IMG/VR virus record: IMGVR_UViG_3300046028_006182
Coordinates: 1 to 64,000 of that record
Source of the DNA: a virus
Strand: one strand, 5' to 3'
Length of the DNA stretch: 64,000 nt
Below the pieces are notes generated by a model. It saw only the letters and a list, made by a program, of their open reading frames with translations. It made no database searches and was not told where the DNA came from. Each line of letters starts with the position of its first letter. Positions within the stretch are counted from its first letter, which is position 1. The position numbers were made by a program, and so were the translations under genes. Below are positions 1 to 64,000 of the stretch, in pieces.

Positions 1-72
1 GTACCAACTGGAGTACCAACTGGAGTACCAACTGGAGTACCAACTGGAGTACCAACTGGGGTACCAACTGGC
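1..72. repeat. 12-bp tandem repeat, six copies
   Basis: The unit GTACCAACTGGA is repeated five to six times from the first base, with one A to G change in the fifth copy. Frame 1 is open from base 1 to a TAG at 127-129 and reads as Val-Pro-Thr-Gly repeats, so this could be the 3' end of a repeat-protein gene entering from the left. Frame 2 (Tyr-Gln-Leu-Glu) and frame 3 are open through the repeat as well, because the unit is a multiple of three, so coding is not proven. Confidence 0.9.
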
Positions 73-597
73 TGGCATAGTATAGTAGGTATTGGGCCGA
101 CCTTACCAACCTACCTACCTGGCGTCTAGTGCCTATAGCCTACCGCCGAACTTATTGTCAGAGTGGAAAATAGGGAATATCCCCCCTGCCCACGGCATAA
201 AGGGTATTTCTCTAGCATTTGCACTCTTTGCACTCAACTATTCTTATGTCTTGTTAGTAATTTTACTAGAGATATACAACACCCAATGGCCTTAACCTGG
301 TTGGGGGGTAAGGTTAGTATATAGCTATATATAGCCACAAGCCAGTGGGCCCGTCAGGCCTCCCATGGCCGAAGGATGGCCGAAACTGGCCAGCGGCGCC
401 CGGTCCGGCAAGGCCCACAACAAGGATGGGCAAAAAGCCCACAACAAGGCCCATTGTCGGGAATTTTGGTCAGGTCATTGGTTCGGGTAATTTAGTCGGG
501 TAAAAATATAAGGTTTTAAGGATTAAGGATATTTAATATATGCAAAAAAGCAAGAAATATCGTAATTAAAAAAATGTAACAAATTGCAAAAATAAAT
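73..597. other. Non-coding left region with short direct repeats
   Basis: I see no convincing gene here. A GC-rich patch (about 340-475) has two close direct repeats: ATGGCCGAA at 365-373 and 376-384, and GCCCACAACAAGG at 413-425 and 437-449. From about 490 the sequence becomes very AT-rich. The change from repeat-rich GC to AT-rich DNA would fit an origin, a packaging region or a genome junction, but nothing in the sequence decides between them. Confidence 0.5.
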
Positions 598-614
598 TTT
601 CAAATTGTTTGAAA
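598..614. promoter_or_regulatory. Operator-like dyad over the -33 box
   Basis: TTTCAAA, TTG, TTTGAAA form a perfect 7-bp inverted repeat with a 3-base centre. Its right arm contains the TTTG (608-611) that serves as the -33 element of the promoter below. A protein bound here would block RNA polymerase, so this is a candidate repressor site. The function is inferred from position and symmetry only. Confidence 0.45.
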
Positions 615-638
615 TTGTCAAAAAGGATATTATCTTTG
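608..638 (+). promoter_or_regulatory. Bacteroidetes-type promoter, perfect consensus
   Basis: TTTG at 608-611, 19 bases, then TATCTTTG at 631-638 matches the Bacteroidetes primary sigma consensus (TTTG, 19-21 bases, TAnnTTTG) exactly. It drives the gene at 761 through a leader of about 115 bases. It is the best promoter match in the window. Confidence 0.85.
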
Positions 639-640
639 TT

Positions 641-718
641 TTGTTGCTGATGCAAAACGGACGTTCTTTGACATATCGAATAAAATAGTAATAATGCGAT
701 TAATCGCATCAGCAACAA
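641..718 (+). promoter_or_regulatory. Structured 5' leader with two exclusive hairpins
   Basis: TTGTTGCTGATGC (641-653) is the exact reverse complement of GCATCAGCAACAA (706-718), giving a 13-bp stem that starts about where transcription should begin. Bases 694-709 are a separate perfect 16-base palindrome, ATGCGATTAATCGCAT. The two structures share bases 706-709, so they compete. This is the layout of a leader switch or attenuator, but no ligand, terminator arm or known riboswitch family could be recognised. Confidence 0.55.
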
Positions 719-760
719 TTTTCTATCTTTTCACTTTTCACAATTTTCAATCTTAGCACA

Positions 761-1243
761 ATGGAAACGAACGAACAAAAATTGAATGTAGCAGCTACTA
801 AAGTAACTAAAGCAGCTACTAAAACGATTGTAAAAGACTTACAGTCTAAATCATTAACAGATTTGATTGCACTAATGAAAAAGGATAGTAGCTTAGTAGC
901 AGCTACTAAAGCAGCATCAAAAGGAACAAAAGAACAAAAGTATCAATACAAATTTGAACTTTTGCCGAATAAACCAATCGATAAAGCAGCATCGAAGTTA
1001 CGTGCGAAAATTCGCACAAAATTGTTTTCTTTTGTTAATTCAGCTAATTACGCATTACTTTGTGATGATGTTGCACAATTCAAACAAATTGCAAAAGAAT
1101 TTGAAACGTTCCGCAAAGAAACGTACATTTCGCAAAAAAACGAAGTTGCTGCCGTTTATAGCAACGTTACCGATGATGCTAAAGCAGCATCTAACAGAAA
1201 AGCATTAAAAACGTTTTTTGATGCATTAGCATTGCTGAAATAA
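761..1243 (+). CDS. Lys/Ala-rich protein of an isolated AT-rich unit
   Basis: This 160-residue protein matches no family I recognise. It is rich in Lys, Ala and Thr and carries a recurring Ala-Ala-Thr/Ser-Lys motif (about residues 11-14, 19-22, 47-50, 51-54, 75-78). The middle and C-terminal parts look helical and no membrane segment or signal peptide is seen. It is cytoplasmic by inference. It sits alone between its own promoter (608-638) and terminator (1253-1301). It is more AT-rich, and uses codons differently, than the virion genes, which suggests a separately acquired, strongly expressed early or accessory gene. Confidence 0.85.
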   Translation: METNEQKLNVAATKVTKAATKTIVKDLQSKSLTDLIALMKKDSSLVAATKAASKGTKEQKYQYKFELLPNKPIDKAASKLRAKIRTKLFSFVNSANYALLCDDVAQFKQIAKEFETFRKETYISQKNEVAAVYSNVTDDAKAASNRKALKTFFDALALLK

Positions 1244-1252
1244 GCAAATTTT

Positions 1253-1301
1253 GAATATCGGAAAGGATTAATTTTGTCCCCTTTCCGATATTCATTTTTT
1301 T
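1253..1301 (+). terminator. Strong intrinsic terminator
   Basis: GAATATCGGAAAG (1253-1265) pairs perfectly with CTTTCCGATATTC (1281-1293) across a 15-base loop. It is followed by A and seven T. The stem starts nine bases after the stop codon of the gene at 761. Confidence 0.92.
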
Positions 1302-1359
1302 GTGCAAATTGCTGCACCGTGTACCGCATCCACCATCCCGAGTTGCAGGTACGATTAGG

Positions 1360-1387
1360 CTCTAATCTCTAATCTCTAATCTCTAAC
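1360..1387. repeat. Heptamer tandem repeat CTCTAAT x4
   Basis: Four head-to-tail copies of a 7-base unit, CTCTAAT, with the last ending in C. They lie in a pyrimidine-rich non-coding stretch (1302-1571) between the rightward unit at 761 and the end of the leftward cluster. Apart from these and the inverted repeat at 1489-1551, I see nothing in that stretch. Confidence 0.85.
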
Positions 1388-1488
1388 CCTATTAAGGCCC
1401 CATCCCCCCCCTTCCCCTTAATCCTTAATCTCCCCATCCCCCACACCCCAATAAAAATACGAATTTCCCAACCCCTACACACAAGAAA

Positions 1489-1551
1489 GGTCCCAATCCC
1501 TATCTAGAGCCTAACCGCCAGGCAAGAATACTCTATCAAAGAATTGGGACC
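1489..1551 (-). terminator. Terminator of the leftward cluster, long loop
   Basis: GGTCCCAAT (1489-1497) and ATTGGGACC (1543-1551) are exact inverted repeats 45 bases apart. Read on the minus strand, the distal arm is followed by TTTCTT. It lies 20 bases beyond the stop of the last leftward gene, so it probably ends that operon, although the loop is unusually long for an intrinsic terminator. Confidence 0.5.
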
Positions 1552-1571
1552 CCCAACCCGCTATAACTTCT

Positions 1572-1808
1572 CTAGAAAGGCCTACATATACAACCTAACT
1601 TAGTATAATCATATACCTCTTCCGAGTTTACATCATTCAAGGTCCCTATTGTTATCCTGACCTTTACTTCTGAAACCCCCGGTGTAGGTTTCCTAGTGGC
1701 AATCACTACCCCTACTTCCTCAAATGGGCAGGCAACTACCATCCCTACCTGAACATCAGATAAGCTATCAAACCTACCTACCGTAATCTTCATCTTCTTC
1801 GCTACCAT
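1572..1808 (-). CDS. Small hypothetical protein (78 aa)
   Basis: This is the last gene of the leftward cluster and is not recognised. It reads as a compact, mostly beta protein with alternating Val/Ile segments, a conserved-looking Gly-Met-Val-Val turn near residue 23, and three Cys (about residues 27, 73 and 75). No signal or membrane segment is present. Its ATG overlaps the stop of the gene before it by one base (TAATG), so the two are translationally coupled. Confidence 0.7.
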   Translation of the reverse strand: MVAKKMKITVGRFDSLSDVQVGMVVACPFEEVGVVIATRKPTPGVSEVKVRITIGTLNDVNSEEVYDYTKLGCICRPF

Positions 1809-2077
1809 TACACCCGATTTTTACTAGTGTACCAAGCAAGAAATCCTGCTATCCCCGTTATCCCTACCAGAATACCCCAATACAGAAATCCTGATGTTAT
1901 CGGTTTATCAGGTAATGGTTCATCTATTATACCCATGATAAATATCCCGATGCCACAACCTGTGAAGAAGAACACTGCAAAACAAATTAGTGCTGCTAAA
2001 GATATAAAGTATCTCCAGGATAATATAATGACTGCTAGTATTATAATACCAAGCAGTAATGTAAATACTTCTTCCAT
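1808..2077 (-). CDS. Small membrane protein (89 aa)
   Basis: Two to three hydrophobic helices cover most of the protein: about residues 5-42, which may be two segments with Tyr-Phe between them, and a third around 64-82. The C-terminus is short and basic. It is an inner-membrane protein by prediction, with no recognised family. It lies between a 55-residue gene upstream (five bases away) and the coupled gene downstream. Phage membrane proteins of this type often affect the host envelope or exclude other phages, but nothing here shows that. Confidence 0.7.
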   Translation of the reverse strand: MEEVFTLLLGIIILAVIILSWRYFISLAALICFAVFFFTGCGIGIFIMGIIDEPLPDKPITSGFLYWGILVGITGIAGFLAWYTSKNRV

Positions 2078-2082
2078 CTTGT

Positions 2083-2250
2083 TTATCCGTTTACTTGCTT
2101 TCTAATATAACCATAGTGCGATAGTTTTCCCCAGGCGTACATATCTTTGAAGGATAAGTATAGCCGTACAAGTATCCTTAGCCTAAGGTTATTCTTCTCA
2201 ATATCCACCTCGCTCAACCTAATTAAGTCATCCATTGCTTTAGAGTCCAT
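2083..2250 (-). CDS. Small hypothetical protein (55 aa)
   Basis: A short frame fills the gap between the genes at 1808-2077 and 2259-2444. The ATG is at 2250-2248 and the stop ends five bases before the next gene. It encodes 55 residues, starting MDSKAMDDLIRLSEVDIEKN and ending in VNG. It is helical and charged with a few aromatic residues. The tight spacing on both sides (5 and 8 bases) supports it as a real member of the operon. The function is unknown. Confidence 0.6.
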   Translation of the reverse strand: MDSKAMDDLIRLSEVDIEKNNLRLRILVRLYLSFKDMYAWGKLSHYGYIRKQVNG

Positions 2251-2258
2251 ACCTGTTA

Positions 2259-2444
2259 TTAATCTAAAATTGCTATAGCTACACTAAAGCAGATAGCAAG
2301 AATAAGTAATCCCGCTAGTATTAGGTAAACATAATCTCCTAGCAAATTAAATAGGAGTAAGGTTAGAAAAAGTAGCCCTCCCCCAATAACTAATACCACT
2401 ATGAATATGAATATCGTAAGCCCAAGTATTTTTAAGTATTTCAT
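2259..2444 (-). CDS. Small two-helix membrane protein (61 aa)
   Basis: Almost the whole chain is hydrophobic. Two transmembrane helices (about residues 7-33 and 38-59) are joined by a short turn with Gly-Asp-Tyr. There are Lys residues at the N-terminus and an Asp at the end. The size and topology would suit a small holin-like or envelope-modifying protein, but no family was recognised. It is the third membrane-associated product in this cluster counting from 1572. Confidence 0.65.
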   Translation of the reverse strand: MKYLKILGLTIFIFIVVLVIGGGLLFLTLLLFNLLGDYVYLILAGLLILAICFSVAIAILD

Positions 2445-2460
2445 GCCTATGAGTTTTTAT

Positions 2461-2760
2461 TTACCTTTGAATTTTTAATCCCATACCCTGCTCAATATAC
2501 TCATCCAGTAATTCCCTAGTAGGGAATTTTACTGTTGTACCCGGTAGCAAAGAGAACCCATTTAAGAATATCCTCTTTACATAGTACCAATGATGTACTG
2601 AATACTCATGGGTACTTACCCACTCTTCCCGAGTGAATATCGTCCTATCGAAGAACACGTAGCTGTGTTCTTGGGATATCTTAATAGCGAAGTGTACTAG
2701 GGTACTGCTACCCCGGGTCTTTGTGGAGGTATCTACAATCTCTAGGGTGTATGTGGTCAT
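2461..2760 (-). CDS. Hypothetical protein (99 aa)
   Basis: Not recognised. The sequence is soluble, mixed alpha/beta, and rich in aromatic and His residues (His-His-Trp-Tyr-Tyr around residues 56-60). It ends in a predicted helix. No signal peptide or membrane segment is present. It follows the gene at 2766-3047 by five bases on the minus strand, so it is in the same operon. Confidence 0.7.
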   Translation of the reverse strand: MTTYTLEIVDTSTKTRGSSTLVHFAIKISQEHSYVFFDRTIFTREEWVSTHEYSVHHWYYVKRIFLNGFSLLPGTTVKFPTRELLDEYIEQGMGLKIQR

Positions 2761-2765
2761 AGGTC

Positions 2766-3047
2766 TTATTTCTCCATTACTACAATGACTGGGGTAGTAT
2801 AGCTGTGACTAGCCGAGCCGCCCTGGGTATAGGCGTTGCCACTCACCCAACCTTGAGATACCATGGATACTACTCGATAGCCTTTAGCGTAGTAAGTATT
2901 CATTTCACTAGTCAAGGCATTAGCATCAGATTTCACTATCACTACCTGGCTCGTAGAGCGGGTAGTCAATGTACTGATACCCACCGTAGCGGAAATTGAG
3001 AGTAGGGCTACTAGTACTAGAGCCCATGTTGTGTTTAAAGTTTTCAT
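2766..3047 (-). CDS. Signal-anchored protein, DUF4177-like
   Basis: Residues 1-24 form a positively charged then hydrophobic segment that acts as an uncleaved anchor or a signal peptide. The remaining 70 residues resemble the small DUF4177 fold: an Asn/Leu helix, then Gly-Tyr-Arg-Val-Val-Ser-Met-Val, and a C-terminal strand ending Val-Met-Glu-Lys. The domain call is from memory of the family pattern and is tentative. The product probably sits at the outer face of the inner membrane or in the periplasm. Confidence 0.65.
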   Translation of the reverse strand: MKTLNTTWALVLVALLSISATVGISTLTTRSTSQVVIVKSDANALTSEMNTYYAKGYRVVSMVSQGWVSGNAYTQGGSASHSYTTPVIVVMEK

Positions 3048-3057
3048 ATTGCGGTTT

Positions 3058-3360
3058 TTAGTGTTTATTACCTAATAATTCATTAGCGGCAAGTATTGCT
3101 AAATCCATTGCCCTGCCTATATCCCAGTGTACAATCGTTCGAGTATGTAGAGCTCTTCTCGGGAATACTGTGATTACTACTACTGTATCTTTCTCGACTA
3201 CCCATTTCTCCACATCTGCCTCGGGCTGCTTATCCCCAAAATTAAGGTTATAGCCCACCTCTGCCAAGTAAGCGGCAATAGGTTGACCCTTTAAAGTGTG
3301 GGCATTCACCTGCATACTAAAGTTACCATCGGTAGTCCGAGTTAATAGCTCATAACTCAT
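3058..3360 (-). CDS. Hypothetical protein (100 aa)
   Basis: Not recognised. It is a soluble alpha/beta protein with a central run of beta strands (Val-Val-Val-Ile-Thr-Val-Phe near residues 60-66) and a C-terminal helix rich in Ala and Leu. It overlaps the next upstream gene by four bases (ATGA on the minus strand), a sign of translational coupling. Confidence 0.7.
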   Translation of the reverse strand: MSYELLTRTTDGNFSMQVNAHTLKGQPIAAYLAEVGYNLNFGDKQPEADVEKWVVEKDTVVVITVFPRRALHTRTIVHWDIGRAMDLAILAANELLGNKH

Positions 3361-3827
3361 TGTAGCTTCCTTGATAGTTTAGCAATGTTCCCAGCCAACT
3401 TGTCTAAAGTCCACCCCTCATCTACCAGTTTTCCTAGCAGGGTAGTATTGAAGCACGCCCCATCTACCAGCAAATCAACCTCTTTAAATTCCTTATCGGT
3501 AGCAGGTAGTCTATCTATACCATTAAGGATATCTATAAGTTCCTGTATTTGCCCGGCATTGTCAAGATTACTGCTCCTTCTTAGGTTATCTAGTACCTCC
3601 TTAATCTTCTGGGTTTGGGCCGGTGTAAATACATATATCTCCCCCGTGACTTCAAATAGTATGTCAGGTCGGTTAGACGTATGAATACCCCAAGTGATAA
3701 AAGGTTTTGTAGCGTTTAGCAACTCAACCTCCATCTCTTCTTTAGTTAACTCGGTAACTATTTCGGGTGCGCTCATTCTAAATGACATAGCTTCACCCGA
3801 TACTAAAACTCTGTGAGATATCCTCAT
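3357..3827 (-). CDS. Hypothetical protein (156 aa)
   Basis: I chose the ATG at 3827 (protein starts MRISHRV) because it overlaps the previous stop in an ATGA, as other genes of the cluster do. An upstream in-frame ATG at 3848 would add seven residues. The protein is not recognised. It has a beta-rich N-terminal half, a helical middle (about 75-105) and a helical C-terminus. No membrane segment is seen. Confidence 0.7.
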   Translation of the reverse strand: MRISHRVLVSGEAMSFRMSAPEIVTELTKEEMEVELLNATKPFITWGIHTSNRPDILFEVTGEIYVFTPAQTQKIKEVLDNLRRSSNLDNAGQIQELIDILNGIDRLPATDKEFKEVDLLVDGACFNTTLLGKLVDEGWTLDKLAGNIAKLSRKLQ

Positions 3828-4195
3828 ATAGTTGATTTTATAATCCAAGCGATAAGGGTCAGCAATGCTATAATAGCTAAGCCTATAGCTATTGAGTTAG
3901 GGTTTACTAGTAGACTAACTAATGCCTCCTCCGCTACATCTAAGGCTTCTTCTTTCTCAACAGTGGCTAATTTACTTATCCCTGTGGGGAATATAACATA
4001 ATGAGTTATACCCTGGTAAAATTCCCCCTGGTGGCTTTCCCAAGTACTTTCCTTAGGTTTTATACTGGATGGGTGAATGGATTTTCCAAATATCAACTGG
4101 CCTTGGTAGATAAAAGCTAACTTTCCATTGTACTTAGTTAAGTCGGGTAGCCCATCTATTGCGACTGAGCATACTTGTATTCTCCTTATAATCAT
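3824..4195 (-). CDS. C-terminally anchored membrane protein (123 aa)
   Basis: The first 80 or so residues are soluble and mixed alpha/beta. The last 22 (Ser-Ile-Ala-Ile-Gly-Leu onward) form one transmembrane helix followed by Lys-Ser-Thr-Ile. This is the layout of a tail-anchored protein facing the cytoplasm. No family was recognised. The 112 bases upstream (4196-4307) are AT-rich and hold no gene. On the minus strand they include TATATTTC, close to a -7 box but not a full match. Confidence 0.7.
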   Translation of the reverse strand: MIIRRIQVCSVAIDGLPDLTKYNGKLAFIYQGQLIFGKSIHPSSIKPKESTWESHQGEFYQGITHYVIFPTGISKLATVEKEEALDVAEEALVSLLVNPNSIAIGLAIIALLTLIAWIIKSTI

Positions 4196-4307
4196 CTTAT
4201 CGTGATTTATGAAATATAAGAGTCTCTAGTAAATAATTTTATAGAAACTAGTACTTTATTATTATCAAGCAGATATAAAGCTAGGCATATAGCCTGAGCG
4301 CAGAAAG

Positions 4308-4625
4308 CTAGCCCTTTAGCTTGCGAGTAGCAGTCTTTTGTTTAATGTACTTCACTTTATTCTTAACCAGCTTGTCTATCTTCTCAGGCCCGAACATTAG
4401 ACGCAAAGAGTTAACCCTAACGATTGCATCCGCCAACTCATCCTGCACGTTCCTATATCTCTGCTTTACGTTAGACTTGGTTTCCAACTTTACTAGGGCT
4501 TGCTCTAGTTCTAAAAGCTCTTCTAAAACCTTAGCTCTCACAAACCTCTTACCAAATGCTGCTATCTCTTCGGCTAATACTTCATTCATAGCCTTCTGTT
4601 TATCCTCAATGGCTTTTTTTATCAT
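4308..4625 (-). CDS. MazG-like nucleotide pyrophosphohydrolase
   Basis: This 105-residue all-alpha protein carries the MazG metal-binding pattern: Glu-Glu-Leu-Leu-Glu-Leu-Glu around residues 35-41, then Asp-Glu-Leu-Ala-Asp-Ala-Ile-Val around 62-69, followed by a long helix and a basic tail. MazG family enzymes hydrolyse NTPs or dNTPs to monophosphates and pyrophosphate. In phages they alter nucleotide pools or ppGpp. The match is by motif only, so the substrate is not known. It overlaps the gene upstream by four bases. Confidence 0.75.
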   Translation of the reverse strand: MIKKAIEDKQKAMNEVLAEEIAAFGKRFVRAKVLEELLELEQALVKLETKSNVKQRYRNVQDELADAIVRVNSLRLMFGPEKIDKLVKNKVKYIKQKTATRKLKG

Positions 4626-4990
4626 TTTACAGCTAGGTGTGGGTGGGTAGTTAATTTTTCCTCAATCCATTTCTGGTATTCCTCAATCTTTTTGAACGCT
4701 TCCTCTGGTGTTTTAGACTCTTTGATTATTTTCTTTACCCTGCGTAGATGGTTTACTAAATGGGGCCTATCGTATTTAAAACTATATCCATCTTTTAAAT
4801 TTGGGTCTAGCTTTGTTTGATTGTCGGATGTGTGGGTAATATTCATCTTATTGATAATATCTGATACTTGGGGTCCCCGGACTATACCAGATACTTTAAT
4901 GGTCAAGCCATCACCATTTTCAAGTGCCATCAAAGGGAAATGCTTAACTAAGTCGGCTACTTCTGCCATTTCTTTTTTGCTTAAATTCAT
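4622..4990 (-). CDS. Hypothetical protein (122 aa)
   Basis: This is the first gene of the leftward cluster and is not recognised. The N-terminus is helical, the centre carries a short beta section (Leu-Thr-Ile-Lys-Val), and the C-terminal third is a helical hairpin with many Lys and Glu. It could be a binding partner of the coupled MazG-like protein, since the genes overlap by four bases. The 88-base divergent gap to the gene at 5079 should hold promoters, but no clear consensus match was found there. Confidence 0.75.
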   Translation of the reverse strand: MNLSKKEMAEVADLVKHFPLMALENGDGLTIKVSGIVRGPQVSDIINKMNITHTSDNQTKLDPNLKDGYSFKYDRPHLVNHLRRVKKIIKESKTPEEAFKKIEEYQKWIEEKLTTHPHLAVK

Positions 4991-5078
4991 TGCTAGGTTG
5001 TTTCATCTAAAGAGAAATCCCCTTTATAGTATTTTAGAGAGGGCAATACCACGATACTTAAATATAAACAGGTGTATA

Positions 5079-6065
5079 ATGAGAGTACTAGGAGTATGTG
5101 GCGGCAATGGGGTAATGTTACACCCCCTAAAAGATAGACTAATCGCTAACGTAGAAATCAGGTCGGCGTTTAGTACACAGGGTAATACCCAGTGGAGAGA
5201 TAACTTCAGTGATATACCCCTGCTAAAAGCTCTGCCCGAAGTCAAGGGGGTTGATATAATCGTAGGACATCCCGATTGTGGGCATTCCTCTGTACTAGCT
5301 TACAGCAGAAGCAAGAGCTTTGGTAAGCCTAAGGATAACCCAAGCTTAACTCTATACATAAAAGCCGTAAAAAAATATAAACCCAAGGCTTTCTTCATGG
5401 AAAACTTGCCGGCTTTGATTAAAAACTACGGCAAGAGTGACCTAAAAGCGGCTTTCCCGGGGTATAAGCTAGTTTTTATACAGGGTTCAGTTAATATTTG
5501 GGGCAATTCCCAAGTCTCTAGGGAGAGATTAGTTATAGTAGGGATAAATAAAACGTATAGTAAGCCCAATAGGCTAAAAAACTTGCTAAATCGAGAGTTA
5601 TTTGTTGATTTTGTACCCGTAAATACCAATAAACTGCTCCAGGGCCTTGTAATGGGGGAAAATGGCCACCAAAGGGAGCCTGACAATACTATATTAACAA
5701 TATATGCCGGGAAAAAACTATCTGCTTTGCAATGCAAAGAGTATTGGGATGAGAATAAAACCCTCACTCGGTGGAAAGTTACTGACCGGAAGTTTACTAC
5801 TGCCCCTGGCGTTTATCGGAACCAGTCTAAGAGACCTCCCTTCACTGTTAGGAAAGGGAATAGGGAATTTTCACCCGAGGGTTATATGATGAGTCCTAGG
5901 GAAAGAGCTAGGATACAAGGTATACCCGATAGCTTCATCATACACTTTGATAAGTCAAAAACACCGGGCTACTGGATTAATAAGGGGAGGGTAACCGTTA
6001 CTAAAACTGCACCTTACGAGATTGGATTATGGATAGAAAGAGTATTACACAAGATAGCGGTTTAA
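5079..6065 (+). CDS. Cytosine-C5 DNA methyltransferase-like protein
   Basis: The 328-residue frame from the ATG at 5079 carries the ordered C5-methyltransferase motifs: a Gly-rich motif I at residues 3-12, motif IV with Cys67 in GHPDCGHSS, the Glu-Asn-Leu motif VI at 108-110, Ser-Arg-Glu-Arg-Leu-Val-Ile-Val-Gly (motif VIII), and Arg-Glu-Arg-Ala-Arg-Ile-Gln-Gly near 283-290 (motif IX). Family enzymes transfer a methyl group from SAM to cytosine in DNA. Motif IV is atypical: the usual Pro-Pro-Cys-Gln is Pro-Asp-Cys-Gly. The frame is open back to 4821 but that part opposes the gene at 4622-4990, and motif I starts right at 5079. Confidence 0.8.
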   Translation: MRVLGVCGGNGVMLHPLKDRLIANVEIRSAFSTQGNTQWRDNFSDIPLLKALPEVKGVDIIVGHPDCGHSSVLAYSRSKSFGKPKDNPSLTLYIKAVKKYKPKAFFMENLPALIKNYGKSDLKAAFPGYKLVFIQGSVNIWGNSQVSRERLVIVGINKTYSKPNRLKNLLNRELFVDFVPVNTNKLLQGLVMGENGHQREPDNTILTIYAGKKLSALQCKEYWDENKTLTRWKVTDRKFTTAPGVYRNQSKRPPFTVRKGNREFSPEGYMMSPRERARIQGIPDSFIIHFDKSKTPGYWINKGRVTVTKTAPYEIGLWIERVLHKIAV

Positions 6066-6733
6066 AAGTTGATAGGACTAAATTCCGCGTTGTTAACGGC
6101 CAATACCTAGAGTCTAGGCATCAAAAGAAAGCTATATTCCTTCACCACACCGCGGGAACAAGTGTAGCGGGTGCTGTTAGATGGTGGGACCAAACACCCG
6201 ACCGGGTGGGCACCGCTTTTATAGTAGACCGAGATGGGACTATCTATGAGGTATTTGACCCGCTAGCATGGGCTTATCATTTGGGATTAAAAGGAGATAC
6301 CAATGAGCTGGAGAAATCCTCAATAGGTATTGAGATTGTTTCGGCAGGCAAAATCTACAAAAGGCCTGATGGGCATTACTACTTTTACCCCCTATACCCG
6401 AAGGTAGAACCCAAAACTCGAATAGAGGAAAGCGAGGTAGGTATAATGGACCGAGATTGGAGATCACTAAAAAAGGGTGACTTCTACCACAAGTACACGG
6501 ATGCTCAAATTAAATCAGTCGTAGGGCTAATTGAGCTACTATCTAAGACCTGTTGCATACCCGTTCAGAAGTACTTTAAGGATTTCTTCGAGTATGATAG
6601 CTCAGTAATCGCACAGGCTAAAGCAGGTATCTGGTCACACTCTACCGTTAGGAAAGACAAGCTAGATATTATCCCTCAAGTAGAGCTTATCAATGAACTA
6701 TACAGCCTTTTCGAGAAGTTGGCTGAGGAATAA
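6029..6733 (+). CDS. N-acetylmuramoyl-L-alanine amidase (endolysin)
   Basis: This 234-residue protein of the amidase_2 (T7 lysozyme / PGRP) fold cleaves the bond between MurNAc and L-Ala in peptidoglycan. Zinc ligands are visible as His39/His40 in Leu-His-His-Thr-Ala-Gly and as the His in Trp-Ser-His-Ser-Thr-Val-Arg-Lys-Asp-Lys near residue 204, with the typical Lys-Asp after it. There is no signal peptide, so it needs a holin; the likely one is far away at 32587. It overlaps the methyltransferase-like gene by 37 bases and has no separate cell-wall-binding domain. Confidence 0.92.
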   Translation: MDRKSITQDSGLKVDRTKFRVVNGQYLESRHQKKAIFLHHTAGTSVAGAVRWWDQTPDRVGTAFIVDRDGTIYEVFDPLAWAYHLGLKGDTNELEKSSIGIEIVSAGKIYKRPDGHYYFYPLYPKVEPKTRIEESEVGIMDRDWRSLKKGDFYHKYTDAQIKSVVGLIELLSKTCCIPVQKYFKDFFEYDSSVIAQAKAGIWSHSTVRKDKLDIIPQVELINELYSLFEKLAEE

Positions 6734-6767
6734 AGAAAGTAATTAAAAATAGTTATCAAGGGTATTA

Positions 6768-6801
6768 GATAAAAATAATAATTCTACGAATTATTTTTAT
6801 C
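6768..6801. terminator. AT-rich hairpin after the endolysin gene
   Basis: GATAAAAATAAT (6768-6779) and ATTATTTTTATC (6790-6801) are a perfect 12-bp inverted repeat around a 10-base loop. The T-run lies inside the 3' arm rather than after it, so it may act as a weak terminator in either direction or as an mRNA-processing hairpin. Confidence 0.5.
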
Positions 6802-6840
6802 ATAATCCCAATATACCTATTTAAAGGTAAAAAATAAGGT

Positions 6841-7569
6841 ATGAAAATAGACTGGAAATGGTATGGAATGGGGACATTAGCCCTATCAACTCTAATATTA
6901 GCTTTGATACTCTCAAGAACGGGTTGCGGAGATAGTGTAAATCCTGCTGCCGATGTATTACTTGAGAAAGGTAGGGTAACCGATACCTTATATTTGAATA
7001 GGCCTTACATCCCCCTACACAAGGCAGGAATTGCGGTAACACCCTTGAATATCATTATCTCCGAAGCAGTTGAGGATAGCCGATACCATATCCTAAAGGG
7101 TTACAGTGATTCCCTAATATGGGTTATTGACTCCCTAACGAATGAGCTCTCCTGGGTAAGTGAGTCATTTATAACCACTCAACCCAGCTCATCCAAGTTG
7201 CTAGCTGGCTACTTTAGCAAAGATACCTTAAAACTTGACTTACTGACTACTAGCGGCAGAGTTAACTCACTATTCTACCCAGTAAATTATCAGAAGTATA
7301 GTTACCAGTATATAGATGACTCTTTACGAGTGGTACCATTGCCAAAACCAGATAAGTTTAAAGCCCCCCTCGACAAAAGCCAACTATTTAAGATAATCCT
7401 TTATGGGCAATACTATATACCAGACTATGAGCCTGGCTTAGGCATTGACTACCGGTTTTCTATTAAGAGATTTGAGGCAAGTGCTCTAATGGGTACTAAC
7501 TTCTCAGTTACAACCGGCTATCCCCATCCGTTTCTTATTGGCAGAGTAGGGGTTAGACTGACGAAGTAA
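6841..7569 (+). CDS. Membrane-anchored envelope protein, possible spanin
   Basis: A single N-terminal hydrophobic helix (about residues 8-25) is followed by Arg-Thr-Gly-Cys, which resembles a lipobox but lacks the usual Leu at -3. The rest (about 215 residues) appears extracytoplasmic. It is Ser/Leu/Tyr-rich, and its last 45 residues read as amphipathic beta strands ending in Thr-Lys, as in outer-membrane proteins. It lies between endolysin and terminase, so a role in disrupting the outer membrane at lysis is possible. No family match was recognised. Confidence 0.7.
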   Translation: MKIDWKWYGMGTLALSTLILALILSRTGCGDSVNPAADVLLEKGRVTDTLYLNRPYIPLHKAGIAVTPLNIIISEAVEDSRYHILKGYSDSLIWVIDSLTNELSWVSESFITTQPSSSKLLAGYFSKDTLKLDLLTTSGRVNSLFYPVNYQKYSYQYIDDSLRVVPLPKPDKFKAPLDKSQLFKIILYGQYYIPDYEPGLGIDYRFSIKRFEASALMGTNFSVTTGYPHPFLIGRVGVRLTK

Positions 7570-7577
7570 TTACCTAG

Positions 7578-9077
7578 ATGAGTAAGAGTCATGTGCCAGT
7601 ATTGGAAGGCCTAACGTCAGAGCAGTTTGCTAAGCTGACAAAGGTGAGTAAAGACCCGTTCTTCTTCTCTACCTTTGTAAATATCATCCACCCCATGAGG
7701 GGCAAAGTGCAATTCAAACTATACCCATTTCAAATCTCCGTATTGTGGTGGTTTTTAAAGGAGAGGTTTAATATTGTACTAAAGTTCCGGCAAGCGGGTA
7801 TCACTGAGCTAATAGCGATGTATTGCTTATGGTTAGCAATGTACCATCCCAATAAGAACGTACAGATTATCTCGATAAAAGACCGGGTAGCTAAGAAGGT
7901 ATTGAGGCGTATTAAGTACATGTATAAGCACTTACCCCTATATTTACAAGTCCCCATCGTAAATGGCAGAAAAACTGAATACGGTACAGCTACGGAGATT
8001 GAGTTTGCAAATGGCTCAACAATTACATCTATTCCTACTACGGAAGACGCTGGTAGGTCGGAAGCTGCATCCCTACTGGTTATTGATGAGGGGGCTATTA
8101 TACGTTGGGCTGGTAAAATATGGGCGGCAGCATTCCCAACCCTATCAACGGGTGGTTCAAGTATAGTTAACTCAACCCCATACGGAACAGGCAACTGGTT
8201 CCATAAAACATGGGTTGATGCCTGTTCCGGGGGTAATAATTTTAACCCCATCAGGCTTAGGTGGGATATGCACCCCGAAAGAGATTTAGCTTGGTATACT
8301 GAAATGAGAAACCAGATGGGCGAAAGAAGAACCGCACAAGAGATTGACGGCGACTTTCTAACCTCTGGTTTTAGTGTATTTAATCTAATGGATATACGGG
8401 GCATAGAGGAAGATATTGAGGACTCAATGGTGGAGCTACAGTATGAGGGTAGACTTAGAATATACAATCGACCTATTAAAGGTGCGAAGTATTACATGGG
8501 AGCTGATATAGCTACCGGCCGAGCAAAAGATTACTCGGCTTTTTCTGTAATGAGCCGAGATGGATTAGAAATGGCGTCATTCAAGGGTAAGATTGATACC
8601 TTCGAGTTTGCAGAGCTCATGATGAGGGTAGGTAAAGAGTATAACTTTGCTGAATTAGCCCCAGAGTCAAACGACATAGGCTTAGCCGTTACAAGGAAGA
8701 TACAGGAGGAGCGATACCCCAATCTTTATATGACTAAGAGGCTCCTAAAAAAGAAAGGTAAACATAAACCAGAGGAAAGTGATATACCCGGTTGGTATAC
8801 TACCAGAGCCAATAGGCCTATCATAATAGATAAGCTTGAGGAAGATATAAGGTTGGAGAATGTTACAATACTTGACCCAGAGTTTACCCGAGAAGCCTAC
8901 ACATTCATATATGACAGCCAGAATAGGCCGGTAGCATCAGGCAAAAACAAGAGTGATGACGAGGATGATATGGACGATGATAGCCCTGCTTACTCAGATG
9001 ATGCCATAATGGCTAAAGCAATCACCAATTTTATAAGGCAAGGAAAAGTTAAAGGTATAATAGTAAACCCAGTATAG
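7578..9077 (+). CDS. terL: Terminase large subunit
   Basis: This 499-residue motor protein packages DNA into the prohead. The ATPase part shows a deviant Walker A, Lys-Phe-Arg-Gln-Ala-Gly-Ile-Thr-Glu (residues 69-77), where Ile replaces the usual Lys before Thr, and Walker B Leu-Leu-Val-Ile-Asp-Glu near 166-171. The C-terminal RNase H-like nuclease shows Gly-Ala-Asp-Ile-Ala-Thr-Gly near 309, an acidic Glu-Ser-Asn-Asp segment near 369, and a final Asp-Asp-Ala near 480. An acidic insert precedes the last motif. No small subunit was recognised nearby. It is followed two bases later by the portal gene. Confidence 0.93.
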   Translation: MSKSHVPVLEGLTSEQFAKLTKVSKDPFFFSTFVNIIHPMRGKVQFKLYPFQISVLWWFLKERFNIVLKFRQAGITELIAMYCLWLAMYHPNKNVQIISIKDRVAKKVLRRIKYMYKHLPLYLQVPIVNGRKTEYGTATEIEFANGSTITSIPTTEDAGRSEAASLLVIDEGAIIRWAGKIWAAAFPTLSTGGSSIVNSTPYGTGNWFHKTWVDACSGGNNFNPIRLRWDMHPERDLAWYTEMRNQMGERRTAQEIDGDFLTSGFSVFNLMDIRGIEEDIEDSMVELQYEGRLRIYNRPIKGAKYYMGADIATGRAKDYSAFSVMSRDGLEMASFKGKIDTFEFAELMMRVGKEYNFAELAPESNDIGLAVTRKIQEERYPNLYMTKRLLKKKGKHKPEESDIPGWYTTRANRPIIIDKLEEDIRLENVTILDPEFTREAYTFIYDSQNRPVASGKNKSDDEDDMDDDSPAYSDDAIMAKAITNFIRQGKVKGIIVNPV

Positions 9078-9079
9078 TT

Positions 9080-10549
9080 ATGGCATGGTGGAATAACATA
9101 AGAAACCCTTTCGGGAAAGCTGCCGACGGGAATGACGGGAGCCTAGCCCCAGCTACAATAGATGATAAGCGTAAGATAATCTCTAACCTACCAAATGGCA
9201 GAGTATCTGTACCAAATGTAGATTACTCCCAGCATATCGGGGCTTTAAAAGATAATATGCGGTTTATACAGCCGGGCTTTATTCGAGAACTTATACCCCT
9301 TATAAGGGGGCTATCTAGGGGTAATAATGATGTAAGCCAAGCTATACACAATATCGTTAACCTCTGCAACACAGAGCACTCAATTAGTTTTGATGCCAGC
9401 GTATCACCCGAGGAAGCTGACCGGATGATAGAGCACTTGGAGAGGGTTAGGGAAAATTGGGTAGCCGGAGCCGATGGTATTGAGGCTATAACTAACAAGA
9501 TGATTAGCCAAATGATGATTGGTGGAGCTCTTTCAAATGAGTGGGTACCTAAAGAAGACCTTAGCGGAATACATCGGATTGTGTTTGTAAACCCGGAAGA
9601 GATTGAATGGGCTTTAGATAATCGGAGTGAGTGGCACCCGTATCAAATAATAAAGGGTTTGCTATTTAATGAGGGTAGGCCGGTGGAGCAAAGGGTAAAG
9701 CTAAACCCCAATACTTACAAATACTTCGCTATTAACGGGGATGAGGATATTCCCTATGGCTACCCCCCTTACTTATCTGTACTAGACCTACTTGCCCGTA
9801 AGAAGCACATGAATATGAACATTGACTCCGTGATGGAGCTAATGGGTTTACTTGGCTTTTTAGAGGTAACTGTAGAGAAACCTGACCAGAAGAATGGGGA
9901 GGCGGATGAAGCGTATAAGTCCCGTATAGAAAACCAACTCCTTGAAGTAAAATCCGCAGTACAGCAAACATTTAAAGAGGGGGTAGTTACTGGGCATGAG
10001 GGGGACCACAAGTTTGAGTTTCACTCATCCGCTCGTCAAGCATCTGGTATAGAGGCGATAGTACAAAATACCGACTATAATATCGGTAGTGCTTTAAAAC
10101 AGGACTTATCATTACTAGGCCGCTCATACGGTAGTACCGAGACGATGATAACTGTTCTATTCAGTAAGGTATTAGCTGAGCTATCTAACCTCCAGAGGAC
10201 TATTGCAAAGAATTACCAATTTGGGTATGACCTAGAACTAAGGCTAGCAGGCTTTACTAAATTCAAGAAGGTACGGGTTCAGTTCAAAAGGTCTACCCCA
10301 TCTGACGAATTAAAGCACCACCAAGCCGAGGAGATAAAAATAAGAAATCTAAGGGCTTTATATGTACAAGGTATTCTTTCCCAGGATGGCATTGCCCACC
10401 GCATGGGCGTAGATAAGCCAGACCGGAAAGAGCCAAGGGAAATAGAAGACCCCGCTATAGGAGCCGAGAAGAAACAAAAGCGCGAGAAAGACAAGGACAA
10501 GTCTGACCGCAAGGGCACAGAGAAAAAGCAAGAACGCCCTAAAAGCTAA
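9080..10549 (+). CDS. Portal protein
   Basis: The 489 residues fit the portal of tailed phages, the dodecameric ring at the capsid vertex through which DNA passes. The call rests on position (directly after the terminase and before the prohead protease), size, and typical portal features: a crown/wing alpha-helical N-terminal half, an Asp-Ile-Pro-Tyr-Gly-Tyr-Pro segment near 219-225, and long helices in the second half. The last 45 residues are a strongly charged Lys/Glu/Asp tail with no visible structure. Confidence 0.88.
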   Translation: MAWWNNIRNPFGKAADGNDGSLAPATIDDKRKIISNLPNGRVSVPNVDYSQHIGALKDNMRFIQPGFIRELIPLIRGLSRGNNDVSQAIHNIVNLCNTEHSISFDASVSPEEADRMIEHLERVRENWVAGADGIEAITNKMISQMMIGGALSNEWVPKEDLSGIHRIVFVNPEEIEWALDNRSEWHPYQIIKGLLFNEGRPVEQRVKLNPNTYKYFAINGDEDIPYGYPPYLSVLDLLARKKHMNMNIDSVMELMGLLGFLEVTVEKPDQKNGEADEAYKSRIENQLLEVKSAVQQTFKEGVVTGHEGDHKFEFHSSARQASGIEAIVQNTDYNIGSALKQDLSLLGRSYGSTETMITVLFSKVLAELSNLQRTIAKNYQFGYDLELRLAGFTKFKKVRVQFKRSTPSDELKHHQAEEIKIRNLRALYVQGILSQDGIAHRMGVDKPDRKEPREIEDPAIGAEKKQKREKDKDKSDRKGTEKKQERPKS

Positions 10550-10584
10550 CCTCTATTAACAATACCAAACCAATATTCAATAAC

Positions 10585-12087
10585 ATGAGCAAGAGAAACA
10601 TAGACCGCATTACCTTGACCCTAGAGAGGGCAAATATGCTAGGTAACTTACCTGAAGTCATAAGCCTAGAGCAATTTGCTAGGTATGTAGAAAATAAGAA
10701 GGTAGAAGGCTCTAACCTGGGCTTATTTGAGGTAGGTAGCCCTAACTTTGCAACTTATTACCCGGATGTTACTCCCGAAGACCTTACCCCGAAGGATGAC
10801 GACTATGTATACCCTCTATTCCGAGCCCTCTCGGAAGTAGTGGTTAGAAGGTCCTCTAGCCCGATTGATTTCTCTAAAAAAGGGGTTCTAAGAAAATCTT
10901 TATCTTTACTGGATGGGCAAACAGTTTACCCAAACCATGAGGTATTTGTGGGAAATGAGCTGGGGGTAGTATTAAGTAGCGAGTGGCAAAACAGCTATGA
11001 AACTGAGCATGGTACAGTACCAGCAGGGATAATAGTTAAATTAAAGATTGACGGCAAGGCCAGTCCAAAGATAGTACGTAGCATTCAATCCAACCCCCCC
11101 AGCATTCACTCAGTATCGGTGGGGGTAGTATTTGCCTGGGAGCAATCCCATAAAGAGATGAGTACTAATGAGTTCTACACGCATCTTGGTAGCTTTGATA
11201 GTAAAGGTGAACTAATTAGGCGGGTAGTAACAGAGGTCCTTAAGTATGAGGAGATATCTCTTGTTCCACACGGTGCTGACCCCTATGCGCAAAAGGTAGA
11301 TGCCGCAAAAAAGATAGTAAACCCCGAGTATGCTAAGAAGTCGGCTAGCCTATCTGACGAGAAAGGTAAGCCGGTTAATTTTATATATAGCTATAGCTCA
11401 GCCGGGGATTTATACCAGGATTACCTAAAGCTATCAGATAAAGACGATACCATTATTTCAAACAATGAAGATATACTCAAGTCAAATTCCAAACGTATGA
11501 AATTAACACTTACCGAAAAGCTGCAGGCTTTAGTTCAGAACAAAACTATCACCCTGCCCGAGGGTGTTGCAGAGCTTAACGATGATAGCCTAGTAGAGGT
11601 AGCCAACCTTGCCTTAGAAGCTCTAGGGAGCCAACTTACCGGCATGGGCACTTCTTTAGCAGAAGCTACTACCCTATCTGAGAACAGGGCAGCTGAGATT
11701 ACGGAATTAAGGAAAAAGGTTGAGGCTGCAGGTACTGCTGAGCTAACCGATTTACAAAAAGCCAGCATCGCTACTGCCGAGGCCGTATTAGCTTCTACTC
11801 GAGAAGAGGCTGTAAAGAACTACCGACTCGCAAAGGGAGAGGCCGCAATGGACTCACTGATTGAACAAATCAATACTGGCTCTTACCAATTCGTAAAAGA
11901 GATGGCTGCTGCTTTTAAAGCCGACGCTGAAGCTCTTTTCCCGACCAAGTGCCTTGATTGTAACTCCACCAATGTTTCTAAGCTATCATCCCGTAAGGAT
12001 GACTCACCAATCATCCCGGTAAAGTTATCTCACGATGAGGTAATGGCGGCTTTGGAGGCTAGGAAGATAGCTAACAGTAATCTATAA
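10585..12087 (+). CDS. Prohead protease fused to scaffold
   Basis: Residues 1-250 look like a prohead maturation serine protease: His118 in Pro-Asn-His-Glu-Val, Ser176/Ser178 in Ser-Ile-His-Ser-Val-Ser-Val-Gly, and Glu-Ile-Ser-Leu-Val-Pro-His-Gly-Ala-Asp-Pro (223-233), which is the family's usual closing motif. Residues 305-500 are helical and charged, as scaffolds are, with coiled-coil character about 360-430. An in-frame ATG at 11497 (residue 305, starting MKLTLTEKLQ) could give a separate scaffold, as in lambda C/Nu3. A Cys-x-x-Cys pair lies near residue 455. Confidence 0.85.
   Translation: MSKRNIDRITLTLERANMLGNLPEVISLEQFARYVENKKVEGSNLGLFEVGSPNFATYYPDVTPEDLTPKDDDYVYPLFRALSEVVVRRSSSPIDFSKKGVLRKSLSLLDGQTVYPNHEVFVGNELGVVLSSEWQNSYETEHGTVPAGIIVKLKIDGKASPKIVRSIQSNPPSIHSVSVGVVFAWEQSHKEMSTNEFYTHLGSFDSKGELIRRVVTEVLKYEEISLVPHGADPYAQKVDAAKKIVNPEYAKKSASLSDEKGKPVNFIYSYSSAGDLYQDYLKLSDKDDTIISNNEDILKSNSKRMKLTLTEKLQALVQNKTITLPEGVAELNDDSLVEVANLALEALGSQLTGMGTSLAEATTLSENRAAEITELRKKVEAAGTAELTDLQKASIATAEAVLASTREEAVKNYRLAKGEAAMDSLIEQINTGSYQFVKEMAAAFKADAEALFPTKCLDCNSTNVSKLSSRKDDSPIIPVKLSHDEVMAALEARKIANSNL
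11497..12087 (+). CDS. Possible nested scaffold product, internal start
   Basis: The ATG at 11497, in frame with the protease gene, begins a segment that reads like a natural N-terminus (Met-Lys-Leu-Thr-Leu-Thr-Glu-Lys-Leu) after a Lys/Asn/Ser linker. Starting here would yield a 196-residue helical protein of typical scaffold size. Upstream bases are A-rich as at other starts in this genome. This is inference by analogy with nested scaffold genes. Confidence 0.4.
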   Translation: MKLTLTEKLQALVQNKTITLPEGVAELNDDSLVEVANLALEALGSQLTGMGTSLAEATTLSENRAAEITELRKKVEAAGTAELTDLQKASIATAEAVLASTREEAVKNYRLAKGEAAMDSLIEQINTGSYQFVKEMAAAFKADAEALFPTKCLDCNSTNVSKLSSRKDDSPIIPVKLSHDEVMAALEARKIANSNL

Positions 12088-12131
12088 TAACCTATAGCTT
12101 TACTTCTGTATAGACTAGGCCATTAAATATC

Positions 12132-12151
12132 TATAACTTTAATCCCCATCA
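12132..12151 (+). promoter_or_regulatory. Leader motif TATAACT...CCCCATCA, copy 1
   Basis: The 20-base stretch has TATAACT, then TTAAT, then CCCCATCA, and ends 12 bases before the ATG of the decoration protein gene. Near-identical copies precede the genes at 17218 and 47006. It could be a phage-specific (late) promoter element or a translation enhancer. The function is inferred from recurrence only. Confidence 0.45.
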
Positions 12152-12163
12152 AAAAATAACGAC

Positions 12164-12595
12164 ATGCCGAATACAACCGGAACCAAGACAGTGACCCTTT
12201 TCCACAAGGGCCCTCTCCACCAGCCAATTCACCATGAGTTCCAAGTAACAACTGGTGTTAGCGTAAAAGCTGGCCAACCCCTTAAGCTAACCACCGCGGG
12301 TACTGTAACACCCCTGGGCGCTAGTGATGGTAACCACTTACTGATTGGCTATGCTACCAGTGATGCAGCCGCTAGTGAGTATGTAACCGTTGTTACTCGC
12401 TTCCGCTTAATCCTCAATGCTGAGATTAATGCCGACTCTACTGATGCCGGCCCATCCTCATATAAGGGTTTAAGCGTAACCCAAGTTGACCCTACTTTTA
12501 TGAAGTACGGCAATGAGGCTACTGCTGCTAACGTAAATGCCTGGATATTAGCCCCTGGCGATGAGTTTGATGAAACCTTAGTTGGAGTATTGTAA
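12164..12595 (+). CDS. Capsid decoration protein
   Basis: This 143-residue beta-rich protein sits directly before the major capsid gene, the usual place of capsid stabilising proteins of the lambda gpD type. The Ala-Gly-Gln-Pro-Leu-Lys-Leu turn and the Leu-Ile-Gly-Tyr-Ala-Thr-Ser-Asp-Ala-Ala motif are typical of decoration proteins in myoviruses and siphoviruses. It has no signal or membrane segment. The call rests on size, composition and synteny. Confidence 0.75.
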   Translation: MPNTTGTKTVTLFHKGPLHQPIHHEFQVTTGVSVKAGQPLKLTTAGTVTPLGASDGNHLLIGYATSDAAASEYVTVVTRFRLILNAEINADSTDAGPSSYKGLSVTQVDPTFMKYGNEATAANVNAWILAPGDEFDETLVGVL

Positions 12596-12659
12596 TATAC
12601 TTCACCAGGGGTTAAGTTATTGTATATTTAAACCTAAATCCAGAGTAAACTTCTATACC

Positions 12660-13757
12660 ATGCAAAGACAACAAAATAAAGAATTGCTCGGCTCTATCCG
12701 AGAAATGAAAAACGGCTTAGCAAAGCTAAGGGGGGATAAAAATAACCCCAAGGATATTTCAATGAGCGAATATATCCAAACCCGCTTTTCGATGACCCAA
12801 GAGGTATTCTATCATGAAATCGGCATCAACCCATCAGTTGATACCATTAGCCTCCTAGAGAATACTGGCGGCTTTGAGGAATACCGCTTCCTTATACCAG
12901 AGGTACTACGTGATGCAGTAAGCCTTGGCTTACGTAAATCCCCTATCTACCCAAAGGTAATAGCATCGGAGCAAACCATCCCTCAACATGAGATTACACT
13001 ACCCCATATCAACATGAGCGATGCCGCTCCATATAGTGTTGGTGAGGGTGAGACTATCCCATTGGGCTCTGTATCTTTCGGCCAAAAGACCTTGAAGATT
13101 GGGAAGATTGGACGAGGCCTTACTATGACCTATGAGGTTAAGCAGTTTGTTGCCCTAAACATCTTGGCTATCTTCTTGCAAGACTTCGGAGTAAAACTCG
13201 GCCATGCGATTGATACTTTGATGATTGACGTTTTAATTAACGGCGAGCAAGCAAACGGTAGTGAGTCAGCCCCAGTAGTGGGAGTTGCTGCTGCAAATAC
13301 TCTAACCTACAAAGACCTTTTGAAAGTATGGATCCGCATGGGCCGCTTAGGGAAAAGGCCTTCAACTATCATAGCAGGGGAAGATGCTGCTATTGAGACT
13401 TGGGATTTGGACGAGTTTAAACTTCGTAAATCCGGTAACACTGATGCTACATTGCGCATGGAGCAGCCAGTACCAAATAACATCAACTACTTCATCCATG
13501 GGGCAGTGCCTGATGACCAGAGCATCATCATTGACCCATCGGGAACTGTGATAAAGTACAATGCACAGCCTCTGCTTATTGAGATGGACAAAAAGATCTC
13601 CAACCAAACTCATGAGGCTTACGCTTCGTTAACAACAGGGTTCGGCATTGTATACCGCGACTCTCGGGTTATCGTTGATAGCTCATTGGCCTTCTCATCT
13701 AACGGCTTCCCGACCTACATGGACGTAGATGCTCTGGAGGTTGTAAACATCCTGTAA
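12660..13757 (+). CDS. Major capsid protein (HK97 fold)
   Basis: From the ATG at 12660 the protein has 365 residues. The frame is open to 12582, but those 26 codons overlap the decoration gene and do not look like a capsid N-terminus. An N-terminal helical, charged segment (delta-like, about residues 1-40) precedes the HK97-type core: the E-loop/P-domain section with Gly-Glu-Gly-Glu-Thr-Ile-Pro-Leu, then Gly-Arg-Gly-Leu-Thr-Met-Thr-Tyr-Glu, and the A-domain section ending in Asp-Ser-Arg-Val-Ile-Val. It forms the icosahedral shell and is probably the most abundant product. A terminator-like hairpin follows at 13782. Confidence 0.9.
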   Translation: MQRQQNKELLGSIREMKNGLAKLRGDKNNPKDISMSEYIQTRFSMTQEVFYHEIGINPSVDTISLLENTGGFEEYRFLIPEVLRDAVSLGLRKSPIYPKVIASEQTIPQHEITLPHINMSDAAPYSVGEGETIPLGSVSFGQKTLKIGKIGRGLTMTYEVKQFVALNILAIFLQDFGVKLGHAIDTLMIDVLINGEQANGSESAPVVGVAAANTLTYKDLLKVWIRMGRLGKRPSTIIAGEDAAIETWDLDEFKLRKSGNTDATLRMEQPVPNNINYFIHGAVPDDQSIIIDPSGTVIKYNAQPLLIEMDKKISNQTHEAYASLTTGFGIVYRDSRVIVDSSLAFSSNGFPTYMDVDALEVVNIL

Positions 13758-13781
13758 TACCTTAGACACTAACGCTGCTTA

Positions 13782-13816
13782 AAGAGCCTCTATTCCCCCT
13801 TAGGATAGGGGCTCTT
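13782..13816 (+). terminator. Hairpin after the major capsid gene
   Basis: AAGAGCC (13782-13788) pairs with GGCTCTT (13810-13816), and the stem continues inward through about six further pairs with one bulge. Only a weak T-rich tract follows. It probably reduces transcription after the capsid gene or stabilises its mRNA. Confidence 0.6.
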
Positions 13817-13887
13817 CTAGCTTTATAGCACTTAAAGCTGATAGTTACACCTTCCTACTTAGTTCATTTACTAGACAATCTACTGCT

Positions 13888-14538
13888 ATGCCCTACTACA
13901 AACTGGTTAACCCCGCTAATACATTCTATGACTCTATCTCTGGTATATACCTCAAGGGCCTTTACCCCGCCTACGTAGCCTCATCTCGGGTTTCAGAAAA
14001 AATCCGTATAGCCCTGGAGTCTGGGCTATTAGTAGCTATACTGGAGGCAGAGTATAACTCATTAACTGACTCCTTACACGACGCTGTTAACCAGTCTAAT
14101 GTATCGTTAGGGGTAATGCCCCCAAACCAGTTTTACTCTGCCGAGTCACAGGTAACAAACTTCCCATCCAATGCCCAGTCAGGCTCTGCTTACTTGGTAA
14201 GTGGTACGCCAGACTCTGAGCTAGAGGGCGTGGAGAATTATTTGCTACTATACAATAACAGCCGAGCTCAATTCTTACTACCCTCAAGTGGCTCGGCTAT
14301 CTGGCTAAAGTCTACAGGAGTAATAATGACCTATAATGGGTCTACTTGGGAAGCAGTTACTGGTACTGAAGCCTCCCCCGATACTATCCTCTCCGGTACT
14401 GGCTACAGATACGTATATAAGCCCGGCAACACCACCAAGGATGAGGAGGGTAATCTACGCTTCTCTTGGGGAGAGGATGCTGAAGTAGTGGAGAAATACA
14501 TTACTGGTGCTTGGGTGGCTCTAAATGAGCCTATCTAA
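13888..14538 (+). CDS. Virion-associated protein, DUF2793-like region
   Basis: The 216 residues have two visible parts. Residues 10-58 form a small module ending Ala-Leu-x-x-Gly-x-Leu-Val...Glu-x-Glu-Tyr that is shared with the gene at 17584. Residues 90-165 resemble the DUF2793 pattern of phage tail and fibre proteins (Ser-Gly-Ser-Ala-Tyr-Leu-Val, then Trp, then Tyr-Asn-Gly-Ser-Thr-Trp-Glu). It is beta-rich and without a signal peptide. Position after the capsid gene suggests a head appendage or fibre. The function is not established. Confidence 0.65.
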   Translation: MPYYKLVNPANTFYDSISGIYLKGLYPAYVASSRVSEKIRIALESGLLVAILEAEYNSLTDSLHDAVNQSNVSLGVMPPNQFYSAESQVTNFPSNAQSGSAYLVSGTPDSELEGVENYLLLYNNSRAQFLLPSSGSAIWLKSTGVIMTYNGSTWEAVTGTEASPDTILSGTGYRYVYKPGNTTKDEEGNLRFSWGEDAEVVEKYITGAWVALNEPI

Positions 14539-14592
14539 TAGCTAGAAACAATCTATACTCTTTTAAGTTAACAGATAAACAAGTATACAAAA

Positions 14593-15789
14593 ATGAGAAA
14601 TTCTAAGGTATTCTTAACAATGCTGCTAATAGTAATTACTAGCATAGAAGCATTTAGCCAAAATGGCATATTTCAAGAGACTACCCAGGTGGGAACCCTT
14701 AAAACCTCCTCCAAGGCAGCGGGTACCGATACTACCCTAGTAGAGGCTTGGAAGAACACAAAGGGGGGCGGAATGGGCTTATCTCTAAAAACTACCGCAG
14801 ACTCCTGCGTATGGGAACTTAATGGTACTTACAACTCCTTTAAGAGCTCTAAACCTATGCTATTCCAGGACCACACCTATATCTCTAGTACTGACTTTAT
14901 ATCTACATCATCATTTAACGACACCTCCCAAGCAGAGGTACGGATTTCATCAGATTACTTTGGGATGGGCTTTCCAGCAGTCAGCTTTAATACGGGTAAT
15001 TTAGAGGGTGATACAACTGGGGTAGATGAGGTTATGGGAATAACAGTATTTGATGGTAGGGTTAATAGTTCATACCTGGGAATGAATATAGGGTATATAA
15101 ACAATGTAACTGGGTATATTAACAGGTTTTCCTTTGCTAATAATGCCTTTAATTGGGATATGAACCCCAAAGATGGAGTAGATAGTATGAGGATAACGGG
15201 AACTAAGCTAGGTATGTTATTTACATCGGACGGCTCAATCACAGTACCAACATCTACCGTTGATATAAGAGGAAGTCTAAGGGTTACGGATGGAACGCAG
15301 GGCGCAGGTAAGGTATTTACCGATGTTACAGGCAGCGGTACTGGCACATGGCAAGACCACACCGCATACGGTGAAATGGGTTTTGGAGATAGCCTTAGAA
15401 CATTAGCACTTACTCAAAACGTATGGAGTGTAGTAACCAACATCGCTAAAAATTTACTAAGCGAGGGTGCAATTAGCTTGCACAACGTAACCTATCAAGC
15501 AGACAGCTTAACAATAGATAGTAGCGGTACTTATCAATTATTCGGCAATCTTTCAGTTGCAGGTACAAATCCGTCAATAATGAAATTTGGTATATTTAAA
15601 AACGGGGTGTTAATGTGTACTTGTACCCAACTAATGGGGTTAGAAAATAATGAAGTTATAGGATTATCATATAATGACATAGCACCATTAGTTAGTGGTG
15701 ATGTGCTTCAATTGGTTTTAATGAATACCGCTAATAATGACGATGCGGATTTGATTAGTGGTAAAATAACGATTAGCAAGATAAGATAA
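14593..15789 (+). CDS. Exported fibre-like protein, jelly-roll-like C-terminus
   Basis: The N-terminus is a clear signal peptide: Met-Arg-Asn-Ser-Lys, a hydrophobic core, then Ala-Phe-Ser-Gln with cleavage likely near residue 23, in Bacteroidetes style. The remaining 375 residues are beta-rich. The last 130 resemble the C1q/TNF-like trimeric domains found at the tips of phage appendages (Gly-Thr-Tyr-Gln-Leu-Phe-Gly, then Phe-Gly-Ile-Phe-Lys-Asn-Gly). An export signal on a product encoded among virion genes is unusual. It may coat the host surface or assemble outside the cytoplasm. It pairs with the next gene, which also has a signal peptide. Confidence 0.75.
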   Translation: MRNSKVFLTMLLIVITSIEAFSQNGIFQETTQVGTLKTSSKAAGTDTTLVEAWKNTKGGGMGLSLKTTADSCVWELNGTYNSFKSSKPMLFQDHTYISSTDFISTSSFNDTSQAEVRISSDYFGMGFPAVSFNTGNLEGDTTGVDEVMGITVFDGRVNSSYLGMNIGYINNVTGYINRFSFANNAFNWDMNPKDGVDSMRITGTKLGMLFTSDGSITVPTSTVDIRGSLRVTDGTQGAGKVFTDVTGSGTGTWQDHTAYGEMGFGDSLRTLALTQNVWSVVTNIAKNLLSEGAISLHNVTYQADSLTIDSSGTYQLFGNLSVAGTNPSIMKFGIFKNGVLMCTCTQLMGLENNEVIGLSYNDIAPLVSGDVLQLVLMNTANNDDADLISGKITISKIR

Positions 15790-15902
15790 TGGGTAGACAG
15801 ATAACATCACAAAAGGGAACGCAATATACTTTAACAGCTCCACGGGGGTTCTAACCAAAAACTCTACATACACCCCCTAATAAAACCTAAAAACCCATTA
15901 CT

Positions 15903-17186
15903 ATGAAAAGATTACTCTCTTTGATGCTGGCTATATCCCTAGCGATTACCCTGCAAGCTTTTACTATAACTAACCACAGCAGCCTAACCAGCAGCATGGC
16001 AAGTGGGACTCTTATACCTGGTGAGTTTTACCAAATCTCAGATAGGAACTCGGTTACATTGCAAGCTATCTCTACTAAGGATGTAAGTAACACTGGCCCG
16101 GCCCAGTTCTTTGTAGCGGATTACCAAGGAGTAGGTAACTACTACCCCGGCCTAGGAACACAGCTTGGCCAGTGGGAGCCTACTATCAGTGCTAGCTTGG
16201 GTAGTATATGTATTTATAATGGGCTACATTGGCGAAATAGCTCAGGTACATCTAGTAATACTCCACCCCCAAGTGACCCTACTAATTGGTACTCGCTTCC
16301 AAAACAAACTAGCAATGGGTATAAGCTAGAGATAAACACTATAACTCTTGACTACCCCGGCTTAGATAGCATCCTAGTTAGGCAGGATAACAGGGGTAAC
16401 TACGTGGAGAAACCCTACTATGAGTACGAATTTATACTTGATAACCCCATAGACCAATTCCAGTGGGGTAATGACTCAGTTTATAATAACACAGTAAAGC
16501 AAGGAGCTATATACTGTTTGAATAACCAGAGGAATGTATTTAACAACAAAGCTCTATCGGGGGGTTTAATTAATGCGGAACTTAACCAAGGCTATATCTC
16601 TAACAATACAACCTCTGATGAGGGCATCCTTGACTTTTTTAATAACACGTACTTTGTGTATGCTAATACCTCTGAGCAGGGTGGTAATATCATTGCTAGA
16701 GATAACTCTGGTTTTATTAGTCTTAACGTAGTTAGGAGCTTTAACTCCGAGATGGAAATCTCGGGAAACTCAGGTAAGATTGACGCTAACCTACTTTTCC
16801 AAGGGCACATGGCGGCAGAGAATAACGGAGATACTGCTAGGATAGCGGGTATTACCATGTTCCATGGCTCATCCGTGAATATCAACAACAACAAAGGAGT
16901 TTGTGGTGCATGGGTACTGACAATTGGTGCGACTGTACTAGCGGATAACAATGAGGGTACTCTTCGATGGCTAACTCTTAGTAACACCTCTACCCTTGAT
17001 GTACAGGGTAATAAGGGCACAGTAGAGAGGCTAAAGCTAGATGGTTTTGGTACTCTACATATCTACAAAGAAAAGCCATTCACTGCCCACTACCTAGAGG
17101 TAGTACTAAAAGATGGCCAAGACTTTACAGTACTGCCAATAACTTCCCAGTACTATGAGTTCTACAAACCCTTTAACCTTAAGTAA
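15903..17186 (+). CDS. Exported beta-helix-like protein
   Basis: A signal peptide covers about residues 1-19 (Met-Lys-Arg, hydrophobic core, Leu-Gln-Ala). The mature 408 residues start with a domain holding Tyr-Asn-Gly-Leu-His-Trp and Pro-Pro-Pro-Ser-Asp-Pro...Trp-Tyr, resembling carbohydrate-binding tail modules. From about residue 170 there are many short Asn/Gly-rich repeats typical of right-handed beta-helices such as tailspikes. No catalytic residues could be identified. It is probably periplasmic or surface-exposed in the infected cell, or a virion appendage with an unexplained export signal. A leader of 113 bases precedes it and holds nothing recognisable. Confidence 0.7.
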   Translation: MKRLLSLMLAISLAITLQAFTITNHSSLTSSMASGTLIPGEFYQISDRNSVTLQAISTKDVSNTGPAQFFVADYQGVGNYYPGLGTQLGQWEPTISASLGSICIYNGLHWRNSSGTSSNTPPPSDPTNWYSLPKQTSNGYKLEINTITLDYPGLDSILVRQDNRGNYVEKPYYEYEFILDNPIDQFQWGNDSVYNNTVKQGAIYCLNNQRNVFNNKALSGGLINAELNQGYISNNTTSDEGILDFFNNTYFVYANTSEQGGNIIARDNSGFISLNVVRSFNSEMEISGNSGKIDANLLFQGHMAAENNGDTARIAGITMFHGSSVNINNNKGVCGAWVLTIGATVLADNNEGTLRWLTLSNTSTLDVQGNKGTVERLKLDGFGTLHIYKEKPFTAHYLEVVLKDGQDFTVLPITSQYYEFYKPFNLK

Positions 17187-17194
17187 TTTATTAA

Positions 17195-17217
17195 TAATAC
17201 TTTAAAACCCCATCACA
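17195..17217 (+). promoter_or_regulatory. Leader motif TAATACT...CCCCATCA, copy 2
   Basis: TAATACT, TTAAAA and CCCCATCACA lead directly into the ATG at 17218. The last 14 bases plus ATG are identical to those before the single-strand binding protein gene at 47006, which suggests a shared expression signal. Confidence 0.45.
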
Positions 17218-17571
17218 ATGGAAAACACACCCTTGGGTATTGAAACCCTTAAAAAAGCTCTAGGCTTTATGCTAGGGCTAGGTACTGAGCTGGCCTCTGC
17301 TTTAGAGGATGGTAAAGTATCAATGGCAGAAGGCTTAGGCTTTATCGATAACCTATTTGCAATACCAGGTCTAGTTAAGGACCGTAAGCAGCTAGTAGAT
17401 GAGCTTAAAAATCTTTCGGATGACGAGAGGCAAGAGCTATTCACCTATGCTGCCCAAGAGTTTGACCTAGCTAATGACGAAGTTGAGTCAGTAGTTGAAC
17501 AAGCTCTAGCAACTGCCCAGTCAATCCTGGAGTTAGCTATTTCTATCAAGGACTTGAAAAACAAGTCGTAA
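17218..17571 (+). CDS. Small helical virion-region protein (117 aa)
   Basis: Not recognised. It is entirely helical and acidic: residues 8-60 contain a Gly-rich amphipathic helix (Gly-Phe-Met-Leu-Gly-Leu-Gly-Thr-Glu-Leu), followed by charged helices (Ser-Asp-Asp-Glu-Arg-Gln-Glu-Leu) and a C-terminal Ile/Leu/Lys helix. There is no signal peptide. The conserved CCCCATCACA leader suggests strong expression. Location between capsid and neck genes suggests an internal head protein or assembly factor. Confidence 0.7.
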   Translation: MENTPLGIETLKKALGFMLGLGTELASALEDGKVSMAEGLGFIDNLFAIPGLVKDRKQLVDELKNLSDDERQELFTYAAQEFDLANDEVESVVEQALATAQSILELAISIKDLKNKS

Positions 17572-17583
17572 AACCCAGTACCC

Positions 17584-18087
17584 ATGAAAATTAAACCAAC
17601 ATACCTAGCTTTGGGTGAAAAAGCAACCATTTTTACGGATAGCAGCATGAAGCTAAAAGTAGTGAAAGGCCAGCCGGGTGTTATCTACGGCAAAGCCTCT
17701 AAGAAAGTAGCCAATGCTTTACGAGCAGGCCACTTAGTAGAGGTGAACGAGGAGGAATACCAAGCCCAAACCGAAGCCATGCAGCTAGCAGTAGCTGAGT
17801 CGATAGCCCTAGCCGGTAAGCAAGGCTCTAAACTAAGTAACAAGAGCATGGCTACTTTGAGGCAGGCTGAGGAAGAAGCCGAAGACGAAGACGAGGAGGA
17901 AGAGGAAGACGACGACGCATCAGGTGCCGGCGATGAGGGTTACTCAGAGGCTCAGCTAAATGCCATGACCAAAGATGAGATAGTTAAGCTCTTGGTTGAT
18001 GAGTATGATGTGGAAAAGGATGATATCAAAGGCCTTAACAAGAAAGAGCTTGTAGACCGAGTTCTTGAAGAACAAAGCGAGGCATAA
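17584..18087 (+). CDS. Acidic linker protein with SAP/HeH-like C-terminus
   Basis: Three parts are visible in 167 residues. Residues 8-58 match the N-terminal module of the gene at 13888 (Ala-Leu-x-x-Gly-x-Leu-Val...Glu-x-Glu-Tyr). Residues 95-120 are a Glu/Asp tract. Residues 120-165 fit a SAP or HeH-type helix-extended-loop-helix (Tyr-Ser-Glu-Ala-Gln-Leu-Asn-Ala-Met-Thr-Lys-Asp-Glu-Ile, then Leu-Asn-Lys-Lys-Glu-Leu-Val), which usually binds nucleic acid or protein. The gene at 56610 repeats the acidic-tract plus SAP layout. The role is unknown, perhaps a head-tail joining accessory. Confidence 0.7.
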   Translation: MKIKPTYLALGEKATIFTDSSMKLKVVKGQPGVIYGKASKKVANALRAGHLVEVNEEEYQAQTEAMQLAVAESIALAGKQGSKLSNKSMATLRQAEEEAEDEDEEEEEDDDASGAGDEGYSEAQLNAMTKDEIVKLLVDEYDVEKDDIKGLNKKELVDRVLEEQSEA

Positions 18088-18090
18088 GAC

Positions 18091-18858
18091 ATGGCAACTC
18101 CTATAGCTAGGTTTAGCTTTAGCAATAACTATCTGGTAGTGGCATTCAGTGATACCTCACTGAATAGCCCTACCAGTTGGCTATGGGACCTTGGGGACGG
18201 TTCAGCTTCAGTTATCACCCAAAATCTATCCCACACCTATACTACCCCGGGTATATATCGAGTAGTACTACAGGCTACGAACTCAGACGGTAGCGACTCC
18301 TACACATTTGACGTAGTAGTAAGTGATGTTAATATAGTACCCTTTACAATAGCTCAGCTAGTGGCAATGGGTATACCATCGGGTATAACAATACCCCCGG
18401 ACTACTTAAAAGCACAAGTAGCTAAATGGCAAACCCTACTAGGAGCCCCAAATTCAATAAATGTTCCTGCCCCCGATACTTACGATGAGACCAAGTGGCC
18501 TGCTCTTGCTAATGTATTAATAGCTAACCTAGTTATCTATGACTATATAATTAGCTTGACTAACAACTCAATCATATCAGGAAATACTAGCAGCGGCTCA
18601 ACGAGCGCTATTTCAGAAGTAAAACAAATTAAGACTGGTCCAACAGAAGTTGAGTATTTCTCGAGTAACCAGGCCCTATCTGACTTCCTTAAAGCATCTG
18701 ACTTTTTTACCATGTCTAAGGGTAATATCTGTGGTATAGCAGATGCGCTAGGGATATACTTGAATATGTGCCCAGCTAGGAAGAACTCTGTACCTTTCAT
18801 AGTAATTAAAAAGGAAACGGCTATAGCCCAGTGGGTATGGCCATATAATTGCAGCTAA
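18091..18858 (+). CDS. Neck/adaptor protein with N-terminal PKD domain
   Basis: Residues 5-82 form a PKD domain (Phe-Ser...Ser-Trp-Leu-Trp-Asp-Leu-Gly-Asp-Gly, then His-Thr-Tyr, then Gly-Ile-Tyr-Arg-Val-Val-Leu-Gln-Ala-Thr-Asn). Residues 88-200 resemble head-tail adaptor (gp6-like) proteins, with helices such as Ile-Ala-Gln-Leu-Val-Ala-Met-Gly and Leu-Ala-Asn-Val-Leu-Ile-Ala-Asn-Leu. Position before other neck genes supports the adaptor role. A PKD domain on a connector is unusual and would project from the neck to touch carbohydrate or protein. There are three Cys in the C-terminal region. Confidence 0.7.
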   Translation: MATPIARFSFSNNYLVVAFSDTSLNSPTSWLWDLGDGSASVITQNLSHTYTTPGIYRVVLQATNSDGSDSYTFDVVVSDVNIVPFTIAQLVAMGIPSGITIPPDYLKAQVAKWQTLLGAPNSINVPAPDTYDETKWPALANVLIANLVIYDYIISLTNNSIISGNTSSGSTSAISEVKQIKTGPTEVEYFSSNQALSDFLKASDFFTMSKGNICGIADALGIYLNMCPARKNSVPFIVIKKETAIAQWVWPYNCS

Positions 18859-18859
18859 T

Positions 18860-19321
18860 ATGCAACAAAGCGACTGGACTAGGTATGAGAATGTAGTAAA
18901 TAACTTTGCTATCTTACACCATAAGCAAGGCATTATCTGGGATAGGTATCTCGGAGGAGTTAGTCTATACGGGGAGGAAGATGATGAAGCGTCCGCTAAC
19001 CGAGAAACGATTACCCTTGAGGGGGGCCTAGTAGATTACAATGTATTTAGAACTTGGCCTACATCCGTTCAAAAGGAAACCGGTAGCATAGATAACCAGA
19101 GCCAGGTTCTAATTTTGAATAAGGTATGGCTAAGCTCCCAGGGCTACTTGAATGCTAACTCTAACTTTGACTTTACCCCCGAGAGAGATTACTTCACGGT
19201 AGACGGTATAGAGTATACCTGTGAGGGCTTCACTTCCAGCTCCCAAACAAATACCAAATCCCTATTTATAAACTTGATACTCTCTAGGAAAGAGGTATCT
19301 ACACCTGGACCAACTCTATAG
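18860..19321 (+). CDS. Probable head-closure (stopper) protein
   Basis: This 153-residue protein starts one base after the previous stop. It is mostly beta-rich, with a Asp/Glu-rich turn near residues 38-44 and a C-terminal strand segment Leu-Phe-Ile-Asn-Leu-Ile-Leu. The position (second gene after the adaptor, before the gp10/virion-morphogenesis-like gene) is that of head-completion proteins in long-tailed phages. The assignment is by synteny and size only. Confidence 0.6.
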   Translation: MQQSDWTRYENVVNNFAILHHKQGIIWDRYLGGVSLYGEEDDEASANRETITLEGGLVDYNVFRTWPTSVQKETGSIDNQSQVLILNKVWLSSQGYLNANSNFDFTPERDYFTVDGIEYTCEGFTSSSQTNTKSLFINLILSRKEVSTPGPTL

Positions 19322-19323
19322 TA

Positions 19324-19839
19324 ATGAAAAGTAACGTAGTACCCTACATAAGGTTCAAATTTTTTGGGGATTGGGTAGGGTATACTAATAAGATAAGAAA
19401 TCTAAGTCCAGACCTATATGCCTCAATGCTCTATGGCCAGAGAAAAGCAGCAACTCGGCTAGCAGCAGTAGTAGTAGGGCATCTAAAAAATCAAGACATA
19501 CCCGGGTGGGAGCCTAAGATGAACCCCTCTGCCTCCGGTGATACTAGGACCCTGATTGACACGGGTACCTACCTAAACAACATACGAGCTTGGCGTGATA
19601 ACTTTAGTTACTACGTAGGAGTTAAGAGGGGGATAAAAAGCTCATCGGGTGTAGAAGTAGCAAGGTATGCGATGATACACGAAGCAAAGTCTTATACAAC
19701 TGGCGGCCCATACCGTCCTTTATGGGGCCCCTCTGTTGAGGAGATGGGTGGAGCAGAGGGTATGAGAGATATAGTTAAAGCCGTTATTATCAAGAAACTA
19801 GCTTTAAGAGGTTGGCGAGTTAAAAACTTTAATATATGA
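19324..19839 (+). CDS. Tail completion / virion morphogenesis-like protein
   Basis: The 171 residues show the pattern of the HK97 gp10 / Mu gpG-like tail completion family: a long N-terminal helix region rich in Ala, then Asp-Thr-Arg-Thr-Leu-Ile-Asp-Thr-Gly-Thr-Tyr-Leu-Asn-Asn-Ile (about 72-86), then Tyr-Ala-Met-Ile-His-Glu-Ala near 115. These proteins join tail to head or finish the tail. The next gene overlaps by four bases. Confidence 0.75.
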   Translation: MKSNVVPYIRFKFFGDWVGYTNKIRNLSPDLYASMLYGQRKAATRLAAVVVGHLKNQDIPGWEPKMNPSASGDTRTLIDTGTYLNNIRAWRDNFSYYVGVKRGIKSSSGVEVARYAMIHEAKSYTTGGPYRPLWGPSVEEMGGAEGMRDIVKAVIIKKLALRGWRVKNFNI

Positions 19840-20795
19840 GTTCAGGTGTACCATTAACTAACATACTCCAAAGAATAGAGAGGAGCCTCTACATTGCCAT
19901 CATTGGCGAGTTAGCAGAGAAAGGCTACTCGATTAACCCGGGCGAGGAACTCACAGTAACTCCTATATCCGCTACTAGCACCACTTACTTACTACCCGGT
20001 GACCTAAGAGAATACTTTAAACAAGGTTATCAGTTTGAGGTAGTGGCGACAGGGCCAAATCGGGGAGTACAAACTGTAACTATTGACTCTACTCTATCCA
20101 GTGGGAATACTGTAGTAACTATTGCCCTAGTACGTAACCCTATCCTAACAAATGAGGTAATCTCATATCTAAAGTACCCAAATACACCTTTTGGAAAAAC
20201 CGAGTACACCAATGACCTTGAGGCTATTAGCACCAATATGAAATTCTCGGTTGAGGTATTTAATAACTCGGATAGTGATACTAAGGGATTAATGAAAGTA
20301 CCAAGGGTAGTAATAGTACCAAGGAGAAGGCTGCCAGGAAACTTGGGAGCCTTCGGCGTATCTAATCTAACCCCAATATATGGAGCCCCTCCATCACCCT
20401 CTGTCCAGCCCCCCATCGTAAATTACCAAAAGTCTACTCCCCCAGCCAGGACGTTTGACTTAGAGTATGACATAGCTATAATAACTAATAAAAGCTATCA
20501 AAACCGTATAATAACTGAAATAATAGGGCTAGCTATACCCGTATTGGGGTATTTAGATGTGTATGATAGTGCAAGTACCCAAGAGAGGATTTGTATTGAG
20601 CAATTCGGTTATATAAATAGTGGCATGAGGGATAAGGGGGTAGTAGAGGAAGTTATCTCAATAAGGATATTAGACATCTTCCTAGTACCAGAGGCAGTAA
20701 GCACAACAATTATAAGCCCTCTACAACAGCTAGCTATAGACATATACTTAGATAACGATATCCCTAACCAGTTTAATCGAGTAATCATCGACTAG
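19836..20795 (+). CDS. Probable tail terminator / neck protein
   Basis: A 319-residue protein is placed directly before the sheath gene, where contractile-tail phages usually encode the tail terminator (T4 gp15 analogue). The sequence is mixed alpha/beta, with a Pro-rich linker (about 186-205) dividing two halves. The second half has strands and helices ending in Ile-Leu-Asp-Ile-Phe-Leu-Val. It is longer than most terminators. The assignment is by position. Confidence 0.55.
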   Translation: MSSGVPLTNILQRIERSLYIAIIGELAEKGYSINPGEELTVTPISATSTTYLLPGDLREYFKQGYQFEVVATGPNRGVQTVTIDSTLSSGNTVVTIALVRNPILTNEVISYLKYPNTPFGKTEYTNDLEAISTNMKFSVEVFNNSDSDTKGLMKVPRVVIVPRRRLPGNLGAFGVSNLTPIYGAPPSPSVQPPIVNYQKSTPPARTFDLEYDIAIITNKSYQNRIITEIIGLAIPVLGYLDVYDSASTQERICIEQFGYINSGMRDKGVVEEVISIRILDIFLVPEAVSTTIISPLQQLAIDIYLDNDIPNQFNRVIID

Positions 20796-20856
20796 CTATA
20801 TACAATACCACTTAAACATTAATAAAAGAGAATAACCAAGACGAAAAGCCTTTAAT

Positions 20857-22764
20857 ATGCCAACAGCACCTACAGTAAATATCTCCTTAGTAGATAGCTC
20901 GTTCCAAGCTCTGCAACCCCAAAGAGGCCTAAGCTTTGTAATGGGTATAACCAAGAGGGGCCCAGTAAATGACCCCTCTACGATAATTACCTCATGGGCT
21001 CAGTTTACTGAGATATTTGGGGGGTATATAGGTAATAGCGACTTCCCCCTGCTATGCAAAAGAGCTTTAGACCGGGGCGCGTTACTAAGGGTAAACCGGA
21101 TAGTAAACTACACGGATATTACTGACCCGGCTACTATAACAGCCGACACCGCAGTATTGGATGCCGGGACTACTTTATCTTTTAGTGCTGCTCTAGTAAC
21201 AAGCAACACCGTGAATTTAACTATTGACGGTATAGCGATTACACAGGCATTTGCTACTGATAATGACACCACCTTTACTAACCTAATAGCTACTTTGAAT
21301 GGTAACACTACCCTAGCAGCTAGCTATATATTTATCCCTATCCCTGCTACTGGCTTAGGTAGTATAGAGGGGATAGTGATAGTTAATAAAGTACCATTGA
21401 CGGCAGGAGCAAATGTAACTCTACACACTGTAACAGGAGGAGCAAGCCAAGCCACTATAACAGTTGCTAGCTTAACTGACGGCTCAATATTTGCTAATAG
21501 CTTGTATAATACTCCACTCTTTCAAATCACTGTTAAGAACCCCGGGGAAGATGGTAACTACATTATCGTATCTATAAATACCGCGAGCAACGGTAGCTCT
21601 GACTACTTTAACCTAGCAGTTACCCACTTGCTAGAGCCCAATCTTAATGAGCTATACGAAAACTTGATAGTAGACACTGTTAGTGGTACAGGAGCTCCCG
21701 CAAATGCTTCCACTTACCTTTCAGCTCTATCTACCTCTAAGCTAATAGACTATACCTACCTAGATGCTGATACCGTTACTGGGCAACCAAGGCCATTAGA
21801 TTGTGCTCTATATGCCTTTGATGGTGGTGATGGCTCTGCGGTAACGGTAACTGACTATGTTGGGGACTCAGCTGCAAAAACTGGCTTCCATGCTTTTGAT
21901 GCTTACTCGGATGCCTACCAAATATGTGTACCTGAGCTATCAGATGATACCCTACACGTTGGGGGTGCTGCTTATGCTGCGGCAAGAAAAGACCTTCTTT
22001 ACCTAGCCCACTTAGACAACAGCTTCATCACCCGTGCTGACTTAACCACTGAGCGGGATGCCACTAATATTGACACCCGGTATGCGATGTTCTTTGCCGG
22101 GGGCTTGAAAGTAAGTGACCCTCAAACAGGGGTTACCAAGTCAATTAGTGAAATGGGCGATGTAATCGGCTTAATTGCTTATAGTGATACCGTAACAGGG
22201 GGCGGAGAATGGATGTCCTTTGCTGGAAAGAACCGGGGTTTCATCCCTAATGCTTTAGGCGTAGTAAATAACTTTGGAGGTACCGCTCAATACGCCGACA
22301 TTGATTTGCTAGCTAAAAGGCAAATCAATATGGTAGTAAACTCGGGAGGTACTATATATCTTAACAGTAACTTCACAGCACAGCTTGCAAGCTCTCGAGC
22401 CTCTTTTGCTGATACCATGCGATTTGTATTCCGATTAAGTAAGGAGCTAGGCTCTATACTTCAAAGGTATCTGCAAGAGCCTTTAGACCTACAGCTAACT
22501 AACCAGATATACGATGACGCTAAGGTACTCCTAGATGACTACCTATCATCCAACAAAAGAGCATTGCTACGATACCTTTGGGTGGGTGGGCAAAACTCTA
22601 AGAGCTTAGCTGACTTATTTGCTACAACCAGCAATACCCAGCCTAATTGGGAAAACGGGATATACGAGATTACCTTGCAGATTAGTAAAACCCCTGCCTT
22701 GCAAGTTATAAATTGTACTATCAAGTTAACCCCATCTACTGCAACCGTAACCGTAAACTTCTAA
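20857..22764 (+). CDS. Tail sheath protein
   Basis: This 635-residue contractile sheath subunit forms the outer tail cylinder that contracts at infection. Recognisable features are the N-terminal Arg-Gly-Leu-Ser-Phe-Val-Met-Gly-Ile-Thr-Lys-Arg-Gly-Pro-Val (about 23-37), the variable beta-rich insertion (about 90-260), and the conserved C-terminal domain with Phe-Val-Phe-Arg-Leu-Ser-Lys-Glu-Leu and Leu-Gln-Val-Ile-Asn-Cys-Thr-Ile-Lys. It is followed 19 bases later by the tube gene, as in all contractile tails. Confidence 0.93.
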   Translation: MPTAPTVNISLVDSSFQALQPQRGLSFVMGITKRGPVNDPSTIITSWAQFTEIFGGYIGNSDFPLLCKRALDRGALLRVNRIVNYTDITDPATITADTAVLDAGTTLSFSAALVTSNTVNLTIDGIAITQAFATDNDTTFTNLIATLNGNTTLAASYIFIPIPATGLGSIEGIVIVNKVPLTAGANVTLHTVTGGASQATITVASLTDGSIFANSLYNTPLFQITVKNPGEDGNYIIVSINTASNGSSDYFNLAVTHLLEPNLNELYENLIVDTVSGTGAPANASTYLSALSTSKLIDYTYLDADTVTGQPRPLDCALYAFDGGDGSAVTVTDYVGDSAAKTGFHAFDAYSDAYQICVPELSDDTLHVGGAAYAAARKDLLYLAHLDNSFITRADLTTERDATNIDTRYAMFFAGGLKVSDPQTGVTKSISEMGDVIGLIAYSDTVTGGGEWMSFAGKNRGFIPNALGVVNNFGGTAQYADIDLLAKRQINMVVNSGGTIYLNSNFTAQLASSRASFADTMRFVFRLSKELGSILQRYLQEPLDLQLTNQIYDDAKVLLDDYLSSNKRALLRYLWVGGQNSKSLADLFATTSNTQPNWENGIYEITLQISKTPALQVINCTIKLTPSTATVTVNF

Positions 22765-22783
22765 TATTATAACCTGAGCTATT

Positions 22784-23242
22784 ATGGCACAAATTCAGAA
22801 CCCCAGGAAGAAATTTAACTTCCAGATATATATACCAGGCCTTAACCCATTCCTTGCCCAGAATGTAACCTTACCCGATATCGGTACCGAGGTGGATGAG
22901 CATGGTGATGCAAACTATAAAGTTAAGACCCCCGGAATGTCAGTTGTAGGTACCTGTAAAGTAGAGAAAATCTCTATCGCTACCGGCTCAGATAACTGGA
23001 TTTGGGAATGGGTACGACAATGCCAAGATGCTATCACGCAGGGTTTTACTTTACTACCTAGCCAGGTAAAAAGGACTATCCGAGTTGACCAGCTATCAGT
23101 TGATGGGATCACAGTTTTGAATACCTGGGAACTTATTGATGCTTACCCAAGCAATATCAATGGAGTTCAACTTAGCCGGGTTGAGTCAGGTAATACCATG
23201 GAGGATATCGACTTTCAAGTTGACTTAGTTCAAAGGCTATAG
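22784..23242 (+). CDS. Tail tube protein
   Basis: This 152-residue inner-tube subunit is encoded directly after the sheath. The sequence fits the gp19-like fold: Asn-Phe-Gln-Ile-Tyr-Ile-Pro-Gly, then a long beta section, Trp-Ile-Trp-Glu-Trp-Val-Arg (about 67-73) and the closing Asp-Ala-Tyr-Pro-Ser...Asp-Ile-Asp-Phe-Gln-Val-Asp typical of tube proteins. A strong terminator hairpin follows, so tube and upstream genes are probably the end of one strongly expressed message. Confidence 0.9.
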   Translation: MAQIQNPRKKFNFQIYIPGLNPFLAQNVTLPDIGTEVDEHGDANYKVKTPGMSVVGTCKVEKISIATGSDNWIWEWVRQCQDAITQGFTLLPSQVKRTIRVDQLSVDGITVLNTWELIDAYPSNINGVQLSRVESGNTMEDIDFQVDLVQRL

Positions 23243-23295
23243 TAAAACTAGGTAATCTATATACTATTACTTATTGACTCCTTACCCGGGGTACT

Positions 23296-23331
23296 AAAAA
23301 GGGGGGTTATCTAGGTAGCTCCCCTTTTTTT
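23296..23331 (+). terminator. Intrinsic terminator after tail tube gene
   Basis: AAAAAGGGG (23296-23304) pairs with CCCCTTTTT (23321-23329) around a 16-base loop, and the T-run continues to 23331. It ends 23 bases before the next start codon. That leaves no room for a full promoter between them, so partial read-through is likely. Confidence 0.88.
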
Positions 23332-23354
23332 ATTTAACCTAAACCCCATTTAGC

Positions 23355-24203
23355 ATGGCTGAAAGTACCTTTATTATCCCAATGAACTTGAGTACTGTAA
23401 CCGTAAGGGAACAGACTGGAGAAGACGAAGAGCTCTTAACTCGAAATGAGTATGTAAACAAAGGCGAGTCTGTTTTGAGGTTCTTACAAAGTATCATCAT
23501 TTCCGGTGAGATGTTTGATAACCGTAAACCCACCCTGGACGAGCTTAAGAACACCAGGACCTCTATCCTTAATTATCTACTTTTTAGATCCCGAATATTC
23601 TCACTAGGGGCTGAACTTAAATTTGTCTGGCAATTTAAGGATAACAGGGGTAATATGGTCCCCTATGACATGGTAGAAGACCTCACTCCCTACTACTATG
23701 AGGTGGATGCTGATGCCGTACAAAACCTAAAGTCTTTACTTGCTACTAACCCCTCCGAGTACCAATCAGCCTATAATGAGTGGGCATCTAAACTTAGGGC
23801 CGAGAAAGACATAAGAAAAGTACTTGTTCCTACGCTACTGGACGGTAACGAGTTACCAACAGGAAAGGGTAGAGAATTAACATTGCCAAGTGGACGAAAA
23901 GTAAGATACCAGTATATAACTAGCAATACTTCCAAGTATCTACTAGAGCAGGACGAAAAGAACATATCTCTCAACGACTTATTCTATGCCAGGGTACTAG
24001 AGATGCTATCTGATGATGGCCGTTGGCTTACAGTAAAAACCCTTAGGCCTTTTACTTCTAAGGAACTAGCCACTCTACGGGGCGATATAAATACTTATGA
24101 CTCCACATGGGAACCTAAGATGACAGTACCAAACCCCCACGGAGAAGACCTTATAGTTGACGTGATGGGCTTATCCGATTTTTTCTTCCCGGCTCTGACT
24201 TAG
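23355..24203 (+). CDS. Tail assembly chaperone, frame 0 product
   Basis: The 282-residue product sits between tube and tape-measure genes, the invariant place of tail assembly chaperones, which hold the tape measure while tube subunits polymerise. The sequence resembles T4 gp26/gp51-like chaperone proteins: an N-terminal beta section, Arg-Leu-Leu-like helices, and a helical C-terminal half with Leu-Asn-Asp-Leu-Phe-Tyr-Ala. Near its end a slippery heptamer (24179-24185) and a downstream stem should shift a fraction of ribosomes into the -1 frame, adding 61 residues (total about 338). Confidence 0.8.
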   Translation: MAESTFIIPMNLSTVTVREQTGEDEELLTRNEYVNKGESVLRFLQSIIISGEMFDNRKPTLDELKNTRTSILNYLLFRSRIFSLGAELKFVWQFKDNRGNMVPYDMVEDLTPYYYEVDADAVQNLKSLLATNPSEYQSAYNEWASKLRAEKDIRKVLVPTLLDGNELPTGKGRELTLPSGRKVRYQYITSNTSKYLLEQDEKNISLNDLFYARVLEMLSDDGRWLTVKTLRPFTSKELATLRGDINTYDSTWEPKMTVPNPHGEDLIVDVMGLSDFFFPALT

Positions 24204-24237
24204 AACTGCAGGTAATGTATATGCACAAGTCAGGGCT
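24179..24237 (+). promoter_or_regulatory. Programmed -1 frameshift signal (slip site and stem)
   Basis: In frame 0 the codons read GA-T TTT TTC, so T TTT TTC at 24179-24185 is a classic X-XXY-YYZ slip site. After a 5-base spacer, GGCTCTGACTT (24191-24201) pairs with AAGTCAGGGCT (24227-24237) in an 11-bp stem including two wobble pairs. The -1 frame is open from 24161 to the TAA at 24368-24370. Heptamer, spacer and stem all match known frameshift sites of tail chaperone genes. Confidence 0.88.
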
Positions 24238-24370
24238 AAAGCTAAGTGAATTAGAGATAAGGAATATGCCATCAAAGAGAAGGCTAAGATACATTGAGCT
24301 ATGTGAGGTAGCCAATGAGGCCGATGAGAAACGAGCAGCACCCAAAACTAAAAGTATAACCGATGTATAA
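24185..24370 (+). CDS. Tail chaperone -1 frame extension
   Basis: This is the C-terminal part made after the frameshift: 61 codons from 24185 to a stop that overlaps the tape-measure start by eight bases. It reads Leu-Pro-Gly-Ser-Asp-Leu-Glu, then a charged helical segment (Lys-Leu-Ser-Glu-Leu-Glu-Ile-Arg, Lys-Arg-Arg-Leu-Arg-Tyr). By analogy with lambda G-T, this part binds the tape measure. An ATG at 24215 could also start a separate 51-residue protein, which I consider less likely. Confidence 0.8.
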   Translation, partial: LPGSDLELQVMYMHKSGLKLSELEIRNMPSKRRLRYIELCEVANEADEKRAAPKTKSITDV

Positions 24371-26438
24371 TTACTCAAATCTAGGCATAGGAGTAGCCAT
24401 TAGCTTGAGAGACCAGTTCTCAGCTAAAGCTAATCGTGTTACGGCTAGCATGAATGCTATGCACAACAATGCCCAGATGGTTATGCGTAAGAACCTTGGA
24501 GCTCTCCGCTCTATCGGCATGGGCATGAGTATGGCGTCGGTGGGAGGCATCATGGCTATGAGGGGCTGGATAAGAACTGGTGCAGACTTTGGCTACTCAA
24601 TGTCGGCTGTGAAAGCTGTTACTGAGTCAACAACCGCTGAGTTTAATGCGTTAAGGATGGAAGCCTTACGATTGGGTAGAACTACCAAGTTTACTGCTAT
24701 TGAAGTAGCGGGAGGTATGGAGTACATGGCTAAAGCCGGCATGAAGTATCGAGACGTTATGAACTCTATTAGCTCTGCCACCTTACTTGCAGTAGCCACT
24801 GGTACTGAGCTAGGAGGAGCGGGTGGTACTGCCGACATGGCAACTAATATCCTAACGGCTTTTAACTTAAAGTCTAGCCAGTTCGATAATGTAGCCGATA
24901 TGATTACCGCAGCAGTGAACAAGTCAAACGTCGATTTAACAGATTTCCATGAGGCTATCAAGTACTCAGCCAATGACTTTTATAATGCCAATATAGACTT
25001 TGCTCGAGCAGCCGCAGTAATAGGTACCTTGGGTAACGCCGGTATTAAGGGTAGTATGGCTGGTACTGCGGCTGGTAACGTGATCCGTGAATTAACAAAA
25101 GCCGTAACTCAATTCAGAACAAACCGGCAAGGGCAGGGTTTAGCTGCTCTAGGCCTAGCCCCAGAGGATATACTTGACTCAAAGGGCAATCTTCTAGATA
25201 TCCTTGACATTATGGATAAGTTTAGAGGTAAGGTAACTATTGGGGATCCCACCTCTATAGCGGCTCTAGGAGCTGTAACAGGAGTAAGGGGTAACAGAGC
25301 TATGACTGCTTTAGTTAAAGAGCTCCAAATGGGGCCTAGTTTTAGAGAGCTATACCAAGAAATACTGGCATCCAAGGGAATGACTTCTCGGGTAGCAGCT
25401 GAGATGATGGACAACCTCAAGGGTGACATGATTATAATGCAATCAGCCTGGGACGGATTTAAAATAGCCTTCACCGATGCCGTTGAGCCTGCCCTTAGGA
25501 GTACTCTACAACTGTTAACGAAAGTAGTAGATAAGATTACCCTGTTTATAGAGACTCCTGTAGGTAAATACTTAGCCGTTGCAGCTGCCGGCCTTGTGGT
25601 AGTAGCTGGAATTGCCGGGGTTTTCCTAACAGTCCTCGGTAGCGTAGGGCTACTGATACAGGGTGCCGCTGTATCTTTTAACGCTATGAAGATGGCAGGA
25701 CTCTGGGCCTACAATGCTTTGATAGCTAGGGCTGGTAAATACCTACTAGTACTTATGGGTATTAAAGCAGCGGAAGGTATAGGCATTAATAAGTCAGGCC
25801 AGTTTTACTCTAAAACTACTGGCCGATTTACTAAAGCCCCCAAGGGTAATGTATTCAGTAAAGTACTTGGAGGTATTTGGAAGAGTTTAGTTGGCATTGC
25901 TCCTTGGCTAGGTAGATTAGCTGCGGGCTTTGCTGGTATTGCAGGAGTTGGTGCAGGTACTATTGCCGCAGTTATAGCTGGAGTTATTGGAGTAGGAGTA
26001 GCTATCTGGGCTACCTGGGACTCTCTAGTTAGGGGTTTTAAAATGCTCGGTAATGCCATTAAGGGTATCGTAGCAACCATATTTCATTCTATTGCCTATA
26101 TCTGGGACCTACTAACAACCTGGTCTTTCGAAACAGCTAACCAGAATTTTAAAGACCGTCAGGACCTAGTATGGGGAAGAATACGCCAATCAGATAATAG
26201 CATAGCAGCGGAAGGTAAGAACCAGGTTGACTGGTCTAAGGATAGGAGCTCAACCAGTATGATGAACTTTATTGGCAGAGGCTCACCAACAATAGCTAAA
26301 GATAGCCAAAGTCTTTATGACCAAGTACATAAGATAGGTAACCCTACCTTGCAGATTGAGATAAACCAAACTGGCCAGATGTTACAAAAACACGCTATAC
26401 CGATGACGGATGATGAGGTATTAAAAATTAAAATCTAA
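24363..26438 (+). CDS. Tail tape measure protein
   Basis: A TP901-like tape measure of 691 residues sets tail length; at about 1.5 angstrom per residue this suggests a tail near 100 nm (inference). Residues 1-40 form an N-terminal Ala/Met-rich helix, followed by the conserved core with Leu-Gly-Arg-Thr-Thr-Lys-Phe-Thr-Ala-Ile-Glu-Val-Ala-Gly-Gly-Met near 108-123. Hydrophobic helices around 400-435 and 520-560 are the expected membrane-spanning parts used for DNA entry. It overlaps the chaperone extension by eight bases and the next gene by one. Confidence 0.9.
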   Translation: MYNYSNLGIGVAISLRDQFSAKANRVTASMNAMHNNAQMVMRKNLGALRSIGMGMSMASVGGIMAMRGWIRTGADFGYSMSAVKAVTESTTAEFNALRMEALRLGRTTKFTAIEVAGGMEYMAKAGMKYRDVMNSISSATLLAVATGTELGGAGGTADMATNILTAFNLKSSQFDNVADMITAAVNKSNVDLTDFHEAIKYSANDFYNANIDFARAAAVIGTLGNAGIKGSMAGTAAGNVIRELTKAVTQFRTNRQGQGLAALGLAPEDILDSKGNLLDILDIMDKFRGKVTIGDPTSIAALGAVTGVRGNRAMTALVKELQMGPSFRELYQEILASKGMTSRVAAEMMDNLKGDMIIMQSAWDGFKIAFTDAVEPALRSTLQLLTKVVDKITLFIETPVGKYLAVAAAGLVVVAGIAGVFLTVLGSVGLLIQGAAVSFNAMKMAGLWAYNALIARAGKYLLVLMGIKAAEGIGINKSGQFYSKTTGRFTKAPKGNVFSKVLGGIWKSLVGIAPWLGRLAAGFAGIAGVGAGTIAAVIAGVIGVGVAIWATWDSLVRGFKMLGNAIKGIVATIFHSIAYIWDLLTTWSFETANQNFKDRQDLVWGRIRQSDNSIAAEGKNQVDWSKDRSSTSMMNFIGRGSPTIAKDSQSLYDQVHKIGNPTLQIEINQTGQMLQKHAIPMTDDEVLKIKI

Positions 26439-26914
26439 TGGTAGGCTACACTAGCAATGTATACTTGATTAACCTCGAGACTCTGGACAAGATAGCTATC
26501 CAGTTTACCCCCACCGAGATAAGTGTAGAGAGCACATCTAATGATGTGGCTATAGCATCTATGGGTAGAAACCATCCTCTATACCAATATACTGGGGGAG
26601 ATGAGAGCATAGAGTTTGAGATTGAGTGGGTAGCAAACGATGAGGATTTAATGGACGTACAACGAGGAGTTAGTTGGCTTAAAGCTAACTCTAAGAATGA
26701 CGGCTATGCGAATAAGAAACCTCGAGTGGCATTACTTTGGGGCTCGGAGCTATTTAATGATGCCGTATGGATTATCTCTAGCTGTAGCTACACTTACAGA
26801 TTACCCCAGAAAGGCCGAGACTACTTCTTTATGAAAGCGATACAAAGAGTAGTATTAAAAAAGGTAACAGCTGGGAACTATACACATGATGACCTTAAAA
26901 ACCACCGGCTATGA
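26438..26914 (+). CDS. Baseplate hub / tube-initiator-like protein
   Basis: This 158-residue protein resembles the CIS-tube-type proteins that sit between tube and hub in contractile systems, usually encoded just before a LysM protein, as here. Seen features are Asn-Leu-Glu-Thr-Leu-Asp-Lys-Ile...Gln-Phe-Thr-Pro-Thr-Glu-Ile near the N-terminus, the Glu-Phe-Glu-Ile-Glu-Trp strand, and a C-terminal beta section. Together with the next gene it corresponds to one two-domain protein in many contractile injection systems. Confidence 0.72.
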   Translation: MVGYTSNVYLINLETLDKIAIQFTPTEISVESTSNDVAIASMGRNHPLYQYTGGDESIEFEIEWVANDEDLMDVQRGVSWLKANSKNDGYANKKPRVALLWGSELFNDAVWIISSCSYTYRLPQKGRDYFFMKAIQRVVLKKVTAGNYTHDDLKNHRL

Positions 26915-27225
26915 GTACTACTAAATTACAAGAGAAACTCTGGCCAGATAATCCTTACTTTAGTGGGTCTTTCATTGTCGAGTTCAGCAGCACCGAGAAA
27001 GCTCTATACCGTAGGAAGATGGCTTACACGGTATCAATTAAGGACTCATACCATACCATAGTTGAGGGTGAGCAGCTATCGGACATAGCCTACAAGTATT
27101 ACCGTAATGACCGTGAGTGGCATATAATAGCTGATGCCAATGAGATATTTAACCCCTTTGATTTAACACCCGGCCAGCAGATAATAATACCATACCTGCC
27201 TAGGGTTAAAGCTATATTCCGATGA
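26911..27225 (+). CDS. LysM-domain baseplate protein
   Basis: A LysM domain occupies residues 48-95: Tyr-His-Thr-Ile-Val-Glu-Gly-Glu-Gln-Leu-Ser-Asp-Ile-Ala, then Trp-His-Ile-Ile-Ala-Asp-Ala-Asn, then Leu-Thr-Pro-Gly-Gln-Gln-Ile-Ile-Ile-Pro. In contractile baseplates such proteins (P2 gpX, T4 gp53 types) clamp hub and wedges together rather than acting on peptidoglycan. It overlaps its neighbours by four bases on both sides. Confidence 0.85.
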   Translation: MSTTKLQEKLWPDNPYFSGSFIVEFSSTEKALYRRKMAYTVSIKDSYHTIVEGEQLSDIAYKYYRNDREWHIIADANEIFNPFDLTPGQQIIIPYLPRVKAIFR

Positions 27226-28724
27226 GCTCAGCATTGTTCCACGGCTTTGGTTCTCCTTGGGTGAAAGTATTTAACCGCAAGGGGGAAGAGCTTAACCAGA
27301 ATATCAATAGGTTTTCCTATAAGTACTCAGAGGATGAGGATGATGAGTTATCTATCACCTTTGAAACGGATGACGAAACTATCCTAGATAAGCCCGAGAT
27401 GCAGGAGGGAGTTGAGATGATTGTTACTTGGGGGTATCTTAATGGGTTAGACACAGGCAAGAGGAAAGTATATATCCAAAACATAGAACCTTTCTTTGGT
27501 CCTAGTGGAATAGTTATAACTATTGTATGTACAGACAAACTAGCTACTTTAAGAAATACTAGCAAGTCAAAAGTGCATCTAAGTGCTACCCTAACCTCTT
27601 TAGCAACAACGATAGCAGATGATGCGGGAATAACCTTCGGGGGTATTGGAATAGATGAGGATGGGGAATACGTAGATGCCTTCATTCACGACAATGATAA
27701 AAGCCCATCGGTATTCGAGTCAACCGGTAATTTCTCTGCTGCTGTTGATAATACCGCTGCACCCATTGACAAGATGATGAGGATATACCCCGTCCTACCG
27801 CAAGGAAATAAGTCAGATATAAGGTTACTTAATGAGGTATGCAATGATGAGCCAGGTGGCCCCTACATAGTAGAGGGCAGAGATGACAAGTTGATTATTA
27901 AAAAGCGAAACTTCAGCCAAAAGCCTTTAAGGATATACGAGTATAGCTTTGGGGATGGAGAGTTAATATCCTTTAGCCCCGAAACTAAGAACCGGGTAGG
28001 AAAGAATAGCTCAACAAACGTAGAGGTAGGTGGGTGGGACCCACTCGAGAAGAAGTATACCTCTGTAAATGTAAACCAATCTAACTCACAAGACGTGAGG
28101 CTAGGTGACCAATGCGACGGAACACCTAGGTCTTTTGAGGTAACTAGTAACGAGGAGCTAGGTAATGCTTTCCCAGTATTTACAGGTAAGGTACTTGGAG
28201 AGAATGAGCTATACCCATCAATATCTACCGCTAGCGAGGATTTCTTTGCGGACAGCGGGTACTATGTGGCTGCTGTAGATAATACAGCGATAATACTACG
28301 GGATAATCTCCCTATTTTAGATATCTCCGAAACGATACACTCCATAGATAGTGACCCCCTAGATATTGCCGCAAAGGGTAAGAACCGCTATGAAAAAGCC
28401 CAGCTTGACAAAAACCCGGGATCAGCTACAGTTGTTGGGCACCCTTTATTAAAGACAGGGAAGTTAATAACCATGCTAGGTAAGTTGCCAAAGAAGTACA
28501 CCGGTAATTACTACATAGTGGAGTGTGTCCATGAGCTTATCCCAGACTCAGGTTACTTATGCTACCTAAAGCTAACCAGGAATGCAACAAAGAAAGCCGA
28601 AGAGAGCGTGGGTAACGGAGTAGATACTGACGATATGATTAATAACCTTATGGGGGATGATGAGGATATAATTGATGGCAAGGGTAGTATACCAACTTTT
28701 GACCCCAATTACCCCGACGAGTAG
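27222..28724 (+). CDS. Baseplate hub protein (gpD / gp27-like)
   Basis: The 500-residue hub adapts the six-fold tube to the three-fold spike. Recognisable as the late-control gpD family: N-terminal Arg-Phe-Ser-Tyr-Lys-Tyr and Glu-Leu-Ser-Ile-Thr-Phe-Glu strands, then a Thr-Asp-Lys-Leu-Ala turn, a middle domain, and a C-terminal Gly-His-Pro-Leu-Leu-Lys-Thr-Gly...Tyr-Tyr-Ile-Val-Glu-Cys-Val-His-Glu typical of gpD proteins. An acidic C-terminal tail follows. The spike gene is next, as expected. Confidence 0.85.
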   Translation: MSSALFHGFGSPWVKVFNRKGEELNQNINRFSYKYSEDEDDELSITFETDDETILDKPEMQEGVEMIVTWGYLNGLDTGKRKVYIQNIEPFFGPSGIVITIVCTDKLATLRNTSKSKVHLSATLTSLATTIADDAGITFGGIGIDEDGEYVDAFIHDNDKSPSVFESTGNFSAAVDNTAAPIDKMMRIYPVLPQGNKSDIRLLNEVCNDEPGGPYIVEGRDDKLIIKKRNFSQKPLRIYEYSFGDGELISFSPETKNRVGKNSSTNVEVGGWDPLEKKYTSVNVNQSNSQDVRLGDQCDGTPRSFEVTSNEELGNAFPVFTGKVLGENELYPSISTASEDFFADSGYYVAAVDNTAIILRDNLPILDISETIHSIDSDPLDIAAKGKNRYEKAQLDKNPGSATVVGHPLLKTGKLITMLGKLPKKYTGNYYIVECVHELIPDSGYLCYLKLTRNATKKAEESVGNGVDTDDMINNLMGDDEDIIDGKGSIPTFDPNYPDE

Positions 28725-28741
28725 CTTATAAATATATACCC

Positions 28742-29437
28742 ATGACGATAGGAGACCTAATAAGAGATATGCTATACCTAGGGCTAGAGCGGTTCGGACT
28801 GTACTACGCAACCTATCGAGCATTCGTAATGGACGTTGAAGACCCCCTACACCTAGGCCGAGTAAAGTTAAAGATACCCGAGATAGCTAAAAATGCCATC
28901 ATCGACTACTGGGCTTTCCCTAAATCATTTTCTGGCCCCGGCTATGGTATTCAGAATATCCCCGAGAAAGGAGATATGGTCTGGGTAACATTTGAACTAG
29001 GTTCTCCCCGTAGGCCTATTTGGGAACATGGGCATTTTGGTAAGAATGAGCCCCCAAGTATAGAAAGACTAAAGAGCTACAACAATAGGTGGCTAAGAAC
29101 TAAAGCTGGCCACACCATCGAGGTAGATGACAAGGAAGAGCTCATAAGGATAACTAACCTCTCCGATTTTAACATCCTGATAAAGAAAGACAAGATATAC
29201 CTACTCTCTGAGCTATCTAACGCTAATGCCCAACCTATCTTACTCGGGGATGAAACTATAAAGCAAGTGCAGCAGCTAAGTGATAACCTTGACACCTTCT
29301 TTAATGCCGTTAATGTGGCAGTACCTACACCCAGCGACGGGGGCGCTGCAATACAAACAACATTAAAGGCCGCAATAACTACACTTACCCCAGTTGATTT
29401 CTCTAATTGTAAATCAACTACCTCAAAAACAGACTAA
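28742..29437 (+). CDS. Baseplate spike protein (gpV / gp5 OB-fold)
   Basis: The 231-residue protein has the spike OB-fold: Asp-Pro-Leu-His-Leu-Gly-Arg-Val-Lys-Leu-Lys-Ile-Pro (about 34-46), Pro-Glu-Lys-Gly-Asp-Met-Val-Trp-Val-Thr-Phe-Glu, and Pro-Arg-Arg-Pro-Ile-Trp. The strand-rich section after it (Thr-Lys-Ala-Gly-His-Thr-Ile-Glu-Val-Asp) is the start of a short triple-stranded beta-helix. No lysozyme domain is present, and no terminal His-x-His metal tip was seen. Confidence 0.87.
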   Translation: MTIGDLIRDMLYLGLERFGLYYATYRAFVMDVEDPLHLGRVKLKIPEIAKNAIIDYWAFPKSFSGPGYGIQNIPEKGDMVWVTFELGSPRRPIWEHGHFGKNEPPSIERLKSYNNRWLRTKAGHTIEVDDKEELIRITNLSDFNILIKKDKIYLLSELSNANAQPILLGDETIKQVQQLSDNLDTFFNAVNVAVPTPSDGGAAIQTTLKAAITTLTPVDFSNCKSTTSKTD

Positions 29438-29441
29438 GCCC

Positions 29442-29837
29442 ATGGAATTAGCTAATCAATTTATTGGAGGTGCTCTGGTATTCCCTATTGAGTTAAACAG
29501 CTTGGGGGGAGTAACCGCTACAACAGGGGCCGAGGTTATAAAAAACTCTATACGGATAATCCTTGGTTGGCCTTCTTCTCAAAGGTTCTTCTTGGGTGCC
29601 TTCGGCTCTAAGCTGGAAATGCTATTGCAGGAGCCGAATGATAATATAGTAAAGGGCTTATTAAAAACTGTTACGATTGAAGCTCTTAGATTATGGGAGA
29701 AAAGGGTAGAGGTAAAGGACTCTATGGTAGTGAATATTGAGGCTGACCGCATTGACATACTATTAAGCTATCGGATTAAGGCTACCCAAGAAGAAGACTC
29801 TTTCATTTGGCCTTTCTATAAAACCATTAAGCAATGA
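29442..29837 (+). CDS. Baseplate wedge protein (gp25 / gpW-like)
   Basis: The 131-residue form starting at 29442, four bases after the spike stop, is preferred to a 147-residue form starting inside the spike gene. It has the gp25 pattern: an N-terminal helix, Thr-Thr-Gly-Ala-Glu-Val-Ile-Lys-Asn-Ser-Ile-Arg-Ile-Ile-Leu, Arg-Phe-Phe-Leu-Gly-Ala-Phe-Gly-Ser, and Leu-Arg-Leu-Trp-Glu-Lys-Arg-Val. Gp25 proteins link the sheath to the wedge. It overlaps the gpJ-like gene by four bases. Confidence 0.88.
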   Translation: MELANQFIGGALVFPIELNSLGGVTATTGAEVIKNSIRIILGWPSSQRFFLGAFGSKLEMLLQEPNDNIVKGLLKTVTIEALRLWEKRVEVKDSMVVNIEADRIDILLSYRIKATQEEDSFIWPFYKTIKQ

Positions 29838-31501
29838 TACAGGATTGGATTAATTACACAGACAGGTCTTACCAGCAGATTAAAGCCTCACTATTAAGTA
29901 GGTTAGTAATCTCTAACCCCGAAGTAACTGACCATAGCGAGAGTAACCTCTTGGTAGTTATTATCGGTATGTTCTCGGGAGTAGCGGAGAAGTTGCACTA
30001 TTATATTGACAATGCCGCACGGGAGTCTTTTATAGGTACTGCCCGTAGGTTTGTATCAATGGTAAAACTGGTTAGGATATTAGACTACCGAATTAAAGCT
30101 CGGTACCCATCCGTTGCGGATATACAGATTAGCTTTTTTGATAGCGGCTCTACTCCTGTAGCTCTATCATCACCCGGATTGATACCAGCTCTATCTACCG
30201 TGGAGACGCTATCAGGTGTTACATACCGGGTGTTATCTAATATAGTAATACCCGCTGGTTCTCTAGTCTATAGCTTTAGTGCCGAGCAAGTTGACTTGAT
30301 AACCGGGCAGAATATAGGTACTACTACCGGCCTAGCTAATCAGCAAGTTACCATCGGTACTACCTATGTTGATGGTACCATGGAAATTGATATTAACGGG
30401 GACCCCTGGGTATTACAAGAAACTTTAGGGTATTCCACCCCTACCGATAAACACTTCATAGTAGAGATAGACGTAGACGGTTTAGCCAAGGTTGTATTTG
30501 GAGACGGGGTAAATGCTGAGATACCCCAGCCGGGTTATACTATCCTAGCCTCATACCGAACCACTCTCGGAGTATTGGGAAAGACTAATGCCAATACTAT
30601 AACTACTGTTGGCTCTTTCACGGGTTCATCTTTCCCAGGGGCTACATCATATACTATAAATAACCCCCTTGCCTCAGTGGGCGGCTCGGATTACCAGGGT
30701 ATTGAGAGCATTCGTAACCTAGCTCCTCGGAGTATTAGGACCTTAAGTAGGGCAGTAACTCGACAGGACTACATCGACATAGCCCTCCTAGCTCCCGGTG
30801 TTGCAAAAGCCGCTCTTGAATATTACTGCGGTAAAAATATCTATATCTACATAGCACCTAACGGAGGGGGTATTGCACAGTCTGCCCTATTGGCTACAAC
30901 TCTTGCCTACTTTGATGATAAGAAAATGGTAACAACCTTCCCTAGGATAAGGCCGGCAGGAGAGTCATACCTAGTAATTGTATTAACTGTTACTAAGAAG
31001 AATAGAGCAGACGCCACTTTGACTGAGCTAGACATAAGGGGGGCAGTAGAAAACTTCTATAGCTTTGATAACTCGGACATTAACAAAGTAATTGCTCTAT
31101 CTGACCTATACTCGGTAGTAGACAATCTAAGCCGGGTAGAGAGGTTGACTATCGACTTTATAGGGCTTAGACCTTATGCTCGGCCGCAAAACCATAACCA
31201 TGAGCTGAACTGGGATAAGGTTACTCTACTATCATCAACCACGGTTAATGTGTGGAAGCTAGTATATACAGGTATTGGAGTATTTAGCCTATACCGTAAC
31301 CAATCATTCCTAGCAAATATACCGATTAACACAGTATATACTGACCCACTTAATACAATTACTATCGAATTGTACACAGGAGCTTACTCTATCTCTAATG
31401 AATGGGTATTTAAAACCTACCCTGCTAATCGGGATATACTTATTGATGACTTCACAGTACCAACACTAATAAACACAGACCTAACCCTAAACATTCAATA
31501 G
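29834..31501 (+). CDS. Baseplate wedge protein (gpJ / gp6-like)
   Basis: This 555-residue Baseplate_J family protein forms the iris ring of the wedge. Seen are the long N-terminal helical section with Tyr-Ile-Asp-Asn-Ala-Ala-Arg-Glu-Ser-Phe, the core Val-Val-Phe-Gly-Asp-Gly-Val-Asn-Ala (about 219-227), and Ser-Ile-Arg-Thr-Leu-Ser-Arg-Ala-Val-Thr-Arg-Gln-Asp-Tyr (about 301-314), a family hallmark. The last 100 residues are an extra beta-rich domain not needed for the core fold. Confidence 0.9.
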   Translation: MIQDWINYTDRSYQQIKASLLSRLVISNPEVTDHSESNLLVVIIGMFSGVAEKLHYYIDNAARESFIGTARRFVSMVKLVRILDYRIKARYPSVADIQISFFDSGSTPVALSSPGLIPALSTVETLSGVTYRVLSNIVIPAGSLVYSFSAEQVDLITGQNIGTTTGLANQQVTIGTTYVDGTMEIDINGDPWVLQETLGYSTPTDKHFIVEIDVDGLAKVVFGDGVNAEIPQPGYTILASYRTTLGVLGKTNANTITTVGSFTGSSFPGATSYTINNPLASVGGSDYQGIESIRNLAPRSIRTLSRAVTRQDYIDIALLAPGVAKAALEYYCGKNIYIYIAPNGGGIAQSALLATTLAYFDDKKMVTTFPRIRPAGESYLVIVLTVTKKNRADATLTELDIRGAVENFYSFDNSDINKVIALSDLYSVVDNLSRVERLTIDFIGLRPYARPQNHNHELNWDKVTLLSSTTVNVWKLVYTGIGVFSLYRNQSFLANIPINTVYTDPLNTITIELYTGAYSISNEWVFKTYPANRDILIDDFTVPTLINTDLTLNIQ

Positions 31502-31504
31502 GCT

Positions 31505-32263
31505 ATGACCTTTAAAACCTTCCTATTCGACAGGCTACCCGCTAATATTTTCAAGGCCCTAGACTCCTACAAGGATAACTCAGGTAGGGGTTTACTTGAG
31601 CGGTACCTAGAGATATTTGGAGATGAGCTAGACGAGGATGTAGTTATACTGATTGAGGAACTTACTAGTCAGGTTGACCCCAAGCTAGCTAACCAAGATT
31701 ACCTTAATCTTATCTCATATACCTTAGGAGATGTTCCCGACTTCCTGGGTGTAGTAGCTACATACCGAAACCTATTAGCTACCATTATGTCTATTTACAA
31801 GATTAAGGGTACTAAGCGGAGTTATACTTTACTATTCGCTTTATTGGGGTTCCAGATTACTATTACAGAGACTCCTGTAATTGACCCATTACTGTACGAT
31901 AACCTAGTGCTATTCGACTCGGGCAACCTATTCGACTCGACTTGCCAGAATTGCTCAGGCTACTCAATTAACTTTACTTTTACCAATGGTAGCTGTACTA
32001 ACCCCGCATCTTACACGCTGACAGCTGCTAACTTAGCGGCAATCCGTAAAATTATCGTATTTAACGAGCCCATAAATGCTTACCTTGAAACGCTGACGAA
32101 CTCAATTAGAGTATGTGAGGAATTAGATGGGTGCTTAGCCGAGGAAGCTACACTATCCACCTTAGATTATAATAACTATGATGAGGCCCTGCTATTTGAC
32201 AATGGGGTAACTTTTGATAACCACATACTTACTTCCCAGGTGATAAGTGAGAGTGTATGCTAA
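31505..32263 (+). CDS. Baseplate wedge / tail protein I-like
   Basis: The 252-residue protein is in the gpI (P2) or gp7-like position after gpJ and connects wedge to fibres. Its N-terminal half is helical (Leu-Leu-Glu-Arg-Tyr-Leu-Glu-Ile-Phe-Gly-Asp-Glu-Leu), with Tyr-Arg-Asn-Leu-Leu-Ala-Thr-Ile-Met-Ser-Ile-Tyr-Lys-Ile-Lys-Gly-Thr near 90-106 matching the tail-protein-I pattern. The second half holds Cys-Gln-Asn-Cys and further Cys residues. Two copies of a Leu-Phe-Asp-Ser/Asn-Gly motif occur in different parts of the chain. Confidence 0.72.
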   Translation: MTFKTFLFDRLPANIFKALDSYKDNSGRGLLERYLEIFGDELDEDVVILIEELTSQVDPKLANQDYLNLISYTLGDVPDFLGVVATYRNLLATIMSIYKIKGTKRSYTLLFALLGFQITITETPVIDPLLYDNLVLFDSGNLFDSTCQNCSGYSINFTFTNGSCTNPASYTLTAANLAAIRKIIVFNEPINAYLETLTNSIRVCEELDGCLAEEATLSTLDYNNYDEALLFDNGVTFDNHILTSQVISESVC

Positions 32264-32273
32264 AACTACAGAG

Positions 32274-32582
32274 ATGTCGGAGGTAACAGAGATTAATCTA
32301 TCCATCGGGAATATAATTGCTATTGCCGGGGTAAGTCTAACCGTAATAGTTACGGGGGGTGGACTAGCTGCTAACTGGATGAAAGTAAAAGTACACAACG
32401 CAGTACTAGAGGAAAGGATTAAAGCAGTACATGAGGACTACTTAAAGCTTTGCGTTGCGATTGACAAGGAGAGGGTACGCAATGACTCCCACTATAACGT
32501 ACTCTACTCTAAGCTAGAGCGAATGAGTGGGGTACTTAATACTATAACTAGGAAACTTGACCGTAAAGTAGATAAAAGGTAG
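32274..32582 (+). CDS. Single-TM coiled-coil protein, spanin-like
   Basis: Starting at 32274 (102 residues), the protein has one transmembrane helix at about residues 7-30 and then a long charged coiled coil to the end. That is the topology of an inner-membrane spanin (Rz-like), and it lies next to a holin-like gene. No outer-membrane partner was found nearby; the envelope protein at 6841 could serve. An earlier in-frame ATG at 32247 would overlap the previous gene and is less likely. Confidence 0.65.
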   Translation: MSEVTEINLSIGNIIAIAGVSLTVIVTGGGLAANWMKVKVHNAVLEERIKAVHEDYLKLCVAIDKERVRNDSHYNVLYSKLERMSGVLNTITRKLDRKVDKR

Positions 32583-32586
32583 CGAC

Positions 32587-32886
32587 ATGGAGATAAAGAT
32601 ACTAGTGATACACTTGATTATAGCTCTAAGTGGAACTATAGCCCACATCTTCTCTAAGCTAGCCAGCCTAGAAGTGAGAAGAAACTTCTCTCTATCCGAG
32701 TGGCTCGGGCGTAATAAGTATAGGACTACTTTCTCTATCCTAAGTACGGCTATTGTAATGACTGTGATACTACCCCACGATGAAGTGGAGGGTTTAACAG
32801 CTTTTACAATAGGTTACACGATTGACTCTTTTATGAAGAACTTAACTAAAACGCCAAAACTTAAAAACCCCGATGAAGAAGGATAA
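32587..32886 (+). CDS. Putative holin (99 aa, three TM helices)
   Basis: Three hydrophobic helices (about 4-26, 47-64 and 70-85) and a charged Lys/Asn/Asp/Glu C-terminus fit a class I holin, which opens the inner membrane so that the amidase at 6029 can reach peptidoglycan. The Gly-Tyr-Thr-Ile-Asp-Ser-Phe motif in the third helix recalls small membrane proteins of Bacteroidetes phages. The call is by topology and context. Confidence 0.6.
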   Translation: MEIKILVIHLIIALSGTIAHIFSKLASLEVRRNFSLSEWLGRNKYRTTFSILSTAIVMTVILPHDEVEGLTAFTIGYTIDSFMKNLTKTPKLKNPDEEG

Positions 32887-33307
32887 CATCAATGCCTCTA
32901 TAAAGGGGGAAGTAGAGATATATGCTCTACTAAAAGACGGGAGTAGAGAGCTACTACTCTCTAAGGACAATGCCCTGCAGGTAGTTGCTAAACGAATGAT
33001 ATTCCAAGGCCTATCCGGTGACCTAGTTAATGGAAAGCTATCTAGCGTTGCACTATACAAAAATAGCCATACTACTCTACTAGCACTAGCTACTGTCTCC
33101 TCCTGGGACCACTCAGTAGCTGACGAGTTGACTATGACTGCAGTATTAGCTCCTGGGTACTTTGATGACACTATTACTTCCCTAGCCTTAATTAACTCAG
33201 CTTTAGTGGAGTTCTCAGTGTTAACTGGTTTCTCAGTTTATAAAGACCTCACTACTGCTATTGAGGTTAAATGGAAATTGACTTTTATAAACCTTAATAA
33301 CCTATAA
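32873..33307 (+). CDS. Fibre-associated protein (144 aa)
   Basis: It overlaps the holin-like gene by 14 bases. The sequence starts with a charged stretch, then alternates beta strands (Val-Glu-Ile-Tyr-Ala-Leu-Leu, Ser-Ser-Val-Ala-Leu-Tyr) and ends in Glu-Val-Lys-Trp-Lys-Leu-Thr-Phe-Ile-Asn. This pattern recurs in small structural proteins that precede tail fibres in Bacteroidetes phages. It is probably a fibre connector or tip, inferred from position. Confidence 0.6.
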   Translation: MKKDNINASIKGEVEIYALLKDGSRELLLSKDNALQVVAKRMIFQGLSGDLVNGKLSSVALYKNSHTTLLALATVSSWDHSVADELTMTAVLAPGYFDDTITSLALINSALVEFSVLTGFSVYKDLTTAIEVKWKLTFINLNNL

Positions 33308-33312
33308 CCTTT

Positions 33313-34659
33313 ATGGCAATAGAACGCAGATACCACAATTACCGAGACCCCATTAAGAGCTCAACTATACATGAGTCAGCTCAAGGTATACTACCAGCGG
33401 GTAGGTACAGGGGGTTAAATGAGATTGATAATCCCTCGGGGCTAGGCTTTGATTTAGTGACTACAGGCAATAGCCTTAGAACTAGGGGATTTCGATTTGT
33501 AGACAATGAGACCCCGGCTAACAATGCCGATGACCAAGGGGTAGTTGTTACACCGGAAGGCCAAGTAGTTCATTTTGATGGGGCTACTGCTCTAGCTTTT
33601 GTTACAAACTCAGGTAACCTTAATGACCGCATAGACTTGATAATCTACCGTCAGGATTGGGACACCACAGTAGGAGGCGTTGCTGGTACCTTCATAGTAA
33701 TACAGGGGGGGATGGGTGGACCAGTTACCCCGAGTATACCAGACCCAGATACTGATGCTGCTATCGGGTATTTAGAAATACCTGCCGGTGCTACACTAGC
33801 ATCCGCTATAACTTACGTACCCTATGATAGTCCCGATATCTCGGGTAGACCCTCTGCTAAAGTAGGTGAGTATAATAAGTTTACTAATCTAAACGCATTT
33901 AGCTATGCTCAAGCAGGAGTAACCGAGATACTGACCAGTACTTCGGCAGAGGCTATCCAGCTATCGAGCTTCGCTAACTCAGTTAACTACATACCATCGG
34001 CTCACTCTAACATAGTGGGTATTAAATCACCGGTTGGTTATGTAGCTGGTCTTACCTATAAGCTAACTAACTACGGGGCTGGCCCGATAAAGATAAGCAA
34101 TAACTTATCAATGCCTAGTGCAGATGAGCTAGACAATATCTTTGGTATATTAGTAAATAGCCCGGCAGGCTACATAGTACTCCAACCCGGAGACTCAGCC
34201 ATACTGGAGTTAGCTGACTCACAGTATTACATAGCTTGCTGGAGAGTAACACCAAGTGCTGATAACACAGGCGAGGATTGGATTACCCTAGGCACTGGCG
34301 GGGTATTTACCTATGTAAATAACTGGGCAACGGGAGCTCTAAGTAGCAACACAGCGAGATACCGAGTAACTGCTGCTGGTTATGTAGAGTTAGCTGGGCA
34401 CGTACAGAAAACTGCGGGCTCTTTTGCGGTGGAGAATATCGTAACGAATATCCCGGCTGCTTTAATGCCAACGACAGCGGCATTCTATAGTGCTGGGGTA
34501 ATGGTAGGACTGGGTGGCTCTGGCAATGTTAGAAGAAACGCAGTATTAACCTTATCTCCTACTAGCAGTAACCTACTAGCTATGCAGGCATTTGACTCGG
34601 CAATGGCAATAGGGGATGTAGTTCTGTTGGATGGTATAAGATGGAGACCTGGTATCTAA
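33313..34659 (+). CDS. Tail fibre / receptor-binding protein
   Basis: The last virion gene of the rightward block encodes 448 residues. The N-terminal 170 residues hold a structured baseplate-attachment part (Val-Val-Val-Thr-Pro-Glu-Gly-Gln-Val-Val-His-Phe-Asp-Gly; Ile-Gly-Tyr-Leu-Glu-Ile-Pro-Ala-Gly), then a beta-rich shaft, and from about residue 315 a C-terminal head-like domain (Trp-Ile-Thr-Leu-Gly-Thr-Gly...Tyr-Arg-Val-Thr-Ala-Ala-Gly-Tyr-Val-Glu-Leu-Ala-Gly) as in many phage fibres. This tip probably contacts the host receptor. A bidirectional hairpin follows. Confidence 0.8.
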   Translation: MAIERRYHNYRDPIKSSTIHESAQGILPAGRYRGLNEIDNPSGLGFDLVTTGNSLRTRGFRFVDNETPANNADDQGVVVTPEGQVVHFDGATALAFVTNSGNLNDRIDLIIYRQDWDTTVGGVAGTFIVIQGGMGGPVTPSIPDPDTDAAIGYLEIPAGATLASAITYVPYDSPDISGRPSAKVGEYNKFTNLNAFSYAQAGVTEILTSTSAEAIQLSSFANSVNYIPSAHSNIVGIKSPVGYVAGLTYKLTNYGAGPIKISNNLSMPSADELDNIFGILVNSPAGYIVLQPGDSAILELADSQYYIACWRVTPSADNTGEDWITLGTGGVFTYVNNWATGALSSNTARYRVTAAGYVELAGHVQKTAGSFAVENIVTNIPAALMPTTAAFYSAGVMVGLGGSGNVRRNAVLTLSPTSSNLLAMQAFDSAMAIGDVVLLDGIRWRPGI

Positions 34660-34674
34660 TCATTAGATAGATGG

Positions 34675-34702
34675 AAGCCCTACTCTTAACTGAGTAGGGC
34701 TT
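34675..34702. terminator. Hairpin between convergent genes
   Basis: AAGCCCTACTC (34675-34685) pairs with GAGTAGGGCTT (34692-34702) in a perfect 11-bp stem with a 6-base loop. Downstream on the plus strand is TTTCTTGTCTT. It ends the virion operon and overlaps the stop of the leftward sigma-like gene, so it may terminate both. Confidence 0.85.
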
Positions 34703-35363
34703 TCTTGTCTTCGTTCTTTTGGAAGTAATCTCTTGCCGACTCAATAGCTATTTGTATCTCATGCTTAAGGCTTCTAACATAAGTAGTACCATTGCTCTTA
34801 GTGTCTAGCCCTAAATACTCAACCAATAGGGCAGTGGGTATTTTAGATAGGTTATGCTTATCTGCCTCTGCCATGCGAGTAACAATATATGATGGAGGCT
34901 CTAGCTCGATAGTAAATAAAAAGAAAGCATCCTCCGAGAGGTTATCTTTCAAGTAATTCATTGCATCAGTAAGAACTCTTTGGGTGTCTAGCTCGGTATT
35001 TAAGATTTCATCATACCCTATATCGCAACCCTCAAAGAAGTGATAATCCTCAACTTGCATCGTTTGGGCGATAGCTTTGTTATTTTGATTATAGCTGGTA
35101 TTCAATATCCTAAACTTATACATCTTTAGGGAATTGATTACATACCCGAGTAGGTTATCGGGTGTCTTAGTTTTGTGGTATTTTTGAAAGACATATAGTA
35201 ATTTAATATCCAACCAGGAGAGGATATCCTCATATTCTACTTTAAAGTGGTGGGGGTTAATATCTCTAGCAATCTTTCTACGCAGGTTATAGGTTGATTG
35301 GTAGATGTGATTGAATAGCTTTTCATCGTACTCATCAAGAGTACGGAGTCTGTGTTCTTCCAT
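34686..35363 (-). CDS. Putative phage sigma factor (sigma-70-like)
   Basis: The 225-residue leftward gene resembles small sigma factors. Residues 43-95 fit region 2: Glu-Asp-Ile-Leu-Ser-Trp-Leu-Asp-Ile-Lys-Leu-Leu-Tyr-Val-Phe-Gln-Lys-Tyr, then Leu-Leu-Gly-Tyr-Val-Ile-Asn-Ser-Leu-Lys-Met-Tyr. Residues 168-215 form a possible region 4 helix-turn-helix (Ser-Lys-Ile-Pro-Thr-Ala-Leu-Leu-Val-Glu-Tyr-Leu-Gly-Leu). It would direct host RNA polymerase to phage promoters. It stands alone on the minus strand between virion and replication modules and has its own host-type promoter. The identification is by pattern and should be tested by structure comparison. Confidence 0.65.
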   Translation of the reverse strand: MEEHRLRTLDEYDEKLFNHIYQSTYNLRRKIARDINPHHFKVEYEDILSWLDIKLLYVFQKYHKTKTPDNLLGYVINSLKMYKFRILNTSYNQNNKAIAQTMQVEDYHFFEGCDIGYDEILNTELDTQRVLTDAMNYLKDNLSEDAFFLFTIELEPPSYIVTRMAEADKHNLSKIPTALLVEYLGLDTKSNGTTYVRSLKHEIQIAIESARDYFQKNEDKKALLS

Positions 35364-35397
35364 ATTACCCGGGGTTTATTAGTTATTATGTTATTCC

Positions 35398-35429
35398 CAA
35401 ATTTAAGATAAATATTTGAAATTTGCAAA
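35398..35429 (-). promoter_or_regulatory. Bacteroidetes-type promoter for the sigma-like gene
   Basis: On the minus strand TTTG (35429-35426), 20 bases, then TAAATTTG (35405-35398) fits the consensus. The start codon is 35 bases further on. So the sigma-like gene is read by the host's own polymerase. The rest of 35364-35552 is AT-rich with no gene. A plus-strand promoter for the replication genes should lie there, but I see only an imperfect TACTTTTA near 35526. Confidence 0.75.
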
Positions 35430-35552
35430 TAACCCCATAAAAATAGTTTTTTAAATTCATCGAGATTACTCTTGTAAATATAACGTAACATAGGGAAATT
35501 AAGAATTTATTATTTTTAGAGGGGATTACTTTTATTAGAAAAGAATGATACT

Positions 35553-36956
35553 ATGGCGGATAAATTTCAGTTTGGGACAGACTTTCAACAGGAGATACTC
35601 AAGGTTACAGCTACTGACAAGAACAACTACAAGATAATACAGTTATACCAACCCGAATACTTTACTCTACTAACACACAAAGCTATAGCCTTTGCCTTTA
35701 AGCGTTATTTTAAGGCTACCGGGAGCTTACCTAATAAGATAGTATTAAGGGAGGAGCTAAGGAAGGTATTCAGGCTAAAGAGCTATAGTGCTGACTACGA
35801 CGAAGCTACTAAAAACCGTACTTTTAAGATAGCCTCCAAGCTATACGCAACTCCCTCTACTAGACCCGAGGATATTATCGAGAGTACCAAGAAGTTTGCT
35901 AGGTTTACCCTGCTCAAGGAGGAAATCTCTAACGTGGACCTGCTCGACTTTGATAACTACGATAAATTCCAGACCAGGGTACAGAATGCTATTACCTTTG
36001 GGCATGAGTCATCCGATAGGGTTGGTACTTTTGTAGTGGGTGGGATAAGAGCTAGGCAAACAGAGCGAAAATTTAGATCCCCAATGGTGGAGTTGCCATA
36101 CCGCCAATGGAACAAGATGATGAATGGCAATGGCTCTGAGAAAGGCAGCTTGATTTGTATATTGGGTAAAGAGAAGGACTTTAAAACGGGTATGCTTATA
36201 AACATCGCTAGAGCCCGACTGCGAAGAGCTAAAAAGATACTCTACATTGACCTTGAGAATAACGAAAGCCCCCTAGCAACTAGGGCTGAGCAATCAATAG
36301 CTCGGTTAACTAAGGAGGATATCCTTTTAGGTAAGAATGACTTAGCTATCCAGAAGATAATGAGGAGGTACCAAAGGATAGGGGCTGAGTTATATATAAA
36401 AAGACTCCCCGCTTACCATGCTACCTGTAACACTATACAAGCCGAGATGGACAAGATGTATAGAGAGTATGGTATTAAGTTTGACGAGATAGTGTTAGAC
36501 TTCATAGGCTTGCTGGGAGCACTCTCTGGCGCTAAGGATGATTTACAACGTATCTCGGATGCCACCGTCGATTTCAAGAACCTGCTGTCCTCTAATCAAA
36601 TAGACCTAGGGTACACAGCTATGCACGTAACTCGGGAGGGGGAAGCTGCTCGGAAGAATACATGCTACATACCTAATGACATTGCCAAGTGTAAAGACAT
36701 TGGGCGACACGTAGATATGCTAGTGGGTATCAACTCAAATGACAATGAGGACCGGGAAGGGGTTATGAGGGTAGAGATGATAGAGCAAAGGGATGGTTTA
36801 CCCTTTGGTAGAGTACTTCTCTGGGTAGATAAGAAAACTCAGCACGTTAAGGAATTCACTATCAAAGAGGAGGAGGCCTATAAACAGCAGATGCAGGAGG
36901 TTATAGACTCTGCCGATGACGTTAAGCGCAAACAGAAAAACTCTAAAGACTTATGA
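35553..36956 (+). CDS. Replicative DNA helicase (DnaB/gp41-like)
   Basis: The 467-residue protein has an N-terminal helical domain (1-160) and a RecA-like motor: Ile-Leu-Gly-Lys-Glu-Lys-Asp-Phe-Lys-Thr-Gly (Walker A, about 201-211, with Phe for the usual Gly before Lys), Ile-Leu-Tyr-Ile-Asp-Leu-Glu-Asn-Asn-Glu (motif 1a), and Glu-Ile-Val-Leu-Asp-Phe-Ile-Gly (Walker B, about 311). Hexameric helicases of this family unwind the fork ahead of the polymerase. The primase gene overlaps it by four bases. Confidence 0.85.
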   Translation: MADKFQFGTDFQQEILKVTATDKNNYKIIQLYQPEYFTLLTHKAIAFAFKRYFKATGSLPNKIVLREELRKVFRLKSYSADYDEATKNRTFKIASKLYATPSTRPEDIIESTKKFARFTLLKEEISNVDLLDFDNYDKFQTRVQNAITFGHESSDRVGTFVVGGIRARQTERKFRSPMVELPYRQWNKMMNGNGSEKGSLICILGKEKDFKTGMLINIARARLRRAKKILYIDLENNESPLATRAEQSIARLTKEDILLGKNDLAIQKIMRRYQRIGAELYIKRLPAYHATCNTIQAEMDKMYREYGIKFDEIVLDFIGLLGALSGAKDDLQRISDATVDFKNLLSSNQIDLGYTAMHVTREGEAARKNTCYIPNDIAKCKDIGRHVDMLVGINSNDNEDREGVMRVEMIEQRDGLPFGRVLLWVDKKTQHVKEFTIKEEEAYKQQMQEVIDSADDVKRKQKNSKDL

Positions 36957-37924
36957 GCTATAACCAGCAACTAAGGGGTAAGATAGTAGAGTATTTTGTA
37001 AAGAGGTATTCTCTAAGGCCTGCTCCCCGGGGCTGGATGCGGGGAGATTGCCCTGTATGCAGGGACAAGAACATATTTGGCATTAACACCCACAGCCTAT
37101 CCACTAATTGTTTTAAGAATAAGTGTACAGAGGGTATTAGTGCTAGTAAGCTCATTATGCAGATTGAGGGAATATCTACTCGGCACGAGCTATATAAGTT
37201 ACTAGAAGCATTCGATGGTACTGCCTACTCGGAAGTAGAAGTAGACTATCAGCCCAGCAGAAAGAAAAAGCCTATAGAATTTCCCGAGTCATACATTCCT
37301 CTAGGTCTATCCGATAACTCCGTAATGGCCCGTAAGGCTAGGAAGGTTTGGAAAAGCCGGGGTTTTTCTATATATAAAGCCACCGTTAATGGCATAGGGT
37401 TTTGCTCATCTGGTGAGTACCGAGGCTACTTTATACTACCCTATTACGTAAAAGGGGAATTGGTATACTTTACAACTCGTAGGTTCTTATCCTCGTTTGG
37501 CCCCAAATTCAAGAACCCCAGTATAGATGACTTCAATGTAGGGAAAAGCCAGTTAATATATAACATCGACGCTTTCCATATCTACCAGAGTATAGACCTA
37601 TTCGAGTCTATTACTAACGCTAATACCTTGGGGAGTAGAGGAGTTGCATTCGGGGGTAAATACCTTTCAGACTGGCAAAAGCAATTTATAATTGAGTCGC
37701 CCTGTGAAAGGTTAACTATATCCCTAGACCGAGACGCATACAAGGAGGCTATTGAATTAGCCTTAGAGTTGGTTTTTTATAAAAAGGTGAGGATAGTACT
37801 TTTCAAGGACAGTCGAGATGCAAATGACCTGGGTAAAAAAGCCTACCTAGAGTTAAGAAAGAAATCAAAGTGGTTGGATTTTAAAACACTTAATAAAATG
37901 CTACAGGATGAGAAGAGTAAATAG
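36953..37924 (+). CDS. DNA primase (zinc finger plus toprim)
   Basis: The 323-residue protein has a Cys4 zinc finger at about residues 31-61 (Cys-Pro-Val-Cys ... Cys-Phe-Lys-Asn-Lys-Cys), a central section, and a toprim domain with Leu-Thr-Ile-Ser-Leu-Asp-Arg-Asp near 260 as the acidic metal site. It makes RNA primers for lagging-strand synthesis together with the helicase encoded just before it. Confidence 0.85.
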   Translation: MSYNQQLRGKIVEYFVKRYSLRPAPRGWMRGDCPVCRDKNIFGINTHSLSTNCFKNKCTEGISASKLIMQIEGISTRHELYKLLEAFDGTAYSEVEVDYQPSRKKKPIEFPESYIPLGLSDNSVMARKARKVWKSRGFSIYKATVNGIGFCSSGEYRGYFILPYYVKGELVYFTTRRFLSSFGPKFKNPSIDDFNVGKSQLIYNIDAFHIYQSIDLFESITNANTLGSRGVAFGGKYLSDWQKQFIIESPCERLTISLDRDAYKEAIELALELVFYKKVRIVLFKDSRDANDLGKKAYLELRKKSKWLDFKTLNKMLQDEKSK

Positions 37925-38735
37925 CCTCCACATAACCCATCCCGACTTTGTTAAAGTATTAGAGTCAGTTATTGGGAAGAAAAGGATTACCCCCGACGAG
38001 ATTGAACAGGTTTTTAAGAAAGCCTCCAAGTTACAAATCACTAGCCGCTCCATAGATGTCAAAGCCTATAAAAATAACAAGCTATCAAACGTAGCTTTAG
38101 CCAAGAAAACTGATGGTGAGCTATTTAGCCATTTACTAAAGGTAATAAGACAGAGCCACAAGCATCGAGGAGTGAGGATGTATAATGAGGGTGATCCTGA
38201 GTGGGCTACTATTAAGAAACTAAGCAGCGAAGCCAATGCTTTTTGTGAGAACAACAGCCTAGAGCGGGTAGACGGATATAAGAAGTATATCCAAACAGCT
38301 ATGCCACTAATGAAGTCCTTTATTCTACCGAGGATGCTAGGCTTATCCTCTGTGATAGCCGATACTTATGAAGCTTTAGAGGAGATAAGGCTAGATGATA
38401 ACAAAGACCTTACTGCTAGGGTTTACCAAAGATACCTGCAGGTTATAAATGAAAAAACCTCTATCATCCCCAACTACTCCAAAGAGCCCCTACAATATAA
38501 GTACTTCATTGAGTGTGCTCAGATGTGCAAGCAGCTTAGAGTAGAGCCCCTCGACTTTATAAAAGCTCAATTCGAGTATCTACCGTCAGTGCCCTACCCA
38601 TCCCAGCTAGTTGGAGAGAAGGCTAGGAATAGAGTAAGTAGGTACTTATATGATGTAGCCAGTAATAAGATACAAAAACCCCAGGATGACCCCGTATTGG
38701 TAATAGACTTCTCTAAGATTAAAAAGTCAAGATAA
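37908..38735 (+). CDS. Replication-module protein, unknown (275 aa)
   Basis: Not recognised. It is almost wholly helical, with basic and acidic patches and a basic C-terminus (Phe-Ser-Lys-Ile-Lys-Lys-Ser-Arg). It lies between primase (17-base overlap) and a UvsW-like helicase. A helicase loader or primosome adaptor would fit this place and composition, but that is inference. Confidence 0.75.
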   Translation: MRRVNSLHITHPDFVKVLESVIGKKRITPDEIEQVFKKASKLQITSRSIDVKAYKNNKLSNVALAKKTDGELFSHLLKVIRQSHKHRGVRMYNEGDPEWATIKKLSSEANAFCENNSLERVDGYKKYIQTAMPLMKSFILPRMLGLSSVIADTYEALEEIRLDDNKDLTARVYQRYLQVINEKTSIIPNYSKEPLQYKYFIECAQMCKQLRVEPLDFIKAQFEYLPSVPYPSQLVGEKARNRVSRYLYDVASNKIQKPQDDPVLVIDFSKIKKSR

Positions 38736-38736
38736 C

Positions 38737-40182
38737 ATGGCTACTAAACAGGACACCCTGGTATTCCAGGTAAGTAATAACAAGACTAAAATAATTGGGG
38801 ACCCTAAAACTATTGGTTTAATAAGGGAAGACTTTAAAGTAAGAAGCCCAAATGCCTTCTTCTCCCCCGCTTACAGAACTCGGAAATGGGATGGCTTTAT
38901 CCGGTATATCACCGATGTAGGTAATTTTGATACCGGTTTATTGCCCGATGTACTAGGCTATTGCGAGAAGCATAAACTACGAATAGAGATACAGGACCGG
39001 AGAGACTCATATAATCCCCCGGAAGTAGCCAGCAGTATCGGTGAGTTTAATCTTAGACCATACCAAGCCGATGTAGTAGCTGCCTGCATTAGTAATAAGA
39101 TACACACTCTATCTTTCCCAAGGGGTATAGTAGTAGCAGCTACCAACTCAGGTAAAAACTTAATGATAGCCTCAATATTCAAGTCTTTCCCCGAGCATAC
39201 AAGGGGTATAGTCTTACTAAAAGAGAAGGAGTGGTACGAAACATCAGTGATTGAGCTTTCAGAATTGCTAGGAGAAGAAGTTGGCTACCTCAATGCCAAG
39301 TCCTACAAGCCAGGTAGGTTATTGATAGCAATGATGCCCACACTATACTCGAAGCTTACTAAGCCAATTACTAAAGTAGAATACTCTAAACTACTAGCCG
39401 AGATAGACTTGGTTATCGCTGACGAGGGAGATACCACTACCTCTAACCAATTTAAAACAGTCCTACTTAAATGCTCTAATAGTTATGCACGGTATGCCCT
39501 TTCCGGTACCGCATTGATGGGTAAGTACAAAAAGGACTTGCTGAAACACTATGAGCTAAAGAAGTTCTTTGGGGATAAGTTGGTAGAGATAACGAATGAT
39601 TTTATGATTTCAAAGGGCTATTCGACCAAGCCCCTAGTGGTTATAGTAAAGGGTAATAGAGAAGTGGAAATAAGCGGTGATTACCAAGAAGAATATACCC
39701 AAGGCATTGTTCAGAACAAAGCTCGTAACAAAAGGATTTTACGAAGAGCGAAGTACCATGCCGGTAAAGGCAGATACCCTATGCTAATAATCTGCAAAAG
39801 GCATGAGCATATCGAGAAGTTAGCCAAGCTATTTAAAAAGGAATTACCGGGGGTAGTTATTGAAGCAGTCCACCACAAAACAGAAAACCGCAAAGATATA
39901 ATCCAGGCCTTTACTAAGGGTAATATTGAAATACTGATAGCTTCCCACATAGTTAAACGGGCTAAGAACTTCCCTTTAATAAGGTACCTATGCAATGCCA
40001 GTGCGGGTGACTCGGAGGAGGATATAGTTCAGATGGTGGGCCGGGGATTAAGGACACATGAGTCTAAGTCCCGGATATACATTGATGACTTTCATGACAC
40101 AGGTGCATACCTTCTAAGGCATTCAAGACACCGGATAAAGTATTATAAAACCCAAAAGTTTAAGGTAATACAAAAATACTAA
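38737..40182 (+). CDS. SF2 DNA helicase (UvsW-like)
   Basis: The 481-residue superfamily 2 helicase shows Leu-Arg-Pro-Tyr-Gln-Ala-Asp (Q-motif-like, about 106), Val-Ala-Ala-Thr-Asn-Ser-Gly-Lys-Asn (motif I, with Asn after Lys instead of Thr/Ser), Leu-Val-Ile-Ala-Asp-Glu-Gly-Asp (DEAD-type motif II, about 224-231), Ala-Leu-Ser-Gly-Thr-Ala (motif III), and Gln-Met-Val-Gly-Arg-Gly-Leu-Arg (motif VI). UvsW-type enzymes resolve R-loops and branched DNA and help switch to recombination-dependent replication. Confidence 0.85.
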   Translation: MATKQDTLVFQVSNNKTKIIGDPKTIGLIREDFKVRSPNAFFSPAYRTRKWDGFIRYITDVGNFDTGLLPDVLGYCEKHKLRIEIQDRRDSYNPPEVASSIGEFNLRPYQADVVAACISNKIHTLSFPRGIVVAATNSGKNLMIASIFKSFPEHTRGIVLLKEKEWYETSVIELSELLGEEVGYLNAKSYKPGRLLIAMMPTLYSKLTKPITKVEYSKLLAEIDLVIADEGDTTTSNQFKTVLLKCSNSYARYALSGTALMGKYKKDLLKHYELKKFFGDKLVEITNDFMISKGYSTKPLVVIVKGNREVEISGDYQEEYTQGIVQNKARNKRILRRAKYHAGKGRYPMLIICKRHEHIEKLAKLFKKELPGVVIEAVHHKTENRKDIIQAFTKGNIEILIASHIVKRAKNFPLIRYLCNASAGDSEEDIVQMVGRGLRTHESKSRIYIDDFHDTGAYLLRHSRHRIKYYKTQKFKVIQKY

Positions 40183-40214
40183 TAGTATACTCTTATAAAT
40201 AATACTGAACTATT

Positions 40215-40643
40215 ATGCCCAAGGATAAAGACAAAACCAAGAAAAGACGGAAGAGGCCCAGCAGTACACCAGAGAATTTCGATTGGTTTAAACCAGTAGT
40301 AACTGCGGATAAACTAGGGGGAGAAGAAGACCCTTGCTTTGGTAAGCTATACAGCTTGGTACATAAAGCTTGCGGTAGTTGTGGGGATAGCGAACTCTGT
40401 GCTATAGTATACTCCCACCAACTCCATAAAGCCCGTGCCGAGCAAGAAGAAAAGGTAGAGTTTAAGGACTTAGCTGAGGGTGCTTATAAAGCTGAGGGTG
40501 ACAAGAAGATAAGAGCTCTTGCTAAAAAACTCCTGATAGCTGGTAAGTCCTCTAAAGTTATTAAAGCTAGGCTACTAACTAAGTATGGAGTAGTAGAAGC
40601 GGACGCTATAAAGATTATTAATAAACTTAAAGCCAAAATGTAA
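40215..40643 (+). CDS. Small Cys4-motif protein (142 aa)
   Basis: The N-terminal 20 residues are very basic. Residues 42-62 hold four Cys in the order Asp-Pro-Cys-Phe-Gly-Lys, Ala-Cys-Gly-Ser-Cys, Glu-Leu-Cys, a pattern suited to zinc or an iron-sulfur cluster. The C-terminal 80 residues are helical and end in a three-helix, HTH-like section (Ser-Lys-Val-Ile-Lys-Ala-Arg-Leu-Leu-Thr-Lys-Tyr-Gly). Its place between helicase and nucleotide genes suggests a nucleic-acid-binding accessory. The function is unknown. Confidence 0.7.
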   Translation: MPKDKDKTKKRRKRPSSTPENFDWFKPVVTADKLGGEEDPCFGKLYSLVHKACGSCGDSELCAIVYSHQLHKARAEQEEKVEFKDLAEGAYKAEGDKKIRALAKKLLIAGKSSKVIKARLLTKYGVVEADAIKIINKLKAKM

Positions 40644-40647
40644 GGCG

Positions 40648-41523
40648 ATGAAAAAGAGTATAAAAGACGTATCCCAATACCAGGTACCATTTACTTGGGG
40701 AACAGAGCTTCATAGCAAAGAGCTAGCTATAATGTTTAATAAGCAGCGGGAGGTAATCGAGCTATTTTCTAGCATTGAGAGATTACCAGCTTTGCCTCTA
40801 GACATCGGTAAAGCCGATAGCATGAGCTTTCTAAGAGACCTGCTATTTAGGGCTAACATCGAGCTATCAGAGGCTTACACTGAGTACCTAAAGCTATTAA
40901 CCATGCTTTCCTCTAATGTAGATAGAGAAGACATGATACCTACGCTATATGCTTTTAATGAGGAGCTAGCTGACATAGCTCACTTCCTTATTGAGGCCAT
41001 GATATACTCCAATATAGAGGTAGACGATTTAGAGAATTACCTAGATATCTACCTTGAGAGAAATGAGTTCAAGGGTATGTCTAGTAAAGGTAACCCGTTA
41101 GCAACATCACTTAGGGTAGCCCAGTACTTAAACAACACCATTGGTTATCCCCAAATTTTGAAGTTGCCGGCTTTCAATATCCTAGCAGGCTATGAGGAAG
41201 AAAGCATTTGCTTGAAGGGTGGTTCTCGTATTACCCCCGATAGGCTATTCATATTCCAGGACAGTGCTTGGAGGATAACCCATGAGTTAATGAGCTGTGC
41301 TAACCACTTACGGAGCTCTAACTGGTCACTATCCGGTACTCAAACGGATTTTGCTTTATACCACGAGAAATTACTTTCCGTTTGGATAGAGTTTTGCAGA
41401 CTGCTAGTGGCCTTGGATATTGACGTTGTTAACATCTATAGCCTCTACTACCGAAAAAATATTATAAACCAAGAGAGAGCTAAATCTCTGATATTAAAAA
41501 CAACCCATGGGAAGAAAAGTTAA
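40648..41523 (+). CDS. All-alpha dUTPase-like (dimeric dUTPase family)
   Basis: The 291-residue helical protein carries the all-alpha NTP pyrophosphohydrolase pattern: Glu-Leu-Ser-Glu-Ala-Tyr-Thr-Glu (about 72-79), then Glu-Glu-Leu-Ala-Asp-Ile-Ala-His-Phe (about 108-116), and a late Tyr-Tyr-Arg-Lys-Asn-Ile-Ile-Asn-Gln-Glu-Arg near 268, which is typical of dimeric dUTPases. Such enzymes remove dUTP or dCTP from the pool and feed the monophosphate to thymidylate-synthase-type enzymes, two of which follow. The assignment is by motif. The insert of about 110 residues between motifs is larger than usual. Confidence 0.62.
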   Translation: MKKSIKDVSQYQVPFTWGTELHSKELAIMFNKQREVIELFSSIERLPALPLDIGKADSMSFLRDLLFRANIELSEAYTEYLKLLTMLSSNVDREDMIPTLYAFNEELADIAHFLIEAMIYSNIEVDDLENYLDIYLERNEFKGMSSKGNPLATSLRVAQYLNNTIGYPQILKLPAFNILAGYEEESICLKGGSRITPDRLFIFQDSAWRITHELMSCANHLRSSNWSLSGTQTDFALYHEKLLSVWIEFCRLLVALDIDVVNIYSLYYRKNIINQERAKSLILKTTHGKKS

Positions 41524-42412
41524 AAAGGTTAAGCCTTTAAAAGTAAAAGAGTTTAACTTCAAGGATGCCCAATTAGCTTGGGCGGGCCTTAATGAGTATT
41601 TGGCTACCCAGGAGAAAGAGGTTTATGCTAGAGGCGGCGGTAGGTATGGACCCGCTCTAAGAAGCTACGACAATATCGTATATATTAGGGATGGGAGGAT
41701 AGACCCCAACTTTGACTTCTCCAGTATGCTTGGATATACCGGCCAGAAGTGGACTTCTCTAGTAAAAAACTATGTTGACCTTAATTATCTTGACTTAGTT
41801 AAGTCCGAAATACTACGGCGGGAGAAAACTAAGTCTAGGAGCTATAACTTTAGCTTCCATTTCAGCAATAAGTACCACTCTGGGAAAGATTGCTTGATAA
41901 GTATATCTTTTATCCGTAGGCTAGATAAAGATAGGCCCATGCTAATCTTTACAACTAGGGCTACAGAGGTAACGAAGAGGCTAATCTTTGACCTGCTACT
42001 TATCCAAAGGATAGGAGAGTATGTATATGGTGAAGGTACTAGGTTTGAGGTTATGTTATTCCTACCGATGATGTATATCTCGGCAGAGCACTTTACTTAC
42101 TACCATGCCTATAAACCAATACCTAGGGTATTGGGTATGCCAAAGAACAAAGGGAAGCTGGGCAAGTTCAGTGCTAGATGTTGGGAAATATACCGCAGGT
42201 TTAAAAAGATTGACGTTACCAAGGTAAAGTTTAAGTCGGACCAGAAGGCAATAGCTCAACTGCAAAGGGTTGTAGCCGGTAAGTCTTTAGGTAAACCCCT
42301 AATTGCTGAGCAGCTTAGGTTAGGTACTATCATTGAGTTCCCAGAGGATTGCATTTCCCCTAAGGAGCGTAAGAGGTTTGTAAGATTAAGAAATCAAAAG
42401 GCTAAGGAATGA
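41507..42412 (+). CDS. Divergent thymidylate-synthase-fold protein
   Basis: The 301-residue protein aligns by motif with the thymidylate synthase (TS) homologue encoded next to it. Its Gly-Lys-Asp-Cys (Cys about 127) sits where the TS nucleophile lies. 22 residues later Arg-Ala-Thr-Glu-Val-Thr-Lys-Arg-Leu-Ile-Phe-Asp parallels Arg-Ser-Cys-Asp...Asp of its neighbour with equal spacing, and Glu-His-Phe-Thr-Tyr-Tyr-His recalls the TS His-x-Tyr-x-x-His. Large basic extensions flank the core. It overlaps the dUTPase-like gene by 17 bases and the TS gene by four. It may be an inactive partner or a second pyrimidine-modifying enzyme; this is inference. Confidence 0.55.
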   Translation: MGRKVKKVKPLKVKEFNFKDAQLAWAGLNEYLATQEKEVYARGGGRYGPALRSYDNIVYIRDGRIDPNFDFSSMLGYTGQKWTSLVKNYVDLNYLDLVKSEILRREKTKSRSYNFSFHFSNKYHSGKDCLISISFIRRLDKDRPMLIFTTRATEVTKRLIFDLLLIQRIGEYVYGEGTRFEVMLFLPMMYISAEHFTYYHAYKPIPRVLGMPKNKGKLGKFSARCWEIYRRFKKIDVTKVKFKSDQKAIAQLQRVVAGKSLGKPLIAEQLRLGTIIEFPEDCISPKERKRFVRLRNQKAKE

Positions 42413-43200
42413 GCACATACTACAATCTAACTACCGCAATAAACCTAACCAGGGATAAGCTATTCAGCATGGGTACAATTACCCCCACTGAGAAGTGGCA
42501 AGGTAAAGAAGTTAATCGGGATATGCTAGAGCTCCTGGATGTTCACGTGAAGGTATTAGAGGTTCCAAATACTTCCCTAGAGTTAGCTGAGTTAATACAG
42601 CCCAATTTACCCTGGGCAGATATACACTTCGTTGAAAGGGTTGGAGGTAAACCCCTTAATCCGGGTGAGTCATACAAACAATGGCCTTTCTATGGACAGG
42701 ACAGTGCCATGAGAAGCGTATCTCAGAAATTCTCACATACTTACATGGAAAGGTATTGGCCTAAGAAAGCTGGCATATCACCCGGTACACTAGAGTCCTC
42801 CTTTCTTAATAAGGGCATCAGGTATAGCTATGGGGATTTGCTTGATGTAATAGAGCTTCTAAAGAAGGAGCCTTCTACTAGGCAGGCATACCTTCCTATT
42901 TGGTTTCCAGAAGACACGGGGGTAACTTTCGGTGGTAGAGTTCCTTGTACACTGGGTTACCACTTTATAATTAGGGATGGGTTAATCAATGTAACTTACT
43001 ACCTCCGCTCATGCGATGTTTTGAGGCACATGCAAGATGATATTTATTTAACTTGCTTACTCTTAAATTATGTGAAAGATGCACTATCAGAGGTAATGCC
43101 CGAACTAAAGAACGGGTACTACTCTATGCACATAGTATCTCTACACTGCTTTGCTATTGAGAAGAATAAGTTAAAAGCCCGACTAAAAAGCCCTGCATGA
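42409..43200 (+). CDS. TS-family dNMP hydroxymethylase-like enzyme
   Basis: This 263-residue member of the thymidylate synthase / dCMP hydroxymethylase family uses methylenetetrahydrofolate to modify C5 of dUMP or dCMP. The nucleophile lies in Val-Pro-Cys-Thr-Leu-Gly-Tyr-His-Phe-Ile-Ile-Arg-Asp-Gly. The phosphate-binding Arg is in Thr-Arg-Gln-Ala-Tyr. Arg-Ser-Cys-Asp-Val is followed by Met-Gln-Asp-Asp-Ile, which puts Asp at the position of E. coli TS Asn177. Asp there is associated with dCMP recognition, as in T4 dCMP hydroxymethylase. PCT plus IRDG also match phage hydroxymethylases better than classic TS. The substrate and product are not proven. Confidence 0.75.
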   Translation: MSTYYNLTTAINLTRDKLFSMGTITPTEKWQGKEVNRDMLELLDVHVKVLEVPNTSLELAELIQPNLPWADIHFVERVGGKPLNPGESYKQWPFYGQDSAMRSVSQKFSHTYMERYWPKKAGISPGTLESSFLNKGIRYSYGDLLDVIELLKKEPSTRQAYLPIWFPEDTGVTFGGRVPCTLGYHFIIRDGLINVTYYLRSCDVLRHMQDDIYLTCLLLNYVKDALSEVMPELKNGYYSMHIVSLHCFAIEKNKLKARLKSPA

Positions 43201-43613
43201 AAGAAAGAATATCCCGATTAGACTACTTTAAGGAGATGGTACAAGTCGTCTCAAAAAGAGCTACTTGTGGCAGAGCTTGCCAGGGAGCTATAATTGTTAA
43301 AGAAAATAGGGTAATCTCTACCGGTTATAATGGGCCCGTATCAAGGAGTAAACATTGTGAAGAGCTTGGCTGCAATGTAAATGAGTCCTGCAAAGTAAGC
43401 GTACACGCTGAAGCTAACTCAATATACTTTGCTGCCAAGCATGGCATAGCCACGGAAGGAGCCTCATTATACTGTAGTACTGCCCCTTGCCACCTATGCG
43501 CTCAGGCTATTATCCAAGCTGGTATCACAGAGGTATTCTACATCAATGACTATAGGGATAGAGCAGGTATAGAAATACTGGAGTCTAGTAAAGTAGAAGT
43601 ATCTAAATTATAA
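43197..43613 (+). CDS. dCMP deaminase
   Basis: The 138-residue zinc deaminase has His-Ala-Glu at about residues 66-68 as the zinc-His and catalytic Glu, and Pro-Cys-His-Leu-Cys (about 96-100) as the Cys ligands. It also has the extra Cys/His-rich segment (Lys-His-Cys-Glu-Glu-Leu-Gly-Cys...Cys) seen in dCMP deaminases. It turns dCMP into dUMP. It overlaps the TS-family gene by four bases, so both act on the same monophosphate pool. Confidence 0.88.
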   Translation: MKERISRLDYFKEMVQVVSKRATCGRACQGAIIVKENRVISTGYNGPVSRSKHCEELGCNVNESCKVSVHAEANSIYFAAKHGIATEGASLYCSTAPCHLCAQAIIQAGITEVFYINDYRDRAGIEILESSKVEVSKL

Positions 43614-43634
43614 AGTACAACTCGTACCAACAAT

Positions 43635-45821
43635 ATGGAAGCTAGGTATAAGATTTGCAAGAACCTTGCACAAGTAAAAAAGCTAATAGCCTGCTGCAAA
43701 GAAACGGGATATGCGTGCTTAGATTTCGAGACAACCTCTGGCAAATTCTACGAGATAACCGAGCACCCCACAGTATTAGGCATATCTTATCAGCCCGGCT
43801 CAGCGGTAGTAGTACCCCTTTACCATGATGAGTCCCCGTTCAAACATAACTACAGAAAGGTATTAAAGCTAATAGGTAGGGAGGTAATATCAAATCCCGA
43901 TATTGTTAAGATTGGGCAAAACTTTAAATTTGAGCACTCCTGGTTTCTAAGGTTTAATATAGTACCAAGAGGTAGGATATTAGATACAATGTTAGCTAAG
44001 TACTTACTGGATGAGGAAAGGCCGCATGACTTGAAGAGTATGGTTTCTAGGTTTATACCTGAGTACTCTGACTATGAGAGCGAGATACAAGCCCTTGCTC
44101 GGCAGCATGGCTGGGCAAAGATACCTATGGAGCCACTAGCTAAATACAATGCCCTAGATTGCATACTCACTTTTAAGCTAATGCTATTCTTTGAGCCGAA
44201 GTTAATGGAGCTTAATATGTATTCGCTATTTAGAAACCTCTTGATGCAACTTAGCAGGACTCTTGCTGAGTCTGAGTATAGGGGTATTCTAGTGGATAAG
44301 CAATACTTAGAGGGTATAACTGCTGACACTCGTAAGAAGCTAGATGACCTTTACCAAGAGAAAGTAATTGGGCATAAGGTTATTAAAAGGTATATCCGAA
44401 AATCTACAAAGGTAAAGGTAAAAGCTTTAATTAAAAGCGTAAAGCAGGAGATAAGCGATTTACAAGAGTCGGGCAAAGGGATGAGTGACCGGGTAATAGT
44501 TAGTAGGTTAACTAAAATACAAAACTACTCTAGGGGCATATTCACTACCAAAAAGGAGTTAAAGATGGTTGAGCCTATTAATCTAAACAGCTCACACCAA
44601 CTAATAGACTTTCTTTTTACCTCGAAGCATGGTCTACAGCTACCAGTAGTTAGATTTACAGTTGACAAGAAAACCAAGCAGCAGAAAACTACCCCATCAA
44701 CGGATGAGACCAGCTTGCTAGAGCTACGAGAGCTAGATGAAACGGGTTTTATTGATACCCTATTACTACACCGCTCAGAGCAAAAGCTATACAGTACCTA
44801 TATGGTGGGTATATTAGAGAAGATATCCTCTAAAAATAGAATACACACTAAGTTCAATATCCATGGTACTGTTACTGGCAGGCTATCTTCAACCAACCCA
44901 AATCTACAAAACATTCCCCGAAGTACTACATCATCCCTTATCAAGAAGATGTTTATCCCACCACCGGGCTACCTAATACTTGAGGTCGATTACTCCCAAG
45001 CAGAGCTAAGGATAGTAGCTGAGCTTGCAAAGGAGAAAACCATGATTAAGTGGTTCAATGAGGGTAGAAACATACACGTAGCGGTAGCTTGCAAAGCTAA
45101 TGGTCGTGAAGATGACTATGATGAGATTTATAAGATAAGCAAAGACCCAAGCCACCCCGACTACAATTACTGGACTATCCGTAAGAAAAGGGCTAAGACT
45201 ATTAACTTTGGTATCTTGTATGGGCAGGGTGCTAAGAAGTTAGCAGAAACTCTAAACTCTAAACTAGAGGAGGGTGAAAAGAAAACATCAGAGCAAGCGG
45301 CAGCTAAGTTCAAAAAGGAGTGGCTAGAAACTTTCCCAAGGATTGATAAGTGGATTAAAGGGCAATTCAGATTTGCCTATGATAATGGATATGTCCCCAC
45401 AGTATTTGGTAGGAAAAGGAGATTACCTGATATTTACCTTGAGAACTCTCACAAAGGTAAATTCCTAGAGGCTCAAAGACAATCAGTAAATGCCCCGATA
45501 CAGGGTGCATCATCTGACTTTACCCTATTCAGCTCTATTATCGTGAGGGAATATATACTTAAAGGCTTACTCCCTAGGGATATGTTGCAATGCTATACAG
45601 TACATGACTCAATTGGTTATTACATAAGACCCGAGGATTTACACAGAGTAGTACCGATACTTGACGAGATATGCTCTAATCCCCAGACCGGGAAATACTT
45701 TCACTTCCAAGCTAAGTACGTTAAGATGAAGGTATCATTTGAGGTGGGCAGAAACTGGGGAAGTTTACAAGATTACAACCCAAGCATAAACTATACAGAT
45801 TTTTTAAACCAACAAAACTAG
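43635..45821 (+). CDS. DNA polymerase, family A, with 3'-5' exonuclease
   Basis: The 728-residue polymerase has exonuclease motif I Leu-Asp-Phe-Glu-Thr-Thr (about 29-34), Gly-Gln-Asn-Phe-Lys-Phe-Glu (Exo II region) and Tyr-Asn-Ala-Leu-Asp (Exo III). Polymerase motif A is Glu-Val-Asp-Tyr-Ser-Gln-Ala-Glu-Leu-Arg (about 451), motif B is Arg-Ala-Lys-Thr-Ile-Asn-Phe-Gly-Ile-Leu-Tyr-Gly, and motif C is Thr-Val-His-Asp-Ser. All catalytic residues are present, so it is probably the replicative enzyme with proofreading. A basic insert of about 80 residues lies near 235-310. No 5' nuclease domain is attached; that is the separate gene at 49030. Confidence 0.95.
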   Translation: MEARYKICKNLAQVKKLIACCKETGYACLDFETTSGKFYEITEHPTVLGISYQPGSAVVVPLYHDESPFKHNYRKVLKLIGREVISNPDIVKIGQNFKFEHSWFLRFNIVPRGRILDTMLAKYLLDEERPHDLKSMVSRFIPEYSDYESEIQALARQHGWAKIPMEPLAKYNALDCILTFKLMLFFEPKLMELNMYSLFRNLLMQLSRTLAESEYRGILVDKQYLEGITADTRKKLDDLYQEKVIGHKVIKRYIRKSTKVKVKALIKSVKQEISDLQESGKGMSDRVIVSRLTKIQNYSRGIFTTKKELKMVEPINLNSSHQLIDFLFTSKHGLQLPVVRFTVDKKTKQQKTTPSTDETSLLELRELDETGFIDTLLLHRSEQKLYSTYMVGILEKISSKNRIHTKFNIHGTVTGRLSSTNPNLQNIPRSTTSSLIKKMFIPPPGYLILEVDYSQAELRIVAELAKEKTMIKWFNEGRNIHVAVACKANGREDDYDEIYKISKDPSHPDYNYWTIRKKRAKTINFGILYGQGAKKLAETLNSKLEEGEKKTSEQAAAKFKKEWLETFPRIDKWIKGQFRFAYDNGYVPTVFGRKRRLPDIYLENSHKGKFLEAQRQSVNAPIQGASSDFTLFSSIIVREYILKGLLPRDMLQCYTVHDSIGYYIRPEDLHRVVPILDEICSNPQTGKYFHFQAKYVKMKVSFEVGRNWGSLQDYNPSINYTDFLNQQN

Positions 45822-45825
45822 GCGT

Positions 45826-46512
45826 ATGAGAATTGGATTATCCGGACCAAGTGGCTCTGGCAAGACGACGATAGCTAAGATATTAGCAGAGTCATTAGGT
45901 ATACCCTTTATCCCGACATCGGTAGAGAATGTATTAAGTGAGTGGCAAAAAGAATACCTAAGTCAGAAGTACGGTTATGAAGCTAAGGGCCATAAGAATG
46001 TTATCCAGCTATCGGGAGCTAATCCTGAATTTGCAAAAGAGTTCCAGCTCATGGTTAAATCGGGTAGAGCAGCTCTATTAGCTGAGCATGAAAGCTACAT
46101 AGTAGACCGTACCGCTATTGACAACATGGCTTATTACTTATCAGAGGGTGCTGCCTATGACACCTATGAGCAGTCCGTCCTATTCCTTATGGATGTTAGG
46201 GATAATCTAAAAGCCCTAGATGTTGTATTTGTTATAAAAGCAGTACAGCCTAGTAGAGAGGTAGAAGATAACAACTCTCGTATACCCAACTGGATATATC
46301 AGAAAGGGGTAGAGGGTAACTTCATTACAGCGAAGAATTTAATTTACGACCTTGAGTCTTTAGATGAGTTGCAAGAGCTTCCCTTAGTACAGACTATAGG
46401 CTACTGGGATTTAAGAACTCGCCAGCAGGATATGCTAACTCGTATAGCCAAGAGGGTAGAGATGAAAGCTGACTTCATCAAGAAAGTAAAAATGAGAACC
46501 GATGAGTACTAA
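45826..46512 (+). CDS. P-loop nucleotide kinase-like protein
   Basis: The 228-residue P-loop protein has Gly-Pro-Ser-Gly-Ser-Gly-Lys-Thr-Thr (Walker A, residues 7-15) and Ile-Val-Asp-Arg-Thr (about 91-95), the layout of dNMP or AAA_28-type kinases. Similar P-loop kinases occur in phage base-modification loci, where some phosphorylate hydroxymethyl bases. It could also simply phosphorylate dNMPs. It lies directly after the polymerase and overlaps the next gene by 11 bases. Confidence 0.7.
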   Translation: MRIGLSGPSGSGKTTIAKILAESLGIPFIPTSVENVLSEWQKEYLSQKYGYEAKGHKNVIQLSGANPEFAKEFQLMVKSGRAALLAEHESYIVDRTAIDNMAYYLSEGAAYDTYEQSVLFLMDVRDNLKALDVVFVIKAVQPSREVEDNNSRIPNWIYQKGVEGNFITAKNLIYDLESLDELQELPLVQTIGYWDLRTRQQDMLTRIAKRVEMKADFIKKVKMRTDEY

Positions 46513-46978
46513 GAGCTTAAGCCTACTCCTCCAAGCCAAGAAGTTTAACCTATCTAAGGTTAAAATACACGTAGATGGCAAGGATATTGAGATTGACTTG
46601 TATAAAGAGCTAAGGGTAGAACGTAGGCTAGTTAATATGGGGAGCGATGAGTTACGTCAGTTACCCCCGATATACGGCTTCTTAAAAACTATCGAGGCAA
46701 GGCTTACCGAGCAAGTAGAATTAGCAGTAAACAATGAAGAAAGGGTTTACTCTTTATTATTTGTAAGATATAAGAAAGATTTAGTAAAGGGAAGGCCCCC
46801 ATCTGATGATACCGCAAAATACCTAGTAGTAGGTAGCAAGAAGTATCAAAAGGCAAAGGTAGAAACCATAAACCTTAGGGCTAACCTTAACAAGATTAAA
46901 GCAGCTACTCGTTCCTTTGAGATGAAGAAAGAGCTACTGCAAACCTTATCAGCTAACTCTAGGAAAGAGAAAGTATAA
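46502..46978 (+). CDS. Hypothetical protein before SSB (158 aa)
   Basis: Not recognised. The N-terminal third contains two beta strands (Val-Lys-Ile-His-Val-Asp-Gly-Lys-Asp-Ile-Glu-Ile-Asp). The rest is helical and basic, ending in Arg-Lys-Glu-Lys-Val. Its place between kinase and single-strand binding protein is where T4-like genomes keep replication mediators, so a recombination or loading accessory is possible but unproven. Confidence 0.72.
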   Translation: MSTKSLSLLLQAKKFNLSKVKIHVDGKDIEIDLYKELRVERRLVNMGSDELRQLPPIYGFLKTIEARLTEQVELAVNNEERVYSLLFVRYKKDLVKGRPPSDDTAKYLVVGSKKYQKAKVETINLRANLNKIKAATRSFEMKKELLQTLSANSRKEKV

Positions 46979-46981
46979 CCA

Positions 46982-47005
46982 TATAACTATAAAAACCCCA
47001 TCACA
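46982..47005 (+). promoter_or_regulatory. Leader motif TATAACT...CCCCATCACA, copy 3
   Basis: TATAACT, ATAAAAA and CCCCATCACA run straight into the ATG of the SSB-like gene. The final 14 bases plus ATG are identical to copy 2 (17204-17217), and TATAACT is identical to copy 1 (12132-12138). Confidence 0.45.
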
Positions 47006-47806
47006 ATGGCAAAGAAAGTGAAAGACGACCTAGGGTCCAACAAGAAATCAAAAATGAGCTTACAAGAGAAGCTGGCAAAGAAAAGAGAGGATGTAAAGAA
47101 AGGTGAGGGCGGGAACATTGATATGTTCTATGTAAAGGAGGGTGTAAATCGTTTTAGGCCGGCATTCTGTGGAGAAGATGTTGACTTCTCAATAGAAGTT
47201 ATCTCTTTCTACCTCGGTAAGGAGATTAAAGGTTTTGTATCTCCCCATACCGTAGGTAAACCTTGCGCCGGTATGGAGGTATATAATGCCCTATTGAAGT
47301 CCTCTAATGAGAGCGACAAGGAGCTAGCTAATGAATGCAAACCCAAAAGGAAGCAAGCTATTGCGATGCACAAATACAATGACGACAAGGGCAAAGAGCT
47401 TGACACCCGGTCGGGAGTTAAATTAACTCCTCTAGCCAATGGAGTATATGGGCAAATCCTGGATTTCTTTTTAGATGAGGAACATGGGGACTTTACCCAC
47501 CCTAAAGATGGGTATGACATTAAGATAAAGCGTGAGGGTAGTGGGAAAGAAAATACAAGCTATACTGCTACTCCTTGTAAACCAACCGCTTTACCTAAAG
47601 AGCTTCAGAAAGAGGTATATAGCCCATCTAAGTTACTAGATGAAGTTATCCCCTCTTATGAGGAGACCGTTTCCAAAATGAAAGAATTTCTGGGGTTGGA
47701 TGAGGATGATGACCTTACTCAATTTATCCAAGAGATCTCCGGTAAGAAATCTAGCTCTAAGAAATCTAGCTCTACCAAAGAGGTTAAGAAGAAAAAGAAG
47801 AAGTAG
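47006..47806 (+). CDS. Single-stranded DNA-binding protein (gp32-like)
   Basis: The 266-residue protein has a basic N-terminal region (1-35) and an OB-type core with aromatic residues (Phe-Tyr-Val-Lys-Glu-Gly-Val-Asn-Arg-Phe; Ile-Ser-Phe-Tyr-Leu-Gly). Cys and His residues near 85-115 may hold zinc as in gp32. An acidic Asp-Glu-Asp-Asp-Asp section near 232 is followed by a Ser/Lys-rich tail ending in six Lys. A basic tail in place of the usual acidic one is odd. It protects ssDNA in replication and recombination, and a strong leader and terminator suggest high expression. Confidence 0.75.
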   Translation: MAKKVKDDLGSNKKSKMSLQEKLAKKREDVKKGEGGNIDMFYVKEGVNRFRPAFCGEDVDFSIEVISFYLGKEIKGFVSPHTVGKPCAGMEVYNALLKSSNESDKELANECKPKRKQAIAMHKYNDDKGKELDTRSGVKLTPLANGVYGQILDFFLDEEHGDFTHPKDGYDIKIKREGSGKENTSYTATPCKPTALPKELQKEVYSPSKLLDEVIPSYEETVSKMKEFLGLDEDDDLTQFIQEISGKKSSSKKSSSTKEVKKKKKK

Positions 47807-47828
47807 AGCATCGCAATATGCTTAAACT

Positions 47829-47864
47829 AAAGGGGAGTTACTTTAACGAGTACTCCCCTTTTTT
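47829..47864 (+). terminator. Intrinsic terminator after the SSB gene
   Basis: AAAGGGGAGT (47829-47838) pairs with ACTCCCCTTT (47852-47861), loop 13 bases, followed by a T-run to 47864. The next ATG is 20 bases further on, so there is no room for a promoter and read-through to the recombinase gene must occur. Confidence 0.9.
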
Positions 47865-47884
47865 AATCTAAAAACCCCAAGATA

Positions 47885-49033
47885 ATGGCAAAAAAGAAAG
47901 GTGGCTCAGGCATCACGGTTATGACCGAGTCAGAGATAAATAAAAAGTACGCAGGCCTATCCACTAATGCGGCAGATGCCGAGGAAGAGGCTGGTAATAT
48001 GTTAAGAATACCCACTAGGTGTATTTGGTTGAACTATCAAACGGGTGGGGGATTTGTTTATGGTAGGGTACATGAGGTATTCGGCTATGAGTCATCAGGT
48101 AAAACCCTTTTAGCTAAGGAGGTGGGCATAGCTACTCAAAAGTTAGGGGGCGTAGTAATTTGGGGTGATGCCGAGAATGCTTTTGATTTAGCTTGGGCTA
48201 AGAAGGTAGGCCTAGACTTAACCCGTATGTTTATATACAACCGTAATGACATTGAGGGTTTTTCTGACTGGGCTAGAGATATGTGCGTAGCTCAACGAAG
48301 TAAACTAACTAACAATGAACCAATTACTTTAGTTTTAGACTCTATTGCTGCACTAGAGTGCATAGATAACCTCAATGCCGACTCACTTGACTCGAAGGCG
48401 CAGATGGGTAATAGAGCTAAAGCTATCTACCGCTTTTACCGAGAACGTAACAACCTATTCTCTAAGCTAGGTATAACGGTTATAATGATTAACCAAGTAC
48501 GTAGCAAGGTAGGAGCATCTATGTTTGAAGCTGCTACAACCCAGCCCGGGGGGGAGGCTACTAGGTTCTATTCATCTATACGAATAGCTATCGTACCTAG
48601 CAAGATGATTAAAGGACACTGGAATGATGCCTCGGGTGAGTGGGTAGACTCAAGGCTGAAAGAGAATGATGTAAAGGTAGGTAAAGAGGTTATTGTAAAG
48701 ATTGAAAAGAATAAAACAGCTGCCACTGAGTCCGATGTGAGAACCGAGGTATACTTTAAACCCGATAAGTCTGGTTACGTAGGGTTCTCTAAGTATGCAG
48801 GGCTAGATAAGATACTCCTGGACACAGGTATACTTAAAAAGTCGGGCATGAGCTATGTATACCGATACAAGAAAGCAGACCACGTATTGACTAAGAAGCG
48901 GGATGGGATTATACCATGCTTGCAGAGCGATGACAATGCCCGTAGAGTAATCCTACAAAAGCTCGGGGTATTAACGATTTCAAAGGCAGCAGAAAGGCTG
49001 GAGTCTATAAAAACTAACCTATTCCCTGTATGA
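47885..49033 (+). CDS. RecA-like recombinase (UvsX-like)
   Basis: This 382-residue strand-exchange protein has Walker A Phe-Gly-Tyr-Glu-Ser-Ser-Gly-Lys-Thr (about 62-70), the Asp-Ala-Glu-Asn-Ala-Phe-Asp segment typical of RecA, Walker B Leu-Val-Leu-Asp-Ser-Ile-Ala-Ala-Leu (about 148-156), Ile-Asn-Gln-Val-Arg (loop L1 region), and Thr-Gln-Pro-Gly-Gly-Glu-Ala (loop L2). It promotes recombination-dependent replication with the gp32-like SSB. The nuclease gene overlaps its end by four bases. Confidence 0.92.
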   Translation: MAKKKGGSGITVMTESEINKKYAGLSTNAADAEEEAGNMLRIPTRCIWLNYQTGGGFVYGRVHEVFGYESSGKTLLAKEVGIATQKLGGVVIWGDAENAFDLAWAKKVGLDLTRMFIYNRNDIEGFSDWARDMCVAQRSKLTNNEPITLVLDSIAALECIDNLNADSLDSKAQMGNRAKAIYRFYRERNNLFSKLGITVIMINQVRSKVGASMFEAATTQPGGEATRFYSSIRIAIVPSKMIKGHWNDASGEWVDSRLKENDVKVGKEVIVKIEKNKTAATESDVRTEVYFKPDKSGYVGFSKYAGLDKILLDTGILKKSGMSYVYRYKKADHVLTKKRDGIIPCLQSDDNARRVILQKLGVLTISKAAERLESIKTNLFPV

Positions 49034-49932
49034 GTACTCAGATAATCCTTATAATAGACGGGCAGAATAACCTATACAGAGCTCACCATTCTTATCATGG
49101 TTTGAAGTCTACCTCTAATGAGCATACTTCTTGCATCTTTGGGTTCCCGTCTATTATAAAGCCCTTGCTTCAAAAGTTTAAGCCCCACAAAACCATAATA
49201 TGCTGGGATGGTAAGCGAAGCAAAGAGCGATTGGAGATACTACCCACTTACAAAGCTAAGAGGTCGGAAAGTATAACCGGCAATGAAGTAAGGGAAGCTA
49301 TCCAAGAGCAGAGGCCCACAGTAATGAAATTGATATATGCCCTGGGTATTTGCCAAGCCTATAGCAAACAGGTTGAGGGGGATGACATGCTATATATGGT
49401 ATGGCGAAGGTACAAGAGGCTAATCAAATCGGGTAAGAGCTATAAATTGATTATAGTATCACGTGATAAGGATTTCCATCAACTTATAGATAAGGACACA
49501 TCAGTATGGGACCCCTTCAAGGGTATGCTGCTAACTAAGAATAACTTGAAAGCCTTATTTAACTATGAGCCACACGAGGTAGTAGACTACCTATGCTTAC
49601 TAGGGGATAGTTCAGATAATATCCCCGGATATCGGGGCTTCGGTGAGAAAAGGGTTAGAGAATTCATAGATAACTACAAACTCGTGAATGGGCAATACCG
49701 GATAAAAAAACCCATGAGAGTAGACCTCATCAAGTTAGCTGATACTCTAGCGGTTAATAGGAAGCTAATAGACCTTGCCATGTTTCACAGGAAGCACCAA
49801 CCTAACAAAACTATCGAGTACTTCAATTCTAAAAGAAACCCGAAGCTAGACGTAGGGGCTGTGAAGAATATAGCTAGGAAGTATAGCATAGGGACTTTCT
49901 TTAAAAGTGATTTCCTAAAAACCTTTGAGTAA
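49030..49932 (+). CDS. 5'-3' exonuclease / flap endonuclease (RNase H-like)
   Basis: The 300-residue FEN-family nuclease has Ile-Ile-Asp-Gly-Gln-Asn-Asn-Leu-Tyr (Asp10 metal ligand), Val-Glu-Gly-Asp-Asp-Met (about 115-120), Ser-Arg-Asp-Lys-Asp-Phe (about 145-150) and Gly-Asp-Ser-Ser-Asp-Asn-Ile-Pro-Gly (helix-hairpin-helix entry, about 194-202). It removes RNA primers and 5' flaps and complements the family A polymerase, which lacks this domain. Confidence 0.92.
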   Translation: MSTQIILIIDGQNNLYRAHHSYHGLKSTSNEHTSCIFGFPSIIKPLLQKFKPHKTIICWDGKRSKERLEILPTYKAKRSESITGNEVREAIQEQRPTVMKLIYALGICQAYSKQVEGDDMLYMVWRRYKRLIKSGKSYKLIIVSRDKDFHQLIDKDTSVWDPFKGMLLTKNNLKALFNYEPHEVVDYLCLLGDSSDNIPGYRGFGEKRVREFIDNYKLVNGQYRIKKPMRVDLIKLADTLAVNRKLIDLAMFHRKHQPNKTIEYFNSKRNPKLDVGAVKNIARKYSIGTFFKSDFLKTFE

Positions 49933-50924
49933 TGAGAAGAAAACCTATAGCCTTAGCCGTATCTGATATCCACTTCAATGAGTGGGCTCAGTATAATTCA
50001 GATGGAACAAGAACCTACCAAGGTAAAAGAATACTAAGCACTCTAGCGAACCGATGCAAAAAATTAAATGTTCCTTTAATCTTTACCGGAGATTTACTAC
50101 ACGATAACGATAGAGTAACAAATACTATACTCCGAGACGTTAACGACTCCTTTAGAAATTTAAAAAGGAAAGGGGTGCGCTTTATAGCTATAGATGGTAA
50201 CCATGACCAGGTGAGGAAGAATTACATTGATAGCTTCAGCCCTAACTATATTGAGTCTTTGAGTTATGCTTTCTCTAATATTGATTACTGCAGGTTCACT
50301 GCCACCAAGGTATCAGACGGCATACTAGCCATAGGTATACCTTATATAACTAACAACAAGGACTACGGTACAGCTGTAAAGATATGTGTAGACAAGCTAG
50401 AGGAGATAGACCCCCGGCACAAACGTAAGTGGGTATGCTTGATACACACATCACTACCGGGTGCAAAGGAGCCGTCAGGCTTTGAGAGAACGGAGGCTGA
50501 GAATATGAACCGTACCTTTTACAAGATGTTTAAGGATTTTGACTTAGTATTATCCGGCCACATACATAAACCCCAAAGAGTAGCTAAGGGTATCTACATG
50601 CTGGGTGCTCCTGCCCATCAAACGAAGTCAGACATGGGTTGTGAGATGGGCTATTGGGAAGTATATGAAGACCTTACTATGAAGTTTAAGGCCTTAGATG
50701 AACCCCAATACATACCGGAGCATGAGGCTAAAGACTATGACACATACAATTATATAGTACCTACGGTTAGAGAACCGGTATTGCCCGAAGGTACCCAGGA
50801 AGCTCAGAAATTTCTAAACACGGACAGCAGGGTTAAGATTGCCAAGAAGTATTGCAAGGCTAGGGGTATCAAGAGCAAGAAACTAAGGAACACATTAGAC
50901 GAAATACTAAGAGAGGTAGAATGA
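49932..50924 (+). CDS. SbcD / gp47-like nuclease subunit
   Basis: The 330-residue calcineurin-type phosphoesterase has Val-Ser-Asp-Ile-His-Phe (about 10-15), Thr-Gly-Asp-Leu-Leu-His (about 53-58), Asp-Gly-Asn-His-Asp (about 94-98), Leu-Ile-His-Thr-Ser and Ser-Gly-His-Ile-His-Lys (about 203-208). Together these are the full two-metal active site. With the SbcC-like partner it processes double-strand ends before RecA loading. The two genes overlap by four bases. Confidence 0.93.
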   Translation: MRRKPIALAVSDIHFNEWAQYNSDGTRTYQGKRILSTLANRCKKLNVPLIFTGDLLHDNDRVTNTILRDVNDSFRNLKRKGVRFIAIDGNHDQVRKNYIDSFSPNYIESLSYAFSNIDYCRFTATKVSDGILAIGIPYITNNKDYGTAVKICVDKLEEIDPRHKRKWVCLIHTSLPGAKEPSGFERTEAENMNRTFYKMFKDFDLVLSGHIHKPQRVAKGIYMLGAPAHQTKSDMGCEMGYWEVYEDLTMKFKALDEPQYIPEHEAKDYDTYNYIVPTVREPVLPEGTQEAQKFLNTDSRVKIAKKYCKARGIKSKKLRNTLDEILREVE

Positions 50925-52756
50925 CAAACTTTATAAGTATAGACATTGAGGGGTTCGGCTCAGTAGTAGAGCCCATAACCTACAGTCTTAACCAGAACGC
51001 CATCTCGGTAATTACCGGAGATAATGGCGTAGGTAAGACCCGAATAACCAATGCCTTGGTATGGTGCTTGTTCGGAAAGACATTACAGAAGCTAACTAGA
51101 GTAGAACCTTATGAGTGGCTAAAGGGGAAGAACTATAAGGGTACTAGGGTAACTGTTCACTTCCAGATGGGCAATGACCACTACTCTATTGACCGCTTTA
51201 AGAATTACAAAGGGAAAGTAGGCGGGGTAAAAGGTGGAAATAGGGTAGTTGTTTTAAAGAACAAAGTAGAGTCTAGCATTAAGAATGTTAAGACTATCAA
51301 CAATGAGATAGAGGACATACTAGGCATTAAGTATGAGGTCTTTATCAATACCATAGTTTTTGGACAGAAGCTGAGTAAGATAATAACAGAGAAAGGCCCT
51401 AAGCAGAAGGAAATATTTGAGTCAGCTTTTGAGGTTAGCTATCTAACTAAGGCTAAGGACTTAGCAAGTAAGAAAGCTACAGCTATAGGGGATGAGTATA
51501 GGGAGAAGCTCGGTAAAGCAGAAAGCCTCTCCAAATTACTAGCGAATACCCAGAGCCATCTAGAGTCAGTAACTAAGCTGAACAAAGCTATCACTAAATC
51601 CTACAACAGCAATAAGCACAGGCTTAAACAGGAGATAGCTCACCTTAGGGAGCGAGTAAAGAGTGGGCAAGCGATAGTAAGTAAACTAGATAAAGCTATA
51701 TTTAGAAGGGGTGAACTGGAAATACAGATGCACAACCTCCAAAACCATTTGCAAAAGAGGACCCGAGCTATTGAGGATGACCGACATGAGCTAGACAAGG
51801 TAAGCAAGAACTTGATATACTCCCTATCTATAAACCGAAAAGACCTAGACTACTCTAGTAATCCTGACAATAGCACTTGTAAAGTATGCGGGCAATCATT
51901 GCCCGATAAGACTGAGGAATTTAGGTTAGATAGGGTAGCTACCTTAGAGAAAGATAGGAAGGCCCTAGAGAGAAAGCTTAAAGAAAACTCAAAGCAAATC
52001 CAGGCTTTACCAGGAACAGAGGAGATAGAGAGTATCACTTTAGAGCTATCTAAAGTTAGTAGTGAGTATCGGGAGCTAGACAAAACCATTACCATACTTG
52101 AGGTAAAGAACCCCCGTAACTTACAACCCAAGATAACTAAGAAACTCAAGGAGTTAAAGACCCTACATAATGAGGTAGAACCAATCGAGCCTATCATAGA
52201 GAAGATTACTAGACTAAAGGCTAGCAAAAAGAAAGCAGAGCGTAAAGTAGAAAAGCTAGAGAAATCTCTTGAGGTATACAAGTGGTTAGTTAATGACCCC
52301 CTATCTAACAAGGGCATAAAGAATTACATATTCCACACCATGATGGAGCAGGTTAACTCAGAGCTATTGAAGTACGGTAACCATTGGGGCTACGGTATAA
52401 GATTTTCAATAGACCTAGAGAGTGCTAATAAGGTGTTCTACTCGGAGATATCAACTGAGCGGGGGGTAATCAACTATGATGACCTATCCGGGGGTGAGCA
52501 GCAGGTAATAGATGTTTGCGTAGCTTTTGCCATGCACGATGTGTTTATTAAAAAGCTTAATTGCAACATCCTAATACTGGATGAGATATTTGAGCACCTA
52601 GATAAAAAGAACATATCCTTAATCGAAGAGTTAATAATGATTAAAGCAAGGGGTAAGAACATTCACATTATAACCCACAACAAAGACTTCAAGCCGCAAG
52701 GCTCAGTTATTGTAGGCATACATAAGGATAGCCATGGTTATACCAAGTTAACTTGA
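50921..52756 (+). CDS. SbcC / gp46-like ATPase subunit
   Basis: The 611-residue SMC-like ATPase has Walker A Gly-Asp-Asn-Gly-Val-Gly-Lys-Thr (about 32-39), a long antiparallel coiled coil (about 180-450) broken by a Cys-Lys-Val-Cys zinc hook near 321-324, the signature Leu-Ser-Gly-Gly-Glu-Gln-Gln (about 523-529), and Walker B Ile-Leu-Ile-Leu-Asp-Glu-Ile. It partners the nuclease encoded just before it. Confidence 0.93.
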   Translation: MTNFISIDIEGFGSVVEPITYSLNQNAISVITGDNGVGKTRITNALVWCLFGKTLQKLTRVEPYEWLKGKNYKGTRVTVHFQMGNDHYSIDRFKNYKGKVGGVKGGNRVVVLKNKVESSIKNVKTINNEIEDILGIKYEVFINTIVFGQKLSKIITEKGPKQKEIFESAFEVSYLTKAKDLASKKATAIGDEYREKLGKAESLSKLLANTQSHLESVTKLNKAITKSYNSNKHRLKQEIAHLRERVKSGQAIVSKLDKAIFRRGELEIQMHNLQNHLQKRTRAIEDDRHELDKVSKNLIYSLSINRKDLDYSSNPDNSTCKVCGQSLPDKTEEFRLDRVATLEKDRKALERKLKENSKQIQALPGTEEIESITLELSKVSSEYRELDKTITILEVKNPRNLQPKITKKLKELKTLHNEVEPIEPIIEKITRLKASKKKAERKVEKLEKSLEVYKWLVNDPLSNKGIKNYIFHTMMEQVNSELLKYGNHWGYGIRFSIDLESANKVFYSEISTERGVINYDDLSGGEQQVIDVCVAFAMHDVFIKKLNCNILILDEIFEHLDKKNISLIEELIMIKARGKNIHIITHNKDFKPQGSVIVGIHKDSHGYTKLT

Positions 52757-52794
52757 AGTACTCTTAGTAATGAACAACTAAAACGGTAGTATAC

Positions 52795-53358
52795 ATGGGT
52801 ACTAGGATAAACAGCAGAGCCAAGGGGGCAAAGCACGAGAAAGAAGTTGCTAAGTTACTAGAGGCTTGGACTGGTAAAGAGTTTGCTAGGGTACCCAGCT
52901 CTGGGGGGCTAAGGTGGCACAAGACAAGTAATACCACTGGAGATATAACCTGTACAACAGAGGGCCACTACTTCCCGTTTTCAGTTGAAATAAAAGCCCG
53001 TAACAAAGTAGACTTTAGCAGAATACTAATCCCTTATAATGGTAACTCTAAGGCTGAGAAAGATAAGGACTCAGAGTTTGAAACCTTCTGGCAACAGGCT
53101 ATCTCTGATGCTGACCGGGCAAAGAAAGAGCCCATACTATTTGTGAGGTACAATGGCATGAAGAAAGACCTATACTTTGTAGCTATAACCAAAGACCTGT
53201 TCTATGATTACTTTAAGCAGGCTACCTCCTGTACTAAGTATCTAGTATATGGAGATAAAGAGTTTGTAGTAATACCCTCCACTGAGCTGTTTAAAGCTAA
53301 CTATAAAAAGATAAAAGCCCACATTAAAACCTTGAGAAGCCATGGGAAGAAAAAGTGA
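52795..53358 (+). CDS. PD-(D/E)XK nuclease, resolvase-like
   Basis: The 187-residue protein has the archaeal Hjc-like layout: Arg-Ala-Lys-Gly-Ala-Lys-His-Glu-Lys-Glu-Val-Ala (Glu about 15), Arg-Val-Pro-Ser-Ser-Gly-Gly-Leu, Gly-Asp-Ile-Thr-Cys (Asp about 51) and Val-Glu-Ile-Lys-Ala-Arg (Glu-x-Lys, about 65-67). It probably cuts branched DNA, such as Holliday junctions, before packaging. The C-terminus is basic. Confidence 0.78.
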   Translation: MGTRINSRAKGAKHEKEVAKLLEAWTGKEFARVPSSGGLRWHKTSNTTGDITCTTEGHYFPFSVEIKARNKVDFSRILIPYNGNSKAEKDKDSEFETFWQQAISDADRAKKEPILFVRYNGMKKDLYFVAITKDLFYDYFKQATSCTKYLVYGDKEFVVIPSTELFKANYKKIKAHIKTLRSHGKKK

Positions 53359-54079
53359 TAGGCTAGTATGGTGTATAGCTTACATCAATGCCAAGAATTT
53401 AGGGGTAATAGAGAGGGAGCTAAGGAAAGTAAAGAGCCTTGGTACTATCACAGCCTTCATTCCCACCGTTAAAATCCTTAAGAAGAACTTTAAAAATAAA
53501 GAACACTTCCAGGAAGTACCCTTACTATTTAACTATGGCTTCTTCTCGATGCCATTGTCAGTAGCTACCAATGCAGAGTCTTTAAAAATCCTAAAGGAGA
53601 AGGTAACCTGCATACATGCTTGGGTAAAGGACCCAGCAAAGGTATATGAAACTAAACCTAAGCTCCAAGAGGAGGGAGAGGGGGAAGATACGGTTAGGGT
53701 TATCCCAATGAAAGATGAGTATAGTACTCGGGTGGCTATTGCCACAGAGGAAGAGATAGCTGCTATCGTTCAAGCAGAGAGCGATACGTCTATATATTCT
53801 AAGGAAGACCTATCCCGAGTAAAGGAGGGGCAACTAATCGTATTGCATGGTTACCCTTTTGAAGGGTTAAAAGCAAGGGTAGTAAAAATTGATAGCCTTA
53901 AGAAATCCATAACAGTAGACATCGACTCGGAGATTGACTCCGTAATGAGGAGTACCGTGGTATCTTTTGATAATGTTTTTTGGTCGGTCTACCACTCAGA
54001 CACAAACATTGACGATGACGTAGCCAATACGCCGCCTAGTAAAAGAAATAAGCTAATTACTAATTACTACAATGAATAG
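53342..54079 (+). CDS. NusG-like transcription factor (NGN + KOW)
   Basis: The 245-residue protein looks like a NusG/RfaH paralogue. Residues 8-95 form an NGN-type domain starting Val-Trp-Cys-Ile-Ala-Tyr-Ile-Asn-Ala-Lys-Asn and containing Ala-Phe-Ile-Pro-Thr-Val-Lys and Tyr-Gly-Phe-Phe-Ser-Met-Pro. Residues 160-195 form a KOW domain (Glu-Gly-Gln-Leu-Ile-Val-Leu-His-Gly-Tyr-Pro-Phe-Glu-Gly-Leu-Lys-Ala-Arg-Val). An acidic linker separates them. NGN domains ride on RNA polymerase and change pausing and termination, so this may let polymerase pass the phage's internal terminators. It overlaps the resolvase-like gene by 17 bases. Confidence 0.72.
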   Translation: MGRKSDRLVWCIAYINAKNLGVIERELRKVKSLGTITAFIPTVKILKKNFKNKEHFQEVPLLFNYGFFSMPLSVATNAESLKILKEKVTCIHAWVKDPAKVYETKPKLQEEGEGEDTVRVIPMKDEYSTRVAIATEEEIAAIVQAESDTSIYSKEDLSRVKEGQLIVLHGYPFEGLKARVVKIDSLKKSITVDIDSEIDSVMRSTVVSFDNVFWSVYHSDTNIDDDVANTPPSKRNKLITNYYNE

Positions 54080-54081
54080 CC

Positions 54082-55011
54082 ATGGGTTTACAAGACAATC
54101 CCGCTTGGAAGTGCCTAAACTTAGATGAGCAAACAGCTATAACGCTAAAGCATATCAGTGGCAAGTCAAGCTGGGAAATAGGAGAGATAATGGGTAAAGC
54201 CCACTACAAGATGCTGGAGATACTTCAAAGGGGTGAGGTACTTATGAAGCTATTTACGAACTACTATAAGTACGAGGAGAATTTCCCCCCAACGGACCTG
54301 GCTATTGATAAACCCCTCTATGAATACTTGCAGGGCTGCATAGTTGGTCGTAATATGCCGGGCTCGGTAATCAAGGGCATAGATAACCCGGTATTCCAAA
54401 AGCCATTGAGCAGAGATAAGATGATTAATAAGGCTATAGAAGTTTGGGTAAAGTCATCTAACCAAAGGCTGGTACTTCTATCCCACACTATATTAGAGTT
54501 TGACAGGTGGAATAACTACCGCATACTGCCTGAGAGTATACAGGAGCCCTCCGGATTTAAGAGGCGAAATAAGAATGCCGAAAAGAAAAGGATAGCTAGT
54601 TGGGTAGAGATTGATAAGACTATACTTTACCACCTTGAGGAGGAGTTATCTATACAAGAGGACCATGCTTACAAAGGCATGGGCTTTTGTGTATTATTCC
54701 AGGGCTCTTTCAGCCTGGGTAAGATTAAGAGATTTACTATCAATGACCATACCATTAAAGTACTATCCTCTTACAAGATATACCTATTCCCCGAGAATAA
54801 ACCTACGGAGCTATTCAAGGAGCTAGTAGAGGAGTATTTCTCGAACGGCTCTAACACTCCCCGAATAGGCCAAGATTTCTGGAAGAAGTATCGGGACCTA
54901 GTAGAGCTAGCTATAAACTATAAAGAGGTACAAGGGATAAAACCAGAGCGGGAACAGATAACTCCTAGCTTGAACCATTCAACCCAATCTAGAGGTTACT
55001 CGAATAAATAA
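54082..55011 (+). CDS. HTH-containing protein (309 aa), unknown role
   Basis: Residues 13-58 resemble a sigma region 4 type helix-turn-helix (Leu-Asp-Glu-Gln-Thr-Ala-Ile-Thr-Leu-Lys-His-Ile-Ser-Gly-Lys-Ser-Ser-Trp-Glu-Ile). The rest is helical with a basic patch near 160-170 and matches no family I know. It follows the NusG-like gene by two bases, so a role in transcription control is plausible. A small terminase subunit is another option, since none was found near the large subunit. Confidence 0.7.
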   Translation: MGLQDNPAWKCLNLDEQTAITLKHISGKSSWEIGEIMGKAHYKMLEILQRGEVLMKLFTNYYKYEENFPPTDLAIDKPLYEYLQGCIVGRNMPGSVIKGIDNPVFQKPLSRDKMINKAIEVWVKSSNQRLVLLSHTILEFDRWNNYRILPESIQEPSGFKRRNKNAEKKRIASWVEIDKTILYHLEEELSIQEDHAYKGMGFCVLFQGSFSLGKIKRFTINDHTIKVLSSYKIYLFPENKPTELFKELVEEYFSNGSNTPRIGQDFWKKYRDLVELAINYKEVQGIKPEREQITPSLNHSTQSRGYSNK

Positions 55012-55047
55012 ATTGTATCGAGTGTATTTTTTTATTAAATGATTTTG

Positions 55048-55055
55048 TATCTTTG
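55048..55055 (+). promoter_or_regulatory. Bacteroidetes -7 box TATCTTTG
   Basis: A perfect -7 element lies 23 bases before the GTG start at 55079. The -33 side is weak: no TTTG at 19-20 bases upstream. The gap between the genes (55012-55078) is AT-rich as expected for a promoter. Confidence 0.6.
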
Positions 55056-55078
55056 TACTAACTAAAAATAATAATAGA

Positions 55079-55654
55079 GTGGCAAATCCGAAAACTAAAA
55101 AACCTAGACTCACATCAGTTGGTAATATATCACCAGCGGAGAAGGAGATGACCAAGTTTAAGTATAAAGACCTTAAGATTGCCTGCATATTAAGGGGCAT
55201 GAGGTTCCGGGATGCTGTTGAAGCAGACTATCCGCGGCTAAGGTCTTTCTTTATGAACAACTATTGGGAAGACATCGACCGGGAAGCTATTAATAGGTAT
55301 GATGATTGGGTAGATGGTAAATTGAAAGACCCGATACTAAAACACCCAACCCTTAGACTGGGCTACGTAGCAAGGGAAGACGAGGAGGGTAAGTCAGTAA
55401 GAAGAAACAAGCGCCTTAAATCTATGCCTGCTGTAAAGAAGAAGAAGGCCAAGAAGAATGAAACCTTTGGTATTAGGGCTGGTACTAAAAAAGAATATAC
55501 ATACAAACTGGAGGCTGCGGGAAAGGATGTAGAAGAAACTATCAAGCTGGTAATGACCCAATTTCCCGACGCATCCAACAAGTCCATCAAGATATGGTAT
55601 AAGAAGGCTAAAGATGCTAGACTAAAACCTAAAACCAATGAGGATAAGGGATAA
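55079..55654 (+). CDS. Basic DNA-binding-like protein (191 aa), GTG start
   Basis: Starts with GTG after the promoter at 55048. Residues 28-85 contain a helical region (Tyr-Lys-Asp-Leu-Lys-Ile-Ala-Cys-Ile-Leu-Arg-Gly-Met) and Tyr-Trp-Glu-Asp-Ile-Asp. Residues 120-140 are a Lys-rich stretch, followed by a final helical part (Ala-Gly-Lys-Asp-Val-Glu-Glu-Thr-Ile-Lys-Leu-Val). It probably binds nucleic acid, but the family is not recognised. It is the first gene of a new transcript of small genes. Confidence 0.72.
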   Translation: MANPKTKKPRLTSVGNISPAEKEMTKFKYKDLKIACILRGMRFRDAVEADYPRLRSFFMNNYWEDIDREAINRYDDWVDGKLKDPILKHPTLRLGYVAREDEEGKSVRRNKRLKSMPAVKKKKAKKNETFGIRAGTKKEYTYKLEAAGKDVEETIKLVMTQFPDASNKSIKIWYKKAKDARLKPKTNEDKG

Positions 55655-55955
55655 CAGGTATTACATAGTTAACTATGGGGACCTATCAGATATATGTTTA
55701 GTACGGCGCTCTTTCAAGAGCAAGAAGGCTGCTAAAGCTTATCGAGAAGACTCCCCAATAAGTAAGTACCTAGAGGTTATCTCTGGTACTAAAGCTGCTA
55801 AGAAAAAACTACCCTTTAGTAGTAAAAAGGACAGTATCAAGTATACCTATCCTGAGAACATAATAACTATGCAATCCATGAAGTCCTTTAGGACTGCTAA
55901 AAGGCGAGAACGAAGAGGCTTAAAGAATACATTTGATAACATTACAAACCAATAA
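55638..55955 (+). CDS. Small basic protein (105 aa)
   Basis: Not recognised. The first 30 residues hold beta strands (Tyr-Tyr-Ile-Val-Asn-Tyr-Gly-Asp-Leu). The rest is Lys/Arg-rich, ending in Lys-Arg-Arg-Glu-Arg-Arg-Gly-Leu. Likely a nucleic-acid-binding protein. It overlaps the previous gene by 17 bases. Confidence 0.65.
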   Translation: MRIRDNRYYIVNYGDLSDICLVRRSFKSKKAAKAYREDSPISKYLEVISGTKAAKKKLPFSSKKDSIKYTYPENIITMQSMKSFRTAKRRERRGLKNTFDNITNQ

Positions 55956-55959
55956 CCCA

Positions 55960-56220
55960 ATGAAGGTAATTACCATGAAGTACCCAGCTACACTAAGTGA
56001 TGTAGAGGGAGAAGAAGGCTCCATAAAGATGGACCTAACCAAAGGCGTTGAGCAGAAATCAGAGCCTGACCCCCGGTCCGAGCTAGTTATCCTAGCAGAG
56101 GTAAATAACTACAACTCAAACCAGCTAGAGCTAGCCCGGGTAATCCTGGAGTCATCTGAGCCGGGTACCGAGGTATTTATTACAAGACGTATAATATCCG
56201 GGGATGTCGAGCAGGAATAA
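55960..56220 (+). CDS. Hypothetical protein (86 aa)
   Basis: I prefer the ATG at 55960, four bases after the previous stop, over one at 55933 inside that gene. The protein is acidic and soluble, with a helix in the second half (Ser-Asn-Gln-Leu-Glu-Leu-Ala-Arg-Val-Ile-Leu) and a final strand (Glu-Val-Phe-Ile-Thr-Arg-Arg). The function is unknown. Confidence 0.65.
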   Translation: MKVITMKYPATLSDVEGEEGSIKMDLTKGVEQKSEPDPRSELVILAEVNNYNSNQLELARVILESSEPGTEVFITRRIISGDVEQE

Positions 56221-56527
56221 AGTTCTATTGAGAGCTATCAGTATATTACCCTTTGCAGGGTTATTGGTTCTGCTCTCAAGTATAGGGTATGTATTCTTTT
56301 TAGTATCAAGATACCTAACAGAGTGGGTAATCAGGCTAGACATATACCCTCTGAGCCCAAAAGCTGACCATAAGCCCAAATTAGTAAAGTGGCTCTATAA
56401 ATGGGCTTTCCCCATTTTAAAAATCCCCTTGCTCCTATGCGCGATTATGGCCAATGCTATATCCCTCATTATCAGGTTTATCGCTAACCCCTTAAGGAAA
56501 TTAGTACTCTGGGTAAAGCCCAAATAG
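56204..56527 (+). CDS. Small membrane protein (107 aa)
   Basis: Two hydrophobic stretches are clear: about residues 7-33, and 68-97 which may be one long or two short helices. They are separated by a charged loop with Lys-Ala-Asp-His-Lys-Pro-Lys. The C-terminus is basic. An inner-membrane location is likely. It overlaps the previous gene by 17 bases. The family is not recognised. Confidence 0.65.
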   Translation: MSSRNKVLLRAISILPFAGLLVLLSSIGYVFFLVSRYLTEWVIRLDIYPLSPKADHKPKLVKWLYKWAFPILKIPLLLCAIMANAISLIIRFIANPLRKLVLWVKPK

Positions 56528-56609
56528 TACCCTATTTAAGATAACTAGAAACACCCAATACTCTTATTTTTTACATTTCATTAATTATAAACCAAAAATT
56601 TCTAAAGCC

Positions 56610-57095
56610 ATGGCTAAGAAGAAAGAAGTTAAGGCACCTGCCGTAACAGTAGTTTCCATTGAGGTTGACGCTACTCGTCAACTAGTAATCCTAACAATGA
56701 GCGATGACTCTGTGTTAGAGTTCCCATTATCTACCGCAGGAGTTACTACCTCTGCCCCTGCTAAATCTGCTAAGGCTACCCCTGCTGCCGAAGAGGAAGA
56801 GGAAGAGGAAGAGGAAGACGATGACGACGATGACGACGATGATGACGATGACGACGACGATGACGACGATGATGACGATGACGACGACGATGACGACGAC
56901 GATGATGACGATGATGACGACGATGATGAGGAAGATGACGACGATGATGAGGAAGACCTTAGCTCAATGTCCGTTGCCGAGTTGGAGAAGAAAGCGAAAG
57001 CTGAGGGTATCCGCTACGACAAGAAAATTAAGGGCTACAAAGACCTTAAGGACAAGAAGAAGAAAGAGGCTCTTATCGAGCTAATTGAGGCATAA
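56610..57095 (+). CDS. Protein with long Asp tract and SAP-like end
   Basis: The 161-residue protein has a beta-rich N-terminal part (1-45), an Ala/Lys/Thr linker, then about 55 almost uninterrupted acidic residues (roughly 60-118, mostly Asp), then a SAP/HeH-like C-terminus (Met-Ser-Val-Ala-Glu-Leu-Glu-Lys-Lys-Ala-Lys-Ala-Glu-Gly). The tract is encoded by mixed GAC and GAT, so it is not pure codon slippage. Such tracts mimic DNA or bind basic proteins or calcium. The same acidic-tract plus SAP design appears in the gene at 17584. A strong terminator follows. Confidence 0.8.
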   Translation: MAKKKEVKAPAVTVVSIEVDATRQLVILTMSDDSVLEFPLSTAGVTTSAPAKSAKATPAAEEEEEEEEEDDDDDDDDDDDDDDDDDDDDDDDDDDDDDDDDDDDDDEEDDDDDEEDLSSMSVAELEKKAKAEGIRYDKKIKGYKDLKDKKKKEALIELIEA

Positions 57096-57118
57096 TCTCG
57101 GGCGAGATTGAGGATGGG

Positions 57119-57153
57119 AAAGGGATGCACTATTATCTAGTGCATCCCTTTTT
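57119..57153 (+). terminator. Intrinsic terminator after the Asp-tract gene
   Basis: AAAGGGATGCACTA (57119-57132) pairs perfectly with TAGTGCATCCCTTT (57138-57151) around a 5-base loop, followed by TT. The next ATG is 20 bases downstream. A 14-bp stem makes this one of the strongest hairpins in the window. Confidence 0.92.
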
Positions 57154-57173
57154 AATTAATAAAAGCCTGCACG

Positions 57174-57554
57174 ATGGTAAGAAAGCTATTTGAGAATGTC
57201 AAAGAGGGGGATGAGGTATACTTCCTAGACCCTAATACCTTTGAAATTAAGTCCATAAAGATTAAGACTACTACCCAAGCTATTATAGGCCAAGGCTTTG
57301 TTGATTTAGAGTATTGGCTATTGGAGCCCCCGAAGCTAGAAGTAGACTCCAGTAAGTACCCCGAAATAAAAGGCCAACGAATAAAGGATAACTTCTTATT
57401 TGAAGGTACCAACCTAGATGACCTGGGGTTAAGCAAGGTACTAAGGTTTCAGAAGAAAGCAGAGGCTGTCGTAGTATCAACAAACCCCCCAACAGTTTAT
57501 GCAACAAGTAAAGAGTTTATAGAGCTATGGATGCAGGGCAAAGTATCAATCTAG
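57174..57554 (+). CDS. Hypothetical protein (126 aa)
   Basis: Not recognised. It is mixed alpha/beta, starting with a short helix and then a strand pair around Val-Lys-Glu-Gly-Asp-Glu-Val-Tyr-Phe-Leu-Asp, which recalls small SH3-like barrels. It lies 20 bases behind a terminator hairpin and overlaps the next gene by 28 bases. Confidence 0.65.
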   Translation: MVRKLFENVKEGDEVYFLDPNTFEIKSIKIKTTTQAIIGQGFVDLEYWLLEPPKLEVDSSKYPEIKGQRIKDNFLFEGTNLDDLGLSKVLRFQKKAEAVVVSTNPPTVYATSKEFIELWMQGKVSI

Positions 57555-57787
57555 AGATTACCACGGAGGAAGCCTCGGCTCTTTACCTAGCACTAGGGGA
57601 CCAGATAAACCAGTGTAATTTCTATATCTCCCATCTGAAAGACCTAGAGGACTCTACGGAAGCTATGGATGAGGTACTAACCTTGCATGAGTTAGCAACC
57701 TCTGCCCTTTCTAAAGTTAGTCAGGCCTTAAGCAAACCCCTTACTATTCCCAAACCCGACTTCAATAAGATAAGAGATGGCAGATAG
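57527..57787 (+). CDS. Small helical protein (86 aa)
   Basis: Not recognised. Three predicted helices, an acidic centre (Asp-Leu-Glu-Asp-Ser-Thr-Glu-Ala-Met-Asp-Glu) and a basic Pro/Lys C-terminus. It overlaps both neighbours (28 and 11 bases), which points to coupled translation. Confidence 0.62.
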   Translation: MDAGQSINLEITTEEASALYLALGDQINQCNFYISHLKDLEDSTEAMDEVLTLHELATSALSKVSQALSKPLTIPKPDFNKIRDGR

Positions 57788-58358
57788 TAACCTATATAGG
57801 GCTAGAGTATCTTTAATTAATAGCCTTGGTCGACTAGGAGCACCCAGCCCCAACTACCAGGTAACTGTTAAAACTCTATACCTGTCCGCTAGCTTCATAA
57901 AGACTTCTCGGCACCTGCTTAAACTCTTCTCTGAGCTCTACGGGGTGAAGATGCTTTTAAGGGAGGTTCGCTCATTTGATTACCAAACCCCAAATGGACA
58001 CAAAATCAAAGGCATTACCCTTATCGGGAGCTCCGAGGATATAGAACTCCTAACTGTGTCAATTTATGATTTGCTTGATAGAATTGATTACCTGCTTAAT
58101 TCTCTAGTAACTGAACAAACAAAACAGGAATTACTATCAGAAGTTAACTCCAAATTACTAGAGTTAGTAGAAATTAGACGCCTTAACCCTAAATCAAGGG
58201 TACTATCCCTAGATAAGCAAATAGCTATCAAAACCTTCCTAGCCTACAGTAATATCCCTATGAGCCCTAGTAGGGGAGTAAAGTATACAACTATAGAGCG
58301 TATGAGGTATTCAGACTTTACTAGTACTAAAATCCTAAAACCTAATAAATTCATATAA
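57777..58358 (+). CDS. Hypothetical protein (193 aa), DUF7168-like middle
   Basis: Residues 30-100 alternate helices and strands (Ala-Ser-Phe-Ile-Lys-Thr-Ser-Arg-His-Leu-Leu-Lys-Leu-Phe, then Ile-Thr-Leu-Ile-Gly-Ser-Ser-Glu-Asp-Ile-Glu) in a way that recalls the C-terminal part of DUF2786 proteins. I hold this only as a hint. The rest is helical with a basic end. It overlaps the next gene by one base. Confidence 0.62.
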   Translation: MADSNLYRARVSLINSLGRLGAPSPNYQVTVKTLYLSASFIKTSRHLLKLFSELYGVKMLLREVRSFDYQTPNGHKIKGITLIGSSEDIELLTVSIYDLLDRIDYLLNSLVTEQTKQELLSEVNSKLLELVEIRRLNPKSRVLSLDKQIAIKTFLAYSNIPMSPSRGVKYTTIERMRYSDFTSTKILKPNKFI

Positions 58359-58738
58359 TGGACTACATACTCCAAACCTTAGTAGAGCTCAGAGAAATAC
58401 ACACTAAGAAACTAGAGCTAAATCGCTCAATGGCTAATGGTAGTAACTCATCTAGGGAAAAGTATTACAGTAGGTTCATGGGAGTACTGAATAGTCGGGA
58501 ACAGCTGCTAGAGAAAAGGCTTCTCGATTTTGGAGCTACGGGTAGAGTATGTATTGTTTCCTACAAGCTGGGGGATTTAGCTCAGTCGATGCTACTATAT
58601 GAGGTACCCGATGCAGAAGTGGAGAACCTGCTAAGGATAAAGCTAAGGGCGGCTATGCAGAGTAGAATAGACCTAAAGGATATTAGTTTTATACAAATAC
58701 CCCTGGGTAAAGCATTGAGTACCAATCCCTTTTTATGA
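58358..58738 (+). CDS. Hypothetical protein (126 aa)
   Basis: Not recognised. The first 60 residues are helical, likely a coiled coil (Leu-Val-Glu-Leu-Arg-Glu-Ile-His-Thr-Lys-Lys-Leu-Glu-Leu). The second half is alpha/beta. The gap after it (58739-58808) is AT-rich and contains an inverted repeat, AATTCT-AG-AGAATT, at 58746-58759, a possible operator or weak hairpin ahead of the Lys-rich gene. Confidence 0.62.
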   Translation: MDYILQTLVELREIHTKKLELNRSMANGSNSSREKYYSRFMGVLNSREQLLEKRLLDFGATGRVCIVSYKLGDLAQSMLLYEVPDAEVENLLRIKLRAAMQSRIDLKDISFIQIPLGKALSTNPFL

Positions 58739-58808
58739 AAATCTCAATTCTAGAGAATTAAAATCTCTTTATTTTTTTAATCATTTAAACATTTCAAACA
58801 CCATCACC

Positions 58809-59429
58809 ATGTCAAAAAAAGACAAGAGTAGTGCCAAGAGCTCAAATGAGCTTACACTTAAAACAGCTAAAAACTACGATGAGGCTGTAAAAATCGCTGA
58901 CGACGTAAAAACAGCAAAAACCACGGCTATCGAGGCCTGGAAGAATTTCCTGAAAGCTAACAAGCTAAAGAATGGCCAGCAGCCGGAAGACAAGAAGCTA
59001 CAAGCAGAGTTGGAAGGTATCAATGGTAATAAAGCTGCCTTGAAAGCGCTTTACGAAAAAGCCCTTGAGCAAGTAAAGTCTTTGAAACCAGCGGCAGAAC
59101 GTACTGTAAAGCACGTATATCCAAAGGGAGTTACCTCATCTAAGGATAAGAAAAACTACCGTACCACTATCCGTACTAAATGCGCGAAGCTTGGTATCGA
59201 GATCGAGGAATACTACACGGACCAGGCCAAGTATGACGCTCTAGCTGAGAAAGCAGCTCCGGCTAAGAAGGCTGAAAAGACCGAAAAGGCTGAGAAAACC
59301 GAGAAGAAGGCTGAGAAAACCGAGAAGAAGGCGGACAAAGCCGAGAAAACTGGTAAAGGCGATAAGAAATCGGACAAGAAATCGGACAAGAAAGCCGACA
59401 AGAAAAGCAAGGCCTCTAAAGAGGACTAA
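58809..59429 (+). CDS. Lys/Ala-rich protein with histone-H1-like tail
   Basis: The 206-residue protein has a helical body (1-150) with regular Lys and Ala, and a C-terminal tail (about 152-206) built from repeats of Glu-Lys-Thr-Glu-Lys, Lys-Ala-Glu-Lys and Lys-Ser-Asp-Lys. The tail resembles those of histone H1 and some bacterial nucleoid proteins. It probably coats or condenses DNA, or binds RNA. Its leader has ACACCATCACC before ATG and a terminator follows, so it seems to be a single strongly expressed gene. Confidence 0.75.
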   Translation: MSKKDKSSAKSSNELTLKTAKNYDEAVKIADDVKTAKTTAIEAWKNFLKANKLKNGQQPEDKKLQAELEGINGNKAALKALYEKALEQVKSLKPAAERTVKHVYPKGVTSSKDKKNYRTTIRTKCAKLGIEIEEYYTDQAKYDALAEKAAPAKKAEKTEKAEKTEKKAEKTEKKADKAEKTGKGDKKSDKKSDKKADKKSKASKED

Positions 59430-59469
59430 GCTAATAACTCCTTTATCTGATTACATGAAATGCCTTTAT

Positions 59470-59504
59470 AAGGGCGGCTGGCTATAGAACTGGCCGCCCT
59501 TTTT
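59470..59504 (+). terminator. Intrinsic terminator after the Lys-rich gene
   Basis: AAGGGCGGC (59470-59478) pairs with GCCGCCCTT (59493-59501), followed by T-rich DNA to 59504. The next start codon is 18 bases away. Confidence 0.9.
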
Positions 59505-59522
59505 ATTTCTAAAACCAAACCC

Positions 59523-60074
59523 ATGGCCAGGAGTAGAATGACCAATTATAAGAACCCCGGGGAAGATGCCCACGTAGACCTTATAGAGACCCACTTAAAA
59601 GCAAAAAACCAGGAGATGTTGGTAGCTAAACTACGTACCAATGACTTCAGGTTTTTTACAATGAATAACCATCAAAACTCAATACCCAAGGGCGTAGCTT
59701 TAAAATTGAAAAGGCATTCAGTTATGCTCAGAAAACTGAACAATGCCGCTGAGTTAGTGGATGAGCAATACGACACCGAGCTAGCATTCGTTATCAAACT
59801 AACCCCCCCTCACAAGCCTTTTGTATATGTATACCTAAGAGGTAAGCTATACCTTAAGATACGCATGGACCATGAGCAGAAGAAGGAGATTAACTTTAAG
59901 AAGGTTAGGGCTGGCTACAAATTCCCTAAAGAAATGAGCCATGCTGAACGAAAAGACTGGCGAGATATAAATAACCGGATTGATAACCCCCGGGCTAGGC
60001 TTAAGCCTACCCAAGAGCAAAAGGATTTCTATTTCCATTGGAAGCCCAAAATAATAATTACTATTAAAAAATAA
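59523..60074 (+). CDS. Hypothetical basic protein (183 aa)
   Basis: Not recognised. It is rich in Lys, Arg and His with several beta strands (Phe-Val-Tyr-Val-Tyr-Leu-Arg-Gly-Lys-Leu-Tyr-Leu-Lys-Ile) in the middle and a charged C-terminal third. No signal or membrane segment. Nucleic-acid binding is possible from its charge. Confidence 0.65.
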   Translation: MARSRMTNYKNPGEDAHVDLIETHLKAKNQEMLVAKLRTNDFRFFTMNNHQNSIPKGVALKLKRHSVMLRKLNNAAELVDEQYDTELAFVIKLTPPHKPFVYVYLRGKLYLKIRMDHEQKKEINFKKVRAGYKFPKEMSHAERKDWRDINNRIDNPRARLKPTQEQKDFYFHWKPKIIITIKK

Positions 60075-60109
60075 GGTACCCCGGTGTAAATATTTTCAAA
60101 TTTTTTGAT

Positions 60110-60117
60110 TAATTTTG
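60110..60117 (+). promoter_or_regulatory. Bacteroidetes -7 box TAATTTTG
   Basis: The sequence fits TAnnTTTG and lies 19 bases before the ATG at 60137, inside an AT-rich gap after a gene end. The -33 side has only a GTG at 60084-60086 with 23-base spacing, so the match is partial. Confidence 0.45.
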
Positions 60118-60136
60118 TTCTGTTAAATATCCGATA

Positions 60137-60481
60137 ATGAAAAGGAGAGAAATGGAGATACTCACTACCGCTTGCGAATTGAAAATCCAATCACTGGAGG
60201 AAATTGCTAACGACGACCTATTGATATACCAGATGCTGGGGGAGTTAGAGGGCGACGGCTATGATTGTGAAAAGATGGAGGTATCAAATAAAATACTACA
60301 GGAGATATCAGTATATGCTGCATTCATGGACACCTTTGATTTAACCCGATTAAGTGTTACACACACCAAGTCCTTGATTTTTGTAATTAAGAACCATGTA
60401 CCCGTTAAAAAGAAAAAGAAAGCCGCTGTGCTGCTTAAATTGCAGCAGTGGAGTAAATTACCCTCACTAGTATTAAATTAA
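60137..60481 (+). CDS. Small helical protein (114 aa)
   Basis: Not recognised. Acidic helical N-terminal two thirds (Leu-Lys-Ile-Gln-Ser-Leu-Glu-Glu-Ile) and a basic C-terminus with Lys-Lys-Lys-Lys-Lys-Ala-Ala. First gene behind the putative promoter at 60110. Confidence 0.62.
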   Translation: MKRREMEILTTACELKIQSLEEIANDDLLIYQMLGELEGDGYDCEKMEVSNKILQEISVYAAFMDTFDLTRLSVTHTKSLIFVIKNHVPVKKKKKAAVLLKLQQWSKLPSLVLN

Positions 60482-60485
60482 CCCC

Positions 60486-60725
60486 ATGGCCAATAAGATT
60501 AAGAAGCCCCCAATGAACAAGGTTGAGTCCTCTAATATTTCAGAAGTAGGGCATGACGATGATAATAACCGATTGTTTATATCCTTTAAGTCAGGTAAGA
60601 CCTACTACTACGAGGAGATTGCCCGATGGGTTTACAATGATATGATGTCATCTCCATCAATCGGTAAATACTTTCACCACGAAATAAGAAGCCTATATGG
60701 GGATGGAACCATTTACACTAATTGA
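60486..60725 (+). CDS. KTSC-domain protein (79 aa)
   Basis: Residues 13-75 match the KTSC pattern: Val-Glu-Ser-Ser-Asn-Ile-Ser-Glu-Val-Gly-His-Asp, Leu-Phe-Ile-Ser-Phe-Lys-Ser-Gly-Lys-Thr-Tyr-Tyr-Tyr, and Ser-Pro-Ser-Ile-Gly-Lys-Tyr-Phe-His-His-Glu-Ile-Arg. This small beta-barrel-like domain occurs in many phages and bacteria and is linked to RNA or DNA binding, but its role is not settled. Confidence 0.8.
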   Translation: MANKIKKPPMNKVESSNISEVGHDDDNNRLFISFKSGKTYYYEEIARWVYNDMMSSPSIGKYFHHEIRSLYGDGTIYTN

Positions 60726-60885
60726 GGCAATAGGAGCAATACTTCTAGTAAATCTATTTGCTATAGTGATTGTTTTCCCTGTAATTAGCAATATATCTGC
60801 TTGGTGGCAGTCTAAATATGCCCCCAGGCAATGGGAGAAGAAAGGAAAGCATTGGAATATTAAAAACAAGTACCTAAAACAATAA
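60697..60885 (+). CDS. Single-pass membrane protein (62 aa)
   Basis: One transmembrane helix (about residues 9-33) is followed by a Trp-rich basic C-terminus (Ser-Ala-Trp-Trp-Gln-Ser-Lys, Gln-Trp-Glu-Lys-Lys-Gly-Lys). It overlaps the KTSC gene by 29 bases. A second ATG at 60703 is an equally possible start. The role is unknown. Confidence 0.55.
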   Translation: MGMEPFTLIEAIGAILLVNLFAIVIVFPVISNISAWWQSKYAPRQWEKKGKHWNIKNKYLKQ

Positions 60886-60890
60886 TCACT

Positions 60891-61370
60891 ATGAGAATGT
60901 CAGCAACAACCACAAAACCCCTAGACCAATACCTAGGCTACAGGGTAAGACAAATTATCACGGGCCCTAACAAAGGGCTCTATCAACTTTATGCGGGTAA
61001 AAACCCCAAAGGCTCTACTTTCTTTACAATTGCCGGAGCCCGAGAGTATGCGAAAAGCTTAACTCCATCCGGCAAGAAGAAGCAGTTCTCTGGTTTTAGG
61101 GATGGCGATATCGTTAATAGGATAGAGCGAGCAGCAAGGATGAAACATTATAATGAGCTATCTCTTGCCCAAAAGCAAGCAGAGGAAGCTAGGGATATCT
61201 CAATGAGACCCCGTACACGACCAAGCATAGCTGATACAATGCAGGCTGTTGAGAAAGCCGGGAAAGTAAAAGCTCCTTTTGACGGGATGAAAAACAACGC
61301 CCGTAAGCAATTCATTGAACGTACCGCCTCAAAAAGGAAGGGTATTTCTGATAACAAGAGAACTAAGTAA
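60891..61370 (+). CDS. Basic hypothetical protein (159 aa)
   Basis: Not recognised. The N-terminal 55 residues are beta-like (Tyr-Arg-Val-Arg-Gln-Ile-Ile-Thr-Gly-Pro-Asn-Lys-Gly-Leu). The rest is helical and strongly basic, ending in Lys-Arg-Thr-Lys. It may bind nucleic acid. The ATG two codons later (60897) is an alternative start. Confidence 0.62.
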   Translation: MRMSATTTKPLDQYLGYRVRQIITGPNKGLYQLYAGKNPKGSTFFTIAGAREYAKSLTPSGKKKQFSGFRDGDIVNRIERAARMKHYNELSLAQKQAEEARDISMRPRTRPSIADTMQAVEKAGKVKAPFDGMKNNARKQFIERTASKRKGISDNKRTK

Positions 61371-61388
61371 ACTCGAGGGACAAAAGCT

Positions 61389-61820
61389 ATGAGGGAGTTG
61401 AAAGTAAAGAACCGGGAAACTGGAGAGGTAAAGAGCTTTAGTCCTAGAGCATTTAGCTTATTTTCGGACACTAAGACCAAAGATGGGGTAGACTTATACG
61501 AGGGAGATATAGTCAGAATATCGACTATAGACTCCCTTGTTGAGTCTTTTAATAGGGACATAAGGACTATTGAAAAGATTACTGAGCCTACCCTTGCTCA
61601 GCAAAAAAGGCTAGAGAGGCTAAATAGGATTTTGAAGGCTATAGAATATGTGAGTGGTAGTACTAACTCGGCATCACTAGTTTGTCAGATAGGCTATAAC
61701 ACGTATAGCTGCAGGTTCTCACTCTACATATTAGAGCCTGACCGATGGGGAGTATCACCCTTTGTATGTGACCTTACCCAAAGCAATGTAGAGCTATTTA
61801 ATATTATAGCCTATAAATAG
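61389..61820 (+). CDS. YopX-like protein (143 aa)
   Basis: Residues 27-43 hold Asp-Thr-Lys-Thr-Lys-Asp-Gly-Val-Asp-Leu-Tyr-Glu-Gly-Asp-Ile-Val, the hallmark of phage YopX family proteins, which are small and of unknown function. A helical insert (about 50-88) separates it from a final beta section. No signal peptide. Confidence 0.72.
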   Translation: MRELKVKNRETGEVKSFSPRAFSLFSDTKTKDGVDLYEGDIVRISTIDSLVESFNRDIRTIEKITEPTLAQQKRLERLNRILKAIEYVSGSTNSASLVCQIGYNTYSCRFSLYILEPDRWGVSPFVCDLTQSNVELFNIIAYK

Positions 61821-61835
61821 CCTTGCAATTTAGAG

Positions 61836-61866
61836 TTGACAATGGGTAAATTAGTTTGTATCTTTG
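61836..61866 (+). promoter_or_regulatory. Bacteroidetes-type promoter
   Basis: TTG (61836-61838, within TTGAC), 20 bases, then TATCTTTG (61859-61866) fits the consensus. The ATG at 61900 lies 34 bases on. The sequence from the -7 box through ATTAGTTAAT is nearly the same as in the promoter at 63084, so the two are a repeated promoter cassette. Confidence 0.82.
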
Positions 61867-61899
61867 TTTTATTAGTTAATTAGTCAAAACGAACGAAAG

Positions 61900-62493
61900 A
61901 TGGCTTACAACAAGATGGACCCCAAATACTTCCACTTCTATGCTCTAATGATGGACCTAGCTGACGAGGCTATTGTATTCATCGCAATCTCCGATGCCCC
62001 AGCTAAGTTACAGGAGAAGTTGAATGAGCGTATAGAATTTCTAATCCAGACCGCTAGGAAATTACATGATGACCTACAAAACTTCGGGGTAGATGTAATG
62101 AAGCCCCAAAGAAAAACCAAGCTTCTTTTTGAGAGGATGCTCAGCATATATATCCTAAGCCAAAATCTTAGTGGCAGCCGAAAGTGGGTTACCAAAAAGA
62201 AAAGCCGTTTAAGAAACTCCTACTCCGCTTTTGATAAAGCTCAGGTACTTACTGTGGACTCATTGGTAGAATTAGACCTAGAGGCTCGTATCACCTGCTT
62301 ACTTGACTTCCTATATGCAGTACTAGATAAGCCCAAACTATTTACTGAAGCAGGAGAGCCAATCATGGCAAATACCCACACTGCAAGGGGCTGTTGGGAA
62401 ATGCTAGAGTTTATCGATATCCCCATGCCATCCTTTGAGAGCTATACTGAACTATCCCAGCAAAATACATTGAACCTAGTAAACTTGAACTAA
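61900..62493 (+). CDS. Helical hypothetical protein (197 aa)
   Basis: Not recognised. Mostly helical: Leu-Met-Met-Asp-Leu-Ala-Asp-Glu-Ala-Ile-Val near the start and Leu-Glu-Ala-Arg-Ile-Thr-Cys-Leu-Leu-Asp-Phe-Leu later. The last third includes His/Thr-rich Ala-Asn-Thr-His-Thr-Ala-Arg-Gly-Cys. It is read from its own promoter and overlaps the next gene by one base. Confidence 0.68.
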   Translation: MAYNKMDPKYFHFYALMMDLADEAIVFIAISDAPAKLQEKLNERIEFLIQTARKLHDDLQNFGVDVMKPQRKTKLLFERMLSIYILSQNLSGSRKWVTKKKSRLRNSYSAFDKAQVLTVDSLVELDLEARITCLLDFLYAVLDKPKLFTEAGEPIMANTHTARGCWEMLEFIDIPMPSFESYTELSQQNTLNLVNLN

Positions 62494-63068
62494 TGAACAT
62501 ATTCTACTTGTCAAAAGACCCAAGGAAATGCGCTAGGTATCATGTGGATAAGCACGTAGTGAAGATGATAGTTGAAACAGCCCAGTTGCTGAGTACGGCA
62601 TTAGTTAAGAACGGTTACCGCTCTATTCAATCACCCGACACACCTATCTATAAGCCTACCCATCCAAATCACCCCAGTAATATATGGGCTAGGGCCAGCC
62701 AAGCTAATTTTGAATGGCTACATGACCTAGGTATAGAGCTATGTAAAGAGTATGAGTTTCGATATAAAAGGGAGCATAAAACCAAAGCTACATTAGGTAA
62801 CATCCTATTTGTGTACACTGTACTTGAGGCTAAGAAATCCTTTAGTACAGATAGTTTTACTCCCCCACCTGCGGTAATGCCCAATGAATTTATAATTGAG
62901 GGTAGGTCTATCGCCAGCTATCGGAACTACTACTCAAATGACAAATTCCGATTACTTAGGTACTCGGGTAGAAACTTTAAATTTCCGGGGGGTATGCTAG
63001 GCAACTATCCCCCCTTTGTTGACAAGTACCATAGACCTGAACCAGGCGCATGGCTACCTAATAAATAG
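62493..63068 (+). CDS. Pyrimidine-dimer-glycosylase-like phage protein
   Basis: The 191-residue protein matches a widespread phage family starting Met-Asn-Ile-Phe-Tyr-Leu, with Asp-Lys-His-Val-Val-Lys-Met-Ile-Val-Glu-Thr-Ala-Gln-Leu-Leu-Ser (about 19-34) and His-Pro-Ser-Asn-Ile-Trp-Ala-Arg. These are often labelled pyrimidine dimer DNA glycosylase, but experimental proof is thin as far as I know. Helical DNA-glycosylase relatives also occur in phage base-modification systems, which is of interest given the TS-family pair. The annotation is from memory of the family. Confidence 0.62.
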   Translation: MNIFYLSKDPRKCARYHVDKHVVKMIVETAQLLSTALVKNGYRSIQSPDTPIYKPTHPNHPSNIWARASQANFEWLHDLGIELCKEYEFRYKREHKTKATLGNILFVYTVLEAKKSFSTDSFTPPPAVMPNEFIIEGRSIASYRNYYSNDKFRLLRYSGRNFKFPGGMLGNYPPFVDKYHRPEPGAWLPNK

Positions 63069-63083
63069 CCTTTGATTTTAGGG

Positions 63084-63114
63084 TTGTTTGTTTCAATTTC
63101 AATTTGTATCTTTG
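63084..63114 (+). promoter_or_regulatory. Bacteroidetes-type promoter
   Basis: TTG (63084-63086), 20 bases, then TATCTTTG (63107-63114). It lies just after the previous stop and decides the start of the next gene, since a longer upstream frame from 63072 would run through the promoter. Confidence 0.82.
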
Positions 63115-63149
63115 TCTTATTAGTTAATCATTATAAACCGATTAAAAAC

Positions 63150-63545
63150 ATGAGAGCATCAACAACACCCGCTACCCAAACCAAAAGGTTGAACCCCCAT
63201 ACTAAGGGCTCAATGGAATTTACCGAAGCTGAGGGTTACTTCACCCCTCGACAAATTGCCTTTATACAGGAGGCTAAAAAGACCCTTCGAGATTTAGCTC
63301 ACCCGATGAGGTCAGCGATGATTGAAACCATCAATAAATCCGGCAAGGAAGGCATCACAGTGGGTGAGCTTCAGCACACCCTAAAGATTGAGCAATCTGT
63401 TACCTCGGCCCATCTGAAAGAGTTACGTTCCTCGGGTATTGCTCGAGTAAAAAGGGAGGGTAAATTCCGAGTATACACGATTGACCATGACGTGCTAAAC
63501 CAAATCATGGACAACGCGGAAATCATTGCAAGGGTAGCTCAATAA
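63150..63545 (+). CDS. ArsR-type winged-helix regulator
   Basis: Starting at 63150 the protein has 131 residues. Residues 45-118 form a winged helix: Leu-Ala-His-Pro-Met-Arg-Ser-Ala-Met-Ile-Glu-Thr-Ile, Ile-Thr-Val-Gly-Glu-Leu-Gln, the recognition helix Gln-Ser-Val-Thr-Ser-Ala-His-Leu-Lys-Glu-Leu, and a wing with Arg-Glu-Gly-Lys-Phe-Arg-Val-Tyr. No metal-binding Cys is present, so it is not a metal sensor. It probably represses or activates phage promoters. The dyad at 598-614 is one candidate site, by inference. The frame opens at 63072 but that part contains the promoter. Confidence 0.85.
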   Translation: MRASTTPATQTKRLNPHTKGSMEFTEAEGYFTPRQIAFIQEAKKTLRDLAHPMRSAMIETINKSGKEGITVGELQHTLKIEQSVTSAHLKELRSSGIARVKREGKFRVYTIDHDVLNQIMDNAEIIARVAQ

Positions 63546-63551
63546 CGGGTT

Positions 63552-63881
63552 ATGCCGAGGAAGAGATACCTACTTACAGCTGGTTTCCTCTTGGGTACTT
63601 ACTGGCTGGGTACATTGGAAGTTGAGCCCATAAAGCCCATACCTACCGATGATACTCGGCCAGTAATGGACACCTCTAGAAGACTAGTAGACTATGACTG
63701 GGAGAAAGACCGGTATATTTATGAGGGTGACTATGACTCATTAAGAAAGCACCCCTTTAGAAGTACCTTTATTTCTATACAGGAGTACGATGCTATACCT
63801 AATAGAATAAACCCTAGCCTAGAGCCCGGTTTTAAAGAGCCCGGTTATTATATTGACCTCGATAATATCGAAAACCCATGA
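63552..63881 (+). CDS. N-terminally anchored small protein (109 aa)
   Basis: A short hydrophobic segment at about residues 6-20 after Met-Pro-Arg-Lys-Arg is a likely membrane anchor. The remaining 88 residues are soluble, rich in Asp, Tyr and Pro, and would face the periplasm. The family is not recognised. It follows the regulator by six bases and its TGA overlaps the next ATG. Confidence 0.65.
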   Translation: MPRKRYLLTAGFLLGTYWLGTLEVEPIKPIPTDDTRPVMDTSRRLVDYDWEKDRYIYEGDYDSLRKHPFRSTFISIQEYDAIPNRINPSLEPGFKEPGYYIDLDNIENP

Positions 63882-64000
63882 CCACAGATAATAAACATTA
63901 CGAAGCTCGCAAATACTTCTTGGCTGACCTGTGTAGAATGCTCGGAATAAACACCGCCCATGACTATGATGGTATCGAGTCCGAGGAGGATATAGTAATC
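63878..64000 (+). CDS. Partial gene running off the right edge
   Basis: An ATG at 63878 overlaps the previous stop (ATGA) and opens a frame that continues to the end of the window (41 codons). It begins MTTDNKHYEARKYFLADLCR and contains Asp/Glu-rich helical sequence. The 3' end lies outside the window, so the product is unknown. Confidence 0.7.
   Translation, partial: MTTDNKHYEARKYFLADLCRMLGINTAHDYDGIESEEDIVI

Follow-up and report, generated by a model that had tools for sequence, protein, structure and literature searches.

Does the tail assembly chaperone gene of this uncultivated phage encode a single protein, or does the end of the gene give rise to two? We addressed this question in a window of 64,000 nucleotides (positions 1 to 64,000 of the 76,141-base IMG/VR record IMGVR_UViG_3300046028_006182), where the features of the locus described below lie on the plus strand. 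The chaperone gene (23355-24203, 282 aa) is located between a gp19-like tail tube gene (22784-23242; PF06841, E=5.5e-12) and a tape measure gene (24363-26438; PHROG 28, E=1.4e-73; PF10145, E=2.8e-33), the order expected of phage chaperones made in a short (TAC-N) and a frameshifted long (TAC-NC) form. As a tail sheath gene (20857-22764; phrog_23, E=1.3e-23) lies upstream of the chaperone gene, the tail was taken to be contractile. An open reading frame in the -1 frame (24161-24370) spans the end of the chaperone gene. Our reading of the sequence is that one mRNA very probably yields two tail assembly chaperones through programmed -1 ribosomal frameshifting.

The surroundings of the locus provided some observations of their own. 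A PKD-like repeat (WLWDLGDGS...HTYTTPGIYRV, recognized by eye) lies close to the N-terminus of a predicted protein encoded at 18091-18858, within the structural block that runs from the major capsid to the tail sheath gene. Between the tube and chaperone genes there is a terminator-like hairpin of 15 pairs (23296-23329, AAAAAGGGGGG...CTCCCCTTTTT followed by TTATTT), and T-tract hairpins were also seen 5' of the chaperone gene in about half of the 42 relatives introduced below; the hairpin in the window might set the ratio of tube to chaperone expression. The leaders at the chaperone start, in the window and its relatives, are A/T-rich with no evident Shine-Dalgarno sequence, which would fit Bacteroidota hosts.

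The end of the chaperone gene reads GA-T TTT TTC-TTC, so that a slippery heptamer of the X XXY YYZ type, T TTT TTC, lies at 24179-24185 close to the 3' end of the zero frame and encodes Phe-Phe in both frames. The zero-frame stop (TAG, 24201-24203) follows 15 nt after the heptamer. Direct reading of the sequence thus agreed with the placement of this heptamer, in the zero frame of the gene at 23355, in an initial annotation of the window. The record as a whole contains one copy of TTTTTTC on the plus strand and nine on the minus strand, and among the Phe-Phe dipeptides in long plus-strand ORFs (n=28) the heptamer at 24179-24185 was the sole coding T_TTTTTC. The single T_TTTTTT sequence, at 58773, was considered as a second slip site and rejected, as it lies upstream of the ATG of its ORF and has no -1 extension.

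After a shift at this site the first codon would begin at 24185, and the frame then stays open until the TAA at 24368-24370, giving an extension (TAC-C) of 61 aa (24185-24367). Joined to the 277 residues that precede it, this gives a predicted fusion of 338 residues, the size that had been proposed earlier. The -1 frame was described in the same annotation as open from 24161 and as ending exactly at the tape measure start; the first part is correct, and the end falls slightly inside the tape measure gene (ATG at 24363), resulting in an overlap of 8 nt. Structure prediction for the extension gave a helical model (pLDDT 77).

We then assessed whether slip site and -1 frame are retained in relatives. 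Homologues of the chaperone were found by tblastn in human-gut phage records (MT121960, MT121964, MT837498 and KX501134-139; 20-28% identity), and in total they comprised four distinct phage records and about 50 IMG/VR loci. Scans of viral contigs with single proteins (chaperone, tape measure and sheath queries) detected no relatives. Alignment-based scans returned three IMG/VR loci at first and 50 later, the 50 including the first three, and also a contig catalogued under a Dysosmobacter MAG. A complete gene end was present in 53 loci, including the window, and 42 were left after removal of near-identical proteins; within this dereplicated set, identity between the window and its relatives was about 22-33%.

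A T-hexamer slip site was found in 50 of the 53 complete loci (48 scored TTTTTTC, two TTTTTTT). The three others (L040, L044 and L054) carry GATTTTTAC in place of the T-hexamer, which would impair canonical tandem slippage, and still keep the -1 extension. After dereplication the T-hexamer was present in 40/42 loci (37 with TTTTTTC, three with longer runs of 8 to 9 T) and TTTTTAC in 2/42, while the open -1 frame was kept in all 42. The 15-nt distance from heptamer to zero-frame stop was seen in 33/42 loci, and in 40/42 a long ORF begins -23 to +84 nt from the end of the extension and is, judged by position, the tape measure. Among these loci we found no relative that keeps the chaperone and has lost both the heptamer and the -1 frame. 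A point against canonical slippage across the whole family is provided by the two dereplicated loci with TTTTTAC, which retain the -1 frame with a sequence that precludes canonical tandem re-pairing. At a Microcystis phage locus whose tape measure matches (L013), a T-hexamer slip site was looked for ahead of the tape measure gene and not found. Another relative (L014) has T TTT TTC twice in frame, the extra copy (3009-3015) being close to the 5' end of its chaperone gene, where the -1 frame stops within a few codons.

The -1 frame is also conserved as a protein. An HMM of the relatives' extensions, built with the window left out, matched 24161-24370 with E=2.5e-12; of the 1,588 stretches obtained by six-frame translation of the window, no other gave a significant match. 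The alignment of the extension across the family has the motifs FFL, GDLE, LP and R.RK in common. In ten disjoint close pairs, differences 3' of the zero-frame stop were distributed over the first, second and third codon positions of the -1 frame as 84/38/145 (66/32/122 without one pair that duplicates another). This substitution pattern shows, at the level of sequence comparison, that the -1 frame is under purifying selection as a protein. ORFs of about 60 codons do arise by chance and a lone heptamer is weak evidence, so a chance ORF, a decaying gene or a sequencing error might be proposed instead. Such an origin is extremely unlikely, as 53 loci, drawn from contigs and records that are independent of one another, have the same arrangement, and the conservation tests, that is the HMM match and the codon-position bias, refute it.

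A conserved -1 frame could alternatively be translated as a small gene from a start of its own; the window offers in-frame ATGs near 24216-24224, and ORFs of this kind are annotated separately in other phages, such as Sf-FS3 (see below). However, 34 of the 42 extensions lack ATG, GTG and TTG throughout the 18 codons that follow the slip site, which argues against independent initiation, and the conserved stretch (FFL...) already begins with the slip site, 5' of any start of this kind. We therefore regard a separate small gene as very improbable.

Slippage could also occur during transcription, if RNA polymerase stuttered on the T run and added one U (or left out two), so that some of the mRNAs would encode the fusion. 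The conservation of a pure T run, which reaches 8 to 9 T in three dereplicated loci, is compatible with this, and DNA comparison does not separate it from ribosomal slippage. Against it, the run is exactly six T followed by C, in the T TTT TTC register, in 37/42 loci, and two loci have only five T; efficient polymerase slippage usually needs a run longer than six T. These features favor the ribosome, and we consider transcriptional slippage improbable, if not quite to the same degree as a separate start. Programmed -1 frameshifting in the chaperone gene, as first proposed for this locus, is thus strongly supported by the conservation of slip site and -1 frame in the sequences of the relatives.

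To determine what could promote the shift, we analyzed the sequence downstream of the heptamer. After a spacer of 5 nt (24186-24190) an 11-bp stem with two G-U pairs can form between 24191-24201 and 24227-24237, in agreement with the initial annotation, with a folding energy of about -17.5 to -18.3 kcal/mol. The 65-nt fold (-18.3 kcal/mol) was modest in comparison with dinucleotide shuffles (z = -1.6), and an equally strong hairpin 4-9 nt past the site was found at about 1 in 400 random positions of the window. Across the 42 loci, strong hairpins (<= -14 kcal/mol) 4-9 nt after the slip site occurred in seven, compared to 6% of background positions (p about 0.015), and the distributions of hairpin energies showed no overall difference between loci and background (p=0.29). 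A conserved downstream stimulatory structure, which is common in this class and not obligatory, was therefore not supported family-wide by this search for hairpins among the 42 loci. Conservation of slip site and stem together had been suggested as a check on the proposal; the slip site passed it, whereas a comparable stem was mostly absent from the relatives. Given this weak family-wide enrichment, we treat the stem as a candidate local stimulator and not as a conserved part of the system; it is plausible that it stimulates the shift locally in this phage.

We next turned to the identity of the short form. The window chaperone itself gave no convincing match in Pfam or PHROG, and direct profile comparison with T4 gp26 and gp51 was not significant. 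Matches to PF12322 (T4_baseplate) and phrog_150 (baseplate hub) were obtained with 17 of 36 relatives (best PF12322 E=5.8e-8), one of which, L018, exceeds the Pfam cut-off for PF12322. The AlphaFold model of the window chaperone (pLDDT 88.8) was compared with predicted structures using Foldseek, and the matches were T4-type baseplate hub, gp26 and gp51 proteins; in BFVD these included a T4-like hub assembly protein (E=1.2e-8) and a hub subunit of Bacillus phage SP-15 (E=1.9e-8), with TM about 0.5-0.6. Among solved structures in the PDB there was no significant match, the HK97 chaperone 2ob9 being weak. The extension was compared with the gp51 C-terminus by hhalign and hmmsearch, with no significant result. 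Taken together, the relatives' Pfam matches and the modeled structure support membership of the short form in the T4 gp26 family, and the earlier gp26/51-like label appears to be well chosen.

These data suggest a model in which most ribosomes would terminate at 24203 and release the 282-aa short form (TAC-N), whilst a minority would slip back by one base on T TTT TTC, their Phe-tRNAs re-pairing to TTT TTT. The slipped ribosomes would read on to 24370 and produce a 338-aa long form (TAC-NC) carrying a small helical domain. If the two proteins act as lambda gpG and gpGT do, the tape measure would be coated by many copies of the short form and a few of the long one, whose extension would bring in the tail tube subunit. 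For annotation this implies a rule that a chaperone ORF and a -1 ORF of this kind be joined as a single fusion.

Tail assembly chaperones with a conserved -1 frameshift are known from lambda gpG/gpGT (Xu, Hendrix and Duda, 2004, as described in PMC5009743). Like the window locus, lambda has two isoforms, a shift near the 3' end of the gene, a gene position between tube and tape measure, and an extension that ends at the tape measure start. In contrast, the lambda tail is non-contractile, and the short form in the window is longer (282 aa) and T4 gp26-like by family and fold. The pairing of a frameshifted chaperone with a contractile tail, pointed out earlier for this locus, is not new: such chaperones are a general feature of long-tailed phages, among them the contractile P2 relatives and Mu (PMC5009743), and in the myoviruses of the Vandenendeviridae and Andersonviridae a TAC-N/TAC-NC -1 frameshift at GTTTTT has been inferred by comparative genomics (PMC12846349). 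The latter share with the window a contractile tail, a poly-T slip site near the 3' end of TAC-N and a -1 extension to the tape measure, and differ in motif (GTTTTT versus T TTT TTC) and in lineage. For poly-T slip signals in T4-like TAC-N, PMC12846349 in turn cites Vladimirov et al. (2022).

The slip motif itself is shared with the cultivated T4-like cyanophage Sf-FS3 and with Acidovorax phage ACP17. In both, a gp26-type gene carries T TTT TTC shortly ahead of its stop, with a -1 frame that stays open beyond it; in the Sf-FS3 annotation the -1 part figures as a gene in its own right, 'baseplate hub assembly catalyst'. The window locus is therefore a well-supported addition, on sequence grounds, to tail-chaperone frameshifts that were already known, and with it a large uncultivated group of contractile-tail phages would join those in which the frameshift is conserved. 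The gp26-like gene of Bacillus phage SP-15 ends, near 2215 of its locus, with GAA TTT TTT CAC in the zero frame; its -1 extension is short and unrelated-looking and its +1 frame looks open on reading the sequence, so the shift in this phage may be of another kind.

T4, the best-known member of the family, is the textbook exception to the frameshift arrangement. PF12322 covers both T4 gp26 (E=8e-65) and gp51 (E=2e-53), that is a short and a long form, and the C-terminus of gp26 (...LKEFFELL) has FF at a position comparable to the slip site in the window. In T4, however, gp26 and gp51 are encoded by separate genes on opposite strands, whereas the window has one gene with a -1 extension. A tentative scenario, to which we give slightly less than even weight, is that the frameshifting gp26-type gene is ancestral, that T4 genes 26 and 51 arose from a duplication that replaced the frameshift, and that the TTTTTAC loci represent another route away from the canonical site. 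Comparison of the frameshift and two-gene solutions within the T4 branch makes the switch between them testable.
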